A stretch of DNA of 64,000 nt from contig JARGOX010000021.1 of assembly GCA_029233925.1 (NCBI GenBank), positions 1 to 64,000 of the forward strand. Direction: 5' to 3'. Positions 1 through 64,000 of the stretch are shown in pieces (within the stretch, counting starts at the first letter, position 1; each line of letters starts with the position of its first letter). Source of the DNA: Rhizobiaceae bacterium (GTDB lineage: Bacteria; Pseudomonadota; Alphaproteobacteria; Rhizobiales; Rhizobiaceae). Below the pieces are notes generated by a model. That model was not told where the DNA came from. It saw only the letters and a list, made by a program, of their open reading frames with translations, and searched no databases. Position numbers and translations under genes: made by a program.

Positions 1-83
1 AATCCAGTCCTCTGGAAAGGCAGCGGTGTCAGATCAAGTCGAGTCTTCTACACATTATCCTGTGATGTAGGCACGACTGGCTA

Positions 84-608
84 TCATCCAAGCCACCAGG
101 ATCCATCTTTGCTGGCAGGCTCGATACCCGTTCCATCCACGTCTGACGCCCATTGTGAAACGGGCTTCTCGCGAACCATGATCGTGCCGTCGATTTCATT
201 GAGCGGCAACAATACAAATGCACGCTCATGCATATGCGGATGTGGAATGGCCAAGCCATCCTCATCCACAATGGCGCAATCATAGGTCAGAACATCAACA
301 TCTATGATACGCGGCCCCCAGCGCTCGCGCCGCACGCGCTTGAGTTTCGATTCCACTGCCAGACAGGCTTCAAGCAATTGCCGGGGCGTCAAAGACGTCC
401 TGACCAAAGCACAGCAATTGTAAAACCAGTCCTGATCGACTTTGCCCCAGGGCGGCGTCCTGTAAACCCGCGAGACCGTGAGGATGTCAATTTCTGTCAT
501 CGCATTCAACAGGCCCAGCGCAGCTGCCATGCTTGCCTGCGGATCGCCGACATTCCCACCCAGACCCAGCGATGCCCTGTGCATTTTGGTCGAACCGTCA
601 TCGGGCAT
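84..608 (-). CDS. folK: 2-amino-4-hydroxy-6-hydroxymethyldihydropteridine diphosphokinase (HPPK)
   Basis: Cytoplasmic kinase that transfers pyrophosphate from ATP to 6-hydroxymethyl-dihydropterin, the step before dihydropteroate synthase in folate synthesis. The protein of about 174 residues opens with the family's GLGGNVGD segment, has the substrate-loop YRTPPWG, and carries the signature RWGPRIIDVDVL whose two Asp residues bind Mg2+. The frame stays open upstream into folB, but the ATG at 608 lies just after the folB stop and gives the usual family length; an ATG at 584 (MHRASLG) is the other option. It is the last gene of the minus-strand operon ferredoxin-FNR-folP-folB-folK. Confidence 0.93.
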   Translation of the reverse strand: MPDDGSTKMHRASLGLGGNVGDPQASMAAALGLLNAMTEIDILTVSRVYRTPPWGKVDQDWFYNCCALVRTSLTPRQLLEACLAVESKLKRVRRERWGPRIIDVDVLTYDCAIVDEDGLAIPHPHMHERAFVLLPLNEIDGTIMVREKPVSQWASDVDGTGIEPASKDGSWWLG

Positions 609-618
609 TGGATCCGGC

Positions 619-990
619 CTACTCAGGGATGTATTCAACACAAACCTCTGCGTGATCGAGAACGCCTGGTACCGGAGCCCCCGGTTTGCGTATGGTGACA
701 CTGACCCTTTTGATCTGCGGGAATGTTTCGCATAGTCCGCTGCCGATGCGATAGGCCAGCGCCTCTATCAACTGGTAACGCTCCTGCGTGACAATCTTTT
801 CAATGGCCTGGAAGGCCACGCCGTAGTCGACGGTGCTATCCAGATCATCATCGCTCAAGGCCTTGCCTGCGCAAACGTGCATATCCACGTCCACAAAAAA
901 CCGCTGACCCAATTGCTGCTCGGCCTCAAGCACTCCATGGCGGGCAAAAAAGCTGCAGTTCTTCAGACCAATTCGAAACGTCGTGTTCAT
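619..990 (-). CDS. folB: Dihydroneopterin aldolase
   Basis: Converts dihydroneopterin to 6-hydroxymethyl-dihydropterin and glycolaldehyde, feeding FolK. The product of about 123 residues shows the family pattern: the ARHGVLEAEQQLGQRFFVDV segment near the N-terminus, then STVDYG, and a conserved Glu/Lys region (LIEALAYRI, RKPGAPVPG). The chosen ATG at 990 overlaps the folP stop in an ATGA arrangement, which argues for translational coupling. An in-frame ATG at 1005 would add five residues. Folate operon order on the minus strand is folP, folB, folK. Confidence 0.93.
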   Translation of the reverse strand: MNTTFRIGLKNCSFFARHGVLEAEQQLGQRFFVDVDMHVCAGKALSDDDLDSTVDYGVAFQAIEKIVTQERYQLIEALAYRIGSGLCETFPQIKRVSVTIRKPGAPVPGVLDHAEVCVEYIPE

Positions 991-1898
991 TTTTGTGAAC
1001 CCCATTTTTCACCATCTGCCAGCGCCGTTCGGACGGCCAGAACGGCATCGGCCATGGCCAGCGCATCCCTGTTTGCGGCGATATCATGAACGCGGAATAT
1101 CGAAGCTCCCTCAAGACGCAATATTGCCGTTGTCGCGGCCGTGGCAATGTCACGGTCTTCCATTTCACGACCACTCACGGCGCCGGTAAAGCGCTTGCGG
1201 GAGGTTCCGGCGATCAACGGATAGCCAAGTGCATGCAGTTCGTCGAACCGCGCCATCAGTTCGAGGTTCTCGTCTGTATCCTTGGCAAAACCGAAGCCCG
1301 GGTCGAGTGTGATCGCCTCATCATGGATGCCGGCAGCCTGCGCAATCTTCAGAGACTGGCGCAGAAACAACAATTGGTCTTCGATCACGTCGGCCGCCTT
1401 GGTGCGTTCACGGCCCGTATGCATGATGCAGATACCGGCTTTGCATTGCGCCACGATTGCCGCCATTTCAGGGTCCTTTTGCAAGCCCCAGACATCGTTG
1501 ACAATATGGGCCCCAGCCGCGATGGCACGCAGCGCCGTTTGGGCTCGATAGGTGTCGACCGAAATAAGCACATTGCTGCGCTGAGCCAGCATCTCGATGA
1601 CCGGCAGTACACGCGCCTGCTCTGTTTGTGCATCAACCGCCCCGGCGCCCGGACGGGTGGATTCGCCTCCTATATCGATAATGGCAGCGCCCTCACCTGC
1701 CATTTCCTGTGCCGCTTCCACAGCAGCGGTGACCGTGTCAAAACGCCCGCCATCGGAGAACGAATCCGGCGTCACATTGACGACAGCCTTGATGTAGCCC
1801 TGCGGACCAATTTCCAACGTGCGATCATGCGCAAGCCGCCAGGTTCGCGCCACCGGTATGAAACGGGATTTGGAGGGTTCCTGATGCGGTTTCGTCAT
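987..1898 (-). CDS. folP: Dihydropteroate synthase
   Basis: Condenses hydroxymethyl-dihydropterin pyrophosphate with p-aminobenzoate; the target of sulfonamides. The TIM-barrel signatures are present: VVNVTPDSFSDGGRF (pABA/sulfa loop), IIDIGGESTRPGA (loop 2), DPGFGFAKD and GTSRKRF. Length is about 303 residues, with a slightly long N-terminal tail. The ATG at 1898 is preferred over the upstream TTG at 1907 because an AAGG lies about 10 nt before it. The gene starts 13 nt after the ferredoxin reductase stop region and overlaps folB by 4 bp, so it is part of one transcript. Confidence 0.95.
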   Translation of the reverse strand: MTKPHQEPSKSRFIPVARTWRLAHDRTLEIGPQGYIKAVVNVTPDSFSDGGRFDTVTAAVEAAQEMAGEGAAIIDIGGESTRPGAGAVDAQTEQARVLPVIEMLAQRSNVLISVDTYRAQTALRAIAAGAHIVNDVWGLQKDPEMAAIVAQCKAGICIMHTGRERTKAADVIEDQLLFLRQSLKIAQAAGIHDEAITLDPGFGFAKDTDENLELMARFDELHALGYPLIAGTSRKRFTGAVSGREMEDRDIATAATTAILRLEGASIFRVHDIAANRDALAMADAVLAVRTALADGEKWGSQK

Positions 1899-1910
1899 CT
1901 GGATCAAACC

Positions 1911-2960
<1,050 letters not shown>

Positions 2961-2986
2961 TCAATGTCCGGCCAGTTGCATCAAAC

Positions 2987-3307
2987 TCAGGCCTGGCGTT
3001 CCGGCACATGTACGATCAGGCCGTCAAGTTCAGGCGTAACCTTTATCTGACAGGACAGCCGCGATGTCGGACGCACATCATAGGCAAAATCAAGCATATC
3101 TTCTTCCATGACCTGCGGTGAACCGACCTTTTCGGTCCAGGCGTCATCGATATAGACATGACAGGTGGCACAGGCACAGGCACCACCGCATTCGGCCTCG
3201 ATGCCGGGAACGGAATTGCGGACAGCATTTTCCATGACCGTCGACCCGTCTTCGGCATCAATATCAAAATTCACGCCATCATGGGCAACGATTGTCAGTT
3301 TTGTCAT
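2987..3307 (-). CDS. [2Fe-2S] ferredoxin, adrenodoxin type
   Basis: Small acidic electron carrier of 106 residues. The cluster ligands are visible as Cys40-x5-Cys46-x2-Cys49 and a distant Cys86 in the segment RLSCQIKV, typical of vertebrate-type/FdVI ferredoxins that serve P450s and other oxygenases or Fe-S assembly. It is the first gene of the operon with its probable reductase and folPBK. It could supply any [2Fe-2S]-dependent enzyme of the cell; no dedicated partner other than the reductase is visible. Confidence 0.92.
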
Positions 3308-3432
3308 AAGTCAGGCTCCGCACGTGTAACAACAATGCGGAGTTAAAGAGACTGACGGGGAAGTCAAGGACCAGGGGGAAATTCTTGCCATCCCTCTTGT
3401 CGTTTGAAGCAATTCCACGGAAAAACCGGGCT

Positions 3433-3813
3433 CTATCGTGACAACCCGGATATGAAATTCTCAACCTCAACAACTGCGTTGGTCAGTGCCTCATTCAACA
3501 TCTGGTCCCTGGTGTCCTTTTCAAGGCTCTCGGCAGCTTGCGACACACAGAATGCGCCCACGTTGGATGCAGACCCCCGCAACGCATGAACAACCGCAAC
3601 CCGATCGGCGCTTTTAGTCTCCTGACCTGTTTCACACAGCTGGTTGACACATTGCCTGGCCTGACGGGCAAAAAGACACAGAACCGTCGTTTCCGTTTCC
3701 TTGTTTCCCATGGTGCTGAGCGCCAGATGTACCAGATCAATGGGACGCGCGCGCGATGGATTGCATTTTAATGAATGTTGTGGAGCTTCGAAGAATTCCT
3801 GGTGCATTGCCAT
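3433..3813 (-). CDS. Histidine phosphotransfer (HPt) domain protein
   Basis: A 126-residue protein whose core HALRGSASNVGA contains the phosphorylatable His (about residue 76) in the HPt consensus (HxLKGSAxxxGA). It has no kinase or receiver domain and is therefore probably a phosphorelay shuttle. A GGGAAAGGG sits 6 nt before the ATG. It diverges from the giant coiled-coil gene across about 420 bp, so the two may share control. The histidine kinase and response regulator partners are not in this window. Confidence 0.82.
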   Translation of the reverse strand: MAMHQEFFEAPQHSLKCNPSRARPIDLVHLALSTMGNKETETTVLCLFARQARQCVNQLCETGQETKSADRVAVVHALRGSASNVGAFCVSQAAESLEKDTRDQMLNEALTNAVVEVENFISGLSR

Positions 3814-4233
3814 AATTTACCCTTTCCCAATGGTATAAAGTCCACTGCACAGCAGAATCCTCCGGATCGGATTAATAGCGGTCAGGAAAAGCCGGGATAT
3901 TTGTATATATGGTTAACGCATGGTAAATGCCGGAAACAAAGAGAATTTTGACGAAAGCATCAATTGCCGTCATAGTTCATTAAGCAAGCGAACCCTTTCT
4001 TGGCGCTATAGAATTTGTTTCGTAACCATATGTGTGCAACAAATGCACGCTGGCACGTACGGTTCTTGCCTTGGTGAGACTGCGCGTGAGGGGTGTTCGT
4101 GTGATTGTCGGTTCTGTTCGAACCTGAAAATCACGCAAAAAAGTCGGCAAAGATCACTCCTTCCGGATAACCGGACCGGTTACCCAGGTGGTGTCCCGGG
4201 ATGTTGGGTTCAGAGTACGAGGCATTGATCAAA
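3814..4233. promoter_or_regulatory. Divergent control region between the HPt gene and the giant repeat gene
   Basis: About 420 bp without a convincing gene. It must hold the promoters of both flanking genes. At 3913-3927 there is TTAA-N7-TAAA, one base from the CtrA consensus TTAA-N7-TTAA used by cell-cycle genes in alphaproteobacteria; this is suggestive only. Nothing else of clear meaning was seen. Confidence 0.4.
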
Positions 4234-7200
4234 ATGGCAAAAAGAAGCGCACAAACCAGTTCAGTTGAAGATCCTCTCAAGGCCTTGGAAGACGCTTTGC
4301 GTCTGGACCTGGAGAGGGATGACGCTGCGGATTCATCAGATGAGCAGTCCTTCGAGGACCTTGAAGCTCAAGTTGAATCGGCCGCTGCCGAGCTTGCGAA
4401 ATCAGATAGTGATACTGCGCGAGCGGCATCAATGAACAAGCGGTCCGCCCCAGGCAGGATCGCGAACCGGCCACAGCCGTCCAGGTCCTCGCAGGAAAGC
4501 AACTTCAGCGCTGAACCTGCCCGCAATGCCCGTGCGCAGACCAAACAACAGGTCAGGCCTCAGCCTCAGCCCCAGCCACAACCCCGCCCTCAACAGGCGC
4601 CGAAAGCGGTTGCACGGCCTGTTCAGCAATCATTTGCACCAGCCAATGACGACAGCCGGGAGTCGCGCGCCGCAATTATGCGGACACTTGACGGAAAAGG
4701 TGGCCGCTCAACGAGAATTGCCACTTATATACTCTCTGCCCTATGGGTTCTGGGTGGCCTGGTCTTTACCAATCTCATCTACGGCTCAAGAATGTGGCAG
4801 ATCGAGTCTTTTGCCGAATTGGCGATCAATCCTCAATATCTGACCGCTTTGCTGGCCATTGTTTTGCCGGTTCTCATTTTCCTTGCTTTCGGTCTGATGA
4901 TCGCCCGCGCTCAGGAAATGCGCGCCGTCGCCAAATCCATGGCTGAACTTGCCATCCGGCTTTTTGAACCGGAAACCATGGCAACGGACAACATCATGCG
5001 TGTCGGCCAGGCCGTTCGCCGGGAAGTCTCGGCAATCAACGAAGGCATTGAGCGAACCATTGCCCGTGCCTCTGAGCTGGAAACGCTTGTCCATTCGGAA
5101 ATCAATGCCCTGGAGCACAGTTATTCCGACAATGAAGTGCGCCTGCGCAGTCTGGTAGAAGGCTTGAGCAACGAACGCGAAGCGATCGTGGTGCACTCCG
5201 AACGCGTGCGTGCCTCCATCGTCAGCGCCCATGAGCAGCTGCGCGAAGAACTGGAGACTGCCGGCGACGAGATCACCAATCGACTGTCCACATCGGGCAA
5301 AGCGGTTGCCGAATTGCTCGACACGCGCACGACCAGACTTTCCGGTCAGGCAGAAGACCTGACACAGTCTGTTTCCGACCTGCTGCAGAAGCGGACCGAA
5401 GCTCTGATGTTGTCATTCGGCAATTCGGGTCGCGCTCTGGCAAAGGAATTTGACAGCCGTCTGGAAGCCCTGCAGGACACATTGAGTGAGCACGGCCAAA
5501 GTCTGCTCGGTGAATTCGAGACCCGGGCCTCCTCGCTCGACAACAACACCAAAAAGCTCAATACAATCCTCAACGAACGGGCGCGTCAGCTCAACGAGAC
5601 ACTGGTCACCCGCACCCGGGAAATCAATGAGAGTCTGAGCGTTGGCGAACAGGCACTCAGCGGCGGACTGGACCATGTCATTGAATCGCTCAATGCCAAG
5701 CTTGATGAAAAGTCCGTGAACTTCCGTCAAAGCCTTCAGCATTACACAGAAGATGCCATGAGCGATCTGGATGTTCGTTCCGGGTTCTTTGAAGAGAGAC
5801 TGCAAAGCACGATCTCGCAGCTCAATTCGGCCTTCGATGAACGGGTTCTGGAATTCTCCACAACCTTCGATGAGCGTAGCGGCACACTGTCAGCGAAGCT
5901 CAGTGAAAATCTTGACAGCATCAACAATACACTTGTTGGTGGCACCGGTTCGATTGAAGGCATCCTGAAATCAAACGCAGGCCGCATTTCGCAAACGCTC
6001 TCTGAGCGGACGCAAAACCTTGAAGCAATTCTGGCAAGCAGCAGCAGCGAAATCGAGCAGAAACTGGAAGCCAAGGTCGGCGCAGTAGAAACGGCCATGG
6101 AAAATACCTCCAACCGCGTCGATTCCCTGATGCATAACGGCACCGAGAACCTTGGCCGCGCCGTCGGCGAACGGACAGCTGAACTTGCCGCCACACTGGA
6201 TGCAAGTGCCAGCAATATAGCCGGATTGATCAAGGATGGTGCACATACGATCAACAGAGCTGCCGTCGACAATGCGCAAAACCTCGAGGCCACTTTCACC
6301 ACCGGAGCAGAACGTCTGGAAGGTCTGATCGGATTTGGAGCGGCTGCGATCAACAATGCAACGTCTGAAAGTGCCGAGAAGCTTGAGTCCACCCTTGGAT
6401 CAAGCGCTGAGCGCCTGCAGACCCTCATCAAGGACGGTACGCAAGCCATACGCACCGTCTCCGATGACGGAACACAATCCTTGTCTGAAACACTCGGTTC
6501 AAACGCTGAAAGGCTGCAGACGCTTATCAATGAAGGCACACAAGCTATTCGCACCGTCTCCGATGACGGAACACAATCCTTGTCCGACACACTTGGCTCG
6601 AACGCCAAACGGCTGGAAGGCCTGCTGAACAATGGTGCAGCGGCCGTTGGCCGCGCGGTGACGGAAAACACCCATGCGCTTGCCGTGACGCTTGGCTCCA
6701 ATGCCGAGCGCATAGACGGTCTGCTGCGAGAGGGTACGGGCGCCATCACAAAATCTGTTGCAGACAGCACGGAAGTGCTTTCTTCAACACTTGGCTCAAA
6801 TGCAGAGCGCATCGATACCATCATGCGCGAAGGTACCGGCTCCATCGCAAACTCGGTTTCGGAACATGGCGAAGTCATAGCCAGCACGCTGGGTGCCACA
6901 GCCGAACGGGTGAACAGCATTTTGAATGAAGGGGTCGGCACCATCAGAAATTCTGCTGCACAGAGCGCAGAACTGATGGCCACGACCATGGGATCCAATT
7001 CTGATCGCATGGACAGTATTCTGCGCGAGGGTGTTGAATCGATCACAACATCAACCGCAAAGAGTGCAGAACTGCTTGCCACGACCATGGGATCCAATTC
7101 TGATCGCATGAACAGCATTCTGCGTGATGGCGTTGATTCGATCACGCTTTCAACCGACGAAAGCGCAGAGCGTCTGGCAAATACAATGGGGTCCAATTCC

Positions 7201-10200
7201 GATCGCATGAACAGCATTCTGCGTGATGGCGTTGATTCAATCACACTTTCGACCGCCGAGAGCGCTGAGCGTCTGGCAAATACAATGGGGGCCAATTCCG
7301 ATCACGTCAGTACCATTCTGCGTGAGGGTGTTGATTCAATTACACTTTCGACAGCCGAAAGTGCAGAGCTGCTTGCCAGCACCATGGGCGCCAATTCCGA
7401 TCGGGTTGACACCATCATGCGTGAGGGCGTCGGGGCGATTACCAATTCAACAAGGCAGAGCGCCGAAGTTCTTGCCCGCACAATGGGTGACAATGCCGAA
7501 CGGGTTGATACCATTTTGCGTGAGGGCGCCGGAGCAATTACCAACTCTGCCGAGCAGAGCTCAAACATGCTGGCCAACACGATCGGGTCCAACGCCGAAC
7601 GGGTTGAGTCCATTTTGCGCGAGGGTTCAGGAGCGATCACCAACTCTGTAGAACAGAGTGCAGAACTGCTTGCCACGACCATGGGATCCAATTCTGATCG
7701 CATGAACAGCATTCTGCGTGATGGCGTTGATTCGATCACGCTTTCAACCGACGAAAGCGCAGAGCGTCTGGCAAATACAATGGGGTCCAATTCCGATCGC
7801 ATGAACAGCATTCTGCGTGATGGCGTTGATTCAATCACACTTTCGACCGCCGAGAGCGCTGAGCGTCTGGCAAATACAATGGGGGCCAATTCCGATCACG
7901 TCAGTACCATTCTGCGTGAGGGTGTTGATTCAATTACACTTTCGACAGCCGAAAGTGCAGAGCTGCTTGCCAGCACCATGGGCGCCAATTCCGATCGGGT
8001 TGACACCATCATGCGTGAGGGCGTCGGGGCGATTACCAATTCAACAAGGCAGAGCGCCGAAGTTCTTGCCCGCACAATGGGTGACAATGCCGAACGGGTT
8101 GATACCATTTTGCGTGAGGGCGCCGGAGCAATTACCAACTCTGCCGAGCAGAGCTCAAACATGCTGGCCAACACGATCGGGTCCAACGCCGAACGGGTTG
8201 AGTCCATTTTGCGCGAGGGTTCAGGAGCGATCACCAACTCTGTAGAACAGAGCTCGAACATGCTGTCCACGACCATGGAGTCGAACGCCGCACGGGTTGA
8301 TGCCATTTTGCGTGAGGGTGCTGGTGGCATTACCAGTGCAACGGCACAAAGCGCAGAAATGCTTGCCACCACTTTGGGTGCCAATGCCAACCGGGTGAAT
8401 TCCATACTGCGTGATGGCGCAGGAGCGATCACAAATTCTGCCGAACAGAGCGCGGAATTGCTCGCCACGACATTGGGAGCCAATACCGATCGCCTGGACA
8501 ACATCATGCGCGAACGCTCAGATGAGATCGCGAGTTCCGTTGCAACGCACACGGCTGAAATATCCAATACACTTGGAGCGAATGCTTCCCAGATTGACAG
8601 CCTGATGCGTGAAGGCACTGAATCTCTTGCCAACTCGGTTGCAGGACACACCCGGTCTATCTCCAGCACGCTGGGAGAAAATGCCGAGCAATTCGACACC
8701 ATCCTGCGCAACGGTGCCGGTTCGATTGCAAGCTCCATCGTCGAAAATACGGACATGCTGGCCAGTACGCTTGGAACCAATGCTGACCGGATTGATAATC
8801 TGATTCGTGAAGGCACCAGTTCCATTGCCCATTCCGTCGTTGATAACACGGAGACACTTGCTGCGACCCTGGAAACCAATTCCGCGCGGATCGAAGGCTT
8901 GATGGGTACGGGCAACGAGAGAATTGCCCAGACACTATCGGGTGAAATCATGGCCATGTCATCCAAACTGGATGAGAGTGTTGCCGCCATGGATACAACA
9001 CTGGCGACCAACGTCGAACTCATTGGCACCACAATTGATACCCGGACAGCCAATATGGAGGACCGCCTGCAGATCATGGACAATGTCCTCAATGCCGGCC
9101 TCGAAAGTGTCAATACGACGATCGAAAGCCGCGCACTGGGAATGGCAGCGACCTTGCGTGAAACAGTGACGCAGACCGTCGAGCAGATGGATTCCGAAGC
9201 CCGCCGCTCCGCACAGTCTCTGGAGGGTATTGGCCATGACTTCTCAACACAGCTCAATCTGGCTGCAGCGAAATACTCCGATGCTGTCGAAATGCGGTTG
9301 GCTGAACGTACAGACTCGTTGAACAAGCAATTTGCGGAATTGACCGGTCACCTGGCTGAAAGCGAAACCGGTATTCTTGGTGCAGCAAGCGCCATTACCA
9401 ACGCAGCCCATGAAGCCGGTGAAAAGGTCGGCTTGCAGGCCCAGACAATTGTTTCGCAGTTTGCTGACAGTGAGAAAGCGCTTGATGCCCGTAACATGTC
9501 GATCAGAGCCACTCTGGACGAGCACACACGCGAACTGAACTCCATGCTGTCCAGCCGTTCGACAGAACTGTCCAAGCTGATCGACGAGCAGGCTTTGCCA
9601 CTGGTTGAAGCCTACGCACAGCGCGGCCAGCAGATCACCATTGATATCCGGGAAATCACCGCCGCCAGCGCCGAGCAATTGCAGTCTCAAAGTACTGCAC
9701 TTGTTGATGCATTGACGTCCCGCACCCGGGAAACGCTGGATGCCATCGGCAGCGCCGGTAACAGTCTGAAAACGGAAGTGACCGAACTGATTGCTGAACT
9801 CGGCCGAAGCAATTCGTCCATATCCAGTCTCATCAGCAGCACGGCATCGACACTTGAAGAGGTGGATACACGCCTGACCAGCACAACCGAGAAATTCGCT
9901 GGTTCTGCTGGTCGTGCGGCAGAAATATTTGCTGACTCGACAGAAATACTCAAGACCAACATTTCTCAGCTGGACACCATATCCAGCGAGACTCTTGGCC
10001 GTGTGAGCGCAATTGCCGGCAGCTTCGACGACCATTCCAAAGTCTTGGCTTCGGCATCGGATCTGCTCGGATCGGCACAATCAAGCCTGTCCAACACTCT
10101 GGAAGAACGCAAGGAAGCCCTTGACGGTCTTTCTAGCGGATTGGTCACACGTTCCGAGGAAATCGAGAAGAACATGCGTTCTCTCGAATCCATCGTTGAA

Positions 10201-11415
10201 GAGGCATTCGGCAAGGCGAGCGAGCGGGCGAGCAGTTCTGCCAAAGCCCTGTCGGGCAGCCTCTCCTCCTCTATCGAAACCATCAGCGCCATGCTGTCGG
10301 ACACGGAAAGCCGCTCTGTCACAACGGCTGACACAATGAAACAGGCGATCCGTGAAGCAGTAGAAGATGCTGTATCCCGCTTCTCTGGCGCGACGAATGA
10401 AATCCGCCAGTCTGCCAATGAAATCCGCGAGGAACTGAACAGCACACGCAGTGAAATCAAGAAGGGCATATTTGATCTTCCTGAAGAAACCCGTGAAAGC
10501 ACCGCTGCCATGCGCAATGCCGTGTCAGAACAGATCAAGGCACTTCAGGATCTGTCTGCCATTGTGGAGCATTCATCGCACATGCTGGATCACTCCGGTC
10601 CACAGGACAGGCCGGCAAAGCAGAAACCAGTCGCACCTGCGCCAGTCGAAGCACCGACACCAGCAGCACCATCCGTTGTTGAACTGAAAGTAGTGGAGAA
10701 ACCTGTTGTAGAAGCAAAGGTCGCTGAGGCGCCGGTGGCGGAAGTCGAAGTACCGGTAGCCCAGAAAGCTGAATCCAGGATGGACCTGCGCGGTGGCATG
10801 GGTGTCATGCACAGTTCCAGCCAGTCAGCCCAGACAACGCAACAGACAACGCAACAGGCAAGCCAGTCTTCGTCAAAGGCCTCACTTGCACCCGTACCGG
10901 TACCCGAACCAACTGATGCGGTCTCCACCCCCGCACGCAAGCCGCAAGGTGAAGGTTGGGTCAGGGATCTTTTGAGAAGCGCTTCACGTCAGCAAGACGG
11001 TGAAAGCAACCAGCCACCACGGGGCGCAGCGAACAGCTCCAGCAACAATGCGCGTGGCAGAAACCCACGTCAGGTCGTTGAATCGCTCAACTCACTGTCG
11101 GTCGATATCGCCCGGGCAATTGATCATGATGCGTCGGTGGAACTATGGCGTCGTTACCAAAGCGGCGAGCGTGATATCTTCACGCGCCGGCTCTATACCC
11201 TCAAGGGACAGAAGACCTTTGAAGAGATCAAGAGCAAATATGCAAGGGAGCCAGAGTTCACGACGGCGGTTGATCACTACATTGCTGACTTTGAAAAGCT
11301 GCTTGCCGATGTCGCAAAGAATGATCGCGACAAAGTCATAACCCAGACCTATCTGACTTCGGATACGGGCAAGATCTATACAATGTTGGCGCACGCAAGT
11401 GGCCGCCTGAAATAG
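4234..11415 (+). CDS. Giant membrane-anchored coiled-coil repeat protein, growth-pole-ring (GPR)-like
   Basis: Protein of about 2393 residues. Order of parts: acidic N-terminal segment; a Pro/Gln-rich stretch (near 4550-4600); two membrane segments (about 4723-4790 and 4840-4905); a very long Ser/Thr/Ala/Glu-rich helical region; a Pro-rich linker (10600-10950); and a compact C-terminal domain of about 120 residues (11065-11415, including FTRRLYTLKGQKTFEEI). The middle holds 29 units of 33 residues (6109-8970). This layout matches the GROWTH POLE RING protein of Agrobacterium, often annotated 'kinesin-like', which forms a ring at the growing pole. The family call is from remembered architecture. 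The ATG at 4234 has a GAGG 11 nt upstream; an in-frame ATG at 4201 is the alternative. A terminator follows. Confidence 0.75.
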   Translation: MAKRSAQTSSVEDPLKALEDALRLDLERDDAADSSDEQSFEDLEAQVESAAAELAKSDSDTARAASMNKRSAPGRIANRPQPSRSSQESNFSAEPARNARAQTKQQVRPQPQPQPQPRPQQAPKAVARPVQQSFAPANDDSRESRAAIMRTLDGKGGRSTRIATYILSALWVLGGLVFTNLIYGSRMWQIESFAELAINPQYLTALLAIVLPVLIFLAFGLMIARAQEMRAVAKSMAELAIRLFEPETMATDNIMRVGQAVRREVSAINEGIERTIARASELETLVHSEINALEHSYSDNEVRLRSLVEGLSNEREAIVVHSERVRASIVSAHEQLREELETAGDEITNRLSTSGKAVAELLDTRTTRLSGQAEDLTQSVSDLLQKRTEALMLSFGNSGRALAKEFDSRLEALQDTLSEHGQSLLGEFETRASSLDNNTKKLNTILNERARQLNETLVTRTREINESLSVGEQALSGGLDHVIESLNAKLDEKSVNFRQSLQHYTEDAMSDLDVRSGFFEERLQSTISQLNSAFDERVLEFSTTFDERSGTLSAKLSENLDSINNTLVGGTGSIEGILKSNAGRISQTLSERTQNLEAILASSSSEIEQKLEAKVGAVETAMENTSNRVDSLMHNGTENLGRAVGERTAELAATLDASASNIAGLIKDGAHTINRAAVDNAQNLEATFTTGAERLEGLIGFGAAAINNATSESAEKLESTLGSSAERLQTLIKDGTQAIRTVSDDGTQSLSETLGSNAERLQTLINEGTQAIRTVSDDGTQSLSDTLGSNAKRLEGLLNNGAAAVGRAVTENTHALAVTLGSNAERIDGLLREGTGAITKSVADSTEVLSSTLGSNAERIDTIMREGTGSIANSVSEHGEVIASTLGATAERVNSILNEGVGTIRNSAAQSAELMATTMGSNSDRMDSILREGVESITTSTAKSAELLATTMGSNSDRMNSILRDGVDSITLSTDESAERLANTMGSNSDRMNSILRDGVDSITLSTAESAERLANTMGANSDHVSTILREGVDSITLSTAESAELLASTMGANSDRVDTIMREGVGAITNSTRQSAEVLARTMGDNAERVDTILREGAGAITNSAEQSSNMLANTIGSNAERVESILREGSGAITNSVEQSAELLATTMGSNSDRMNSILRDGVDSITLSTDESAERLANTMGSNSDRMNSILRDGVDSITLSTAESAERLANTMGANSDHVSTILREGVDSITLSTAESAELLASTMGANSDRVDTIMREGVGAITNSTRQSAEVLARTMGDNAERVDTILREGAGAITNSAEQSSNMLANTIGSNAERVESILREGSGAITNSVEQSSNMLSTTMESNAARVDAILREGAGGITSATAQSAEMLATTLGANANRVNSILRDGAGAITNSAEQSAELLATTLGANTDRLDNIMRERSDEIASSVATHTAEISNTLGANASQIDSLMREGTESLANSVAGHTRSISSTLGENAEQFDTILRNGAGSIASSIVENTDMLASTLGTNADRIDNLIREGTSSIAHSVVDNTETLAATLETNSARIEGLMGTGNERIAQTLSGEIMAMSSKLDESVAAMDTTLATNVELIGTTIDTRTANMEDRLQIMDNVLNAGLESVNTTIESRALGMAATLRETVTQTVEQMDSEARRSAQSLEGIGHDFSTQLNLAAAKYSDAVEMRLAERTDSLNKQFAELTGHLAESETGILGAASAITNAAHEAGEKVGLQAQTIVSQFADSEKALDARNMSIRATLDEHTRELNSMLSSRSTELSKLIDEQALPLVEAYAQRGQQITIDIREITAASAEQLQSQSTALVDALTSRTRETLDAIGSAGNSLKTEVTELIAELGRSNSSISSLISSTASTLEEVDTRLTSTTEKFAGSAGRAAEIFADSTEILKTNISQLDTISSETLGRVSAIAGSFDDHSKVLASASDLLGSAQSSLSNTLEERKEALDGLSSGLVTRSEEIEKNMRSLESIVEEAFGKASERASSSAKALSGSLSSSIETISAMLSDTESRSVTTADTMKQAIREAVEDAVSRFSGATNEIRQSANEIREELNSTRSEIKKGIFDLPEETRESTAAMRNAVSEQIKALQDLSAIVEHSSHMLDHSGPQDRPAKQKPVAPAPVEAPTPAAPSVVELKVVEKPVVEAKVAEAPVAEVEVPVAQKAESRMDLRGGMGVMHSSSQSAQTTQQTTQQASQSSSKASLAPVPVPEPTDAVSTPARKPQGEGWVRDLLRSASRQQDGESNQPPRGAANSSSNNARGRNPRQVVESLNSLSVDIARAIDHDASVELWRRYQSGERDIFTRRLYTLKGQKTFEEIKSKYAREPEFTTAVDHYIADFEKLLADVAKNDRDKVITQTYLTSDTGKIYTMLAHASGRLK
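6109..8979 (+). repeat. 29 tandem 99-bp units encoding 33-residue repeats
   Basis: Each unit reads approximately S/N-x-A-E-R-V-D-S-I-L-R-E-G, then A-I-T-N-S, then a variable stretch ending L-A-T-T-M-G. The position equivalent to the first Ser falls at 6109 and at 8881, exactly 28 x 99 bp apart, so there is no net insertion or deletion across the tract. Thirty-three residues is three hendecads (11 residues), the period of right-handed or apolipoprotein-like helical rods. Weaker 11/22-residue repeats continue outward on both sides. Confidence 0.9.
7061..8252 (+). repeat. Perfect 594-bp tandem duplication inside the repeat tract
   Basis: The stretch 7061-7658 is repeated at 7655-8252 with no difference I could find on reading both copies base by base; the offset is 594 bp, or six 33-residue units. 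Flanking units differ from each other at many positions, so this block was copied recently, by slippage or unequal crossover, or else is an assembly artefact. Confidence 0.92.
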
Positions 11416-11427
11416 AACGAAACAAGT

Positions 11428-11467
11428 CGACCGGGCATGCCAAGGGCACTGCCCGGTCGTTTCTCTT
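11428..11467 (+). terminator. Rho-independent terminator after the giant repeat gene
   Basis: A 10-bp perfect stem (CGACCGGGCA at 11428-11437 with TGCCCGGTCG at 11450-11459), a 12-nt loop, then a T-rich tail (TTTCTCTT). It lies 12 nt after the stop codon. Confidence 0.85.
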
Positions 11468-12043
11468 GGGCTGATCTCATCATCGAAAATTGTATGATAG
11501 GTGGGGCCTACCGACGAGCAACTCATCTGTTGCTTGCGACATGGGACCGGTGGATCGAGATCCACGCCAATACCATTGCCGCCCATTCAAGCCTTCATTT
11601 GGAACAGCATTTCAGCACGCGGCTTCACGCTGGCATGACAACGCTTCGTCAGGTCTGGTCACGCTGTATCAAGCGACAAAAAAATGACCGCTGAGACGTT
11701 CGAGTGTTGCCGGAGGATGGATGCTGATGCCTGTGGTCATCTCGTTCGACGATGCCTCCCCGACTAATATCGCCGCGCAATTACACGTCGCCAAATGACG
11801 AAACGGCATCAAGACCTGCAATCTTTTGAACTGTGCATTTTTCCAGGTAAACAGGAAGGGTATCTTGACGTGCAACGACCATGTCCAGATCGTCAACGCA
11901 GACAAATCATCGTTGCATCAAACGGGACGTGTGTGCAGACAGCCTGGACATTGCCGAACAAGAAGAGCGCGAATTCAACGACTTCCGGCGTGGTGATGAA
12001 TCAAAGTTTTAGCGAGCAGCAGCTTTAAAAGAACTGTTTGACG
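11468..12043. other. Gene-poor stretch with no convincing gene
   Basis: About 580 bp between the terminator and the CDF gene. Only short open frames are present. The one with the most protein-like composition is 11881-12012 (+, 43 codons, acidic end EQEEREFNDFRRGDE), but it lacks a well-placed ribosome binding site. No tRNA-like fold was recognised. It may hold decayed small genes. Confidence 0.4.
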
Positions 12044-12997
12044 TCATCCAGTTTGAACTTTGTCATGATCCCCTGACAGCCGAACGCCATCATCATGGCC
12101 GATGATTTGCGGATCAATACAGGTATGATTGGCGCACTCCAATTCCAACGTCGCGTGTGAAATGCCAAACTTGTCTTTCAGGACCTGCTTGACGGTAGCC
12201 TTGATGGCATCGGCATCGCCCCATCTTCCGGCAACAATCGCAACATGTGAACCGACTGCCTTTTCATGTTCCTGCATTTGCCACAGATGCAGATGATGGA
12301 CATCTGCAACGCCGTCAATGTTCTGCATTTCGGCCAGGACCTGCTGTGTGCGCAGATCGGGAGGGCTTCCAAGCATCAAAATCCGTATGACTCCACCCAC
12401 TTCACCGAAAGACTGCCAAAGGATGTAACCGGCAATCATCAAGGTCACCAGCGGATCGATCAGGCGCCAATCAAAAAGTATGATCAAGGTCCCTGCCACG
12501 ATCACCGCGACCGAACCAAAAGCATCGGCCATATTGTGCAGGAATGCTGCGCGAATATTGACGCTTTGTTTCGAAAGTGAATAGGTCAGCAACGCGGTCA
12601 CAGTGTCGACTGCGAGGGCAATGGCGGCAATGATGACAACAAGCCAACCATCAACGCCCGACGGCTCGATAAAGCGCAGAACCGCTTCATAGACCAGATA
12701 GAGTCCAACGACGATCAGGGTCGTGTAGTTGACAAGGGCAGCCACGACCTCCGCCCGCCCGTAGCCAAAGGTCATTTTGCCGTCTGCAGGTCGCCTTGCT
12801 ATTTTGCGTGCGAAAAAAGCAATGATGAGCGAGAGCGCATCGGAAAGGTTATGAATGGCATCCGCGATGAGCGCGAGGCTTCCAGAGAGAACCCCGCCGA
12901 TGAGCTGCGCGACAGTCAGGCCAAGGTTGACCAGGACCGCCCAGAAGACACGGGCATCACCTGAATCCGGATCGATATGATGATGATGACCTGCCAT
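12044..12997 (-). CDS. Cation diffusion facilitator (CDF) metal exporter
   Basis: Inner-membrane proton antiporter for divalent metals such as Zn2+, about 317 residues. Six membrane helices can be followed; the two metal-site motifs HNLSD (TM2) and HNMAD (TM5) match the HxxxD pairs of the ZitB/CzcD group, and a His-rich N-terminus (GHHHHID) and cytoplasmic C-terminal domain are present. The ATG at 12997 has AGGAG 7 nt upstream; a longer frame to 13030 has no such site. It diverges from a PACE efflux gene, with a perfect inverted repeat between them. The metal cannot be fixed from sequence. Confidence 0.9.
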   Translation of the reverse strand: MAGHHHHIDPDSGDARVFWAVLVNLGLTVAQLIGGVLSGSLALIADAIHNLSDALSLIIAFFARKIARRPADGKMTFGYGRAEVVAALVNYTTLIVVGLYLVYEAVLRFIEPSGVDGWLVVIIAAIALAVDTVTALLTYSLSKQSVNIRAAFLHNMADAFGSVAVIVAGTLIILFDWRLIDPLVTLMIAGYILWQSFGEVGGVIRILMLGSPPDLRTQQVLAEMQNIDGVADVHHLHLWQMQEHEKAVGSHVAIVAGRWGDADAIKATVKQVLKDKFGISHATLELECANHTCIDPQIIGHDDGVRLSGDHDKVQTG

Positions 12998-13153
12998 TCT
13001 GATCTCCTGAGATCGCTGTGGAATATCCAACAGCCATGAAGCGCTCTAGTGGCTATAGGTTCAAGAGGCAATTGCATTTGATTTCGATTGGGAATGCCTC
13101 AGGGCAGACGGAACCAAAAGCAGAAAATCCCGTGCGCTCGATCTTGTCGCAGC

Positions 13154-13180
13154 CAAGTCAGAATGATAGATTCTGACTTG
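13154..13180. promoter_or_regulatory. Perfect 11-bp inverted repeat between divergent efflux genes
   Basis: CAAGTCAGAAT at 13154-13164 and ATTCTGACTTG at 13170-13180 are exact complements, separated by 5 nt. There is no T-run on either side, so an operator is more likely than a terminator. It lies between the CDF and PACE starts. A second, shorter dyad (GGCCGT/ACGGCC, 13234-13253) is nearer the PACE start. Confidence 0.5.
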
Positions 13181-13272
13181 CGAGGACGACCTCCCCATAC
13201 AGGACACAATTCGGGACGACCCGTTTGACATCCGGCCGTGTAATTCAACGGCCAGAACAATTGGGGACGATC

Positions 13273-13689
13273 ATGCGAACACGTTCTGACCGCATTCGGC
13301 ACGCAATCAGTTTTGAAATAATTGGCCTGATCATATCAACGCCTGGCGCAGCGTTTGTCTTTGGAATGCCGCTGCACGATATGGGGCTTGTCAGCCTGGT
13401 AAGCGCCTCCATCGCAACGCTTTGGAACTATGCCTATAATCTGCTGTTCGACCATGCCATGATCAGAATTGCCGGATCTGTCAGCAAGACCATGGCTGTG
13501 CGCGTCATTCACGCGGTGATTTTCGAACTGGGGCTTCTGATCGTCTTGATGCCATTCATCGCATGGTATCTCAACGTCAGCCTGCTGCAGGCCTTTACAA
13601 TGGATATTTCCTTCGCCGCTTTCTATATGGTCTATGCCTTTGTATTCAACTGGGGATATGATCAGGTCTTTCCAATTGCCCAGACTTGA
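13273..13689 (+). CDS. PACE-family multidrug/biguanide efflux protein
   Basis: Small membrane protein of 138 residues made of two tandem 'bacterial transmembrane pair' domains, giving four helices. The repeated motif is visible: RIRHAISFEIIGLIISTP at the start and RVIHAVIFELGLLIVLMP in the second half, plus WNYAYNLLFDH and FNWGYDQVFP at the matching helix ends. This is the AceI family, which exports chlorhexidine and short diamines. The ATG at 13273 has GGGGA 6-7 nt before it and gives the normal family length. Confidence 0.9.
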   Translation: MRTRSDRIRHAISFEIIGLIISTPGAAFVFGMPLHDMGLVSLVSASIATLWNYAYNLLFDHAMIRIAGSVSKTMAVRVIHAVIFELGLLIVLMPFIAWYLNVSLLQAFTMDISFAAFYMVYAFVFNWGYDQVFPIAQT

Positions 13690-13751
13690 ACCAAAAGATG
13701 AACAGCAGGCTTGTCGTGCCCCTTGTGGGGGGCGGCGAGCCCCCTCGCCTA

Positions 13752-14354
13752 TCAGATGATTTTCAGTGCCCAGGCAACGATATCATTCATGATCTTGCCG
13801 TTGGCTCTATCCAGCGCATCAATGAAATCTGCGTTGGTCACACCCGCTGCTGCTGCAGTGGACTGGAACACCCGCTGTGCTTTCACCACGCCGTTGCGAT
13901 CATTGATGATGCGAACGGATATTTCCACCACCGCTGTATCCGTGCCGTTGCTGATAATTTCGAACGATCGGATTGTTGGTGAAACCAGATAGTCGACGGC
14001 AATACCGTCACCGGGTTTTCCGACACCACCAAGCCGGCCGGAATCCTCGAACGCATCGACCAGATTTTGTTGCACCAGTTTCGGCAGGTTGTCGTTCCAC
14101 TGGGATCTGGCGAGATACTGAATGGCAGATGGAGACGTGCGCACAACAATATTCGAACCATCGAGCGATTTTACAGCCGACGGATCTGTCACAACGATCT
14201 GGCGGCGCCGGGAATTCGGCCCCTTTACCGGTGCGATCTTTGTCAGTTCAAACGTATCGTTCTTGGGTCCGCTGATCACTGAACAGCTGCCAAGAGCCAT
14301 TGTGCCGATCAACAGCGCCACGATAGAAATCGATTTACTGGTCCAGTAAGTCAA
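13752..14354 (-). CDS. ABC transport auxiliary lipoprotein (PqiC/DUF330-like)
   Basis: A 200-residue lipoprotein. It starts at TTG 14354 with AAGGGGG about 4 nt upstream, has a hydrophobic signal segment and a lipobox LGSC with the acylated Cys at residue 24. The rest (VVTDPSAVKSLDGSNIVVRTSP, then SQWNDNLPKLVQQNLVDAFEDS) matches the ABC-type transport auxiliary lipoprotein component family. It is the last gene of the four-gene Mla-like lipid transport operon and probably docks the MCE protein at the outer membrane or in the periplasm. Confidence 0.88.
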   Translation of the reverse strand: MTYWTSKSISIVALLIGTMALGSCSVISGPKNDTFELTKIAPVKGPNSRRRQIVVTDPSAVKSLDGSNIVVRTSPSAIQYLARSQWNDNLPKLVQQNLVDAFEDSGRLGGVGKPGDGIAVDYLVSPTIRSFEIISNGTDTAVVEISVRIINDRNGVVKAQRVFQSTAAAAGVTNADFIDALDRANGKIMNDIVAWALKII

Positions 14355-14417
14355 AGAACCCCCTTGATCCTGCCATCGAGCAGGCCATTCTAGCTAACAG
14401 CACTCTGCGACACGTTG

Positions 14418-15791
14418 TCAACGCCGTCTTCGCCCGTCAAATTGTTTCACTTCACCTGATGTTCCAAACAACAGGCTTTGCGGTTGGCTGCCAATCTCGG
14501 AGATCGTTCGCTCAATACGGGTGACAGAGCGTCTCGCCTCGGAAATCAGCGCCTCAAAATCACGCAGTCCAGTACCCGAGAACCGTTGCAGATTCTCGGC
14601 GATCGGACCAACATGAGCGTTGATTGTATTGGCAACTTCCTGAAAGGTTTTAAGGGTTTTCTTGGCCTCGGTGACCAGACCTTCAGCATCACTGTCGCCC
14701 ATGACCCCATCAAGCTTGTCCAGCGTTGCCTGCACCTTGAGGGCCACATCATTAAGGCGCCCGGACAATTGATTCACATTGGTGATGATCGCATCGATGT
14801 CTTCATTGCGATTGCCGATTGTATCGGCAACGGTGACAAGGCTGGCAATGCCTTGGCGGGCCTGCACACTCGCTGCTGAAACATCATCAACCGTCTGCGT
14901 GATCTTGGCTGGATCCACGGCAGCCACGAGCGTATCCACCCGGCCAAGCGTGACATCAGCATTCTCACCCAGTTTCGAAAGATTGGTTGCCGCGGTCTTG
15001 AATTCTTCCAGCATCGGCTGAAAATCAGACGATGCATCAGCAACCTGTGAACTGATTTTTTCGACATTTTTCACGATCGCCGATACTCTTGCCGGCTCGA
15101 CCGCAGCCACCAGAGCCTCAGCCTTCGTCATGACACCCTCGAGCGTGCCCGACACATCTTTCAATGTAGATGCAAGTGACGACGCACTCTTGAGGAAATC
15201 GCTGACACCATCAGAGTTTTCAGCCAGCGCAGCAGAAAATTGCTCGGCATTCTCCACGGTTTTTGCCAAAGGCCCCTTGGAGGCCGTCACGAACTCTTCA
15301 ATACCGGTCACCGCCTTGTCGACCCGGCTTAGGATATCCTCAGCGGTTGCCAACAGGTTCGTCACACTGGATTCTTCTGCCGTGAGAGTAGCATAGCTCC
15401 CTCTTTCAACCGACTGCTCAAGTATATTGTCACCGCCGGTGTCGCCACCACTGAGTTCGATATGAGACTGCCCCGTTAATCCCTGGATACCAAGCTTCGC
15501 CTTGGTGGTCGCAAAAACCGGGGCCGAGGCACGCACTTCCGTCATGGCCAGAACGTAGTTTGGATCCACGCCGTCAATGGTCAATGAGGTCACGGAGCCG
15601 ATACGAATTCCGTTAAAGAGAACCGGCGCACTGACGCTGAGACCGCTGGCCGAACCCGGAATCCTGATTTCCAATTGTGCCATCTCTCCGGATTTTCCGT
15701 AGGTTGCCATCCAGTAGACAAACCCGAAAGCGGAAAAGATGACAGCAAGCGTAAACACGCCTACAATCGTGTAATTGGCCTTGGTTTCCAT
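14418..15791 (-). CDS. MCE (MlaD-like) domain substrate-binding protein
   Basis: Periplasmic part of a lipid ABC transporter, 457 residues. One N-terminal membrane anchor (IVGVFTLAVIFSAFGFVYWMA) is followed by the MCE domain (GLSVSAPVLFNGIRIGSVTSL, then IQGLTGQSHIELSGG). The remaining 300 residues form a long helical tail. MCE domains form hexameric rings that pass phospholipids across the periplasm. The gene lies between the ATPase (74 nt upstream) and the lipoprotein. Confidence 0.92.
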   Translation of the reverse strand: METKANYTIVGVFTLAVIFSAFGFVYWMATYGKSGEMAQLEIRIPGSASGLSVSAPVLFNGIRIGSVTSLTIDGVDPNYVLAMTEVRASAPVFATTKAKLGIQGLTGQSHIELSGGDTGGDNILEQSVERGSYATLTAEESSVTNLLATAEDILSRVDKAVTGIEEFVTASKGPLAKTVENAEQFSAALAENSDGVSDFLKSASSLASTLKDVSGTLEGVMTKAEALVAAVEPARVSAIVKNVEKISSQVADASSDFQPMLEEFKTAATNLSKLGENADVTLGRVDTLVAAVDPAKITQTVDDVSAASVQARQGIASLVTVADTIGNRNEDIDAIITNVNQLSGRLNDVALKVQATLDKLDGVMGDSDAEGLVTEAKKTLKTFQEVANTINAHVGPIAENLQRFSGTGLRDFEALISEARRSVTRIERTISEIGSQPQSLLFGTSGEVKQFDGRRRR

Positions 15792-15865
15792 TAAAATCGG
15801 TTCCGGTTCACTTTGTCAGGCCCTGTGATTCTTTTTTGTCCGCATATTCTGCATTATGCGCCCAA

Positions 15866-16696
15866 TTACTTCGTTCGCACAAGCGAACGCGCCCGTTTGC
15901 CATGGAAATAGGAGCGGACCCATGGTTCATCGCTGGCAAGCATGTCTTCGATTGTCCCTTCAACCGCAATCTTCTTGCCACCGAGAACAGCAATTCGATC
16001 GCAGACCGAAAACAGGCTGTCAAGATCGTGGGTCACCATATACACCGTCAACCCAAGCGTATCGCGCAATTTGGCAATCAGTTCATCAAATTCCGCTGCG
16101 CTGATCGGATCAAGACCCGAAGTCGGTTCATCGAGGAAAACCAGGTCCGGGTCCAAAGCCAGAGCGCGCGCAAGCGCTGCCCGCTTGATCATTCCGCCGG
16201 AAAGCTCGTCCGGATAGAGATCGGCGCTTTCCGGACGAAGTCCCACCAACTCAATTTTCAGCAAAGCCAGTTCGTCCATCAACTTTTTCGGCAAATCGAG
16301 ATATTCCCGCATGGGGACCTGAATATTCTCGAGAACTGTCAAAGACGAAAACAATGCACCCTGTTGAAAAAGCACACCCAGCCGCATATCCAAAGACATG
16401 CGCTGCTCGGGAGTGGCCTTGTCGTAGTCAAGACCGAGAATCCGGATTGACCCCGCCTGCCGGGCGGTCAATTTGAGAATCGTGCGCAAAAGAACCGACT
16501 TGCCGGCCCCGGAAGCCCCCACAAACCCAAGGATTTCGCCTCTCCAGATATCCAGATCCAGATGCTGCAGCACCTGATGGGATCCAAACGCAACACTGAT
16601 GTCACGTGCTTGAAGAATAATTTCACGCCGCCCGTTCTCAGGTTCAACGCCGCCGTCTGCACGACCATTTTCCGGGGTTGCTTCCACCATTGTCAA
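15866..16696 (-). CDS. Mla-type ABC transporter ATPase
   Basis: ATPase of 276 residues with Walker A (GASGAGKS), Q-loop (LFQQGALF), signature (LSGGMIKRAALARAL), Walker B (LVFLDEP) and the H-loop (VTHDLDSLF). The MlaF-type signature LSGGM, together with the neighbouring permease and MCE genes, places it in the lipid-transport group. TTG at 16696 overlaps the permease stop and has GGAG 10 nt upstream; ATG at 16690 is the alternative. It energises phospholipid or hydrophobe movement between the membranes. Confidence 0.92.
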   Translation of the reverse strand: MTMVEATPENGRADGGVEPENGRREIILQARDISVAFGSHQVLQHLDLDIWRGEILGFVGASGAGKSVLLRTILKLTARQAGSIRILGLDYDKATPEQRMSLDMRLGVLFQQGALFSSLTVLENIQVPMREYLDLPKKLMDELALLKIELVGLRPESADLYPDELSGGMIKRAALARALALDPDLVFLDEPTSGLDPISAAEFDELIAKLRDTLGLTVYMVTHDLDSLFSVCDRIAVLGGKKIAVEGTIEDMLASDEPWVRSYFHGKRARSLVRTK

Positions 16697-17907
16697 AAGT
16701 CGATCGCTCCGTAAAAGATGGCAAACATGCCGTCGACAAGGATCACGACGAAAATGGACTTGACCACCGAGGATGTCACATGGCGCCCCAGGGATTCAGC
16801 GCTGCCTGACACTTTCAGTCCTTCGACAGAAGAGACAATGCCGATAATCAGCGCCATGAATGGCGCCTTGATCATTCCCGACGCCAGTGTCGAAAGGTCA
16901 ATGGCCTCTCTCAACCGGGCAAGAAACGTATCAGGCGTAATATTTGAATAGATCCAGGTTGTAAGGCACGCCCCAAAAAGTGCGGCAAAATTCGCAATTA
17001 TAGTCAACAGGGGCAGCATGACGACCAGTGCCACCAGACGCGGGAAGACAAGAACACCGACGGGGTTGAGACCCATAACCTTCAGCGCGTCGACCTCCTC
17101 GCGCATTTTCATCGACCCGATTTCCGCCGTTATGGCCGATCCGGAGCGCCCGGCAATCATGATGGCAGTCAACAGAACGCCAATTTCCCGCAGCTGCAAA
17201 ATCCCCACGAGGTCAACAACAAACAGTTCGGCACCAAAGGTGCGGAGCTGGAAGGCCCCCTGCTGGGCGATGATCCCGCCGATCAAAAAGGACATCAGTG
17301 CAATGATCGGAACGGCACGTACACCCATGTGGTCCATCTGGCTGAAAATGGCAGCCGCAGAGATCCCCGACGAGCGGTTCCGTTTGAGTTGGGTCCCGCG
17401 CACGACTGATCCCAAGATGAAAAGGATAGCAACGAAATTGTCCCAGAACGCATAGGCCAATCGTCCGACCGGTGCAAAGATGCGGTCTGCCAGGCTGAGA
17501 TTCGGACCGGTACTATCATCATTGCTAAAATCCGCGTGACGGGCACTGGAAACAGCGCCCAGCAATGTCGTGCGATCCGCTGTTATGGACTGGTAATCCA
17601 CACCAATTTTTCTTTGCTCGAGCGCATCTCGCAGGCGCTCGACAACCAGGGCTCCCGATGTATCAAATTGTCTGATACCGCCCAGATCAATGGTGACATG
17701 TTCACTTTTGATCGACACCTCAAGAGCACGCATGGCGTTGTCAATCTTGGCGATGCAACGCAATTGCCAATCACCCGACAGAGATATATGCGTTTGGCCA
17801 TTGGAATCCAGAACATCAACTTCAGGTGTGATAAATTCGTCTACCGAAATGGGTTCGGCTGCGGCATTCACTTCAGACTGTGATTCTTGATGTGGTGGCA
17901 AAGACAT
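16693..17907 (-). CDS. MlaE-type ABC permease with N-terminal STAS domain
   Basis: About 404 residues. The first third is a STAS-like domain (VTIDLGGIRQFDTSGALVVERL), equivalent to a fused MlaB; the rest is a MlaE/YrbE permease with the conserved segments FLIGGIIAQQGAFQLRTFGAE, LTAIMIAGRSGSAITAEIGSMKMREEVDAL and a GISSVEGL-like end. ATG at 17907 is used; a GTG at 17916 is also in frame. It is the first gene of the operon permease-ATPase-MCE-lipoprotein. Direction of lipid flow and exact cargo cannot be read from sequence. Confidence 0.92.
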   Translation of the reverse strand: MSLPPHQESQSEVNAAAEPISVDEFITPEVDVLDSNGQTHISLSGDWQLRCIAKIDNAMRALEVSIKSEHVTIDLGGIRQFDTSGALVVERLRDALEQRKIGVDYQSITADRTTLLGAVSSARHADFSNDDSTGPNLSLADRIFAPVGRLAYAFWDNFVAILFILGSVVRGTQLKRNRSSGISAAAIFSQMDHMGVRAVPIIALMSFLIGGIIAQQGAFQLRTFGAELFVVDLVGILQLREIGVLLTAIMIAGRSGSAITAEIGSMKMREEVDALKVMGLNPVGVLVFPRLVALVVMLPLLTIIANFAALFGACLTTWIYSNITPDTFLARLREAIDLSTLASGMIKAPFMALIIGIVSSVEGLKVSGSAESLGRHVTSSVVKSIFVVILVDGMFAIFYGAIDF

Positions 17908-17997
17908 GAAAGACACATACCCAGTTATAAGACGCCTGTCACCGCCTAACGCCTCTCAATTCAGCGGCAATTCACCGTCCGATGCAATCCTCCAACA

Positions 17998-18186
17998 CTA
18001 TTGGCCCCACAGCGTGAAAACATCACGACTGTCTGCCACAGGAAAATGGTATGACGTATTTCCTGGGGTATCCCGCTCATAAGCCGCCAACACCTGAATT
18101 CGGTTGTCGGCCTGCAAGGAGTTGCACGCATCGAGGCTGACCACCTCAGGCAAGCCAGCCAGATCAAACGCCTGATTCAGGCTGCT
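17998..18186 (-). other. Open frame with protein-like composition after the phosphoesterase gene
   Basis: Sixty-two codons in another frame that begins inside the last codons of the preceding phosphoesterase gene and ends in FTLWGQ-stop. It contains LPEVVSLDACNSLQADNR and AYERDTPGNTSYHF, which look like coding sequence, but it has no ATG and no clear ribosome binding site. It may be a remnant of a lost downstream gene or a chance frame. Confidence 0.2.
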
Positions 18187-19001
18187 TCAGCGGGGAGCCG
18201 GTTTTCTGTGCCATACGGTTTGGCTTCCTCTGGCATGATCTCATTTCCACCCATGTGAATTGTCCTGCTCCAGCGCAGCAGTTGCATGTTGCCATCAAAA
18301 TCCTCTGCAACGGCAGTACAGCTCTCAACCCAGTCCCCCGTGTTGATGTAAACCACACCATCGACGTCTTCTATGACAGCATGGTGAATGTGCCCGCATA
18401 TCACCCCATCCACACCACGCTGGCGCGCTTCTTGTGCAACGACGCGTTGAAAATCACCGATGAAATTGACCGCCTGCTTCACCTGAAGTTTCGCCCAGGC
18501 GGAAAACGACCAATAGGGCATGCCAAATTGCCGCCGCATGGCATTCAGTCCGCGATTGATCAATATTGCGAGATCATAGGCCCAGTCACCCAGATAGGCC
18601 AGAACGCGGGCGTGCCGAACGACAACGTCGAATTCATCGCCGTGTATGACAAGATAGCGCCTTCCATCGGCTGCCTCGTGAATAATGCTTTGGGCAACCT
18701 CAATTCCACCAAAATGCATTCCCGGAAAAGCGCGCAAAAATTCGTCGTGATTGCCCGGGATATAGACAATTCGGGTGCCCTTTCTGGCCTGCCTGAGCAA
18801 CTTCTGAACCACATCATTGCAATTCTGGGGCCAATACCAGCTTCTTTTCAGCCGCCAGCCATCCACAATGTCACCAACCAGAACAATCGTTTCGGCTTCA
18901 TGGTGGCGCAAGAAATCGATGAGAAATTCCGCTTTCGCAGCTTTCGATCCCAAGTGCACATCGGATATGAAAAGTGTTTTGAACCGCCGCACATTCGTCA
19001 T
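18177..19001 (-). CDS. Calcineurin-like metallophosphoesterase, UDP-2,3-diacylglucosamine diphosphatase (LpxH)-like
   Basis: About 274 residues. The metallophosphoesterase metal-site motifs are in order: ISDVHLG, VGDIVDGW, PGNHDE, and VIHGDEFD later followed by CGHIHHA with the last His pair. The LpxH family hydrolyses UDP-2,3-diacylglucosamine in lipid A synthesis, and this longer version is common in rhizobia, but the precise substrate is inferred. The start is uncertain: ATG at 19001 has AAGGA 11 nt upstream, while ATG at 19013 follows AAGG too closely. Confidence 0.8.
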   Translation of the reverse strand: MTNVRRFKTLFISDVHLGSKAAKAEFLIDFLRHHEAETIVLVGDIVDGWRLKRSWYWPQNCNDVVQKLLRQARKGTRIVYIPGNHDEFLRAFPGMHFGGIEVAQSIIHEAADGRRYLVIHGDEFDVVVRHARVLAYLGDWAYDLAILINRGLNAMRRQFGMPYWSFSAWAKLQVKQAVNFIGDFQRVVAQEARQRGVDGVICGHIHHAVIEDVDGVVYINTGDWVESCTAVAEDFDGNMQLLRWSRTIHMGGNEIMPEEAKPYGTENRLPAEAA

Positions 19002-19170
19002 CTCCAACACCATCCTTGTCGTTTGAAACTTTCGTTTGGTTGGCTAATCAGACTCATGTCACAATCAAATGACAATCGCGCACTGATCTGCTTTCTCTTT
19101 GTCTTCTGATGGACTTCGCAAGTTTGCTCATCTATTGAAAGTGCACTTTATTCATTGAAAGGAAGCCGTC

Positions 19171-19950
19171 ATGGATCTCGGAATTTCAGGTAAAAAAGCG
19201 ATCATCTGCGCCTCCAGCCGCGGCTTGGGCAAAGGCTGCGCCATCGCATTGGCCGAAGCCGGCTGCGATGTCGTGCTCAATGGCAGAAACGAACAGGTTT
19301 TGGCAGCAACAGCAGATGAAATACGCAATGCGACAGGTGTGCGCGTGGAACAGGTGGTTGCCGACGTTTCCACCAGTGCCGGCCAGGATGCATTGCTTGC
19401 GGCCTGTCCGAACCCGGATATTCTGGTCAATAACAACGGTGGCCCTCCCTTTCGCGATTTTCGCGACTTGGACCGGGCGGCCTTGCTTGAAGGGGTGACT
19501 CAGAACATGGTCACGCCGATTGAACTGATACAACGTGTCATTGATGGCATGTGCGAACGCGAATTCGGCCGCATCGTCAATATCACATCATCATCCGTCT
19601 ATATGCCGATCCCCGGACTTGATCTGTCTTCCGGCGCACGGGCCGGCCTGACATCGTTTTTGGCAGGTGTCGCCAGAACGGTGGCCGACAGGAACGTCAC
19701 CATCAATTGCCTGCTTCCGGGCAAGATGGATACAGATCGCCTCACATCCTCCTTCAAGAACACCTCCGAAAAAACCGGAAAGTCCATGGAGGACGTGAAA
19801 CAGGCCACACTGCAGCAGATCCCGGCCAAGCGAGCGGGAACCATATCCGAATTTGGCAATACCTGTGCATTTTTGTGCTCGCGCCATGCCGGCTATATGA
19901 CAGGTCGCAGCTTGCTGGTGGATGGGGGCATTTACCCCAGCGCCTTTTGA
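19171..19950 (+). CDS. SDR-family oxidoreductase with altered catalytic residues
   Basis: A 259-residue Rossmann protein. The cofactor motif is a variant (ASSRGLGKG) and the structural NNNGG is present. A Ser (ITSSS) and an Asn (TQNMVT) of the usual tetrad remain, but the YxxxK pair is replaced: the region aligned to it reads LSSGARAG, with Ser and Arg where Tyr and Lys are expected. It belongs to the subgroup annotated as beta-ketoacyl-ACP-reductase-like or 3-oxoacyl reductase-like without a full active site. AAGGAAG lies 6 nt before the ATG. Substrate unknown. Confidence 0.85.
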   Translation: MDLGISGKKAIICASSRGLGKGCAIALAEAGCDVVLNGRNEQVLAATADEIRNATGVRVEQVVADVSTSAGQDALLAACPNPDILVNNNGGPPFRDFRDLDRAALLEGVTQNMVTPIELIQRVIDGMCEREFGRIVNITSSSVYMPIPGLDLSSGARAGLTSFLAGVARTVADRNVTINCLLPGKMDTDRLTSSFKNTSEKTGKSMEDVKQATLQQIPAKRAGTISEFGNTCAFLCSRHAGYMTGRSLLVDGGIYPSAF

Positions 19951-20095
19951 CGCGACCATCGTCGACGCGGCCACGATTGCCCGGGATGGGCAGAGCAGCC
20001 GATCGCAGCCACGGAATATCAGGATGCCAGAACCTGTTTGCGTGGTAAGGATTGATGCCTTACGCCTGAATTTCCAAGGCGTGAAATTCCAATGA

Positions 20096-22432
20096 ATGCG
20101 CAAGCACAATGGAGGAATGAACAAAGTGAGCGGCAAAAAAGACAAGCCTGAGGACTCCGGCATTCACGACCTTGATGAAAGCGCCTTGTTTTTTCACAAA
20201 TATCCCCGTCCGGGAAAATTGGAAATACAGGCCACCAAACCGCTTGGAAATCAGCGGGACCTTGCTCTTGCCTATTCTCCGGGCGTTGCGGCGCCCTGCC
20301 TTGCCATTCAGAAAGATCCGCAACTGGCAGCCGATTACACGGCCCGGGCAAACCTGGTCGCCGTCGTCACAAATGGAACCGCGGTACTGGGTCTTGGTGC
20401 CATCGGCCCGCTGGCTTCGAAACCTGTCATGGAAGGCAAAGCGGTTCTGTTCAAGAAATTCGCCGGAATCGATGTCTTTGACATAGAAGTTGATGCTCTG
20501 GACATCGACACGATGGTGACCGTTGTCTCCGCCCTGGAGCCAACCTTTGGCGGAATCAATCTGGAGGATATCAAGGCGCCGGAGTGTTTTGAAATCGAAG
20601 CACAATTGCGCGAAAAAATGGACATCCCGGTCTTCCATGACGATCAACACGGTACAGCCATTATCGTCGCAGCGGCTGTCACCAACGCACTGGAATTGAC
20701 TGGGAAAAAGCTCAACGACATCAAGATCGTAACGAGCGGCGCCGGCGCAGCCGCTCTTGCCTGCCTCAATCTGCTTGTCAGCATGGGTGCGCGGCGCGAA
20801 AACATCTGGGTTCACGATATTGTCGGGCTGGTTTATGAGGGACGCGAAGAACTGATGGATCAGTGGAAATCCGTCTATGCCCAACGCTCCGACCATCGTG
20901 TTCTGTCCGAAAGCATTGCAGGCGCGGACGTGTTTCTTGGCCTCTCGGCGGCCAATGTTCTCAAACCGGCAATGCTCAAAAACATGGCCGACCGGCCACT
21001 TATCATGGCGCTGGCAAATCCTAATCCGGAAATCATGCCCGACGATGCCAGAAAAGCACGTCCCGACGCAATGATTTGCACAGGCCGATCTGATTTCCCA
21101 AATCAGGTCAACAACGTCCTGTGCTTTCCCTACATCTTCCGTGGAGCGCTGGATTGCGGCGCGCGCACCATCAACGAAGAAATGAAGATGGCTGCGGTCA
21201 ATGCCATTGCAGGTCTGGCGCGCGAAGTGACGTCCGATATTGCTGCCAAAGCCTATTCAGGCGAAATACCGGTCTTTGGACCGGACTATCTCATTCCCTC
21301 ACCCTTTGATCCGCGTCTCATTTTGCGCATCGCTCCCGCCGTGGCGCAGGCTGCAACGGACACCGGCGTCGCCTCCAGACCAATCAGCGACAATGACGCC
21401 TATCTTGATACGCTCAACCGTTTTGTCTTCCGCTCCGGCCTGATCATGAAACCGCTCTTTGCTGCGGCCAAAACAGCGCTGAAAAAACGGGTCATCTTTG
21501 CCGAAGGCGAAGACGAACGGGTCTTGCGGGCGACACAGGTCCTGGTGGAAGAACAGGTTGCGCAGCCCATATTGATCGGACGCCCCGACATCATTGAAAG
21601 CAGATTGCAGCGTTTCGGACTCAAGATTCGCGCTGGCAAGGACTTCCAGATTACCAATCCCCATGATGACCCGCGCTATCGTGAATATGTTGACCTGTAT
21701 TTCTCACTGGTCGGCAGGTTGGGGGTCAATCCTGAAGCAGCCCGAACCATCGTGCGCACCAACTCGACCGTCATCGGAGCACTGGCCATTCGACGCGGTG
21801 ACGCGGACGCGCTGATTTGCGGTGTGGAAGGCAGATATGCCAGGCACCTGCGGGTTGTTGAACAGGTGATTGGACTGCGCAAGGGCGTTTGCAATCTGTC
21901 GGCTTTGAGCCTGCTCATTTCACAGCGCGGCGCAACGTTCTTTACGGACACTTTTGTATCGCTCGATCCAACCGCAGAAGAAATCGCAGAAACCACCTTG
22001 ATGGCAGCAAAGGAAATCAGGCGGTTTGGAATTACCCCACGCGCAGCACTGGTCTCACATTCTGACTTCGGCACACGTGATTCAGCCAGCGCCAGAAAAA
22101 TGCGCGAGGCCATCCGGCTGATTCACGAATGGGAGCCGGAACTTGAAGCCGATGGTGAAATGCATGGCGACTCTGCCATCTCGGAACTATTGCGCAGCCG
22201 CGTCATGCCGGATTCCCGCCTCACCGGGGAAGCCAACTTGCTGGTGTTCCCAAATCTGGACGCTGCAAACATCACTTTGGGTGTTGTCAAATCGATGACC
22301 GATGCGCTCCACGTAGGTCCAATTCTGATCGGAGCTGCAAAACCGGCCCATATCCTGTCTCCATCCGTCACCTCCCGAGGTGTTGTAAATATGGCAACAT
22401 TGGCTGTTGTCGAGGCATCGATTCCAGAATAA
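20096..22432 (+). CDS. NADP-dependent malic enzyme with C-terminal phosphotransacetylase-like domain
   Basis: About 770 residues. The N-terminal half is a malic enzyme: [21 protein letters not shown], the acidic metal site in [12 protein letters not shown], and the nucleotide fold [12 protein letters not shown]. The C-terminal half resembles phosphate acetyltransferase ([31 protein letters not shown]), usually a regulatory domain in these hybrids. It decarboxylates malate to pyruvate with NADP+ (or NAD+ in the related Dme type). Three starts are possible: 20096, 20117, or GTG 20126, which has GGAGGA 9 nt upstream and is attractive. Confidence 0.93.
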
Positions 22433-22589
22433 GATTCAATTTTTAGTATAATTTGTTGAAAATTTTAATTAAATTGTCTCGTGAATTGTGCATTTCAAGA
22501 AACACATTTGCAGGTTAGGGAAATTGCTGGATACGCGCGCGATACATCCTGACAACAATACGACCCAATCTTTCAGGGGTTGTCCATAA

Positions 22590-23306
22590 ATGTCACAGCG
22601 ACAGATTTATTTTGATCTTCTGGGTGAATTGGAGAAAGCAACCGGAAAGGAAACCGAGAGTCTTTTTGGCAGGATCCAGGAATATTTCGGCATCCGGCAT
22701 CAATCCTATATGAACATTTCGCTCTCCTCAGGCCGGCAAAATGCGCTCGATATGCTCAACACTTTCCCTGAAGATCTCGTGCAACATTACATAGACAACG
22801 ATTTGCATCTGGTAGACCCGATCGCGCAAGCGGCTCTGACAGGTATCACGCCGGTAGACTGGCAAGCCTATATCAATAACAAGAACGCACAGAAATTGTT
22901 TGCCATCGCCAGTACATTCGGCGTCTCCGCAACTGGTATGACCATCCCGCTGCTGTGCAGAGGCAATCAAGCCGCTTATTTTGCCATTGACGTGGGCGTA
23001 GCTGTCAGCGAATGGCCACAATATCGCCGGGCGCATATTGGCGAGATGCAGGTATTGGCAACCTATCTCCATGCTGCCCGCCAGGAAATGGCCCAGGATC
23101 TTCCCGATGCGGATTTGACGGCACGTGAAGCTGAGGTTTTGAAGTGGACGGCAGCGGGAAAAAGTTACTGGGAAATTTCCATGATCCTTGGAATTTCCGA
23201 GCGAACAGTGCGGTTTTTCATGACCAATGCGCGGAAAAAATTGGGTGTCGTCACAAATTCCCAGGCCGTGGCACAGGCGGTTTTGCGCGGCATGATCCCC
23301 CTATAA
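22590..23306 (+). CDS. LuxR-family acyl-homoserine-lactone-responsive regulator
   Basis: A 238-residue regulator with an N-terminal autoinducer-binding domain and a C-terminal GerE-type helix-turn-helix (LTAREAEVLKWTAAGKSYWEIS). Of the ligand-contact residues in TraR/LasR-type proteins, the equivalents of Tyr61, Asp70, Pro71 (HYIDNDLHLVDP) and Trp85 (PVDW) are kept, but the Trp57 position is Leu (FPEDLVQHY). An AGGGG lies about 10 nt before the ATG. It is followed 161 nt later by a LuxI-type synthase with a dyad in between, so it most likely senses that synthase's product. Confidence 0.92.
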   Translation: MSQRQIYFDLLGELEKATGKETESLFGRIQEYFGIRHQSYMNISLSSGRQNALDMLNTFPEDLVQHYIDNDLHLVDPIAQAALTGITPVDWQAYINNKNAQKLFAIASTFGVSATGMTIPLLCRGNQAAYFAIDVGVAVSEWPQYRRAHIGEMQVLATYLHAARQEMAQDLPDADLTAREAEVLKWTAAGKSYWEISMILGISERTVRFFMTNARKKLGVVTNSQAVAQAVLRGMIPL

Positions 23307-23386
23307 GGCACACAAAAACCTGGCGTGCAGGGTCTCGAGCCCAAAAATTGCCCCTAAAATACGATTAATTTGAATAAAATTGTAAA

Positions 23387-23406
23387 TACTGTCACTACTG
23401 ACAGTA
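23387..23406. promoter_or_regulatory. Lux-box-like 20-bp dyad upstream of the AHL synthase gene
   Basis: TACTGTCA and its exact complement TGACAGTA are separated by CTAC, giving a perfect 20-bp dyad, the size and spacing of LuxR-type operators. A -10-like CATAAT at 23429-23434 puts the dyad centre about 44 bp before a likely start of transcription, where lux boxes that activate luxI-type genes sit. Confidence 0.75.
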
Positions 23407-23467
23407 CCACAAATCCTCCTAACCACATCATAATTCTCCGGTCCCTGAGTGCTACTGGAGTATGACC

Positions 23468-24115
23468 ATGATCCGAATTTTAAATCGGTTTGACATCAAA
23501 ACCCATCCCGAAGAAATGGCTGAAATATATCGGCTACGCAAACGTGTGTTCCACGATAACCTGAAGTGGGATGTGCAGATCAAGGATGGTCAGGAGATTG
23601 ACCAGTTTGATGAAGCCAACCCGATCTACGTAACATCGATTTCTCCGACAAGTGGCAAGCTGCGCGGGGCGTTGCGCCTGCTTCCCACACTCGGCCCCAA
23701 CATGCTGGCGGATACTTTCCCGCAGTTGATGGCTGGCGAGCGCCCTATCCGCAGCGCAGCAGTCTGGGAATCGAGCCGTTTTTGCATCGAACCCGACCTG
23801 TTGCAGGATCGGGCCTCAAATCAGGTCACAATTGCCGCGGCCGAGCTTATGTGTGGCGTCGGAGAATTGAGTATAGCCTCCGGAATCAGCCACATCGTCA
23901 CAGTCACAGATATTTTTCTGGAACGCATGTTCCGCAGAATGGGCTGCCCGGGCGAACGGATTGGCAAGCCTCTGAGAATAGGCAAGGTCGTTGCGGTTGC
24001 CGTTGGATGGGAAGTCACCGATGCAATGCTCAATCAGATGAAATCGGTGGCCTCCATACCGCAAACCGTATTGGAAACACCTTTGAACGTGGAAGAAGCC
24101 CGCCGGGCAGCCTAG
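23468..24115 (+). CDS. Acyl-homoserine lactone synthase (LuxI family)
   Basis: About 215 residues. It makes an N-acyl-homoserine lactone from S-adenosylmethionine and an acyl donor. All the usual invariant residues can be placed: Arg and Phe of RKRVF, the Trp of NLKW, the two Asp of EIDQFD, the Arg of LRGALRLLP, and Glu/Arg of WESSRF. The ATG at 23468 has GGAG 7 nt upstream; the ATG at 23462 is only 1 nt from it. The acyl chain cannot be predicted. A lux-box-like dyad upstream suggests positive autoregulation through the adjacent LuxR protein. Confidence 0.93.
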   Translation: MIRILNRFDIKTHPEEMAEIYRLRKRVFHDNLKWDVQIKDGQEIDQFDEANPIYVTSISPTSGKLRGALRLLPTLGPNMLADTFPQLMAGERPIRSAAVWESSRFCIEPDLLQDRASNQVTIAAAELMCGVGELSIASGISHIVTVTDIFLERMFRRMGCPGERIGKPLRIGKVVAVAVGWEVTDAMLNQMKSVASIPQTVLETPLNVEEARRAA

Positions 24116-24157
24116 GCTGCAATTGGACGGTTAATCCGGTTTCGGTCTGGCAAGATT

Positions 24158-24198
24158 GTCTTTACCTCTCCTGATATTGATTGGGTTGAGGTAAAGAC
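24158..24198. terminator. Perfect 11-bp hairpin after the AHL synthase gene
   Basis: GTCTTTACCTC at 24158-24168 and GAGGTAAAGAC at 24188-24198 are exact complements with a 19-nt loop, 43 nt after the luxI-type stop. No T-run follows on the plus strand, so it may be a weak terminator, an mRNA-stabilising hairpin or an operator for the next gene. Confidence 0.4.
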
Positions 24199-24328
24199 TG
24201 TGCCTGCCGAAATCTGCCCCGAGATCTGCACGGGAATTTCCCAGCCCCGAAAACTGTTTCACGCTTTTGTGGAAAGCTTGATAAGATGCCTTCGAGACAG
24301 AATCCGAACCATCTCAAGGTCCATTGAT

Positions 24329-25375
24329 GTGAAACAGAACGGTCCAAAAAATCCTTGCCTGTTCGCATGTATTGCTATTGTGATCGCCATCTGTGCCACA
24401 GCGCCAAGCGCAGACGCACAGGATTCATCGTTGTGCAGCAGACTGATCGCCCAACTCGATGACAGCGCTCAGGCTGCTGAGACACGGGCGGAAAATGCCC
24501 GTCGTCTGCGAGATTATGGCCAGCGCATTGCAGAGCTCAAATCAGAGCAAAGCCGCCTGAATTGCTCGCGGGGCAGCGTCATCATCTACAACAGCGACAG
24601 CGGATCTGCCTGTGCGGTCGTGTCCAGCAGGATGGAGCGTCTGGAAGAGGACGTGAGGATAATCAACCACAGCAGCGATGCGTTGACAAGGCAAGACAGT
24701 GAAACGGCCCGCAACCGCATTCTCCAGGCCATGAAGGCCAATGGCTGCAGCTTCAATGATGCCATGGATATGCGCCAGTCACTCACCCTGGCAGACGAGT
24801 CCATAGATTTGAATGATCCCACCGGGACGTACCGCACAATGTGCGTGCGTCGCTGTGACGGCTACTATTTCCCGATTTCCTATGGTTCTTCGCCCGCACA
24901 ATTCGATCAGGATGCCAGCCGCTGCGAAAACATGTGCCCCGGCTCCAGGGTGGAACTGTATTTTCAAAGCGTTGCGGAGCAAGACAGCGAAAACATGCTG
25001 TCTCTTGACAGCCAGACCCCCTATCTCTCATTGCCCAACGCTTTCGCCTACAGAAAACGCGCGGTCGGCTCGGACCCGCAATGCACCTGTGATTACCCCG
25101 GATCCAAACCCCAGGATGGCGCAGCAAGTGGAGATACCGCAGGGTCCGTAGTCCTTATACCCACCCGCAAAAACATTACCCCCTTGTCTTCACATCCGGC
25201 CAGGACAGACACGGCAGATACACTGCAGACCAAAAGGCCCGAGACAAATGTTGAGGATGGACCGGTTCGTGAGATCGACCCGAACCGGCAGATCAGGGTT
25301 GTCGGTCCAAAGTTTTTGCCCGACCAATCAGAGGCAATAGATCTGCAAGCTCCGGTCCCGAACGAATCCCGGTAA
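24329..25375 (+). CDS. DUF2865 domain secreted protein
   Basis: About 348 residues of unknown function. From GTG 24329 it has a good signal peptide ([22 protein letters not shown], cut after AQA-like ADAQ), then a coiled stretch, then the Cys-rich DUF2865 core: [25 protein letters not shown], then [17 protein letters not shown] and CTCDYPG. The frame continues upstream to 24200 but that part does not look like protein. DUF2865 is typical of Hyphomicrobiales and is found in the envelope. Its last 83 bp overlap the convergent gltX gene. Confidence 0.8.
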
Positions 25376-26687
25376 GGGCAATGCGCAAAGGCATGAAGAG
25401 CCCTCGCCCCTTGCGTCCCGTCTGCGCCTTCACCTGACCTGTCCATTCCGACCAGGTCTGATTGTCCCAGGGTTCCGGGGGCAACAACGCAAAAGCGTCT
25501 CTCACAAAAGCAAGATCTTCATCCTCAAGCGTTTCACCCGGCTCCGGCCCGGTTTCCACAATATTCCACCAGCGTTTGGCGTCCGTGACGAATTCGGTAT
25601 TCTGATGAACGGCCTGCCAGAATGCTTCCGCTTTCTCACCGGCAATCCCCATCCCTGCCAATCGTTCGCGGACATCCTCAAAAGTGAGCTGATGCACGAG
25701 AGTCTTGTTGAGGCTGGTCAGTTCCGCCGGATCAAACTTGGCGGCAGATTTGGATGCAATGTCAGGCCGGAAAACCTCCAGCAAGGCCTCCATTGAAGGC
25801 AGGGCCGAGACATTCTCCGAGGTTCCGATCAGCACGGCAAGGCAGCAGACAGCCATTGGCTCGAAACCGTCGTTGCGAAGAGAACCGATCGACAGTGCAT
25901 TTGACCGTTTCGACAGTCCATCCCCCGATACCGTCGTCAGCAGATTGTGATGTCCGAAATCAGGCGCCTGACTGCCAAGCGCGTTGAACAATGCAATCTG
26001 CGCACCGGTATTGGTCACATGATCATCGCCGCGTATAACATGAGACACACCCATCTCGATGTCATCCACCACTGAAGGCAGCGTATAGAGATAAGTACCG
26101 TCTGCGCGCACCAGAACCGGGTCTGACATAGAGGCCAGATCGACGGTTTGGGGACCACGCACCACGTCATCCCAGTGAATCTCGGTTCGTCTGGTCTCAA
26201 ATGGGCTGTCAGCAAAATTTGGCAGTAAAAAGCGCCAATGCGGCTTGTGGCCGTCCGCTTCCAATGCCGCCCGGTCTTCATCCGTCAGCTTCAGCGCCTC
26301 GCGCCCGTAGATGGGGGGAAGCCGCCGCGCCATGCGCAGTTTGCGCCGTCGTTCCAGTTCTTCTCCACTCTCATAGCACGGATACAGGAGACCTGCTGCC
26401 TTCAGCTTGTCGGCAGCAACAACATAGGCATCGATACGTTTTGATTGCGAAGCGACCACATCAGGTGTGATTCCAAGCCACTTCAGATCCTGCGCAATGG
26501 CGTCGGCATATTCGGTTTTTGACCGCGCCACATCGGTGTCGTCGAAACGCAGGATGAACTGGCCGCCATGTTTTTTAGCAAAGAGCCAGTTGAACAGCGC
26601 GGTGCGCACATTACCAATATGGATGTACCCGGTTGGGGACGGCGCAAACCGGACCGTGACAGGCAGAGTGTTTTCAAAATCATTCAT
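25293..26687 (-). CDS. gltX: Glutamyl-tRNA synthetase (one of the two alphaproteobacterial types)
   Basis: Class I synthetase of about 464 residues that charges glutamate onto tRNA. The HIGH-like motif is HIGN in [21 protein letters not shown]; the second motif reads [11 protein letters not shown], with Gly where KLSKR-type enzymes have Lys. Many alphaproteobacteria have two GltX proteins; this variant looks like the GLSKR type, whose specificity can include tRNA-Gln for the amidotransferase route. ATG 26687 gives the normal N-terminus. The 3' end overlaps the convergent DUF2865 gene. Confidence 0.93.
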
Positions 26688-26729
26688 GTTGGCCGGATTA
26701 CTCAAGCAGGCTCAAATTGGCAAGCTCTA

Positions 26730-27965
26730 TTATGTCACGGTGGCCGCAGCGATGGTGAGGTTTCGTCTTTTCACCCTTCGGCTGACAATCGTCATCACGA
26801 TGGAAGCCAGAAGACAATAGGTGCCCATGACCAGAATCTGTGACGGATAGTCCACACCATAGTCAATGAGGAAGCCCGTGATTCCAGGTCCCATGGCGGT
26901 GGAAAAGACCATGAAAGCCACGATGATGGCACGTATGGAACCCAGGTGGCGGATGCCATATATCTCAGGCCAAAGAGCGCCAAAAAGCGTCGACGACACC
27001 CCGTAGGACATGCCGAGCAAAGCCATGAAGGCGAATATCCCCCATTGCGCCTCGATACCACCCAGCAGGAAACAGGAGGTGGCCAGCGGCAGCAGAAACG
27101 TTGGCAGAAGCGCTACTGCAGAAAAGCGATCAATGAGAATGCCGCCGATCAAGGCGAAACTGAATGTCATCACCGACATGAATGCAAATGAGCCGGCGAA
27201 TACTTCCATTGACCAGGTCCGCAACTCCACCAGATAGACCTGATGGAAAAATATCGTTGTGCCAATAAACCCGGGTGCCAGGATACCAAATAAAATCGCC
27301 CAGAATATCGGATCACGCAGGACTTCCTTGCGTGTCCAGTCCCTGGGCGCACTGTTTTGAGCAACACCATCGGTTGACCGTGGCTGCCGCTCCTGTCGCA
27401 TCAGGGCAAAAACCAAAGGCAGCGCAATGCCCATGACCACCAAGGCGGCAAGCAACCATGTGTTGCGCCAGCCAACAGTGGCAACAATAGACACATAGAT
27501 GATCGGCAGGGCCGCTTCGCCCACCTGGTGCCCCAGTGACGCTACGGAAACGGCGCGGCCGCGCTGCGCCACATACCATCTGCCCATGGCGGTGATGGCA
27601 CTGTGGGTCATCATGCCCTGACCGAAAAGCCGCAGGCCGAAAATGGCCACAACCAGCATGACGAGACTATTGGCAAAAGCCATTGAAGCGGCAAACAGAG
27701 CCAGAAGAGGAATGATAATCAATGCGACGCGGGAAACGCTCAGGCTATCAACGATCTTGCCGAGTTGCGAAAGGGTGAGCGCACTGGCCAGCGTGGCAAT
27801 CATGTATACCGAGCCGAATTCGCCATGACTCAAGTCAAATTCCGACCGTATGCTGCCTGCGGACAGGGATATGAAGAAGGTCTGGCCGAAGCTGGAAAAA
27901 AATGTCAGCAGGAAGCCGCCGGCAAGCCAGCGGACATTGTCACGCACAAAGGCAAAATAAGACAT
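26730..27965 (-). CDS. Major facilitator superfamily transporter
   Basis: About 411 residues with twelve predicted helices in two halves. The first half has GSIRSEFDLSHGEFGSVYM and the MFS loop 2-3 region SQLGKIVDSLSVSR; the second half ends with FLIDYGVDYPSQILV. It resembles the oxalate/monocarboxylate-like group of MFS proteins, but the substrate is not known. The frame runs upstream to 28142; the ATG at 27965 starts just before the first hydrophobic segment and gives normal length. It diverges from a TauE/SafE gene. Confidence 0.85.
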   Translation of the reverse strand: MSYFAFVRDNVRWLAGGFLLTFFSSFGQTFFISLSAGSIRSEFDLSHGEFGSVYMIATLASALTLSQLGKIVDSLSVSRVALIIIPLLALFAASMAFANSLVMLVVAIFGLRLFGQGMMTHSAITAMGRWYVAQRGRAVSVASLGHQVGEAALPIIYVSIVATVGWRNTWLLAALVVMGIALPLVFALMRQERQPRSTDGVAQNSAPRDWTRKEVLRDPIFWAILFGILAPGFIGTTIFFHQVYLVELRTWSMEVFAGSFAFMSVMTFSFALIGGILIDRFSAVALLPTFLLPLATSCFLLGGIEAQWGIFAFMALLGMSYGVSSTLFGALWPEIYGIRHLGSIRAIIVAFMVFSTAMGPGITGFLIDYGVDYPSQILVMGTYCLLASIVMTIVSRRVKRRNLTIAAATVT

Positions 27966-28248
27966 ATTACAGACGAAAACCCCAGAGCATGCCCGGAAAA
28001 CAGCAGATAATTTTCCGCTCAGACAAGGTGCGTAAAAACATGGCGAGCCCATAGGGCCATTCGGCTCATGGGACAGGCTCGTGCAGTTTTGGAGCCAAAT
28101 GTATGCACCCAAATCGCAAAGTGGGTCAAGACTTGCCCGCAATCAATGCGTTGGAAAAACCTGTTATCAGCCAGTGAAGAAAGACTGTTCACTATAAATA
28201 TGTTAGCGATGCCCTGCCCGCTGCGTGCATAGATTCCAATCTCCAATA

Positions 28249-29019
28249 ATGGCCAACCAATTCATGCCAGAAACCTCCGTTCTCATCATTACCGGTCTTG
28301 TATTTCTGCTGGCCGGCTGCACCAAAGGCATTGTCGGCTTCGGTCTGCCGTTGGTTGGCGTCGGCCTTTTGACCGCCATTTTTGGCCTGCCGACAGCGAT
28401 GGCTCTCTTGCTGATACCAGCGCTGACGACCAATCTCTGGCAGGGTTTTGGAGGCAGAGACACGATCATTCTGTTGAAGCGTTTCTGGCCGTTTTTCGTT
28501 GCGACCATGATCTTCACCTATCCAGGGACACTTGCCCTGAGCCGAGGCAACGTCAATTATCTCACTGCTTTGCTGGGCGCCCTTCTCTTGAGCTACTCGA
28601 TCTTCAGCCTTAACCGTTCACAATTTGCCGTCCCTGCACATCTTGAAAAAATGCTGAACCCGATCATCGGCATGATCAGCGGCATCCTGGCGGGACTGAC
28701 GGGGGTTTTTACGGTTCCCGGTGTCGTCTATCTGCAGTCGACCCAAATGCCCAGAGACCAGCTCGTGCAAGCGATGGGGATATTGTTCACTCTATCGACC
28801 ATAGGACTGACGGCTTCGCTCGGAGCCCAGAGCATTCTGACGTCAAAGCTGGCGTTGCTCTCACTGGCCGGACTGCCCCCAACCATTATCGGCATGCTGG
28901 TCGGCACCTGGATACGGAAACGCATATCAGAGAAAGCGTTCAAGTCGATCTTTCTCATCGCACTTGGAGCGTTGGGTCTCTATATTTTCATGCGCTCGGT
29001 CATCGCTCTGATGAATTGA
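28249..29019 (+). CDS. TauE/SafE-family membrane permease
   Basis: About 256 residues and eight or so hydrophobic helices arranged as two repeats, each opening with a glycine-rich turn (LLAGCTKGIVGFGLPLVGVG and GMISGILAGLTGVFTVPGVVYL). This is the sulfite exporter TauE/SafE family, which moves organic sulfur anions or other small acids across the inner membrane. Starts at GTG 28225, ATG 28249 or ATG 28264 are possible; none has a strong ribosome binding site. Its role here is not shown by neighbours. Confidence 0.85.
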   Translation: MANQFMPETSVLIITGLVFLLAGCTKGIVGFGLPLVGVGLLTAIFGLPTAMALLLIPALTTNLWQGFGGRDTIILLKRFWPFFVATMIFTYPGTLALSRGNVNYLTALLGALLLSYSIFSLNRSQFAVPAHLEKMLNPIIGMISGILAGLTGVFTVPGVVYLQSTQMPRDQLVQAMGILFTLSTIGLTASLGAQSILTSKLALLSLAGLPPTIIGMLVGTWIRKRISEKAFKSIFLIALGALGLYIFMRSVIALMN

Positions 29020-29043
29020 TGCCTTGTCTCACCTGTCCGCAGT

Positions 29044-30435
29044 TCAAAGGGACGGATGCACCATTTTTGCTGGATCGACGATCCTGTCAAAATCAGCCTC
29101 ATCCACAAAGCCCAGTTCGAGGCAGGCCGCGCGCAATGTAAGGTCCTGTTCGAAAGCGTAATGGGCCGCGTGGCTTGCCTTGTCATAACCAATCACCGGG
29201 CTGAGCGCTGTCACCAGCATCAGCGAGTTTTCCACATAGGCAGCGATCTGCTTTTCATTCGGCTCAGTCCCATCAACCAGGAAGCGTGCGAAATTCGCAC
29301 TGCCATCACCCAACAGGCGGATCGATTGCAGGATCGCATTGATCATGACAGGCTTGTAGACATTCATTTCCAGATAGCCACTGGCCCCACCAATGCCAAC
29401 AGTAACGTCATTTCCCATGACCTGCGCTGCAATCATTGTAAGCGCCTCACTTTGGGTCGGGTTGACCTTGCCGGGCATGATGGACGAACCCGGCTCATTG
29501 GCCGGAATGACCAATTCATTGAAGCCGCATCGTGGTCCGCAGGACAAAAGGCGGATATCATTGGCGATCTTGAACAGGGATCCGGCCAATGTTTTGAATG
29601 ACCCATGCAGCATGACCAGAGCGTCATGCGCGCCCTGCACCGCAAACTTGTTGGGCGCGGTCGAAAAGTCAATGCCCGTCAGCTCGGCAATCTTTTCGGC
29701 TGAGCGTGCGGCAAACGCATGATGTGCATTAATACCCGTCCCGACGGCAGTGCCGCCCAGAGCCAGTTGTTTGACGTCCGCCAATGCATGTTCGACCCGT
29801 GCAATGCCTTCATCCAGCATCCAGACGTAGCCGGAAAACTCCTGACCGAGAGTCAGTGGGGTTGCATCCTGCATATGGGTGCGACCGATCTTGATGATCT
29901 CCTCCCACAAACGGGCTTTTCGATCGAGGCTGTCACGCAGCGCTCGAACACCCGGCAAAAGTCTTGCCATCGTATGAATGACCGCAGCCATATGCATCAC
30001 GGTCGGAAATGTATCATTCGACGACTGAGACATGTTGACATGATCATTGGGGTGGATCGGATCCTTCGACCCCATCACTCCACCGGCCATTTCCACGGCT
30101 CGGTTGGAGATCACCTCGTTGACATTCATGTTGGTTTGCGTGCCGCTGCCGGTCATCCAGACGTGCAAGGGGAAATGCGCATCCAGCCTGCCCTCGGCCA
30201 CATCCTCAGCCGCAGAGACAATCATGTCGCGCCTGTCATCGTCCAGAAGGCCCAGGTCGTTATTCACCAAAGCCGCTGCCTTTTTCAGGATACCGTAAGC
30301 GTGGATCACTTCGATCGGCATCAGGTCGGTGCCGATGGAAAAATATTCAATAGACCGCTGTGTCTGTGCACCCCAATATTTGTCTTCAGGGACTTCAATC
30401 CCTCCGATACTGTCCGTTTCCTGCCGCACGTGCAT
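29044..30435 (-). CDS. fumC: Class II fumarate hydratase
   Basis: Iron-free fumarase of 463 residues of the aspartase/fumarase superfamily, interconverting fumarate and malate. The signature [16 protein letters not shown] is present with its catalytic Ser loop, along with [14 protein letters not shown] and [17 protein letters not shown] 30435 sits directly against GGGAG, so GTG 30429 (spacing about 6 nt) may be the true start. A second, unrelated class I fumarase is encoded at 52704, so one reaction is covered twice. Confidence 0.95.
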
Positions 30436-30444
30436 CTCCCTGAA

Positions 30445-30615
30445 ATGAATATGAACTTGTCACTTATTGCCTATCTGCGCGCCGAAACCAAGCATTTGTC
30501 CGACGAGCCAATCGGAGAGCTGAATGAACAAATCCGGCCGTCGATGGACTTGGCAACCAGATCAAAGTTCATCGCAGACCAATGCTCAGGGTGGATAGGA
30601 ACAGTGAACCGCTAA
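30445..30615 (+). CDS. Possible small hypothetical protein
   Basis: A 56-codon frame between the divergent-facing fumC start and the nadE end (overlapping nadE by 4 bp). It starts [17 protein letters not shown] and has balanced, helical-looking composition. No good ribosome binding site precedes it, and it is unlike any family I know. It may be real or chance. Confidence 0.3.
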
Positions 30616-32300
30616 AGGGTGTCGCGATCCCTGAACTTGTTGGTAATCGGATAACGCCGATCCCGCCCAAAGTGCTTTTTGGTAATTTTGACGCCGGGTG
30701 CCGATTGCCGCCTTTTGTACTCTGCAATGTACAGCAGGTGTTCGATGCGGTTAACCAGATCGCGTGGATGTCCGCGTTCAACAATCGCATCGACATCCAT
30801 TTCATGTTCAACGAGACATTCCAAGATGTCATCGAGCACCGGATATTCCGGAAGGGAATCCTGATCGGACTGGTCCGGACGCAGTTCGGCTGTGGGGGCC
30901 TTGTCGATGATATTGACCGGAATCACGATTCCGTCGGGCCCCATTGCATCATCAGGCACATGATGATTGCGCCAAGTGGACAGCCCGTAGACCTGCATCT
31001 TGTAGAGGTCCTTGATGGGATTGAAGCCACCATTCATGTCGCCGTAGAGCGTCGCATAACCTACGGACATTTCCGATTTGTTGCCGGTGGTAACCACCAT
31101 CGAACCGAACTTGTTGGAAAGTGCCATCAACAAGGTCCCGCGTGTGCGGCTTTGCAGATTTTCCTCTGTCACCCCCTGTTCGGTGCCTTCAAATTGCTCC
31201 GCAAGGGCGTCCAGAAACCCTTCCACCGGCTTGAATATCGGGATTGTGTCATATCTGAAACCCAACGCCTGCGCACAATCGCGTGCGTCCTTCAGGGATT
31301 CATCCGACGTGTAATGATAGGGCAACATGACGGCGTGGACACGATCCTTGCCGAGCGCATCGACAGCGAGCGCTGCGCAAAGCGCACTGTCGACACCACC
31401 GGAAAGCCCGAAAACGACAGTTTTGAAACCATTCTTGTTGACGTAGTCGCGTAACCCAAGCATGCAGGCGCGATAATCAGCCTCTTCGCTCTCGGGTATT
31501 GGCAACACCGGTCCATTGATGCAAGCCCAACCATCGTCCTGTCGTTGCCATTCAGCGACAGCAATCTGGGTTTCAAACTGTTTCATCTGGAAAGCCAGCG
31601 TCTTGTCGGCATTGATCCCGAAACTGGCGCCGTCAAACACCAGCTCGTCCTGCCCACCCAATTGATTGGCAAATATGATCGGCAATCCGCTCTCGATAAC
31701 CTGACGCATCACAACCTGATGACGCACGTCGACCTTGCCGCGGTAATAGGGAGAACCGTTGACAACCAAAAGCAACTCGGCGCCGGTTTCCGCCAGGGTT
31801 TCACACACGCCCAGGTCGCCCCAGATGTCTTCGCACACCGGTAAGCCAAGTCGAATACCCCGGAAATTCACCGGTCCTGGCATGGGGCCTGGATGGAAAA
31901 CACGCTTTTCGTCAAACTCACCATAATTGGGCAGGTCGACCTTGTAGCGTTCCGCAATGATTTTGCCATCATCCAGCAGGGCAACCGCGTTGAAACGCCC
32001 CTGCTCATTTTCTCTTGGGAACCCGATGACAATGCCCGGGCCACCATCAGCGGTATCAGCGGCAAGATCGTTGATCGCACGATCACAGGCTCTCATGAAT
32101 GCCGGTTTGAGAACCAGATCCTCCGGCGGATAACCGGACATGAAAAGTTCGGTGAAAAGGACCAGGTCCGCGCCGAGCGCTGCCGCATCGGCGCGGGCCC
32201 GACGCGCCAACTGCAGGTTACCGATAATATCGCCCATTGTCGGATTTTCCTGGACAATGGCGATCCGGATCGTGTCGTTCAATTGGATCATATCACTCAT
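30612..32300 (-). CDS. nadE: Glutamine-hydrolysing NAD+ synthase
   Basis: Makes NAD+ from deamido-NAD+, ATP and glutamine. The 562-residue protein has an N-terminal nitrilase-type glutaminase domain with the Glu (FTELFMSG), Lys (RYKVDLPNYGEFDEKR) and Cys (LPVCEDIWG) triad, and a C-terminal synthetase domain with the PP-loop FGLSGGVDSAL. The C-terminal end (RREQ-like KRRQSAPGVKIT, then DRRYPITNKFRD) is typical. ATG 32300 or 32291 may be used. It stands alone between fumC and the hemerythrin gene. Confidence 0.96.
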   Translation of the reverse strand: MSDMIQLNDTIRIAIVQENPTMGDIIGNLQLARRARADAAALGADLVLFTELFMSGYPPEDLVLKPAFMRACDRAINDLAADTADGGPGIVIGFPRENEQGRFNAVALLDDGKIIAERYKVDLPNYGEFDEKRVFHPGPMPGPVNFRGIRLGLPVCEDIWGDLGVCETLAETGAELLLVVNGSPYYRGKVDVRHQVVMRQVIESGLPIIFANQLGGQDELVFDGASFGINADKTLAFQMKQFETQIAVAEWQRQDDGWACINGPVLPIPESEEADYRACMLGLRDYVNKNGFKTVVFGLSGGVDSALCAALAVDALGKDRVHAVMLPYHYTSDESLKDARDCAQALGFRYDTIPIFKPVEGFLDALAEQFEGTEQGVTEENLQSRTRGTLLMALSNKFGSMVVTTGNKSEMSVGYATLYGDMNGGFNPIKDLYKMQVYGLSTWRNHHVPDDAMGPDGIVIPVNIIDKAPTAELRPDQSDQDSLPEYPVLDDILECLVEHEMDVDAIVERGHPRDLVNRIEHLLYIAEYKRRQSAPGVKITKKHFGRDRRYPITNKFRDRDTL

Positions 32301-32345
32301 AGGAAGCCGTTTATCGTGCTACAAACAGCAAGGCAATCCTGCATT

Positions 32346-32918
32346 TCACATCAATGACTGACCACTCTCGTTGCGATCTATCAACAGGGGTATAATCAAA
32401 TCTTCCTCGTCTTCGAGATGGCGCATCAATCCGGTGACCAGATGGTCTGCCTCGCCACCATAGGTATCCGCCGCAAACCGCATCCGGTCGCCACCCTGCG
32501 CAAGTGCTTCGGCAAAGGCCCATCCGGCATTTGCATTGCGTTCCAGAAGATCATGAATATGGTGATGATCGCGATCAAGAATTTCAAAACCCCGTTTCAG
32601 ACGAGGCTCTGCGGATACAAAAACCGGGAAATAGTGGGCGTCTTCGATATGGTGGTGGCCCTCGAGTTCACTGAGCAAAAAATTCAGTCGCGGTGCGAAC
32701 CATTGGGCAAATGTCTGGGGGTTGAACGTGTCTTCTTTCAACTGCAAAATGCTGCCGCTCAAGGCCCCGCCCAATTCGCGAAACATATTGTGGCGTTTGA
32801 GCCAAAAGCGCCCCATGGACGTCAGGTCCGGTGACGAACGCCAACTGTCCCTTGGGTGTTGTTTCAACAGAAAACCCAGTTCTTCGGGCATTCTCGAGCG
32901 CACGAACAACGCATTCAC
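32346..32918 (-). CDS. Hemerythrin-like domain protein
   Basis: About 190 residues forming a four-helix bundle with hemerythrin HHE-type ligands: GHHHIEDAHYFPVF, then LDRDHHHIHDLL, then MRHLEDEEDLIIPLL. Such proteins bind a di-iron centre and sense or store oxygen or nitric oxide, or repair Fe-S clusters. GTG at 32918 has AAGGA 7 nt upstream and is preferred; the frame runs on to 32969. Its role here is not set by its neighbours (nadE downstream, a dioxygenase upstream). Confidence 0.8.
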   Translation of the reverse strand: MNALFVRSRMPEELGFLLKQHPRDSWRSSPDLTSMGRFWLKRHNMFRELGGALSGSILQLKEDTFNPQTFAQWFAPRLNFLLSELEGHHHIEDAHYFPVFVSAEPRLKRGFEILDRDHHHIHDLLERNANAGWAFAEALAQGGDRMRFAADTYGGEADHLVTGLMRHLEDEEDLIIPLLIDRNESGQSLM

Positions 32919-33014
32919 ATCATCTTCCTTGTTCAAAATTGTAACGCACCTTTCAAAATGCCCCGGCACCGATACCCGTCAACGGCTGTGACCGGATTGG
33001 CTGGACCAGAATAA

Positions 33015-33809
33015 TCAATCGAACGCATAGGCATCCATCGACAGAACGCCGAAATCACTTGAGCTATGCAGTTTGGATGCCGTCCAATTCTCACCAGCCG
33101 CACCGAGTGCTGCAAAGAGCGGCATCAAATGTTCTTCCGTCGGGTGGTTTCTGACCGCATGGGGCGCCTTCTGTCTGTAGTCGATCAGGGTTTGCGTATC
33201 GCCTGCGGCAAACTCCTGGTCAAACCAATCGACAAATTGCGAAACCCATTCAGGCATTACCGCCTGCCGTTCACCGCAACGCATGGCGGCAAATGCCTGT
33301 TGGAGATTGTGCGTCATCGATCCCGAACCGATGATCTGTGTATTTTCGCTTCGCAGTGCTGCCATGGCCCTGCCCAGGTCATAATGATGTTGCGGGCCGG
33401 CGTGTGGGTCTACGGAGACCATGACAACGGGAATATCCGCCTCCGGATACATCAGGCTGAGTGGAACCCATGCACCGTGGTCGAAACCATGACCATGAAC
33501 CAAACCGGCAGCCAGTCCAGCATTGCGAAGCAGAACAGCAAGCCGCTCTGCCAGCGCCGGATTGCCCGGAGCCGGATAGTTGATCTGATAGAGTTCAGGA
33601 GCAAACCCGCCAAAATCATGAACAGTCTGTGGCAGCCGGTCTGCCTCGATCGCTACACCGCCAGCCTCGAAATGAGCGCTTACAAGAATGATCGCCTCGG
33701 GCTTGTTCTCTTGCTTTGAAAAGCTCTGGAGAAAATCGCGCGCCGGAGTGTCAGCGATCGCAATATCGGGCGAACCATGGGAAATGAACAATGACGGGTA
33801 TGTAGACAT
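33015..33809 (-). CDS. Class III extradiol dioxygenase (4,5-DOPA dioxygenase-like)
   Basis: About 264 residues. It matches the LigB/DODA family: FISHGSPDIA near the start holds one metal-ligand His, HGFDHGAWVPLSLMYP the second, and SGSMTHNLQQAF lies in the active-site region. Members need Fe(II) or Zn and open catechol rings; the E. coli homologue YgiD acts on L-DOPA. AAGGAG lies 7 nt before the ATG at 33809, so the longer frame to 33920 is not used. Natural substrate unknown. Confidence 0.88.
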   Translation of the reverse strand: MSTYPSLFISHGSPDIAIADTPARDFLQSFSKQENKPEAIILVSAHFEAGGVAIEADRLPQTVHDFGGFAPELYQINYPAPGNPALAERLAVLLRNAGLAAGLVHGHGFDHGAWVPLSLMYPEADIPVVMVSVDPHAGPQHHYDLGRAMAALRSENTQIIGSGSMTHNLQQAFAAMRCGERQAVMPEWVSQFVDWFDQEFAAGDTQTLIDYRQKAPHAVRNHPTEEHLMPLFAALGAAGENWTASKLHSSSDFGVLSMDAYAFD

Positions 33810-33976
33810 GAATGCTCCTTTGTACCCCATAGGTAGCCTCTTTGTGGCTGACAGGAAGAAGCAAATTGCTGCACACATCATCCAGCTTTTGTGAACACCC
33901 CGGTTTTCATGCAAAAACACAGGTTTTCATTGATTTGCGATATCGTCTTGAAGACAGACTGTGCAGAGCATTCTGA

Positions 33977-34363
33977 TCAGGGCGTCTGCGGGCATCCATC
34001 GGCGATTTCGTAATAGTCGCCCTTGTTGGCGCAGAAGATGTGCTTCTTGATTTTCAGACCCGTCGGTCCATCAAGCGAGCCGGCAAGGACAGACGTGAAG
34101 GCGTCATCCTTATGCTTCCAGAACATGGTCGAGCCGCAAATGCCGCAAAACCCCCGTTTTGCAGGCTCAGAGGCCTGGTACCAGACAAGGTTTTCTGAAC
34201 CATCGACGGAAAGCTGCGCATCATCCACATTGGTCGCAGCGTAATAGTGGCCGGACTGTTTCCTGCATTGGGAACAGTGACAGGCAACCACTTCGCTGAT
34301 GGGGCCTTTCGCACGGTAGCTGACAGCACCGCACAGGCATGAACCGGTATAAATCTTTGTCAA
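33977..34363 (-). CDS. GFA/CENP-V family zinc protein
   Basis: About 128 residues. Cys ligands are arranged as in glutathione-dependent formaldehyde-activating proteins: GSCLCGAVSY, ACHCSQCRKQSG and FCGICGSTMFW, giving two zinc sites. Most members have no proven reaction; some add glutathione to formaldehyde. The TTG at 34363 has GAGG 8 nt upstream and is preferred over GTG 34372, which is 1 nt from it. It stands alone between two minus-strand genes. Confidence 0.88.
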   Translation of the reverse strand: MTKIYTGSCLCGAVSYRAKGPISEVVACHCSQCRKQSGHYYAATNVDDAQLSVDGSENLVWYQASEPAKRGFCGICGSTMFWKHKDDAFTSVLAGSLDGPTGLKIKKHIFCANKGDYYEIADGCPQTP

Positions 34364-34516
34364 TCGACACACCTCACTTCATCCATTTGCCGGATATCTT
34401 GGCGCAGATCGCACAGCGTGCCGTACAAACCTGTTACCAAACGAACCAAGGGACAACGTCCCGCAGGCCATCGTCCCTTGAATATCCGTATCAATCAAGC
34501 CGATTCAGACGGTCGA

Positions 34517-35893
34517 TCAGCCTATCGCTGCCAGCCGTGTATCTTCGTCGCGGCCGCCTTTCATCAGTTCGGCGACCAGAAATGCCAGTTCCAGCGACTG
34601 GTCAGCGTTCAGACGGGGATCACAATGGGTGTGATAACGGTCTGAAAGGTCCTCGGCAGACACGGCCCGTGCACCACCGGTGCATTCTGTCACGTCTTTA
34701 CCAGTCATCTCGATATGAATGCCTCCAGGATGCGTGCCCTCTGCACGGTGAATCTGGAAAAAGCTTTCAACCTCGGAAAGAACCCTCTCAAAAGGCCGTG
34801 TCTTGTAGTGATTGAGCGTGATCGTATTGCCATGCATCGGATCGCAGGACCAGACAACCTTGCGGCCTTCGCGTTCCACTGCACGAATGAGTTTCGGCAG
34901 GTGGTCAGCGACCTTGTCGTGCCCGAATCTGGCAATCAGCGTCAGCCGGCCCGGGTCATTTTCCGGGTTTAACAGATCGATGAGTTCAAGCAGGCCATCG
35001 GAATCCATCGACGGGCCGCACTTGAGACCGATGGGGTTCTTGATGCCGCGGCAGAACTCGACATGCGCATGATCGGGCTGACGGGTTCGATCACCGATCC
35101 AGATCATGTGTCCAGACGTGCCATACCAGTCACCGGAGGTTGAATCCGTCCGCGTCAGGGCTTCTTCGTAGCCAAGCAAAAGCGCTTCGTGACTGGTATA
35201 AAATTCTGTCTCACGCAAACTTTGATGATTGTCAGCATTGATGCCGACAGCCCGCATGAAATCAATCGTCTCCGATATGCGATTGGCCAGCTTGTCATAG
35301 CGTTCAGCTTGCGGACTGTCCTTGACGAAACCCAGCATCCACTGGTGAACATTTTCCAGATTGGCATAACCGCCCTGCGCGAATGCCCGCAGAAGATTGA
35401 GCGTTGCCGCCGATTGCCGGTAGGCCATGTCCTGGCGCTGGGGATCAGGCAGGCGCGATGTCTCGTCAAAGTCGATACCATTGACAATGTCACCGCGATA
35501 GCTCGGCAATTCAATATCGCCCTTGCGTTCGACATTCGACGAGCGCGGCTTGGCAAATTGCCCGGCAATACGACCGATCTTGACGACAGGCTGCTGCGCG
35601 CCAAAGGTCAGAACAACTGCCATTTGAAGAAACACCCGGAAAAAGTCCCGAATATTGTCAGCACCATGCTCGGCAAAACTTTCAGCACAATCGCCACCCT
35701 GCAACAAAAAGCTCTTTCCGTTGGCCACATCGGCCAAACGTGAGCGCAACTTGCGGGCTTCCCCTGCAAAAACCAGCGGCGGATAGGTCGCGATACGCGC
35801 CTCAACATCTGCCAAAGCCTTCTGGTCCGGATACTCCGGAACCTGAAGAATTGGTTTACTGCGCCAACTGTCGGGTGTCCAATTTTGTGCCAT
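34517..35893 (-). CDS. Class II 3-deoxy-7-phosphoheptulonate (DAHP) synthase
   Basis: First enzyme of the shikimate pathway, joining phosphoenolpyruvate and erythrose 4-phosphate. The plant-like class II form, about 458 residues, is recognised by [34 protein letters not shown] (metal Cys), [26 protein letters not shown] and [29 protein letters not shown] 35893 is used. Two alternative hairpins lie downstream at 34448-34479 without a T-run. It is the cell's likely route to aromatic amino acids. Confidence 0.95.
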
Positions 35894-36097
35894 TTTACTC
35901 ACCTGAGTTTATAGGTTTAAAGGCTTTTCTGGGCCTCAAGTGGCGGCTTATAAAGACAATTGCCATCAAATACCAGTGCGATTGCACATGCATGCGGGGT
36001 TTGCCGGAAGCGCCGACAGGGATGTCATCCCATCAATCGTCACCAAGGCCTGCCTGCCTGCGAACAGGAAATTGGGCGATGACAGGAAATAGGCAGT

Positions 36098-36739
36098 TCA
36101 GGGCAAAACAGTGCCGGTTCGATGCGCATGCAGCAAATCGTCAAAAAAAGACTGTTCCTCGGATAACAAACGAACAGCGCGCGGATAGATCGGCGCGTGT
36201 CTGTCGGCAAGCACCGATCGCTCGAATCCATCGGTGGTGGCCAGGAAATCACGAACCCCCTGCCTTCCGAACTCTGTGAGAAAACCTTGCAGAACGGCAT
36301 CAAGATAGGATTGCAATATAGGCTCACCGGGATCATGCGTTGCAGCGTTGGTCTGCGCCTCATAAACATAGATCGGGCAATTGGGCAACGCACCTCCCAG
36401 CATCTGCAATCTTTCGAGGGGCACGGCGACGCGGTCATAGCCGCTCTCGCGTTCATCAACCGCTGCAAGGTTTTCAAACCTGTCGTAGACCAGCAGCCCG
36501 TCAATGACGCTGTCGGCGACCTGACGCGCACTCAAAAGCGATGCCGATGGTTGCCCCTCATGAACCAGATCAATATGGCGGGGACGCCAACAGCGGCGCC
36601 AGCCATGCAACCGCACAGGCTGGGCCGAGACATAGGACGTGCGCAAAGTCACTCTGTTGACCAGCGAACCATAACCGAAATAGGCGACAAGCTGCTCCGG
36701 TTGCAACAGCTCTGCCTCGGTTGTGATCTGACGATTCAT
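36098..36739 (-). CDS. Gamma-glutamylcyclotransferase-like protein
   Basis: A 213-residue protein with the GGCT fold's substrate loop YFGYGSLVNR and the catalytic-Glu region DERESGYDRV. The family removes 5-oxoproline from gamma-glutamyl dipeptides or glutathione (ChaC-like), but the substrate here is not fixed. AGGAG lies 9 nt before the ATG. It is on the same strand as the GH3 gene, 86 nt downstream of it, and may be cotranscribed. Confidence 0.82.
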   Translation of the reverse strand: MNRQITTEAELLQPEQLVAYFGYGSLVNRVTLRTSYVSAQPVRLHGWRRCWRPRHIDLVHEGQPSASLLSARQVADSVIDGLLVYDRFENLAAVDERESGYDRVAVPLERLQMLGGALPNCPIYVYEAQTNAATHDPGEPILQSYLDAVLQGFLTEFGRQGVRDFLATTDGFERSVLADRHAPIYPRAVRLLSEEQSFFDDLLHAHRTGTVLP

Positions 36740-36825
36740 CCTTGTTCGCTCCTGATAACAATTTTACTGTGCCATCCGCGGCCATGCCACCCATGCACAG
36801 TCAGTCATTCGTGCCTCAGATAATG

Positions 36826-38493
36826 CTAATAATGGGCATCTTCCAGCCCACAAAACGGGTCAACCGGATTGTTTTGGTTCCAAGCCTTTCGCCCCATCAG
36901 GCAATCGACCACGGCGCATTGCATATCATCCATCGTACAATAGGCATTAACATAAGTCGGAACGCGCGGCGCATCATAGAGATAGTAGGGATAACCGAAG
37001 GAGATCATCGCCGTGGGAATGTCGTGCCAATAGCGTTGCATGGCGCCAACAAAATTGCCGCCGAGCCTCGCCCAGTCCAGAATTATCCGTCCGCGCGTCA
37101 GCAGTGTTTCTTCGCCGAATAGATAAAGCACAAGATCAAACGCCTCCGGGGTGACCTCAACATGCGGCGTGTACAGGGTCACCTCAAAACCTTCAGCGCA
37201 TAGCAGATCCGGCAGGGCGAAATTGAATGGTTGCGGGTGCAGAGGCGAAATGATCCCGCCGGAAATGACCAATATGCGTCGATGCGTCTTGACCGACAAT
37301 GGCATCAGGTTCTGGATATCCTTTACCAGCGTCGGAGCACGCCCGGTCGCCGAACGGGCAAGGGCAACATTCCCGGGCGTGGCAAGCTGCGACTTGCGCG
37401 TCGCGAAGTCCGATATTTTCTTCTTGTGCAGCCCGAGTGCTGCCTTCAGACCCAGGACACGCATGACCGCATCGTCGAAACGTGTCTGCGAAATTATTCC
37501 GCTTTTCACCGCAGCCAATATTGCCGCCATTTCGGCTTCGGGGTCCTGCGAAAAAAGAATGATGTCACAGCCATTGGCTATGAGTTGAACCTTGGCCTCC
37601 CTTGCGCTGCACCAGGACGTCAATCCCGCCATCTCCGACGCATCGGAGACGATCAATCCATTGAAACCAAGTCTGTTGCGCAAGAGGTCGATGTTCAACA
37701 GTTGGTTGATCGACGCGGGACGATAGGCTTCCAGCCCTGCCTCGGGATGGATTGACCGCACAAAAGACGGCAGCGCGATATGCGCCGACATCACAGACAG
37801 GACACCAGCATTGATCGCAGCGCGATAAAGCCTGCCAAACGCCGCTTCCCACTGATCCATATCGAGTGGATTGATGGTCGTGACCAAATGCTGGTCCCGG
37901 TCATCATAGCCCTCTCCGGGCCAATGTTTGACGGTTGCGGCAATCCCATGGGCCTGAAATGTTTCCATCTGAGCCATCGCATGTTTCTCAATCACCTCGA
38001 CATCTGCACCAAACCCGCGCGTGGCAACAATCGCACTGCGAAACGCCGCATTGATGTCGAGAACCGGCGTGAAGGTCCAATTGATCCCGACAGCCACAGC
38101 TTCTTCTGCCATCACCCGTGAAATCTCTCGCGTGACGGTCACATCATCAACAGCGGCAAGCCCAAGCGGATTGAGTACTTGCGTGCCGAATGGCAGGCTC
38201 ATACGCGATCCTTCAAGATCGGAACTGATCAACGGCGGCACATCGGACAGTCGTTTGACCGCGTCAATAAATGCCAATTCATGGTCAACATCGGGCGTAA
38301 ACATCCGGGTAATCCCCGCAGGCCGAAGTTTTGCCAGCCGTTCAAGCTCTGCGGGGTCATTGCCGATAGAAATGAGTACAAACAGCTGCGCGACCTTTTC
38401 TTCCCGTGTCAGTCGCCCAAATGTCGATAGGACCCAGTCCCTATCGGTCAGTACCAGATTAAACGGTGCGGATTCAAGAAAGTCATGTGGCAT
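36826..38493 (-). CDS. Glycoside hydrolase family 3 protein, beta-N-acetylhexosaminidase-like
   Basis: About 555 residues, longer than the compact 340-residue NagZ enzymes. The N-terminal barrel has the acid/base loop KHWPGEGYDDRDQH and the nucleophile Asp in GLIVSDASEM; a C-terminal alpha/beta sandwich domain follows (LVISGGIISPLHP, then YGAFGYPYY-like SFGYPYYLYD). GH3 N-acetylhexosaminidases recycle peptidoglycan fragments. No signal peptide is seen, so it is probably cytoplasmic. ATG 38493 is preferred to an upstream TTG at 38532. Confidence 0.85.
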   Translation of the reverse strand: MPHDFLESAPFNLVLTDRDWVLSTFGRLTREEKVAQLFVLISIGNDPAELERLAKLRPAGITRMFTPDVDHELAFIDAVKRLSDVPPLISSDLEGSRMSLPFGTQVLNPLGLAAVDDVTVTREISRVMAEEAVAVGINWTFTPVLDINAAFRSAIVATRGFGADVEVIEKHAMAQMETFQAHGIAATVKHWPGEGYDDRDQHLVTTINPLDMDQWEAAFGRLYRAAINAGVLSVMSAHIALPSFVRSIHPEAGLEAYRPASINQLLNIDLLRNRLGFNGLIVSDASEMAGLTSWCSAREAKVQLIANGCDIILFSQDPEAEMAAILAAVKSGIISQTRFDDAVMRVLGLKAALGLHKKKISDFATRKSQLATPGNVALARSATGRAPTLVKDIQNLMPLSVKTHRRILVISGGIISPLHPQPFNFALPDLLCAEGFEVTLYTPHVEVTPEAFDLVLYLFGEETLLTRGRIILDWARLGGNFVGAMQRYWHDIPTAMISFGYPYYLYDAPRVPTYVNAYCTMDDMQCAVVDCLMGRKAWNQNNPVDPFCGLEDAHY

Positions 38494-38691
38494 GGAAGGT
38501 CGTCCATAGGATGCGCTGTTGTGTTTCGACAATAAGCCTATTCCACCCTAACCGAAAGCCACCGGGGCCGATTGAATAATCCGGCAAAGGCGCCTGCCCT
38601 GTTTCAAAACACCAAAATGAAAATCGTTGCCCCTTCGACCCAACTGCGATGTGCAAGGCTCATCGGCCCTAGCCTTTCAGGCACAAATCTA

Positions 38692-38720
38692 TTGACTTTG
38701 ACGTAAACGTAAATGGTAAT
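38692..38720 (+). promoter_or_regulatory. Promoter with MerR/LiuR-type dyad in the spacer
   Basis: TTGACT (-35, 38692-38697) and GGTAAT (-10-like, 38715-38720) flank the sequence TTGACGTAAACGTAAA, whose ACGT-AA-ACGT core is an inverted repeat. Dyads of this sequence, placed between -35 and -10, are used by MerR-family regulators of branched-chain amino acid breakdown (LiuR type). The alpha/beta hydrolase gene starts 38 nt downstream. Confidence 0.5.
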
Positions 38721-38757
38721 CATTTTGGGGACAGAACTGAATCGCCGGAATCAGAAT

Positions 38758-39705
38758 ATGAACATCCCAATACAAACCCCGAGAAACACAGCAGGAACAC
38801 CCCCATCGAAAACCGGGGAACGCCGCGAAGAGGACGTCAGGGCAACAGATACCGCCTTTCATGCATCCGACGGCTACGCACTTTCGGGGACGCTGTTTGA
38901 GGCCCGCCGCGACAGCCTTTCCGGTACTGGCCCCTTGGTGCTGATTTCCGCAGCCACCGGTGTGCCACGCGGGTTTTATCATGCCTTTGCACGCCAATTG
39001 ATCGTCAAAGGCAGTCGCGCGGTTCTGACCTACGATTATCGCGGAATGCCCGGATCACCGCGCGCGCCCGAGTTCACCTCACGCATCAATATGCGCGATT
39101 GGGGTCATCGCGACATGCCAGCTGCCATGGGCAGGCTGGACGCTGTCGCCCCCGGTCACAAAATGGTGGGCATCGGTCAGTCCTACGGGGGACAGGCTTT
39201 GGGCCTGAGCGGAATGCCGGAGCGTTTCGAGCGCTATTGCATGATCGCAAGTCTCTCCGGCTACTGGCGCAACACCAGCACACCCTGGAAAGTTTTGCTG
39301 AGGTTGAACCTGATTGGCGTGCCCATCGCCAGCATGCTGGGCAGCACGGCTTCCTGGATGGGTATAGGCGAACCGATTCCAGCCAGCGTCCTGAGAGACT
39401 GGACCCGGTGGTGCAATCATCACGAATATTTTTTTGATGACCCGACCGTCAATGCCCGCTCCCGCTACGCCATGGTCCGCATGCCTATACTGTCAGTCGG
39501 CATGAGCGATGATCCATGGGGCACACCAGCTGCGATAAACGGTCTGATGAAGCATTATGTCAATGCCGATGTAGAGCAGATCTGGTTGTCGCCCCAGGAT
39601 GCAGGCGGGCAAAAGATTGGCCATCTGGGTTTCTTTCGATCCAGATTCACCGAGACCCTGTGGCCCGGCATCATGGATTGGCTCCTGACGCCGGGACAAA
39701 CCTGA
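38758..39705 (+). CDS. Alpha/beta hydrolase
   Basis: About 315 residues with the alpha/beta hydrolase nucleophile elbow GIGQSYGGQ, an oxyanion region LVLISAATGVPRGFY, and a possible catalytic His near the C-terminus (KIGHLGFFRS) after an Asp in SDDPWGT. It resembles the predicted hydrolases of COG4757; the substrate is unknown. The frame opens at 38713, inside the promoter, so ATG 38758 (CCGGAA 9 nt upstream) is taken. A MerR-type promoter suggests control by a CoA-ester or metabolite-sensing regulator. Confidence 0.82.
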   Translation: MNIPIQTPRNTAGTPPSKTGERREEDVRATDTAFHASDGYALSGTLFEARRDSLSGTGPLVLISAATGVPRGFYHAFARQLIVKGSRAVLTYDYRGMPGSPRAPEFTSRINMRDWGHRDMPAAMGRLDAVAPGHKMVGIGQSYGGQALGLSGMPERFERYCMIASLSGYWRNTSTPWKVLLRLNLIGVPIASMLGSTASWMGIGEPIPASVLRDWTRWCNHHEYFFDDPTVNARSRYAMVRMPILSVGMSDDPWGTPAAINGLMKHYVNADVEQIWLSPQDAGGQKIGHLGFFRSRFTETLWPGIMDWLLTPGQT

Positions 39706-39708
39706 AAT

Positions 39709-41100
39709 TCACTCGATTCTGACGCCATTTTTTACTAGGTAGCTGGGCTGATACATGGTGACGAGCTCTTCCGATGCGGTCGGGTGAACAGCCATGGTGC
39801 GGTCAAAATCATCTTTCTTGCAGCCTGCCTTCATGGCTATGGCAAGCAATTGTGCCATTTCACCGGCCTCAGGACCGAGTATATGCGCCCCGACAACCTG
39901 CCTGTCGGCGGCATTGACCACCAATTTCATGATCATTTTCTCCTGACGCCCGGAAAGCGTATGTTTCATCGGACGGAAGAAGGCACTGTAGATTTCAAGC
40001 TCTGCGAATTTCTTTCCTGCCTGTTCTTCAGACAGGCCGACAGTCCCCACTTCCGGCTGTGAAAACACCGCTGTGGCAATCATGTCATGGTCGGGTTTGG
40101 TCGGCTTGTCCCTGAAGACCGTGTCAACCACACACATGGATTCGTGAATGGCCACCGGTGTCAGCTGAACGCGATTGGTTACATCGCCGACTGCGTAAAT
40201 ATTCTCGACATTGGTGCGCATATAATCATCGACGACAATCGCCCCTGCCCCGTCTGTCGTCACGCCGGCCTTTTCCAGACCAAGACCGGATGTGTTTGGT
40301 TTACGACCGATAGCCATCATCGCCTGATCGACCTTGAGGTTTTTTCCATCCGACGTCGTGACATCGAGCCGGTCATCGGCAGAACGGACAACCTCGCTGA
40401 TGACCTCACCACACAAAATGCGAATGCCCTTGTCTTCCATCGTCTGGTGAAGCGTGCGCCTGATATCATGATCAAAGTTTTTCAGCACTTCGACCCCGCG
40501 ATAGATCAGTGTCGTTTCAACGCCAAGACCATGGAAGATATTGGCAAATTCCACGGCGATATAACCACCGCCGGCAATCAGAATGGATTTGGGCAATTCT
40601 TTCAGATCAAAAGCTTCATTCGAGGAAATCGTATATTCAAACCCCTTCAACTCATCAGCAGCACTGGGGCGACCACCGACAGCGACCAGTATCCTGTCAG
40701 CCGAGACGACCTGATTTGTGCTTAAAATACGCACATGATGGTTGTCGACCAATTCCGCACGGCTGTCGAATATCTCTGCGCCGGCATTGCTCAATCCTTT
40801 ACGGTAAAGGCCTTCGAGCCGGGTAATTTCCTTGTCCTTGTTTGCAACCAGGACATTCCAGTCGAAATGTGATTCCCCGACCGACCAGCCGTAGCCTGCC
40901 GCATCTTCAAATTGTTCGGAAAAATGCGACGCATAGACGAAGAGCTTTTTGGGCACACAGCCCCGGATAACGCATGTTCCGCCGTAACGGAATTCTTCGG
41001 CAATAGCGACCTTTTTACCCAAGCCAGCGGCCAGGCGCGCCGCGCGAACACCCCCCGATCCACCTCCAATTACAAAAAAATCATAGTCAAAGTCGGTCAT
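39709..41100 (-). CDS. gor: Glutathione-disulfide reductase
   Basis: FAD/NADPH disulfide reductase of about 463 residues. It has the FAD motif VIGGGSGGVRAAR, the redox-active disulfide in GGTCVIRGCVPKKL, the NADPH motif IAGGGYIAVEFA with a following Tyr-Arg (IYRG) that favours NADPH, and the C-terminal HPTASEE catalytic His-Glu. It keeps glutathione reduced. ATG 41100 has AAGGCG 5 nt upstream. It converges on the alpha/beta hydrolase gene, with 3 nt between stops, and has its own upstream region. Confidence 0.95.
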   Translation of the reverse strand: MTDFDYDFFVIGGGSGGVRAARLAAGLGKKVAIAEEFRYGGTCVIRGCVPKKLFVYASHFSEQFEDAAGYGWSVGESHFDWNVLVANKDKEITRLEGLYRKGLSNAGAEIFDSRAELVDNHHVRILSTNQVVSADRILVAVGGRPSAADELKGFEYTISSNEAFDLKELPKSILIAGGGYIAVEFANIFHGLGVETTLIYRGVEVLKNFDHDIRRTLHQTMEDKGIRILCGEVISEVVRSADDRLDVTTSDGKNLKVDQAMMAIGRKPNTSGLGLEKAGVTTDGAGAIVVDDYMRTNVENIYAVGDVTNRVQLTPVAIHESMCVVDTVFRDKPTKPDHDMIATAVFSQPEVGTVGLSEEQAGKKFAELEIYSAFFRPMKHTLSGRQEKMIMKLVVNAADRQVVGAHILGPEAGEMAQLLAIAMKAGCKKDDFDRTMAVHPTASEELVTMYQPSYLVKNGVRIE

Positions 41101-41161
41101 GGGTTCGCCTTCTATCAATATTCCGTGGTGGCCTGCCCAAGGGCAATTAGGGGCGCAGTTG

Positions 41162-41190
41162 CAAAAGAAAAGCCCGGAACGTGCCGGGCC
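41162..41190 (-). terminator. Rho-independent terminator after rpiA-DUF2059
   Basis: On the minus strand GCCCGG and CCGGGC form a stem (41189-41184 with 41177-41172), followed by a TTTTCTTTT run. It ends the rpiA/DUF2059 transcript and separates it from gor. Confidence 0.85.
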
Positions 41191-41217
41191 ATCTCAACAG
41201 ATTTTGGTGCCGGATGT

Positions 41218-41781
41218 CTATTCGGCAGGCTTCGCCTCTGGCTCAACTTGCTGGCTTTCGGCGGGTGTCGTACCGATACGAGCACGCAACAGCTTGTCGG
41301 TTTCGACCGACAAATCCCTGTTTACGCCATTTGCCCAGATTTCGGCCGCCTGAAGCAATTGACGCGTCACGACCGGACCCGTTTGCAGAAGTTTCTTTCC
41401 CGCGTCGCTGTTGTAAAAGGTCTGAATGGCGTCCAGCTCATCTGCCGTAAAGTTTTTGGCATAAATGATGGCCGCTTCGCGTTCCAGGTCGCCGCGTCTG
41501 CCAGCCATTTCTATAGCTGTCTCATCAACCGTCACAGAAATGATTTCCTGAAGGTTCGGCGCCGTTTGTATCAAGGTCGTTTTCAATTGCTGGGCGGCAG
41601 CCGGCAAAATATTATCAAAGCGATCAGTAGCACCAATGGCATCAATCGCAGCGCGGGCAGAAGCGAGATGCTCAGCCGTAGGTTCCTGCGCCCATGCCGG
41701 CATTGCGAGGTTGACCGCTAAAGTGGCAGCCAATGCCAATGTACAACGGCGGACGCTCATGGCCATGCTCATCTGTTTCAT
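41218..41781 (-). CDS. DUF2059 periplasmic protein
   Basis: About 187 residues. The N-terminus is a signal peptide ([17 protein letters not shown]), then a helical domain with the DUF2059 features ([45 protein letters not shown]). The function is unknown; members are exported and small. ATG 41781 overlaps the rpiA stop as ATGA, implying coupling. The upstream 41 codons of the frame overlap rpiA and are not coding. Confidence 0.88.
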
Positions 41782-42488
41782 TGTTCGTGAATTCCTCTGC
41801 TCTTCATTATTCTTATGCCGGATGAACCGGCTATGATCGCCTCGACAGCGACATTGAGAAAAAGTCCATGTTCGACAACCCCTGGGATTGCGTACAGCGC
41901 GCAAGAAAGCGCTTCTGCATCTGGAATACGGCCAAAAGATGCATCGAGTATAAAATGGCCACCATCCGTTTCAAACGGCATTGTTCCATTCATACGCAGA
42001 ACAATCGAACCGTCCAGACTCATCGATTTTATAGCTTTATCAATCGCTATGCGCGTCGCAGCAAGACCAAACTTGTTAACCTCGATCGGCAGCGGAAACA
42101 GACCGAGCGTTTCCACCACTTTTGAAGCATCGGCAATGACAATCATCTTCCCAGAGGCACAGGCAACAATTTTTTCACGCAACAATGCGCCACCACCGCC
42201 TTTGATCAACCGCAAGTCCGCGTCAATTTCATCCGTCCCGTCTATGGTCAGGTCCAGCTCCGGCAATTCCTCCAGGGAATAAATTGGAACACCCAGCTCC
42301 ACGCATAGCCCGGCAGTACGCTCGGATGTAGGAACCCCCTTGACCTCGAGTCCGGCGTCAATCTTTTCAGCAAGAAGCCGAACGAACTCATCCGCGGTAC
42401 TTCCGGTTCCGATACCAAGACGCATTCCGGGTTGAACATGCTCCAGCGCAGCGCTCGCTGCCTGAATTTTAAGTTGTCGGGCGTCCAT
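41778..42488 (-). CDS. rpiA: Ribose-5-phosphate isomerase A
   Basis: Interconverts ribose 5-phosphate and ribulose 5-phosphate in the pentose phosphate pathway. The 236-residue protein shows [12 protein letters not shown] (phosphate loop), [12 protein letters not shown] (active-site Asp pair) and [15 protein letters not shown] (catalytic Glu/Lys region), all standard. It is in an operon with a DUF2059 protein, overlapping by 4 bp, and followed by a terminator. Confidence 0.96.
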
Positions 42489-42714
42489 ACGCCAATGGCT
42501 CCAAGAAAATTTTCCTGTGCGCTGTTACCATGGTGAGCCCGACAAGCAAAGTCGTATTTCTTGGCAAGCCTGCTCTCGGTTACCAAGACACTTCGCAGAA
42601 AACGGTCAAATCACCAAATCAGGTCACGCATCAGGAAACCAAATTTACTGTCTTGCAAATGCCGTCCCCCTGCCATAACCGAAAGAGACACCATCCACCA
42701 ACGATCGGAACCGC

Positions 42715-43392
42715 ATGTCTACTCCACTGATCATCTTCGACCTGGACGGCACTTTGCTGCATACTGCGCCAGACCTCATGGACAGCCTCAATCATACAAT
42801 TGACTCCCTCGGACTGGAGCCGGTGCACTATGAGGACATGACGTTCCTGGTCGGCAGTGGTGCACGGGTAATGATATCACGGGCTCTGGAATTGAGAGGG
42901 GCTTCGACTGCAGCGCATGATCAGGATAAGCTGTTTGATATTTTCCTTAATCATTACAGCGCCTCCATGCCCGGCGCTTCGGCGCCCTTTCCCGGTCTGG
43001 CTGACGCATTGGACAGAATAGGAACTGCCGGCATGTCCATGGCCGTATGCACCAACAAAAATGAGGCCATGGCGCAAAGATTGCTTGAACTGACCGGTCT
43101 GCGGCCGCTTTTTGCAGCTGTCACAGGCGGTGATACCTTTGCTGTGCGAAAACCCGATGCCGGACATATTCTGGGAACAATTGAACTGGCAGGCGCGGAT
43201 CGCTCATCGGCCATCATGATCGGCGATTCCATCAGCGATATCTCTGCGGCAAAAGCTGCTGGCATTCCCTCTATCGGTGTGCCGTTTGGATATACCGACA
43301 CGCCGATTGAAGAACTCAACCCCGACCATATCATCGCCCATTACGACGAACTGACAGTGGAGCTGGTGGAACAGATGCTGGCCAGCCGCTGA
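42715..43392 (+). CDS. HAD-family phosphatase, phosphoglycolate phosphatase-like
   Basis: A 225-residue HAD subfamily IA protein. Motifs are clear: DLDGTLL (nucleophile Asp and second Asp), VCTNKN (motif II Thr), VRKPDAGH (motif III Lys) and MIGDSISDISAAKAAG (motif IV). Phosphoglycolate phosphatase (Gph), which clears 2-phosphoglycolate, is the most likely identity, but close relatives act on other small phosphates. It diverges from rpiA and converges on the L,D-transpeptidase gene. Confidence 0.88.
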   Translation: MSTPLIIFDLDGTLLHTAPDLMDSLNHTIDSLGLEPVHYEDMTFLVGSGARVMISRALELRGASTAAHDQDKLFDIFLNHYSASMPGASAPFPGLADALDRIGTAGMSMAVCTNKNEAMAQRLLELTGLRPLFAAVTGGDTFAVRKPDAGHILGTIELAGADRSSAIMIGDSISDISAAKAAGIPSIGVPFGYTDTPIEELNPDHIIAHYDELTVELVEQMLASR

Positions 43393-43416
43393 AAGCGACC
43401 GGCTTCAGCATCAGGC

Positions 43417-45738
43417 TCAACCCCGACGCTTTTCCCGGGTCTTGGCAATGGCATCGTTGAGACGCTTGTCGCGGTCATACATGTCAGCGTAGTAGCCGAC
43501 TGAGCCGTCTTCATTCGGCCAGGCAGTAAAATAGGACACATAGACCGGAATTTTGCCAGGAACCGGTTCGGCCATATTGCGACCCTGCGCGATCTGCTCG
43601 GCGATATGTTCACGTGTCGACCCGAGTACAGCCGCTGCCATTCCGCGCGGATCATGCAGACGAATGCAACCATGGCTCAGCGCACGGCTTTCACGATTGA
43701 ACAGGCTCTTGGATGGCGTATCGTGCATATAGATCGCGTGCTTGTTGGGAAACAGTATTTTCAACTCGCCAAGAGCGTTCTTCGCTCCGGGTGGCTGCCT
43801 TATGTCCACGGGGATCGACGCCGAACCAACAGAATACCAATTGATATTGGTCGACGCGACGCGCCGTCCCCTGCGATCGGTCAATTCATAACCCTGTCGG
43901 TCCAGATAGGACGGATCCCTGCGCAGTTGCGGCAACATTTCATTGACGATGATCGAACGCGGAACGCCCCAATAGGGGTTGTATTCCACGGTCTCTATCT
44001 CATCATGAAAGAAATTTGTCTGGTTCGATTTCTTGCCGACAACCACCCGCATGGAAAGTTCATCACGGTCATTGTTGATATAGGTCGCCTGATAGGCCGG
44101 TTGATTGATGAATACATGGCGCGAGCCCAGATTGCGTGGCAGCCAGCGCAGACGCTCCATCGCCAGTACAATCATTTCTTTTTTGCTGGCCGTGGAAACA
44201 TCCGTCAATTTGCTGATGGTATTGCGCCCAATGATGCCATCCGCGGAAAGACCATTTTCCTTTTGAAAATCCTTGACCATGGCAACCAGCTCAGGGCTGT
44301 AGAGATGTCGGTCATCCATCCCGTATTCCATCAAGGTCACACCATGATCGACCAATAGCTTGTCGGAACCACGCTTGCGAATGGCCGCCACGACATTCTT
44401 CAGCTCCGGATTTTCCGCACCCGGTTTCAGGAATGTTCCTTCGGCAATTTCGATCTGATTTTCGGCCTCGGCTGCATTCAGCACAGCAAGCTCATGTGCA
44501 AGCGCCTTGAACTGACGATTGTCAGGATTGCTGGCTGCAAGAGCGGCCGCGGCATCGGTTGCGGAAGCAAGATTTTCAAGTGCCGAAACCAGGTCGACAT
44601 CCTTGCGCTTGAAGTCATGGTATCCTGAAAGCCGGTTCGGATCGACACGACCACGGGTGGCGTCAAGTACATAGGAAAGCACCTGAGTGCTCAATTTCAT
44701 TTCAAACAACATCAGCGCGCGCTGTCTTTCATCCAGCGCCGAAGGATCAAATTCACTGGAAGGCAAATCGATCAGATAGTCTGCTGCTGAAAGACCGTAG
44801 GCATCTGCCTGGGAAAGCACATCCAGAACGACGCGTGCGCGCTCATTGACATCTGTTCCCTCAACCCAGACAAATGAGGGATTGGCAGTGTAATAGGCGA
44901 TAAGCGCCTCACCAACTTCACCCAGAGCGTTCAGCTTTTCCCCCTGCAGGTACTGCCGCGCCTCTAGAAATGGGTTTTCAACCGCGGGGCTTTCCATGGC
45001 TTCAACGACCGGCGCCGCCGTGCGCTCGGGAACGGTTGCGGATATAGCGGGCTCTTCCGCCATTGCCGGCTCTTCCGCCATTTCCGGTGTTTCCGCGACA
45101 GCCGCTGCTTCATCACCACCGACATCAACCGTTTCACCGGGTTTTATTTTCTCTGCAGCTTGAGCCGGCACATCTGCATGTGGAGGCGATGCAGCCTTGA
45201 TAGCCATGACTTGCGATGCCGAAAGATCATCTGCGGTAGCAAGTTCAACACCCAAGGGAGGAACGCTGGGGGTGGCTTCGATATCCGCCAAAGCCTCAAC
45301 CGTCACCGCATCGGCTGGTGTAACAGAAGCCGATTTTGAAATCGAGGAGGTTACCTCCATTTCGACACCGGCATCCGTGGTATCCAACGCCTCTTCAGCA
45401 TCGAAGCCGGCCGGAGTCTCTGGCTTGGCTTCTACGATTTTTGCGGGCGCAATCTCCATTTCAGCCAGAATCGTCAGATCAACTGGCTTGAGAATATCCG
45501 GTTTGTAATTATAGAATTTTGGCGCACTGATTTTGGGTGCAGGCTGAGCGACCCTTTGCTCTGCCTGCAGCTCACGTTCCGGAAGGCGCTGGTCACGCGG
45601 TTTATTGCCGAAAATGATTTCAAAAAGCGAGCGTTGTTGAGCATTTGCCGGTTCGGTCGTGGGCATCACCACACCTGCTGCAAGCACACACGCAAGCGCA
45701 AACAAGCCTTTGCGCGTTCCAATTTTCCTGGTTGTCAA
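43417..45738 (-). CDS. Large L,D-transpeptidase (YcbB/LdtD type)
   Basis: About 773 residues, exported, forming 3-3 peptidoglycan crosslinks. From TTG 45738 (GGAGG 8 nt upstream) a signal peptide ends in ANAQ. Then comes a long Ala/Glu/Pro-rich linker, a scaffold domain, a peptidoglycan-binding domain (LVAMVKDFQKENGLSADGIIGRNT) and the YkuD catalytic domain with HDTPSKSLF and the Cys motif SHGCIRLHDP. Polar-growing Hyphomicrobiales rely heavily on such enzymes. ATG 45771 upstream has no ribosome binding site. Confidence 0.93.
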   Translation of the reverse strand: MTTRKIGTRKGLFALACVLAAGVVMPTTEPANAQQRSLFEIIFGNKPRDQRLPERELQAEQRVAQPAPKISAPKFYNYKPDILKPVDLTILAEMEIAPAKIVEAKPETPAGFDAEEALDTTDAGVEMEVTSSISKSASVTPADAVTVEALADIEATPSVPPLGVELATADDLSASQVMAIKAASPPHADVPAQAAEKIKPGETVDVGGDEAAAVAETPEMAEEPAMAEEPAISATVPERTAAPVVEAMESPAVENPFLEARQYLQGEKLNALGEVGEALIAYYTANPSFVWVEGTDVNERARVVLDVLSQADAYGLSAADYLIDLPSSEFDPSALDERQRALMLFEMKLSTQVLSYVLDATRGRVDPNRLSGYHDFKRKDVDLVSALENLASATDAAAALAASNPDNRQFKALAHELAVLNAAEAENQIEIAEGTFLKPGAENPELKNVVAAIRKRGSDKLLVDHGVTLMEYGMDDRHLYSPELVAMVKDFQKENGLSADGIIGRNTISKLTDVSTASKKEMIVLAMERLRWLPRNLGSRHVFINQPAYQATYINNDRDELSMRVVVGKKSNQTNFFHDEIETVEYNPYWGVPRSIIVNEMLPQLRRDPSYLDRQGYELTDRRGRRVASTNINWYSVGSASIPVDIRQPPGAKNALGELKILFPNKHAIYMHDTPSKSLFNRESRALSHGCIRLHDPRGMAAAVLGSTREHIAEQIAQGRNMAEPVPGKIPVYVSYFTAWPNEDGSVGYYADMYDRDKRLNDAIAKTREKRRG

Positions 45739-46292
45739 ACCTGGCACCTCCGAGAAATTCCCACGATCCATGAATGGTGTCTTTTACACCATATTGACCC
45801 ATTGCTACGACTTGTTGCAGACAAAGTGCAAGAGTCGGCCGATCAATATTTGTAAAATACGACCGATTTCCTAAAAATTTGATCAACATTAATCAGTTTG
45901 AACGTTTTTGCCGATCTGCCCGTGACCGATGGCAGAATCACAGCACGACCGGCCACAGCGGAATGGCAGAAAATGCCGGGGCACCAAACCAACAGATCGT
46001 GGTCAAAAAAAGATTATTGTGTATATCCACGGCAGATTCCCACTCTCAGCATCACTGAGAATGACACAGGGAAGGCCGGAAATCACAAGCCCTTGAACAC
46101 ATCTTCGTGATGGCCCTGGTCGGTCGTGACTTTCCCAGCAACTTTGCCTGCTGACGGAAGCGATAATGGTCACCCGGCGCCTATCAGAGCGAACTGTCCG
46201 GTTGAATTCATCATCCAACCATTCCTGCAATGGCACCTTGCAGCAAATATGGCTGCAAAAAGTCATGGTGGTGAACAACTATAAGGTAAGAT
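45739..46292. other. Intergenic region between divergent envelope genes
   Basis: About 550 bp between the L,D-transpeptidase start and the membrane ferredoxin start. Its middle part is AT-rich (45845-45900) and could hold promoters. Short frames inside do not look like genes. An AAGGTAAG ribosome binding site for the plus-strand gene is at 46283-46290. Confidence 0.4.
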
Positions 46293-47528
46293 TTGACCTC
46301 GAACGTATTTAATTCCAAGAATGCGAAAATTCATGGGGACGGGACAGAACATATGGTACGAAATCTGCGCATGCTTTCAGGGACAGTGTTGCTGATTTTC
46401 GTGACGGCACATCTGCTGAACATGGCGTTCGGTCTGCTGTCCCTGGAGGCCGTCGAGACCGCGCGACGTTTCCTGACAGTCCCCTGGTCCCTGTTGCCAT
46501 TGTCTCTGCTCTTGATGGCGGCGATGCTGGTACACGGTTTCCTCGGTCTGTTTTCCCTCTATAAACGCAACACGTTGCGCATGTCCGGATATGATCGCGT
46601 GCAACTCATATCGGGCCTGTTGATCATTCCCCTGCTGGCCTCTCATATTGTCGGCATCGCAGCGGCAAAGAACCTCTTTGGTTTCGATCCGACCTATCGA
46701 ATCATCCTGACGTATTTCTGGCTGGATGCACCGCTGGAAGGATTGCGGCAGGTCTTTGTCGTTGTCATTGCCTGGATTCACGGTTGCATTGGCATGTTCA
46801 GCTGGATGCGCCTCAAGATCTGGTGGCACCGCGTGTCGTGGTTCATCTATCCTTTGGTCGTTGCCGTCCCGGTTCTGGCGCTTCTGGGATTTGTCGAGGC
46901 AGGCAAGGAAGTGATCGCCGAGCGGACCCTGGCGATCACGCAACAGATGGATGCCGGCACTGGCGACGCGCCACAGCTTTCTGCAGCAGAAGAAGTTGCC
47001 CAACAGGAAGCCAATGCAGCGGCAGCCGAAGTCAACCGTGAGAAGCTGGCTTTTTCCAAACGCATCATGTGGAGCATCATATTCATCTTTGCTTTCCTGT
47101 TGGCGCTGACCCTGTTGGCCCGGGCAATCCGCTTGCGCAAGGCACCCGATGCCATAACATTCATCCGCTACATGAAAGGCCCCGAAATCAACATGCATGT
47201 GGGCAAAAGCCTGCTGGAAATTTCCCGTCTTCATGACCTGCCCCACGCCAATCTGTGTCGCGGCCGGGGAAGATGCGGCACCTGCCGTGTTCGGGTCATT
47301 GAGGCCAGTCCCGCCTTGCCGGCCGCTGGAGAAATAGAACAACAAACGCTTGACCGGCTTGATTGCGGTCCCGGGATCCGTCTGGCCTGCCAGGTCTCAC
47401 CACTGGCCGGGACACTCGCAATCGAACGCATTGTGCCTCCGGATATCACACCTGCAGACCTTTACAGTCCGAATCAATCTGATGGTGTCGCGTTGACACA
47501 ATGGTCTGCGGAGGTTTCAGATGCTTGA
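46293..47528 (+). CDS. Membrane protein with C-terminal [2Fe-2S] ferredoxin domain (cyclase-less adenylate-cyclase-type sensor)
   Basis: A 411-residue protein. Six or so membrane helices with conserved His residues (TAHLLNMAFGL, VHGFLGLFSLYKRNTLRM, ASHIVGI, WIHGCIGMFSW) look like a succinate-dehydrogenase-cytochrome-b-type anchor. A cytoplasmic ferredoxin domain follows, with C-x5-C-x2-C in NLCRGRGRCGTCRV and a last Cys in RLACQV. In rhizobia this same module precedes a class III adenylate cyclase domain; here the protein ends after the ferredoxin domain. It starts at TTG 46293 (AAGG 6 nt before) or ATG 46353. It overlaps the MscS gene by 8 bp. Confidence 0.82.
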   Translation: MTSNVFNSKNAKIHGDGTEHMVRNLRMLSGTVLLIFVTAHLLNMAFGLLSLEAVETARRFLTVPWSLLPLSLLLMAAMLVHGFLGLFSLYKRNTLRMSGYDRVQLISGLLIIPLLASHIVGIAAAKNLFGFDPTYRIILTYFWLDAPLEGLRQVFVVVIAWIHGCIGMFSWMRLKIWWHRVSWFIYPLVVAVPVLALLGFVEAGKEVIAERTLAITQQMDAGTGDAPQLSAAEEVAQQEANAAAAEVNREKLAFSKRIMWSIIFIFAFLLALTLLARAIRLRKAPDAITFIRYMKGPEINMHVGKSLLEISRLHDLPHANLCRGRGRCGTCRVRVIEASPALPAAGEIEQQTLDRLDCGPGIRLACQVSPLAGTLAIERIVPPDITPADLYSPNQSDGVALTQWSAEVSDA

Positions 47529-49932
47529 CTCAAGACGCAGGCTAGCCACCATTCTGACCGCTGCTCTTGTAGCAGGTTTCATCGCTCTGATCGGCCTCAA
47601 TCCAGCGGGCGCGCAATCGGCAACGGATTTGCTGGCGCCGGACGCACCAGCGGTCTTGGCTGAAAGCCCCCCACCCTCTCCCAATGATATTCGCGAGTTG
47701 CTACGACTGCTTTCCGATCAGTCGGTGATTGATTGGCTGAAAAGCGAGAGCACGTCCTCGTCAGCAGATACGTTGGATGGCACGAGTGCCGCCTCAGTCG
47801 GATTCCAGCAGGAGTTTTCCCATCGCGTCGATCTGACCCGAGCCAGACTGTCGGAACTGGCCGTGAGTTGGCAAAACCTTCCCGCCACCCCATCCTTTGT
47901 CGCAGCAGCCTGGCAATCACAAATGTCAGTGGATCAGACGTTGCGGAGTATCACCTATGTTCTGATTTTCCTGGTGGTGGGAAGTGGTCTCGAATGGCTC
48001 TACCGCCAGTACACCCAACACCTGCTGCTTGGTCTGGAAATGCGTCGGCAGACAACCCTTTGGGGCAAATTTCAGGCAGCGGTCAAACGTGCCCTGCTGA
48101 TTTTCGGCGGACTATTTGTCTTTTCCATAGGCGCGATGGGTACCTTCCTGAGCTTCGACTGGCCTGGATTTGTTGATAATCTGGTTTTGAACCTGCTTTT
48201 GATTGTCATATCGGTGCGCTGCGCATCCACCATTTCCATGTTCCTGCTGGCGCCCAGAGTGACGGCACTCCGTCTTGTGCCACTGTCCGGTGACATTGCC
48301 CGACCGCTGCACAATTGGATTGTCGTCCTTGCAACCGTCGCGACAATTGGCATGGCGACGTCGGACATCTTTTTGCATCTGGCCGGATCGACCGATGCAA
48401 TGGGAGCAGCCCTTGCCATTAGCGTTTGCGCGGCGGCAATCACCACTTTGCTGCTGATTGTGGCGATCTGGCACATGACGCCGATCATTCGCCGTAATGC
48501 CAAGACACCAACCGAAGTCAACAAACGCCAGAGCCATTTCTGGCCCGGCTACCTGACCATCCTGGCGCTCATGGCCCTGGCGCTCGGCATCATCAACGCC
48601 CGCGAACTGATGGAAACCGTCATCATCATCGGCCTCGTCTTTCCGACAATTCGTGTCGTCAACGGCTGCATCGACCATCTGTTTTTTCTGTCGGAACATT
48701 CCAGCAGGAAACCTATCGGTCAATCGGAGGAAAAACCTCTCCTGGCTGAGACCAGCGAGACACTCCCCAACGTCCAGCAATCTGTTGCAGAGCCGTCTGA
48801 AGCGGAAATTCCAGCCACACTGCCCGATGCCGAGAGCCAACTTCCCGTTGTTGCAGAGGAAGACATGGACGACGTCGAACAGGTCAGTTCTCTCGAACTC
48901 TATCATCCCGTGGCACGGCGCCTGGCCCGGTTTGTCATCCTGATCGGTGCAACATTCCTGTTGCTGTCGAGTTGGGGCGGCAATCTTCTCAGTCTTTCCG
49001 AATCGCAGACCTATTCGGGCCGCCTGGTCGGCATCATTGCTGACGTGCTGACTGCCGTTCTCATTGCCGATCTTGTCTGGGTCTGGGCAAAATCGGCTAT
49101 TGACCGCAGACTGGCCAACTACGTTCCGCCACAGGGAAGCGATGCCCCCGGCCCCGAGGCCCGCATGGCAACCCTGCTGCCGCTCCTGCGGGTCACGCTG
49201 ATGGTCTTCCTGATTGTCATCGTCGCACTGACTGTCCTGTCGTCCATGGGCATCAACATCGCGCCGCTGATTGCCGGCGCCGGAGTGCTGGGCATTGCCA
49301 TAGGATTTGGCGCGCAGGCCCTGGTCAAGGATATCGTCTCGGGAATTTTCTTCCTCATAGATGATGCCTTCCGCATCGGCGAATATATTGAAGTTGGCGA
49401 TTTGCGCGGCACGGTGGAATCGATGTCCATCCGGTCGCTGCGTGTGCGTCACCACCTGGGCGCGATACACACAATCCCCTTTGGCGAATTGTCCTCACTG
49501 ACCAATTACAGCCGTGACTGGGTCATCATGCGCCTGGAATTCCGGGTACCCTTCGACACGGACGTCAAACTGATCAAGAAGATCGTCAAGAAAATCGGCG
49601 CAGAACTTCAGGAAAACGAAGTCTACGGCCCCGGCATCCTCCAGACCTTGAAATCCCAGGGCGTGCGCCGGATGGAAGAATTCAACATGGTCATCGGGGT
49701 GAAATTCATGGCCAAGCCGGGTGCCCAATGGCTGATCCGCCGTGATGCCTATCAAAAACTGCGCGATGCCTTTGAGGCAAGCGGCATCAGCTTCGCCCAG
49801 CGCAATGTCACTGTCGAGGTTGTCAGCGACAAGGAACTGGATGCCGCAACGAAAAAGTCCATCGCAGGCGCTGCCCAACAGGCCGTTGAATCAGCCGCCG
49901 GCGTCCCGGCAGCCGCACCGGACGAGCCTTAA
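47521..49932 (+). CDS. MscS-family mechanosensitive channel, large form
   Basis: An 803-residue channel. It has a signal peptide (LVAGFIALIGLNPAGAQ), a periplasmic helical domain, about ten further membrane segments with a charged insert near 48700-48890, and the MscS core: the pore helix INIAPLIAGAGVLGIAIGFGAQALVKDIVSG, the beta domain (FRIGEYIEVGDLRGTVESMSIRSLRVR) and the cytoplasmic end. It releases solutes when membrane tension rises. GGAGG lies 6 nt before the ATG, within the end of the preceding gene, so the two are translationally coupled. Confidence 0.92.
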   Translation: MLDSRRRLATILTAALVAGFIALIGLNPAGAQSATDLLAPDAPAVLAESPPPSPNDIRELLRLLSDQSVIDWLKSESTSSSADTLDGTSAASVGFQQEFSHRVDLTRARLSELAVSWQNLPATPSFVAAAWQSQMSVDQTLRSITYVLIFLVVGSGLEWLYRQYTQHLLLGLEMRRQTTLWGKFQAAVKRALLIFGGLFVFSIGAMGTFLSFDWPGFVDNLVLNLLLIVISVRCASTISMFLLAPRVTALRLVPLSGDIARPLHNWIVVLATVATIGMATSDIFLHLAGSTDAMGAALAISVCAAAITTLLLIVAIWHMTPIIRRNAKTPTEVNKRQSHFWPGYLTILALMALALGIINARELMETVIIIGLVFPTIRVVNGCIDHLFFLSEHSSRKPIGQSEEKPLLAETSETLPNVQQSVAEPSEAEIPATLPDAESQLPVVAEEDMDDVEQVSSLELYHPVARRLARFVILIGATFLLLSSWGGNLLSLSESQTYSGRLVGIIADVLTAVLIADLVWVWAKSAIDRRLANYVPPQGSDAPGPEARMATLLPLLRVTLMVFLIVIVALTVLSSMGINIAPLIAGAGVLGIAIGFGAQALVKDIVSGIFFLIDDAFRIGEYIEVGDLRGTVESMSIRSLRVRHHLGAIHTIPFGELSSLTNYSRDWVIMRLEFRVPFDTDVKLIKKIVKKIGAELQENEVYGPGILQTLKSQGVRRMEEFNMVIGVKFMAKPGAQWLIRRDAYQKLRDAFEASGISFAQRNVTVEVVSDKELDAATKKSIAGAAQQAVESAAGVPAAAPDEP

Positions 49933-49948
49933 GGACTTTCAATCGCCA

Positions 49949-50698
49949 TCAGCGCGCATCATGAAAAATCAGGCCGAGCACATGCCGCTGGCCACTGCGC
50001 ACCCGGCTGACCCCATGGCGCATGCGCACCCGGTAGATGCCACGGGTGCCGCGAACCGGACGCTCATTGACCGGGAAGATGACTGCCTGCCCCCGCGCAA
50101 GCGCTACAACCTCGGCCCGGGACTGCATGCGCGGGCGCTGCTCCGTCAGGACAAATTCGCCGCCGGAAAAATCCCTCGCGGGATCTGAGAGCAAAATGGC
50201 AATCTGCAGGGGGAACAGGTGCTCACCATAAATATCCTGATGCAGGCAATTATAGTCACCGGCCTGATATTTCAGAATGAGCGGAGTCGGCAGGCACTGG
50301 CCAGCTTCGTGACATTGCCGCAGATAGTCCGCATGGTCCAACGGATAGGCACCCTCCCGGCCCGTCATCTCCAGCCACTGATTGGCGATTGCAGCAAGAT
50401 GGGGATAGAACGCGTGCCGCAAAGTGGCAATCAAATCGGGTAAAGGATAGTTGAAATATTGATACTCGCCGCGCCCAAATCCATGACGTGCCATCACGAC
50501 ACGGCTGCGGAACAATGCTTGTTGGTCATAGGCTTCGACCAATGAACCGCATTCTTCAGCCGAAAGCACCGGGCCAATGGTGGCTTGCCCCGTCGCATTC
50601 AGATCGGCGGCAATGGCATTCCAGTCAAGGTCAATTTTTGGCGGGTTAGAGAAAGCCGCAGAGGGCTGCAGATCAGGCTGCTGCGCCAGGCCCGTCAT
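49949..50698 (-). CDS. 2-oxoglutarate/Fe(II)-dependent oxygenase downstream of ada
   Basis: About 249 residues. The iron ligands are seen as HQD (in NCLHQDIYGEHLFPLQ) and a distal His in RMRHGVSRVRSGQRHVLGLIFHD, where the Arg would hold 2-oxoglutarate. This is the COG3826-like group, not AlkB itself. ATG 50698 overlaps the ada stop (ATGA). Its place in the ada operon suggests a part in alkylation repair, which is inferred from context only. Confidence 0.85.
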   Translation of the reverse strand: MTGLAQQPDLQPSAAFSNPPKIDLDWNAIAADLNATGQATIGPVLSAEECGSLVEAYDQQALFRSRVVMARHGFGRGEYQYFNYPLPDLIATLRHAFYPHLAAIANQWLEMTGREGAYPLDHADYLRQCHEAGQCLPTPLILKYQAGDYNCLHQDIYGEHLFPLQIAILLSDPARDFSGGEFVLTEQRPRMQSRAEVVALARGQAVIFPVNERPVRGTRGIYRVRMRHGVSRVRSGQRHVLGLIFHDAR

Positions 50699-51774
50699 GA
50701 CGATGCCTCCCGGTTCAGCAACGCCTGCTTGCGCTCGATCCCCCACCGGTACCCGGACAGACTGCCATCGGTGCGAATGACACGGTGGCAGGGAATAGCC
50801 ACCGCGATCCGGTTGGCGCCGCAGGCCTGCGCCACCGCACGAACGGCTTTCGGTTGCCCGATCGCACAGGCGATATCCGTGTAGCTGGCCGTTTGCCCCG
50901 CCGGCACCTTGAGCAGAGCCTCCCAGACCCTTTGCTGAAAGGCGGTGCCGCGAATATCGAGCGGCAGGTCGAGATGTCCTGCCGGTGCCTCGATGTGGCC
51001 GATAACGGTTGCAGCAAGCGTTTCAAACGCAGGGTCACCACCAATCAGCTCGGCATGGGGAAACTGGTCCTGCAACAGTTTCAACAGGTCGTCCGGGTCG
51101 TCTGCAAAATTGATCGCACACACACCCCTTTCCGTTGCCGCCACCAGAATACTGCCGAGCGTGCACTCGCCTATGGCGAATTTGATCGTCGCATCGCGTC
51201 CGCCATCACGGTATTGCGTGGGGCGCATTCCCAACCGCCTGTCCGATTCCTCATAGAACCGGCTGCTGGCGTTATAGCCTGCATCATAAATGGCGGCTGT
51301 CACCGGCCCGCCCCTGACGAGTTCACCGCGCATCCGCGCGGCGCGGCAGGCCGCCGCATAGGCCTTTGGCGTTATGCCGGTCACCCGCTTGAACAAACGA
51401 TGAAAATGAAACCGACTGATCCCTGCCTTTCTGGACAAAGCCTCCAGGCTGGGCGGCTCTTCGCTGTTCTCGATCATCCGGCAAGCAGCTGCCACCAGTT
51501 TGGCTTGTTTGTCGGCGGGTGATTGCTGTCCCGGCCTGCAGCGCTTGCAGGGCCGAAACCCTGCCCGCTCGGCATCCGCGCCCACAGCAAAAAACGACAC
51601 GTTTTTTCTCAGCGCCCGGCGCGATGAACAGGATGGGCGGCAATAGACACCCGTCGTCTTGACGGCAAAAACAAATTGATCGTCAGCACGGGTATCGCGC
51701 TGTTCAACCGCCTTCCAGCATTCGTCCTCAGTCATTGGCAACAAGCTGGCCGCATCTGAAATCATCAACATCAT
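50695..51774 (-). CDS. ada: Ada regulator / O6-methylguanine-DNA methyltransferase
   Basis: A 359-residue bifunctional protein. The N-terminal four-Cys zinc site (YCRPSC, then CKRC) takes a methyl group from DNA phosphotriesters and turns the protein into an activator; an AraC-type helix-turn-helix follows (SLEALSRKAGISRFHFHRLFKRVTG); the C-terminal methyltransferase has the acceptor Cys329 in VAIPCHRVI and the helix-turn-helix RAVAQACGANRIA. AGAGGAA precedes the start codons. It is the first gene of an operon with a 2OG-Fe(II) oxygenase and probably induces itself upon alkylation. Confidence 0.96.
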   Translation of the reverse strand: MMLMISDAASLLPMTEDECWKAVEQRDTRADDQFVFAVKTTGVYCRPSCSSRRALRKNVSFFAVGADAERAGFRPCKRCRPGQQSPADKQAKLVAAACRMIENSEEPPSLEALSRKAGISRFHFHRLFKRVTGITPKAYAAACRAARMRGELVRGGPVTAAIYDAGYNASSRFYEESDRRLGMRPTQYRDGGRDATIKFAIGECTLGSILVAATERGVCAINFADDPDDLLKLLQDQFPHAELIGGDPAFETLAATVIGHIEAPAGHLDLPLDIRGTAFQQRVWEALLKVPAGQTASYTDIACAIGQPKAVRAVAQACGANRIAVAIPCHRVIRTDGSLSGYRWGIERKQALLNREASS

Positions 51775-52008
51775 CCGGTTCCTCTATGCTCATATCACAT
51801 TATCGATGATGGCATATTGTGATCCTTTGCATTTTCGGACACCCCGTCTCTTGCGCCCATATTCTGTTTTCAGCAATTCAGGCACAGATAATCCGCAATT
51901 GCCTTATTACCGCACAATTGGATGCCTACACTTCATCAGATTGTGAACTGCATCTGGCTAAATTGCGTGTATGCTGACGATCATTGCCAACTGACAAGAG
52001 GAATACTC

Positions 52009-52548
52009 ATGAAGGCTGAGAGCAAACTATTCATACTACTGGTATCGGCAGGCATGGTTCTGGCAACGCCTGTTATGGCTGCTGGGGACGGAGGCTCAAC
52101 GACCAATGCAAACACCTGTAAAAGCGGCATGGTTTGGGACAAGAAAACGAAAAAATGTGTCAAACAGAGTTCAAGCCTTGATCAGGACAGCCTCTATGAG
52201 GCCGGTCGCGATCTTGCATTGGCAGAACGCTATGAGGAAGCCATCAAGGTCCTGAGCCTTGCTTCCACCGACAATGACAAACGCGTCTTGAACTATCTTG
52301 GTTATGCCAATCGCAAGCTCGGCCGCGTAGAAGTCGGCCTTGAATACTACCGCCAGGCTTTGGCACTTGATCCGGAATATACGCTTGTCAGGGAATATCT
52401 CGGCGAAGCCCTGTTGCAGCAGGGTGATCTGGACGGAGCGCTCGAACAACTCGTGGAAATCAAGCGCCTTTGCAAGGGTCGCGGATGCAGCGAATATACC
52501 GATCTGGCAGGGCAAATCGCCAAATATGTGAAAAAGCAAAACAGCTGA
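52009..52548 (+). CDS. Exported TPR-repeat protein
   Basis: About 179 residues. The signal peptide ([18 protein letters not shown]) is followed by a short Cys pair region ([18 protein letters not shown]) and then tetratricopeptide repeats ([71 protein letters not shown]). It is probably a periplasmic scaffold of unknown partner. ATG 52009 has AGAGGAA 7 nt upstream; 29 further codons of the frame upstream are not used. A strong terminator follows. Confidence 0.88.
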
Positions 52549-52563
52549 TTTTCACATTGATGC

Positions 52564-52603
52564 AAAAAGCCGGGCGCTGCACAGGTCAGCTGCCCGGCTT
52601 TTT
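52564..52603 (+). terminator. Rho-independent terminator after the TPR gene
   Basis: A 12-bp perfect stem (AAAAAGCCGGGC, 52564-52575, with GCCCGGCTTTTT, 52592-52603), a 16-nt loop and a T-run on the plus strand. The A-run on the other side makes it potentially bidirectional. It separates the TPR gene from the fumarase gene. Confidence 0.9.
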
Positions 52604-52703
52604 GTTGCGGGTGCACCATTCGCTCCAATGCCCCGATTGCAATGAAACGCGGTTCGCATTACACCCGGCCACGCTCGCTGCCATCCCACGAAAGGTGTCA
52701 TTC

Positions 52704-54323
52704 ATGTCTGATATGCGTAACAAGGGGCTGTTCCCGCTCGAAGCAGATCAAACGCCCTACAAACAGCTCAGTTCCGATTATGTTGCCGTTGACAGCTTCC
52801 GCGGTGAAGATGTCCTGACGGTCGATCCGGAAGGCATAAGACTGCTGACTGAAGCCGCATTTGCTGACATCAATCATCTGCTACGCCCAAACCACCTCAG
52901 GCAGCTTGCCGCCATTCTTGATGATCCCGAAGCCACGGACAATGATCGTTTCGTCGCCTATGATCTTTTGAAAAACGCCAATATTGCCGCTGGCGGTGTT
53001 CTGCCCATGTGTCAGGATACGGGAACCGCCATCATCATGGCCAAGAAGGGCCGCCGGGTGTGGACCAAAGGTGGCGACAGCGACGCCATAGCCCAGGGCG
53101 TGCAGGACGCCTATGAAAAAAAGAACCTGCGCTATTCCCAGCTCGCCCCCATTGCGATGTTCGAAGAAAAAAACACACGCAACAACCTTCCGGCGCAGAT
53201 CGACATCTACCAGGAAGGTGAGGATTCCTACAATTTCCTGTTTGTCGCCAAGGGCGGCGGCTCGGCCAACAAGACCTTTCTGTATCAGGGCACCCCATCC
53301 CTTTTGACCCATGACCGCATGATCGAATTCCTCAAGGAAAAGATCCTGACACTTGGAACCGCCGCATGCCCGCCCTACCATCTGGCAATTGTCATCGGCG
53401 GAACATCGGCTGAAATGACCTTGAAAACCGTCAAATTGGCCTCGACAAAATATCTTGACGCATTGCCGACATCCGGCTCCGAGGACGGGCATGCCTTCCG
53501 GGATCTGGAAATGGAAGCCGAAGTTCACAAATTGACGCAGCAAATGGGTATTGGCGCCCAGTTCGGCGGCAAATATTTCTGTCACGACGTGCGTGTTATC
53601 AGACTGCCGCGCCACGGCGCATCGCTTCCCATCGGGCTTGGTGTTTCCTGTTCCGCAGACCGGCAGGCCAAGGGGAAGATCACCCGGGACGGCATTTTCC
53701 TTGAAGAACTGGAAGCCAATCCGGTCAAATACATGCCCGAAATCGACGAAAGCAAGCTGGAAGAGGGTGTCGTGCATATTGACCTGAACCAGCCGATGAA
53801 TCAGATTCTCAAGGAACTGGGCAAACATCCGGTAAAGACTCGCCTTTCCCTCAATGGCACGATCATTGTGGCGCGCGATTTGGCGCATGCGAAAATCCGA
53901 GCGCGGCTGGAAGCCGGCGAAGACATGCCGGAATATTTCAAGGATCATCCGGTCTATTATGCCGGCCCGGCGAAGACGCCGGAAGGCTATGCTTCCGGCT
54001 CTTTCGGGCCAACAACCGCCGGCCGCATGGACAGTTTCGTCGACCAGTTCCAGTCATTTGGCGGGTCGATGGTCATGCTGGCCAAGGGCAATCGTTCCAG
54101 AAGTGTGCGCGAAGCCTGCGGCCGCCATGGCGGATTCTATCTTGGATCCATCGGCGGTCCGGCAGCCCGTCTGGCAAAAGATTGCATTCGAAAAGTGGAA
54201 GTGCTCGAGTATCCGGAACTCGGCATGGAAGCCATCTGGAAAATCGAAGTGGAAGACTTCCCGGCGTTCATCGTCATTGATGACAAGGGCAATGATTTTT
54301 TCCAGGAGTTCAATCTGGGATGA
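52704..54323 (+). CDS. Class I fumarate hydratase (iron-sulfur)
   Basis: A 539-residue [4Fe-4S] hydratase interconverting fumarate and malate. Three cluster Cys are visible in the conserved places: [32 protein letters not shown] and [13 protein letters not shown]. The C-terminal beta domain ([13 protein letters not shown], then [14 protein letters not shown]) closes the active site. ATG 52704 (AAAGG 9 nt upstream) lies after the terminator of the preceding gene. The unrelated FumC at 29044 does the same reaction without a cluster, so the cell has oxygen-sensitive and oxygen-stable versions. Confidence 0.95.
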
Positions 54324-55387
54324 TGGCTGACCTGCTGCCACCGGTTCTTGTTGCTGCCTTTGAGCGGCAACAGCAGGCCTGCAGCGCCCTTGGATCCGAC
54401 TTCACGGCACTGGTTTGCCAGACAATTGGCGAACTGGGCCTGCCCGATTCCACAGTGCGCCAGACCATTGCCGACTGGCAGGGAGACCCTTCCAGCCAGG
54501 GTGATTCGGTGCCCTTGCGGCTATGCGGAGCACTGCACGAATTGGTCATCACCCAATCTGACGAAGAATTGGCTAACGCCTATCCACCCAACAGCCATGG
54601 CATGACAACAAAGGATCTGCATCCGATCCTGTGCCGGGCAATGGATCGTCATCAGTTGCGGATCTGCGCACGCCTGCAAAGCCCGCCCCAGACGAACGAA
54701 ATCCGCCGCGCCTCTGCAATCTATGCCGGATTGACCCACATTGCGCGCAAGACAAATCTGCCTTTGGTGCTCTCGGAAATCGGCGCCAGTGCCGGATTGA
54801 ACCTGCTGCTTGATCAATTCAGCTACCGGTTTGGCCCCGTTGCCTTCGGGAAAACAGCTTCCCCCGTTCACCTTGAACCCGATTGGACGGGTCCGGTACC
54901 GCCGCCTGCCACATTCACGATCGAAGAGCGAAGCGGATGCGATCTGTTCCCCTTTGAACTTGCAGATGCCGGCGACCGGGCACGTTTGCTCTCCTATGTC
55001 TGGCCTGATCAGCCCGACAGGCTGGAGCGCCTGCGCTCGGCGCTTTCCCTGACCAAACAAACCCCATTCACTGTTGATGCCTGTGATGCAGTTCAATGGC
55101 TGCACACACGTCTGAAAAAGTCACGCCCGGTCAAGGCCCATGTCATCTACCACACGATTGCATGGCAATATCTCAGCGAAAAGGACAAGCAAAAGGGGCG
55201 GCAAATCATTGAAAATGCCGGTGCCCGATCCTGTGAAGATGCACCGCTGTTTGTGCTGGGAATGGAGGCCGATGACCAGGACCAAGGCGCTGCCTTGAAG
55301 CTTCGCTCCTGGCCAGGTGGCATTGATGAGCAATTGGGGCGAGTCGATTTTCACGGGCGCTGGATTGCATGGAACGCCGTGTCATGA
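54320..55387 (+). CDS. DUF2332 family protein
   Basis: A 355-residue cytoplasmic protein of unknown function. The family's features are [50 protein letters not shown] and [12 protein letters not shown]. The GASAGLNL loop with preceding acidic residue recalls methyltransferase folds, but no activity is known. It overlaps the class I fumarase stop by 4 bp, with a CAGGAG 11 nt before its ATG, so it is made together with that enzyme. Confidence 0.85.
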
Positions 55388-55505
55388 AAAACTGGTACAA
55401 GATTATGGAAAGGTTTCTTAATCTATCATATACCGCGCTGTCGAAGGGTGATTCGAGTATTGGCAGCCTTGAATGAAAACCAGGCAATCACGGATAGACA
55501 TTAAA

Positions 55506-56120
55506 ATGAAAACAATCATCATCGCATTTATCACGGCATGTTTTGCCATGCTCGCCCTTGGCGCGCCGGCACACGCCGAACGTGACAACGACCGCAAAAC
55601 ACTGCTGCAAATCCTTTTCCCCCCTTCACCGGGCTACATGAACGGAAAACACAGATCCGACAAGTCGCCCATTCCACGTCGCGTGGTCCGCATCAAGGAA
55701 AACTATCCGGAAGGCACCATCATCATCGATACGTCAGAACGTCGTCTCTACCACGTGATGGCCAATGGCAAGGCCATGAGATACGGCGTCGGAGTCGGAC
55801 GTGACGGTTTTACCTGGAATGGAAAAAACAAGGTTAGCCGCAAAGCCGAATGGCCAGGCTGGACACCACCGGAAGTGATGCGCCGACGCGAAGCTGCCAA
55901 GGGGCGGAAACTACCGGCCTACATGAAGGGTGGACCGAACAACCCATTGGGTGCGCGCGCCATCTATATCGGATCAACGATTTACCGCATCCACGGCACC
56001 AACCAACCCTGGACCATTGGCAAGGCCATGTCATCGGGATGTATTCGAATGGCCAATGATGATGTCCGGCACCTTTACGAGCGTGTAGACATCGGCACAC
56101 GGGTTGTTGTGCGCAATTAG
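55506..56120 (+). CDS. Small L,D-transpeptidase (YkuD domain)
   Basis: About 204 residues, exported. The signal peptide (IIIAFITACFAMLALGAPAHA) is followed by the YkuD domain: VRIKENYPEGTIIIDTSERRLYHV, IYRIHGTNQPWTIG and the catalytic Cys in SSGCIRMANDDVRHLY. It joins stem peptides by 3-3 links or attaches proteins to peptidoglycan. ATG 55506 is directly before the signal peptide; the frame upstream to 55473 adds a tail without meaning. With the large enzyme at 43417 it is the second L,D-transpeptidase here. Confidence 0.93.
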   Translation: MKTIIIAFITACFAMLALGAPAHAERDNDRKTLLQILFPPSPGYMNGKHRSDKSPIPRRVVRIKENYPEGTIIIDTSERRLYHVMANGKAMRYGVGVGRDGFTWNGKNKVSRKAEWPGWTPPEVMRRREAAKGRKLPAYMKGGPNNPLGARAIYIGSTIYRIHGTNQPWTIGKAMSSGCIRMANDDVRHLYERVDIGTRVVVRN

Positions 56121-56128
56121 CCAAAACA

Positions 56129-56169
56129 CGGGCCGACAGCACAGCGTTTTTGACGCTGGCTGTGGCCCG
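56129..56169 (-). terminator. Stem-loop between convergent genes, probable terminator of the PPOX gene
   Basis: CGGGCC (56129-56134) pairs with GGCCCG (56164-56169), and the inner ACAGC/AGCGT and ACGCT/GCTGT segments extend the stem around a TTTTG loop. On the minus strand it is followed by TGTTTTGG, so it best fits as a terminator of the minus-strand gene. Confidence 0.6.
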
Positions 56170-56187
56170 GCGAACGACATCTGATGG

Positions 56188-56799
56188 TTACCACATGGTG
56201 TTTTCGGCGCGATCCTGCCAGGCATCATCGTAGGGTTTCCCACCAATGCGACCCTGCGTCATCGACGCCAGAATATCACCTGGCGTCGGCAATGTTTTCG
56301 GATCAACATGATTGTCCGGATTCCAAAGGTCAGAGCGCACCAGCGCCCTTGCACATTGAAAATAGATTTCTCCGATATCAATGACCATGACGCTGCGCGG
56401 GGCCTTGCCTTTCACGCTGAAACTGTTCAGCAATTCGACATCAATGCTGATTTTGGCGCGCCCGTTGACGCGCAATGCATTGCCTGAACCCGGCACCAGA
56501 AACATCAGGGCGACGCGAGGATCGCGAATGACGTTCCTGAGTGAATCAATCCGATTGTTTCCGCGCCGGTCAGGCAACAAAAGTGTCTTGCTGTCCTGGA
56601 TGCGCACAAATCCTTTCAAGTCCCCCCTTGGAGAACAATCCAGTCCCTCCGGGCCCACCGTGGCCAGGGCACAAAAGGGTGCTTCTGCAATAATCCGCGC
56701 ATAGGCCTCCGTCATATATTCAGCGACTTTCTCCAGGGAGGTGTCGCCGGGTGAGCCGTAAAGTGCTTCCAGTTCCTCAACGCTTTGAACGATGGTCAT
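56188..56799 (-). CDS. Pyridoxamine 5'-phosphate oxidase-like (PPOX) FMN-binding protein
   Basis: About 203 residues forming a split-barrel flavin domain. The segments APFCALATVGPEGLDCSPRGDLKGFVRI, LLLPDRRGNNRIDSLRNVIRDPRVALMFLVPGSG and VNGRAKISID are those of the MSMEG_1061-type PPOX family. Such proteins use FMN or F420 and reduce small molecules; the substrate is not known. ATG 56799 has GGAGAG about 10 nt upstream. It follows an alpha/beta hydrolase on the same strand, and both may be under the MarR regulator upstream. Confidence 0.88.
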   Translation of the reverse strand: MTIVQSVEELEALYGSPGDTSLEKVAEYMTEAYARIIAEAPFCALATVGPEGLDCSPRGDLKGFVRIQDSKTLLLPDRRGNNRIDSLRNVIRDPRVALMFLVPGSGNALRVNGRAKISIDVELLNSFSVKGKAPRSVMVIDIGEIYFQCARALVRSDLWNPDNHVDPKTLPTPGDILASMTQGRIGGKPYDDAWQDRAENTMW

Positions 56800-56851
56800 T
56801 AAATTGACTCTCCAGCAATCCGCTCCCGGTACCCGGCACGTCCATCGGCAA

Positions 56852-57757
56852 TCAGGCCGCTTTTTCTGCGTATTGCCGATTGGCAAATCCAACAATGGAA
56901 TGAACCACGTCCGGTGCCTTCAAGATACGTCGGTGACCATAGCCATCGGCCCAGACAAGTTCAACATGCTTGCCAGCCGTCAAGAAGGAATCTGCATTCG
57001 CCGCTGAAACCTCCCGATCCTCACGTGCATGGACCACGAGCGTGGGTAAATTCAGCCTGGCCACCATATTTGTCCCGACAAAGTCTTTCAGCGGTCGACC
57101 GGTCACCTCCTCCACCTGACGGAACAGCGCATTTCGGCTTTGTTCGCGCAGGCCCAGCCAATCGGCAAACCATTGAAAAACCGCGGGAAGCGAGTTGGGC
57201 GCTGAAATCAGAACCAGCCTGTCCGGCTTGCAGGCAGGCACGCCTTGCACGGACCCCATGGCTGCATTGACAAGTACCGCACCGCCAAAGGAATGACCGA
57301 CCATCGTTGAAATCGGCCCGAATTGACGCCACACCGCATTCACGGCCTCTACGGCCAGAGCCATATTCAAAAGCCGTCCTGTCGATTGGCCATGGCCGGG
57401 CAAATCCAAAGCCACGACGGCCTTTCCGGAACGCTGCAGGGCCTCGATAATGGGCAACATGTGCTCTGTCCGCGATCCCCATCCATGGGTGACAAGCACC
57501 AGTTCACTGCCCTGCCCGGACGGCGCAGCAAAATAGCGGGCGGAAACAGCCCCTCTGGATATTGCCAAGATGAACTGACGCGCCCCCGCCATGGCAGGCT
57601 GAGCATCCTTGAGAACCTGGCGCGCCTTTTCGCTTGTTGCACGGCGCGTCGGCGTCGTGCTGAAAAGGCGAAAAGCAAGCCGTCCGGCGAATTCGGGCGC
57701 CAGGCGATCAGAAATACCAAAAACCAGGTGGATGACCTTTTGCAACAATGATGTCAT
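56852..57757 (-). CDS. Alpha/beta hydrolase
   Basis: A 301-residue hydrolase with the nucleophile elbow MVGHSFGGAV, the oxyanion segment LVTHGWGSRTEHM, an Asp in HAREDREVSA and a late His in GYGHRRIL, so the Ser-Asp-His triad is complete. It lacks a signal peptide and lid, and the substrate is unknown. It diverges from a MarR-family gene over only 47 bp that contain a palindrome, which suggests direct control by that regulator, perhaps in response to a toxic lipophilic compound. Confidence 0.88.
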   Translation of the reverse strand: MTSLLQKVIHLVFGISDRLAPEFAGRLAFRLFSTTPTRRATSEKARQVLKDAQPAMAGARQFILAISRGAVSARYFAAPSGQGSELVLVTHGWGSRTEHMLPIIEALQRSGKAVVALDLPGHGQSTGRLLNMALAVEAVNAVWRQFGPISTMVGHSFGGAVLVNAAMGSVQGVPACKPDRLVLISAPNSLPAVFQWFADWLGLREQSRNALFRQVEEVTGRPLKDFVGTNMVARLNLPTLVVHAREDREVSAANADSFLTAGKHVELVWADGYGHRRILKAPDVVHSIVGFANRQYAEKAA

Positions 57758-57788
57758 AGTCAGAATCCATTAGTAAGTTCAACCATGA

Positions 57789-57798
57789 ACAATATTGT
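57789..57798. promoter_or_regulatory. Palindromic candidate operator between hydrolase and MarR genes
   Basis: ACAATATTGT is a perfect 10-bp palindrome, flanked by the less exact arms AGTTCAAC and GTACAACT, in a 47-bp divergent intergenic region. MarR proteins commonly bind such a site and repress both genes. Confidence 0.55.
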
Positions 57799-57804
57799 AC
57801 AACT

Positions 57805-58263
57805 ATGAACGAAAATCAAGTCCTGCCCTGGGAAAATCCGCGTTTCAAAAACTGGATCGCCGTGGCCAGAGCCAGTCAGCTCATTCATCAAAGGCTCGCA
57901 AAGGCGCTCGCGCCGCTGGACATCAAGGTTCCGCATCTGGATATTCTGGCCAATATCTATCGGTTTGAGGGGATCTCCCAACAGGACCTCGCGGATAAAT
58001 TACTGGTCGGACGCTCGAATATCAGCATGCTTCTGCCGCAGATCGAAAAACGCGGACTGATGGAACGGCGCAGGGATGAAAGCGACAAACGGGTGTTGCG
58101 ACTTTATCTCACGGACCAGGGACGTGATGTGACCGGAAAAGCTCTGGCCATCGAAGTGGACCTGATCGAACACGTCATGTCGACAACTGGCACGGAAGAA
58201 TGCAATCGGGTCGGAGAGACCATGAAGCGCATGATCAACAAATTGGACGATTGGCAAAAGTAG
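57805..58263 (+). CDS. MarR-family transcriptional regulator
   Basis: A 152-residue winged-helix regulator. The recognition region (GISQQDLADKLLVGRSNISMLLPQIEKRGLMERRRDESDKRVLRLYLTDQG) is the standard MarR core with the wing DKRVLRLYLT. MarR proteins are dimers that let go of DNA on binding small phenolic or lipophilic ligands or on oxidation. It diverges from an alpha/beta hydrolase and PPOX gene pair that it probably controls. Confidence 0.92.
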   Translation: MNENQVLPWENPRFKNWIAVARASQLIHQRLAKALAPLDIKVPHLDILANIYRFEGISQQDLADKLLVGRSNISMLLPQIEKRGLMERRRDESDKRVLRLYLTDQGRDVTGKALAIEVDLIEHVMSTTGTEECNRVGETMKRMINKLDDWQK

Positions 58264-58280
58264 CCATCGGGTCAGAAATT

Positions 58281-58664
58281 CTACCGCGGCTTTTCTGACT
58301 TGTCGCGTGTCATTCCCTTGTTTGCCAGCTCCTGCAGGTAACCTTCCCAGTGCTGTTCAAGATTGCTGCCGAGATCATAAAGATAGGTCCATGTGAAGAT
58401 GCCGGTGTCATGCATGTCGTCAAACCTGATTTTCACCGCGTAATTGCCGACCGGCTCGACACCGATGATCTGCACATGACGCTTGCCGGGAACCGTTACC
58501 CGCTGCGCGGGAGAATGTCCCTGCACTTCAGCCGAGGGTGACATGACGCGAAGCGCTTCGGCGGGCAGTTCAAAGGGCTGTTCCTCACCAAAGGAAATGG
58601 TCAGGATCGACCGGTCTTTTGACACACGAAGTTCTGAAGGGCGTTTGTCCTGACTGCTTGTCAT
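58281..58664 (-). CDS. DUF971 (gamma-butyrobetaine hydroxylase-like N-terminal domain) protein
   Basis: A 127-residue one-domain protein. The segment [20 protein letters not shown] followed by [32 protein letters not shown] is the DUF971 signature, known as the N-terminal domain of gamma-butyrobetaine hydroxylase. It is likely a small metal-linked protein; stand-alone copies have no proven role and are sometimes found near Fe-S or molybdenum-cofactor genes, as here next to moaA. Confidence 0.9.
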
Positions 58665-59028
58665 GGTGAAACCTGTATGTTGGAACGACCGTCGTGCCTT
58701 TCGGTATCAAGGCGCCGAACTTTCCGCAACCCATTGTAAAGGATACCGCAGCGCTTCACCACAAGGCACGGCCGAAAGAGCAGGAAAACCACCTGATTTT
58801 CTCCTGGCCAATAATATGAACCCGATGCCGTCGATTCCCCAATCGGGGAAGCTTTTGACGGAAGCTTTTTACATATGCACTTTGCACCTTGACGAAGCCG
58901 GTCAAGAGGGCGACATATTGGGTCAGTGTGATGCGCAATCAGAAGTGAGTGAAACTGCCTCACTTGACCCGGCATGGTGGAAACGCGCACAGTCGTTTGC
59001 ACAACAATACGATGGGAGCGAGATACAA
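58665..59028 (+). promoter_or_regulatory. Structured leader of moaA
   Basis: A 364-bp stretch upstream of the moaA start with no gene. It can form a series of hairpins: TTCCCC/GGGGAA (58835-58850), CTTGAC/GTCAAG (58888-58906), and an extended arm with outer GGGTC/GACCC (58920-58924 with 58966-58970) and inner AAGTGAG/CTCACTT (58943-58949 with 58959-58965). Moco-sensing riboswitches occur in front of moaA in other bacteria; whether this is one is unproven. Confidence 0.5.
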
Positions 59029-60048
59029 TTGACAATCGACAGGAACCCTGCCCCGCCGATGATTGATCCCTTTGGCCGCGCCATCAATTACCTTCGGGTA
59101 TCGGTGACGGATCGTTGCGATTTCCGCTGCACCTATTGCATGTCGGAGAACATGACGTTCCTGCCGAAAAAGGACCTGCTGACACTGGAAGAACTGGACC
59201 GTCTATGTACGGTATTTGTTGAAAAGGGCGTCAAGCGTCTGCGCCTGACCGGCGGCGAACCGCTGGTCCGCAAGAACATCATGCATTTCATCCGATCTCT
59301 GTCGCGCCATCTTCAATCGGGCCAGCTTGACGAGATCACCATCACCACAAACGGATCGCAATTGTCGCGTTTCGCCGATGAACTGGCTGATTGTGGCGTG
59401 CGTCGCATCAATGTTTCACTCGACACGCTCGATGCGGAAAAATTCAGACATATCACGCGCTGGGGCGATATCGATCGTGTCCATGCAGGCCTTGAAGCGG
59501 CCCGTCGGGCAGGTCTGAAGATCAAGATCAATACCGTGGCGCTGAAGGGATTCAATGATGTTGAAATTCCCGAAATCATGCGTTGGGCACACGGTCTGGG
59601 CATGGATATGACGGTTATCGAAACCATGCCGATGGGCGAAATTGATGAAGACCGGACAGACAATTATCTGCCGCTCTCCCTGCTTCGAGCACAATTGGCG
59701 CAGCAATTCACCATGCAGGAGATTCCCTACAAGACAGGCGGACCGGCCCGCTATGTGGAAATAGAACAGACCGGCGGTCGACTGGGTTTCATCACGCCGA
59801 TGACCCACAATTTCTGCGAAAGCTGCAACCGCGTTCGGCTGACCTGTACAGGCACACTCTACATGTGTCTGGGCCAGGACGATGCGGCGGACCTGCGCAA
59901 ACCTCTGCGTGATTCCGAAGGCAATGAATTGCTCGCCGCTGCCATCGACAATGCCATTCTGCGCAAACCCAAGGGCCATGACTTCATTATTGACCGCCGT
60001 AGCAGCAAACCTGCCGTAGCGCGCCACATGAGCGTAACCGGCGGCTAG
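59029..60048 (+). CDS. moaA: GTP 3',8-cyclase (MoaA)
   Basis: Radical SAM enzyme of 339 residues that starts molybdenum cofactor synthesis by rearranging GTP. The N-terminal cluster is C-x3-C-x2-C in [10 protein letters not shown]; the C-terminal cluster is C-x2-C-x13-C in [20 protein letters not shown]; the protein ends in the essential Gly-Gly. The frame is open far upstream, but the good start is TTG 59029 with GGAG 10 nt before; ATG 59059 is the alternative. The other cofactor genes (fdhD, mobA, mobB) follow after two transporter genes. Confidence 0.96.
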
Positions 60049-60097
60049 CGATGTACAGCAATTACGAACGGGTTATTCCTGCGATGGGCAGAAGCTG

Positions 60098-60973
60098 ATG
60101 CTGCGCACGGCAAACATGCGCAGTGCCTTATATATGTCATTTGCGATGTTCGGCTTCACCTTCAATGACGCGTTCATGAAGAACCTGTCCGAAGATATGG
60201 GCATGGGACAGGCCATTTTCCTGCGTGGCATTTTTGCCTCTTCTTTGATCATTCTGATTGCTTACAAGAAGGGTGCTTTGCGGCCCTTGAGAACGGCACT
60301 TCAACCGATGCCTTTTCTGCGCACGGCGGGTGAGGCAATGGCAACGGTTTTCTTCCTCAGCGCCCTCACCCAGATCCCCCTGGCCAATGCATCGGCGATC
60401 ATTCAAGCGCTTCCACTGCTGGTCACCGTAGGTGCAGCTGTCTTCCTCAAGGAGGCCGTCGGCTGGAGGCGATGGACCGCCATATTGATCGGGTTCCTGG
60501 GCGTTCTGCTGGTGATCAGACCGGGTGCAGCGGGCTACACGCCCTATTCCCTGCTGGTTGTCGCTGCGGTCCTGTGCGCCGCAACACGCGATCTGGCGAC
60601 GCGCGCGCTTCACAAGGACACCCCCTCGCTTTTTCTCTCGGTTCTGACCGCCTTGGCTGTGACCGCAACCGGCCTTGTCATGTGGGTTCTGGATGGCAGC
60701 GTGGCGGCGGTTGGCACCGTCCAGATCATCAAGATCGTGGCTGCGTCTCTTTTCATTCTTGTCGGATACCAATTTATCGTTCTGGCTGTGCGTGAAGGCG
60801 AAATCGCTTTTGTCGTTCCCTTCCGCTACACCGCTTTGCTGTGGTCAATTCTGCTCGGAGTGGTCATTTTTTCGGACTACCCCGACCCTCTCACCATTGC
60901 CGGAAGCACGATCATTGTCCTTACCGGAATCTACACTCTATACCGTGAACACCGATCCATGACGAACATTTGA
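60098..60973 (+). CDS. EamA/DMT-family transporter
   Basis: A 291-residue protein of ten predicted helices in two EamA repeats (FTFNDAFMKNLSEDMGMGQAIFLRG, then ASAIIQALPLLVTVGAAVFLKEAVGWRRW, and later FVVPFRYTALLWSILLGVVIFSDYP). DMT carriers export amino acids, nucleosides and other metabolites; the substrate is unknown. It lies 50 nt after moaA on the same strand and may be cotranscribed, though a link to molybdenum cofactor synthesis is not shown. Confidence 0.9.
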   Translation: MLRTANMRSALYMSFAMFGFTFNDAFMKNLSEDMGMGQAIFLRGIFASSLIILIAYKKGALRPLRTALQPMPFLRTAGEAMATVFFLSALTQIPLANASAIIQALPLLVTVGAAVFLKEAVGWRRWTAILIGFLGVLLVIRPGAAGYTPYSLLVVAAVLCAATRDLATRALHKDTPSLFLSVLTALAVTATGLVMWVLDGSVAAVGTVQIIKIVAASLFILVGYQFIVLAVREGEIAFVVPFRYTALLWSILLGVVIFSDYPDPLTIAGSTIIVLTGIYTLYREHRSMTNI

Positions 60974-61077
60974 TATGCATACTTATTCATAGACCATGGG
61001 GCGCGGCCGTAGTCCGGGCCTTCCAATCACCCAATTGACCGGGTCCCAACTGGCACAGCCGCAAGAGGAAATCAGAC

Positions 61078-62304
61078 GTGCCTGCAAAAATTCGATTTCT
61101 GGATAGAAAAACCCCGCCGCATATTGCGACATTGGTGATCATCACCGCGGCTGGCGCCCTGAACATGAACGTTGTCTTGCCCTCCCTGCCGGGCATAGCG
61201 GAATATTTTTCCGTGAGTTACAGCTATGTTCAACTTTTGATTTCCGCCTACCTGGCGGCAACAGCCGTGATGCAATTGCTTATAGGTCCTCTTTCGGATC
61301 GCTATGGCAGACGGTTGGTTATGCTCATCAGCCTGGCTGTATTCCTTGCGGCGTCGATCCTGTGTATTTTTGCACCGAACTTTGAAACCCTGCTGGCCGG
61401 GCGGATGATACAGACTGTCGTCGTTTCCGGCATTGCGCTGTCACGCGCCGTTGTCCGCGATATGGTGGGCATGGAGGATGCGGCCAGCCTGATCGGCTAC
61501 ATTTCCATGGGAATGGCAGTGGTTCCGATGTTCGGCCCGTTGATAGGCGGTGTTCTTGATGAAATTTTTGGCTGGCAGGCAGCCTTTTTCGTGACAATGA
61601 TGTTTGGCGCGCTGGCTCTGCTGCTGGTGTTTTTTGACATGGGTGAGACCAACAAGGAACCAAGCCGCAGCATCGGAGATCAATTCAAGGCCTATCCCGA
61701 ATTGTTCCGGTCACGACGTTTCTGGGGCTATGCTCTTTCAGCCGCCTTCACCTCTGGCGCATTTTTCGCCTTCCTGGGTGGTGCACCCTATATTTCCATC
61801 AATATGCTCGGGCTCAGCCCCTCCGAACTCGGCGCCTATTTCGCTCTGACCGCCATCGGTTATATGCTGGGAAATTACTTTTCCGGCCGATACTCAAAAC
61901 GGATAGGAATCAATAGAATGATGCTGCTGGGCAACGTGGTTGCCGGTACAGGAATGATCATGGCGCTCATCACCTTTGCCGCAGGCGCCACGCACCCACT
62001 GGCATTTTTTGGTTTCATGGGGTTTGTCGGTCTGGGAAACGGGATCAGCCTTCCCAATGCAAATGCCGGCGTCGTCAGCGTTCGCCCGCACCTGGCGGGG
62101 TCCGCATCCGGGCTTGGAGGGGCCTTGATGATTGGCGGCGGCGCAGCATTGTCAGTCTTGTCCGGCGCTGCGCTGGGTCCCGAAACTGGACCCTACCCGC
62201 TCTTGTGCATTATGCTTGCATCTTCAATACTGGGAGCAATCGCGGCTCTCTATGTCATGCGGGTGGCCAAACAGGCCGGCCGGGAACTGGGTGAAACGGC
62301 GTAG
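61078..62304 (+). CDS. MFS multidrug efflux transporter (Bcr/CflA type)
   Basis: A 408-residue drug/H+ antiporter with twelve helices. Family features are GALNMNVVLPSLPGIAEYFSVSYSYVQLLISAYLAATAVMQLLIGPLSDRYGRR (motif A) and SRAVVRDMVGMEDAASLIGYISMGMAVVPMFGPLIGGVLDE (motif C region). The start is GTG 61078. It sits between the EamA gene and fdhD; its 3' end is 13 nt before fdhD. Substrate unknown. Confidence 0.92.
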   Translation: MPAKIRFLDRKTPPHIATLVIITAAGALNMNVVLPSLPGIAEYFSVSYSYVQLLISAYLAATAVMQLLIGPLSDRYGRRLVMLISLAVFLAASILCIFAPNFETLLAGRMIQTVVVSGIALSRAVVRDMVGMEDAASLIGYISMGMAVVPMFGPLIGGVLDEIFGWQAAFFVTMMFGALALLLVFFDMGETNKEPSRSIGDQFKAYPELFRSRRFWGYALSAAFTSGAFFAFLGGAPYISINMLGLSPSELGAYFALTAIGYMLGNYFSGRYSKRIGINRMMLLGNVVAGTGMIMALITFAAGATHPLAFFGFMGFVGLGNGISLPNANAGVVSVRPHLAGSASGLGGALMIGGGAALSVLSGAALGPETGPYPLLCIMLASSILGAIAALYVMRVAKQAGRELGETA

Positions 62305-62317
62305 TGCAGGTAACAAG

Positions 62318-63199
62318 ATGAACAATCAGGGTTTTCTGCTGGGACCCGATCCGGGTAATCCGCTTTTGTCGCGTGAAGTTGACGGTATAGACCACAATGG
62401 TGAAACCGTCACCACCCGTGTTGTCACCGAAAAGCCCCTGACACTCTATTTGAACCGCCAGGAAATCGTCACCATGATGACCATTGGTGATTACCCGGAC
62501 CTGCTGGCAGTCGGCTATCTTCTCAACCAGAACATGCTGACAGCCGAAGACCGAATCACGGCAATCGATTATGACGATGACCTTGAGGTTGTCGTTGTGC
62601 GCACCCAACGCGAGACCGACTACGAAGAAAAACTGCAAAAGAAGGTGCGCACATCCGGATGCGCCCAGGGAACGGTCTTCGGAGATGTGATGGAAGGCGT
62701 GGAATCCATTCACCTCAACCCCGATGCGACCATCAGGACATCGTGGCTCTATACCCTGACAAAGACCATCAACACCGCACCCTCACTCTACCTTGAAGCC
62801 GGTGCCATTCACGGCTGTGTGCTGTGTCAGGACGACAGGCCCCTGGTCTATATGGAAGATGTCGGACGCCACAATGCAGTCGACAAGATTGCCGGATGGA
62901 TGTTCATGAACAAGGTCCAGGCAGAAGACAAGATTTTCTACACCACGGGTCGGTTGACCTCCGAGATGGTTATCAAGACGGCCATGATGGGAATTCCCAT
63001 CCTGATATCCCGGTCAGGTTTTACCGCCTGGGGCGTTGACCTGGCGCGCACGGTTGGCCTCACGCTTATTGGCCGGGCCCGGGGCAAGCGCTTTGTGGTG
63101 CTCGCCGGACAGGATCGCGTGGTCTTTGATATCAGCCCGGACCAGGTTGGCGATGAGGACACCAACCGCAAGAGCGGTTCGAAAGGCAAGCCCGCATGA
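62318..63199 (+). CDS. fdhD: Formate dehydrogenase accessory sulfurtransferase
   Basis: A 293-residue protein that carries sulfur from a cysteine desulfurase to the molybdenum cofactor, needed for formate dehydrogenase activity. The segments TSGCAQGTVFGD, IHGCVLCQDDRPLVYMEDVGRHNAVDKIAGW (holding the CxxC loop Cys pair) and YTTGRLTSEMVIKTAMMGIPILISRSGFTAWGVDLA are diagnostic. ATG 62318 gives family length. Its stop overlaps mobA by 4 bp (ATGA). A formate dehydrogenase itself is not in the window. Confidence 0.95.
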   Translation: MNNQGFLLGPDPGNPLLSREVDGIDHNGETVTTRVVTEKPLTLYLNRQEIVTMMTIGDYPDLLAVGYLLNQNMLTAEDRITAIDYDDDLEVVVVRTQRETDYEEKLQKKVRTSGCAQGTVFGDVMEGVESIHLNPDATIRTSWLYTLTKTINTAPSLYLEAGAIHGCVLCQDDRPLVYMEDVGRHNAVDKIAGWMFMNKVQAEDKIFYTTGRLTSEMVIKTAMMGIPILISRSGFTAWGVDLARTVGLTLIGRARGKRFVVLAGQDRVVFDISPDQVGDEDTNRKSGSKGKPA

Positions 63200-63864
63200 G
63201 CCCTGAAGCCAATAGCATCATCGGCTGTATCCTCGCAGGCGGGCAATCCCGCCGTATGGGCGGCGGCGACAAGACTTTGATGAAACTGCAGGACAAATCC
63301 ATGCTTGCCCTGGTCAAAGACCGGCTGCAGGTACAGGTGCCTCAACTGATCCTCAATGCCAATGGAGACCCCGGGCGCTTTGCCGCCATTGGCCTGCCGG
63401 TGGTCGAGGACAGCATCACGGGCTTTGCCGGACCATTGGCCGGTGTTGCAGCCGGCCTGCAATGGGCCCGGCAGCACAGACCTGCCTGCACCCATGTGGT
63501 GACAGCCGCTGCCGATACACCGTTTTTCCCCAAAGACCTGGTGAAACGGTTCCTGTCGATCAAGCCCATTGCCTCCAACACGATCATCATGGCCACCTCC
63601 ATGGGGCACCGCCATCCGGTCTTCGGACTATGGCCGGTTGCCCTGCATGCGGATCTTGAACAATGGCTTGCCACAACCGATACCTACAAGGTGCTGGCCT
63701 GGGCCCGAAATCATGACCTGAAATTTGTCGACTTCGCGGCCATCGACGGCCCAAGCGGTGCCATAGATCCTTTTTTCAATGCCAACACGCCGGAGGATTT
63801 TGCCATTGCCACAGAGCTTGTGATCCAGCTCGGCGCAGTTGACACGCTGGAGGAATACAGGTGA
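63196..63864 (+). CDS. mobA: Molybdenum cofactor guanylyltransferase
   Basis: A 222-residue nucleotidyltransferase that joins GMP to molybdopterin, making the MGD form used by formate dehydrogenase and related enzymes. The GTP-binding start LAGGQSRRMGGGDKTLMKL is present, followed by ITGFAGPLAGVAAGLQWA and TAAADTPFFPKDLV. It overlaps fdhD and mobB by 4 bp each, so the three form one operon. Confidence 0.95.
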   Translation: MSPEANSIIGCILAGGQSRRMGGGDKTLMKLQDKSMLALVKDRLQVQVPQLILNANGDPGRFAAIGLPVVEDSITGFAGPLAGVAAGLQWARQHRPACTHVVTAAADTPFFPKDLVKRFLSIKPIASNTIIMATSMGHRHPVFGLWPVALHADLEQWLATTDTYKVLAWARNHDLKFVDFAAIDGPSGAIDPFFNANTPEDFAIATELVIQLGAVDTLEEYR

Positions 63865-64000
63865 AGCAGAAGGTCTTTGGTTTCACCGGATGGAAAAACT
63901 CCGGCAAGACCGGTGTGACCGTTCGCATCGTTGAAGAATTGACAAGGCGTGGCTGGCGCATATCGACAATCAAGCACGCCCACCACGCTTTCGACATCGA
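63861..64000 (+). CDS. mobB: Molybdopterin-guanine dinucleotide biosynthesis adaptor protein (partial)
   Basis: The first 46 codons only; the gene is cut by the window end. GTG 63861 overlaps the mobA stop (GTGA). The visible part has the P-loop GFTGWKNSGKTGV and the following RGWRISTIKHAHHAFDID, both typical of MobB, a GTP-binding partner of MobA. Confidence 0.93.
   Translation, partial: MKQKVFGFTGWKNSGKTGVTVRIVEELTRRGWRISTIKHAHHAFDI

Follow-up and report, generated by a model that had tools for sequence, protein, structure and literature searches.

The closest described relatives of the protein reported here are GPR of Agrobacterium tumefaciens (Atu1348) and RgsE of Sinorhizobium meliloti (SMc00190). 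Previous studies placed these proteins in a ring at the growing pole and described misshapen cells upon their loss (PMC8262873, PMC7327166). Unipolar growth is organised by GPR (published length 2115 aa; 2089 aa for RgsE), whose authors do not settle how a helix of such length would build a 200-nm ring. The RgsE paper terms its protein "repeat-containing", with no period given in the passages concerned, and the GPR domain paper uses neither "repeat" nor "hendecad" in its main text. Among open-licence PubMed Central titles and abstract openings, we found no repeat or phase rule for GPR/RgsE. Streptomyces Scy and FilP, which are likewise cytoskeletal or polar, are described as long hendecad coiled coils of substantially differing length (PMC9858780), although they are actinobacterial and carry a DivIVA-like N-terminal motif. 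For Smc arms, both engineered and natural lengths were reported to follow a periodic constraint (PMC5344682).

We analysed a stretch of 64,000 nucleotides from a Rhizobiaceae bacterium, hereafter the window. Its forward strand carries, at 4201..11415, an open reading frame of 2404 aa, which on homology is the orthologue of Agrobacterium GPR and Sinorhizobium RgsE. The link to the GPR family, which a first, sequence-only reading had drawn from the architecture, is borne out at both conserved ends: the N-terminal membrane region shares 56–57% identity over 180 aa with the orthologues of A. tumefaciens B6 and S. meliloti 4H41, and the C-terminal domain shares 83% and 88%, respectively, over 116 aa. 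The ATG-started reading frames of these orthologues encode 2115 and 2094 aa and fit the published GPR and RgsE.

Similar to GPR and RgsE, the protein combines two membrane spans, an apolipoprotein-like helix and a C-terminal domain, among the same neighbour genes. All of its parts lie on the forward strand. The N-terminal segment (aa 1–174, 4201..4722) includes a Pro/Gln-rich stretch and precedes the two predicted spans, aa 175–195 (4723..4785) and a second within aa 207–239 (4819..4917), where the Kyte-Doolittle 19-aa mean reaches 1.72 and 2.93, respectively. The long coil resembles the apolipoprotein-like Pfam family PF01442 (E 8e-69, 13 stretches). It consists of a portion N-terminal of the repeat array (aa 241–636, 4921..6108, hydrophobic period about 3.65), the array itself (aa 637–1593, 6109..8979) and a C-terminal portion (aa 1594–2110, 8980..10530), and is closed by a conserved anchor containing FDLPEET (aa 2076–2121, 10426..10563). 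A linker of freely varying length (10564..11037), part of which served as a control, leads to the conserved C-terminal domain of 125 aa (11038..11412), modelled by AlphaFold2 as six helices (pLDDT 84.8) and matching no Pfam family at E 0.1. A difference from the known proteins lies in the repeat: the main period is 22 or 44 residues in Agrobacterium coils and 22 in those of Sinorhizobium, whereas the window coil contains 29 units of 33.

The units start at 6109 + 99k (k = 0..28) and are contiguous, with zero indels across the array, so the exact 99-bp register of 29 33-residue units, as first read from the letters, stands. With a 33-column profile trained on units 3–28 themselves, 28 units exceed the 99th percentile of the maxima from shuffled sequence, every spacing being 33; the 29th (aa 1561) scores under the threshold. 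Identity at a lag of 33 residues is 0.59 in the tract, compared with 0.086 ± 0.009 in 1000 residue shuffles (maximum 0.119), and just 0.10 at a lag of 11. Neighbouring units are 21–94% identical, the first and last junctions being the weakest (21% each). The array lacks Pro and Cys, has a hydrophobic fraction of 0.36, an aromatic fraction of 0.003 and a net charge of −2.2 per 33 residues, and shows a helical moment of 0.355 (0.135 ± 0.013 when shuffled). Its hydrophobicity peaks at a period of 3.667 (power 160 over 957 residues), and Ala, Ser, Gly and Asn occupy several columns of the hydrophobic face; an 11/3 period with small residues on that face is what characterises a hendecad. An AlphaFold2 monomer model of 396 tract residues is nearly all helix, but at a pLDDT of 52.9 with five sequences. 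On this modelling, a very long regular rod is plausible.

Within the array, positions 7061–7658 equal 7655–8252 base for base (598/598), revealing a perfect tandem duplication with an offset of exactly 594 bp, or six units; the first copy occupies 7061..7654 and the second 7655..8252, with identity through 8252, both on the forward strand. Since six units are perfectly duplicated, they are not independent evidence that indels have been rejected. The array of the nearest relative, L031, counts 22 units, that of the window 29. L031 is titled as a MAG, and assemblers can collapse or mis-build an exact repeat of 594 bp. It would be possible that the copy number was inflated in the window or collapsed in relatives, several of which are titled MAG, given that a perfect repeat of this length is difficult for short reads. 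We consider such an artefact very improbable as an account of the tract; it could account for the six-unit block only, leaving the register, the divergence among the other units and the broader variation in length unexplained.

The evolutionary record of the family suggests a rule, in which length is free, helical phase is mostly fixed, and basic and acidic flanks lie on opposite sides. We compared 125 loci, from the best 80 of 111 relatives and 45 more, in a set without G015, G044, G045, G050, G052 and G059; eight further genomes were treated as identical to named loci, and L070, L078, L084, L146 and L151 were excluded for weak anchors. The anchors are gap-free in all retained rows except L144. 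The tree, a quick LG+G4 one with far rows on long branches, holds 121 rows, of which 119 differ (two identical pairs). From anchor to anchor, the coil measures 488–2364 aa over the 121 orthologues, with 95 distinct lengths; among the ten members of the window's clade, it measures 1143–1836 aa. Compared across these sequences, coil length is not conserved and changes freely in evolution. In Smc, by contrast, the match span is almost fixed: of 31 genomes of the order, 21 have one full-length match among the matches listed, and in these it runs from 1138 to 1145 aa, a spread of 7 aa. The GPR/RgsE family keeps phase and not length. The sequence-only reading had proposed that indels are rejected and that rod length or phase matters. 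The first point is wrong as worded, as indels are common, though most preserve helical phase; of the second, length falls away, while phase is upheld by the comparison, with slippage possibly explaining part of it.

The signal for phase is found on the tree, in pairs and in gaps. On the tree, the modulo-11 class of the coil length shifts 54 times, compared with 83.4 ± 2.7 times when shuffled (z −10.9); the other moduli from 5 to 13 give z of −1.4 to −5.2, and the linker of the same proteins shows no modulo-11 signal (z −0.4). Among close independent pairs, chosen greedily from pairs of unequal length, the coil difference is a multiple of 11 in 14 of 22 and ±4 modulo 11 in 6 of 22; for the linker, it is a multiple of 11 in 1 of 25. 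The signal drops when far pairs are included: of all 48 independent pairs, 19 differ by a multiple of 11 and another 11 by ±4. Aligned coil gaps are multiples of 11 in 35 of 47 cases, and a further 7 of the 47 equal 7 modulo 11. Taken together, these sequence comparisons suggest that the helical phase of the coil is mostly conserved.

Repeat periods vary with lineage: the window has 33 residues, Agrobacterium 22 or 44, one group of Ensifer 29, and others 44 or 88. Read literally, the expectation that units vary in multiples of 11 residues fails, as periods of 29, 36, 40, 47, 58 and 62 residues occur. However, tandem periods of at least 22 residues take 22 distinct values, every one of the form 11a+18b. 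Because the non-multiples of 11 all have this form, the rule looks like one of helical phase rather than of strict hendecads.

Unequal crossing over in existing repeats yields multiples of the local unit, and part of the modulo-11 signal may therefore come from repeat slippage. Another possibility would be that phase is under no selection at all, units that happen to be multiples of 11 slipping homologously so that the whole pattern is mutational. Most gaps do correspond to a local unit or to several of them (22, 29, 33, 44 or 84 residues), and the six-unit duplication is perfect. Previous work in the GPR domain paper points the same way, as the 20-residue, out-of-phase deletion A-IV-1cc gave "significant complementation"; a strict phase rule is thereby disfavoured, and a single phase break seems to be tolerated to some degree in the laboratory. 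The 263-residue deletion of the A-IV-4 domain complemented partially. Going by the stated limits and sizes, 263, 346 and 20 or 21 residues are lost in the published internal deletions; as none of these numbers is divisible by 11, phase was not kept the same in these constructs. A purely mutational origin nevertheless appears unlikely to us. Eight of the 47 gaps are of 11 residues, with exact identity of at most 10 bp at that lag, and four of these single-hendecad gaps share just 33–45% identity with the adjacent 33 bp; the other four, at 67–82% identity to a neighbour, would fit slippage. The unit sizes themselves follow the form, as all nine between 20 and 60 residues fit 11a+18b while 11 of the 41 numbers in that range qualify. 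Finally, L037 contains a 40-residue step (33+7) inside a 33-residue array, with an adjoining copy that is 92% identical.

The flanks of the hydrophobic stripe are also ordered. Basic residues lie on one side in all 121 coils and acidic residues opposite in 117, and the permutation z for this asymmetry is below −3 in 114 of the 121 and above 0 in none. It is weakest in the tract reported here (z −2.2 for the array, or −1.9 once the duplicate is removed, and −0.65 for the C-terminal coil). In Smc arms of 12 proteins, in segments of just 320 aa, z never reaches −3. Smc arms are antiparallel. The control coils are not clean, however: in 10 of the 12 proteins, the first Smc arm shows a lean in this direction (at period 3.5, z lies between −0.25 and −1.73; one value of −2.5 occurs at 3.62), and the MlaD coil has a z of −1.6. 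Across the family, the asymmetric charges favour parallel packing, weakly so in this tract. The GPR authors proposed instead a coil that doubles back as antiparallel hairpins or bundles, with each chain contributing to a compact focus, in accordance with their 50-nm foci and with the three-helix bundles in their homology models of two GPR domains. With the one-sided pattern, antiparallel pairs would bring like charges together, the array contains no proline, and some length changes, the 11-residue gaps, are not hairpin-sized; we therefore rate this folding as quite unlikely.

A different use of the stripe is suggested by human perilipin 4, which is described as 29 tandem 33-mers without deletions or insertions, with a hydrophobic fraction of 0.35, an aromatic fraction of 0.002, a moment of 0.257 and a net charge of +1 for the helix (PMC5889406, PMC8064757). 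The tract could likewise be a giant amphipathic helix on membrane or lipid, the stripe facing the lipid and the length setting avidity. The window tract is similar in unit, number and composition (29 × 33, 0.36, 0.003 and 0.355), the 11/3 helix, near-absence of aromatics and one-sided basic residues are shared, and Pfam labels the coil apolipoprotein-like. However, perilipin 4 is net positive, unfolded in solution and coats lipid droplets, whereas all 121 coils carry a net negative charge, which for the tract amounts to −2.2 per 33 residues. The HeliQuest lipid-binding discriminant has a cut-off of 0.68. Only 4% of 18-residue windows reach it, a weak argument since perilipin 4 would score low too. 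A lipid coat seems rather unlikely for the tract.

The best reading, to which we give about an even chance, is a helical cable anchored in the membrane, its length evolvable and its phase fixed, with chains packed in parallel. The two spans predicted from hydropathy and homology would hold the protein in the inner membrane, and the helix, some 1,850 residues long, bears a greasy stripe with a period near 11/3. Duplication and deletion quickly alter helix length, and lineages repeat different units. Most surviving changes, built from 11- and 7/18-residue steps, bring the stripe back to the same face, where selection, beyond the mutation mechanism, would keep it. The most likely reason would be that parallel chains lie side by side in an almost straight hendecad coiled coil or helical sheet and serve as struts of the polar growth ring; a change in length could be borne there, but the lateral packing should stay unbroken. 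Against this cable, the published 50-nm foci misfit a fully extended 275-nm strut. More tentatively, and with the balance on the doubtful side, the polar ring of the whole order may be made of parallel cables of fast-evolving length, perhaps tuning reach or ring size, with a family-wide 11/18-residue quantum rule for lateral packing; lineages would time and again homogenise the cable with a new unit, here one of 33 residues that converges on perilipin 4.

The gene is the single match in its own genome. Its C-terminal domain is present in 60 of the 61 genomes searched, the window's own included, with no match in the genome search of G004. On the reverse strand lie an Hpt-domain gene (3433..3813) and a 2Fe-2S ferredoxin gene (2987..3307). 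In the fetched stretches of the 125 orthologue loci, homologues of the ferredoxin occur in 115, of the Hpt gene in 107 and of folP in 88.

The 2404-residue ORF (4201–11415, plus strand), recognized from its sequence, is filed as a putative orthologue of the Agrobacterium tumefaciens growth-pole-ring protein GPR and its Sinorhizobium meliloti counterpart RgsE. Its membrane region (180 aa) is 56–57% identical, and its C-terminal domain (116 aa) 83–88% identical, to those of A. tumefaciens B6 and S. meliloti 4H41, which bears out the family link proposed by the sequence-only reading. The B6 ORF, read from one of its ATGs, has the 2115 aa published for GPR (PMC8262873), and the 4H41 ORF has 2094 aa from its first ATG, the published RgsE length being 2089 aa (PMC7327166). 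These two proteins align here at 46–49% identity; the value stated for GPR and RgsE is 42% (PMC7327166). Pfam assigns an apolipoprotein-like helix (PF01442, E 8e-69) to the window protein, and its last 166 residues match a single place in their own genome and 60 of 61 genomes of the genus, family and order, their own counted. The conserved C-terminal domain (11038–11412, plus strand) has no Pfam match at E 0.1 and is predicted by AlphaFold2 to form six helices (pLDDT 84.8).

The array (6109–8979) consists of 29 units of 33 residues (profile consensus ADRVDSILREGVGAITNSTAESAELLANTLGSN), starting at 6109, without insertion or deletion between units. The lag-33 identity is 0.59, against 0.086 ± 0.009 in 1000 shuffles, and the exact register described earlier stands. 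By unit profile, 28 units exceed the shuffled threshold and the 29th is degenerate. Six units are a perfect copy (7061–7658 identical to 7655–8252, zero mismatches), so that the regular spacing inside 7061–8252 is uninformative on selection. In the nearest relative, L031, the best matches to the window units differ from them at 3–10% of bases. Neither proline nor cysteine occurs in the tract, where aromatics make up 0.3% and charged residues 21%; the hydrophobic peak is at 3.667 residues (moment 0.355).

Human perilipin 4 is also described as 29 tandem 33-mers lacking deletions and insertions (PMC5889406). Its composition and 29 × 33 count are close to or the same as those of the window tract, whereas the moment is higher in the window and the net charge opposite. 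We take this likeness, compared on repeat count, composition, moment and charge, as convergence; perilipin 4 is also taken as a rival mechanism for the coil, and the rival readings are not mutually exclusive. Two other orthologue loci, L106 and L092, show residue-level lag-33 repetition (top and third lag, respectively), and the window unit profile matches each once; independent amplification of a 33-residue unit is possible there.

The sequence-only reading held that indels had been rejected, which suggested to it that rod length or phase matters. Coil length was measured from after the second membrane span to the FDLPEET motif at the coil end in 121 proteins, drawn from the window and 125 loci after five had been dropped. 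It ranges from 488 to 2364 residues, with 95 distinct values (window, 1836; L031, 1605; the relative L111, 1143), and the length part of the claim is not supported. By comparison, Smc match spans within this order lie at 1138–1145 aa, counted over the 21 genomes, out of 31, that have a single full-length match among those listed. At a helix rise of 0.15 nm per residue, the coil would measure about 275 nm in the window and 171 nm in L111. The 600 nm given for 1,700 residues (PMC8262873) is an extended-chain length, and an alpha-helix would give 255 nm.

The phase part is supported by the comparison, although repeat slippage may account for some of the signal. Nine of the ten proteins in the window clade have anchor distances equal to 10 modulo 11; the tenth, L037, is 7 off this class and contains a 40-residue step (33+7) within its 33-residue array, the adjacent copy being 92% identical. 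On a tree built from the non-repeat protein parts, the modulo-11 class of the coil changes 54 times, against 83.4 ± 2.7 with shuffled labels (z -10.9). The remaining moduli in the 5–13 range have z values of -1.4 to -5.2; at modulus 11, the variable linker of the same proteins, between the coil end and the C-terminal domain, has z -0.4. Among 22 independent close pairs (within 0.15 changes per site), the coil length differences comprise 14 multiples of 11, six of ±4, one 3 and one 5, as compared with 1/25 multiples of 11 and 7/25 of ±4 for the linker; when far pairs are added, the coil values become 19/48 and 11/48. The 47 aligned gaps from the close pairs are 0 modulo 11 in 35 cases, 7 in seven, 3 in three and 10 in two, the last two classes being 58 and 87 (multiples of 29) plus two 3-residue gaps.

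A purely mutational pattern, with phase not under selection, appears unlikely to us. Existing units are gained or lost whole through unequal crossing over, and the multiples of 11 are thus partly mutational. However, eight of the 47 gaps are single hendecads (11 residues), with exact identity of at most 10 bp at that lag, and those with little neighbour identity go beyond slippage; because four of them are 67–82% identical to the neighbouring 33 bp (the others 33–45%), only four are clear cases. Moreover, the repeat units vary by lineage, yet all 22 distinct periods of at least 22 residues in DNA-level tandem arrays are in frame and equal 11a+18b, nine of them falling in the 20–60 range, in which 11 of the 41 numbers have this form. 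The linker follows no such rule. Together with the Smc spans, these observations indicate that coil length varies freely whereas phase is largely constrained.

The hydrophobic stripe is flanked by basic residues on one side in all 121 orthologues and by acidic residues on the opposite side in 117, with a permutation z below -3 in 114. In the window, z is -3.5 over the whole coil but weaker in its parts, at -2.2 in the array and -0.65 in the C-terminal coil. No arm of 12 control Smc proteins reaches -3, the first arm leans in the same direction as the GPR coils in 10 of the 12, and one control MlaD coil gives -1.6. The family-wide asymmetry is strong, though these controls leave its generality uncalibrated. 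Opposite charges on opposite flanks would fit parallel neighbours and misfit antiparallel ones.

Published GPR deletions bear on the phase rule, their sizes being taken from the domain limits and sizes in the paper text. Residues 232–494 (263) and 1036–1381 (346) were removed, as were coiled-coil stretches whose size is put at 20 or 21 residues, although one pair of coordinates would give 22 (PMC8262873); none of the sizes 263, 346, 20 and 21 is divisible by 11. Outcomes were mixed: the largest deletion retained very little function, whereas complementation was partial for A-IV-4 and for its coiled-coil deletion, and good for the 20-residue A-IV-1cc deletion (PMC8262873). The last result speaks against a strict phase rule, and in-phase deletions of equal size are the missing control for the series. 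With the lean of the first Smc arm, it lowers our confidence in two readings: that the coil is a membrane-anchored helix of evolvable length and fixed phase, to which we give even chances, and that the polar ring is made of parallel cables of fast-evolving length under an 11/18-residue quantum rule, the unit converging on perilipin 4, which we propose only tentatively. The slippage-only reading gains slightly in weight but stays an unlikely one.

Within fetched stretches of unequal length, homologues of ferredoxin, Hpt and folP occur at 115, 107 and 88 of the 125 loci. The small Hpt-domain protein beside gpr (3433–3813, minus strand; PF01627, E 1.2e-5) places a conserved phosphorelay component next to a gene for polar growth. 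The nearby MlaD and ABC auxiliary lipoprotein genes (13752–15791, minus strand) have homologues at 52 and 61 of these loci, likewise counted within the fetched stretches. A short 18-bp tandem repeat lies at 45050–45096.
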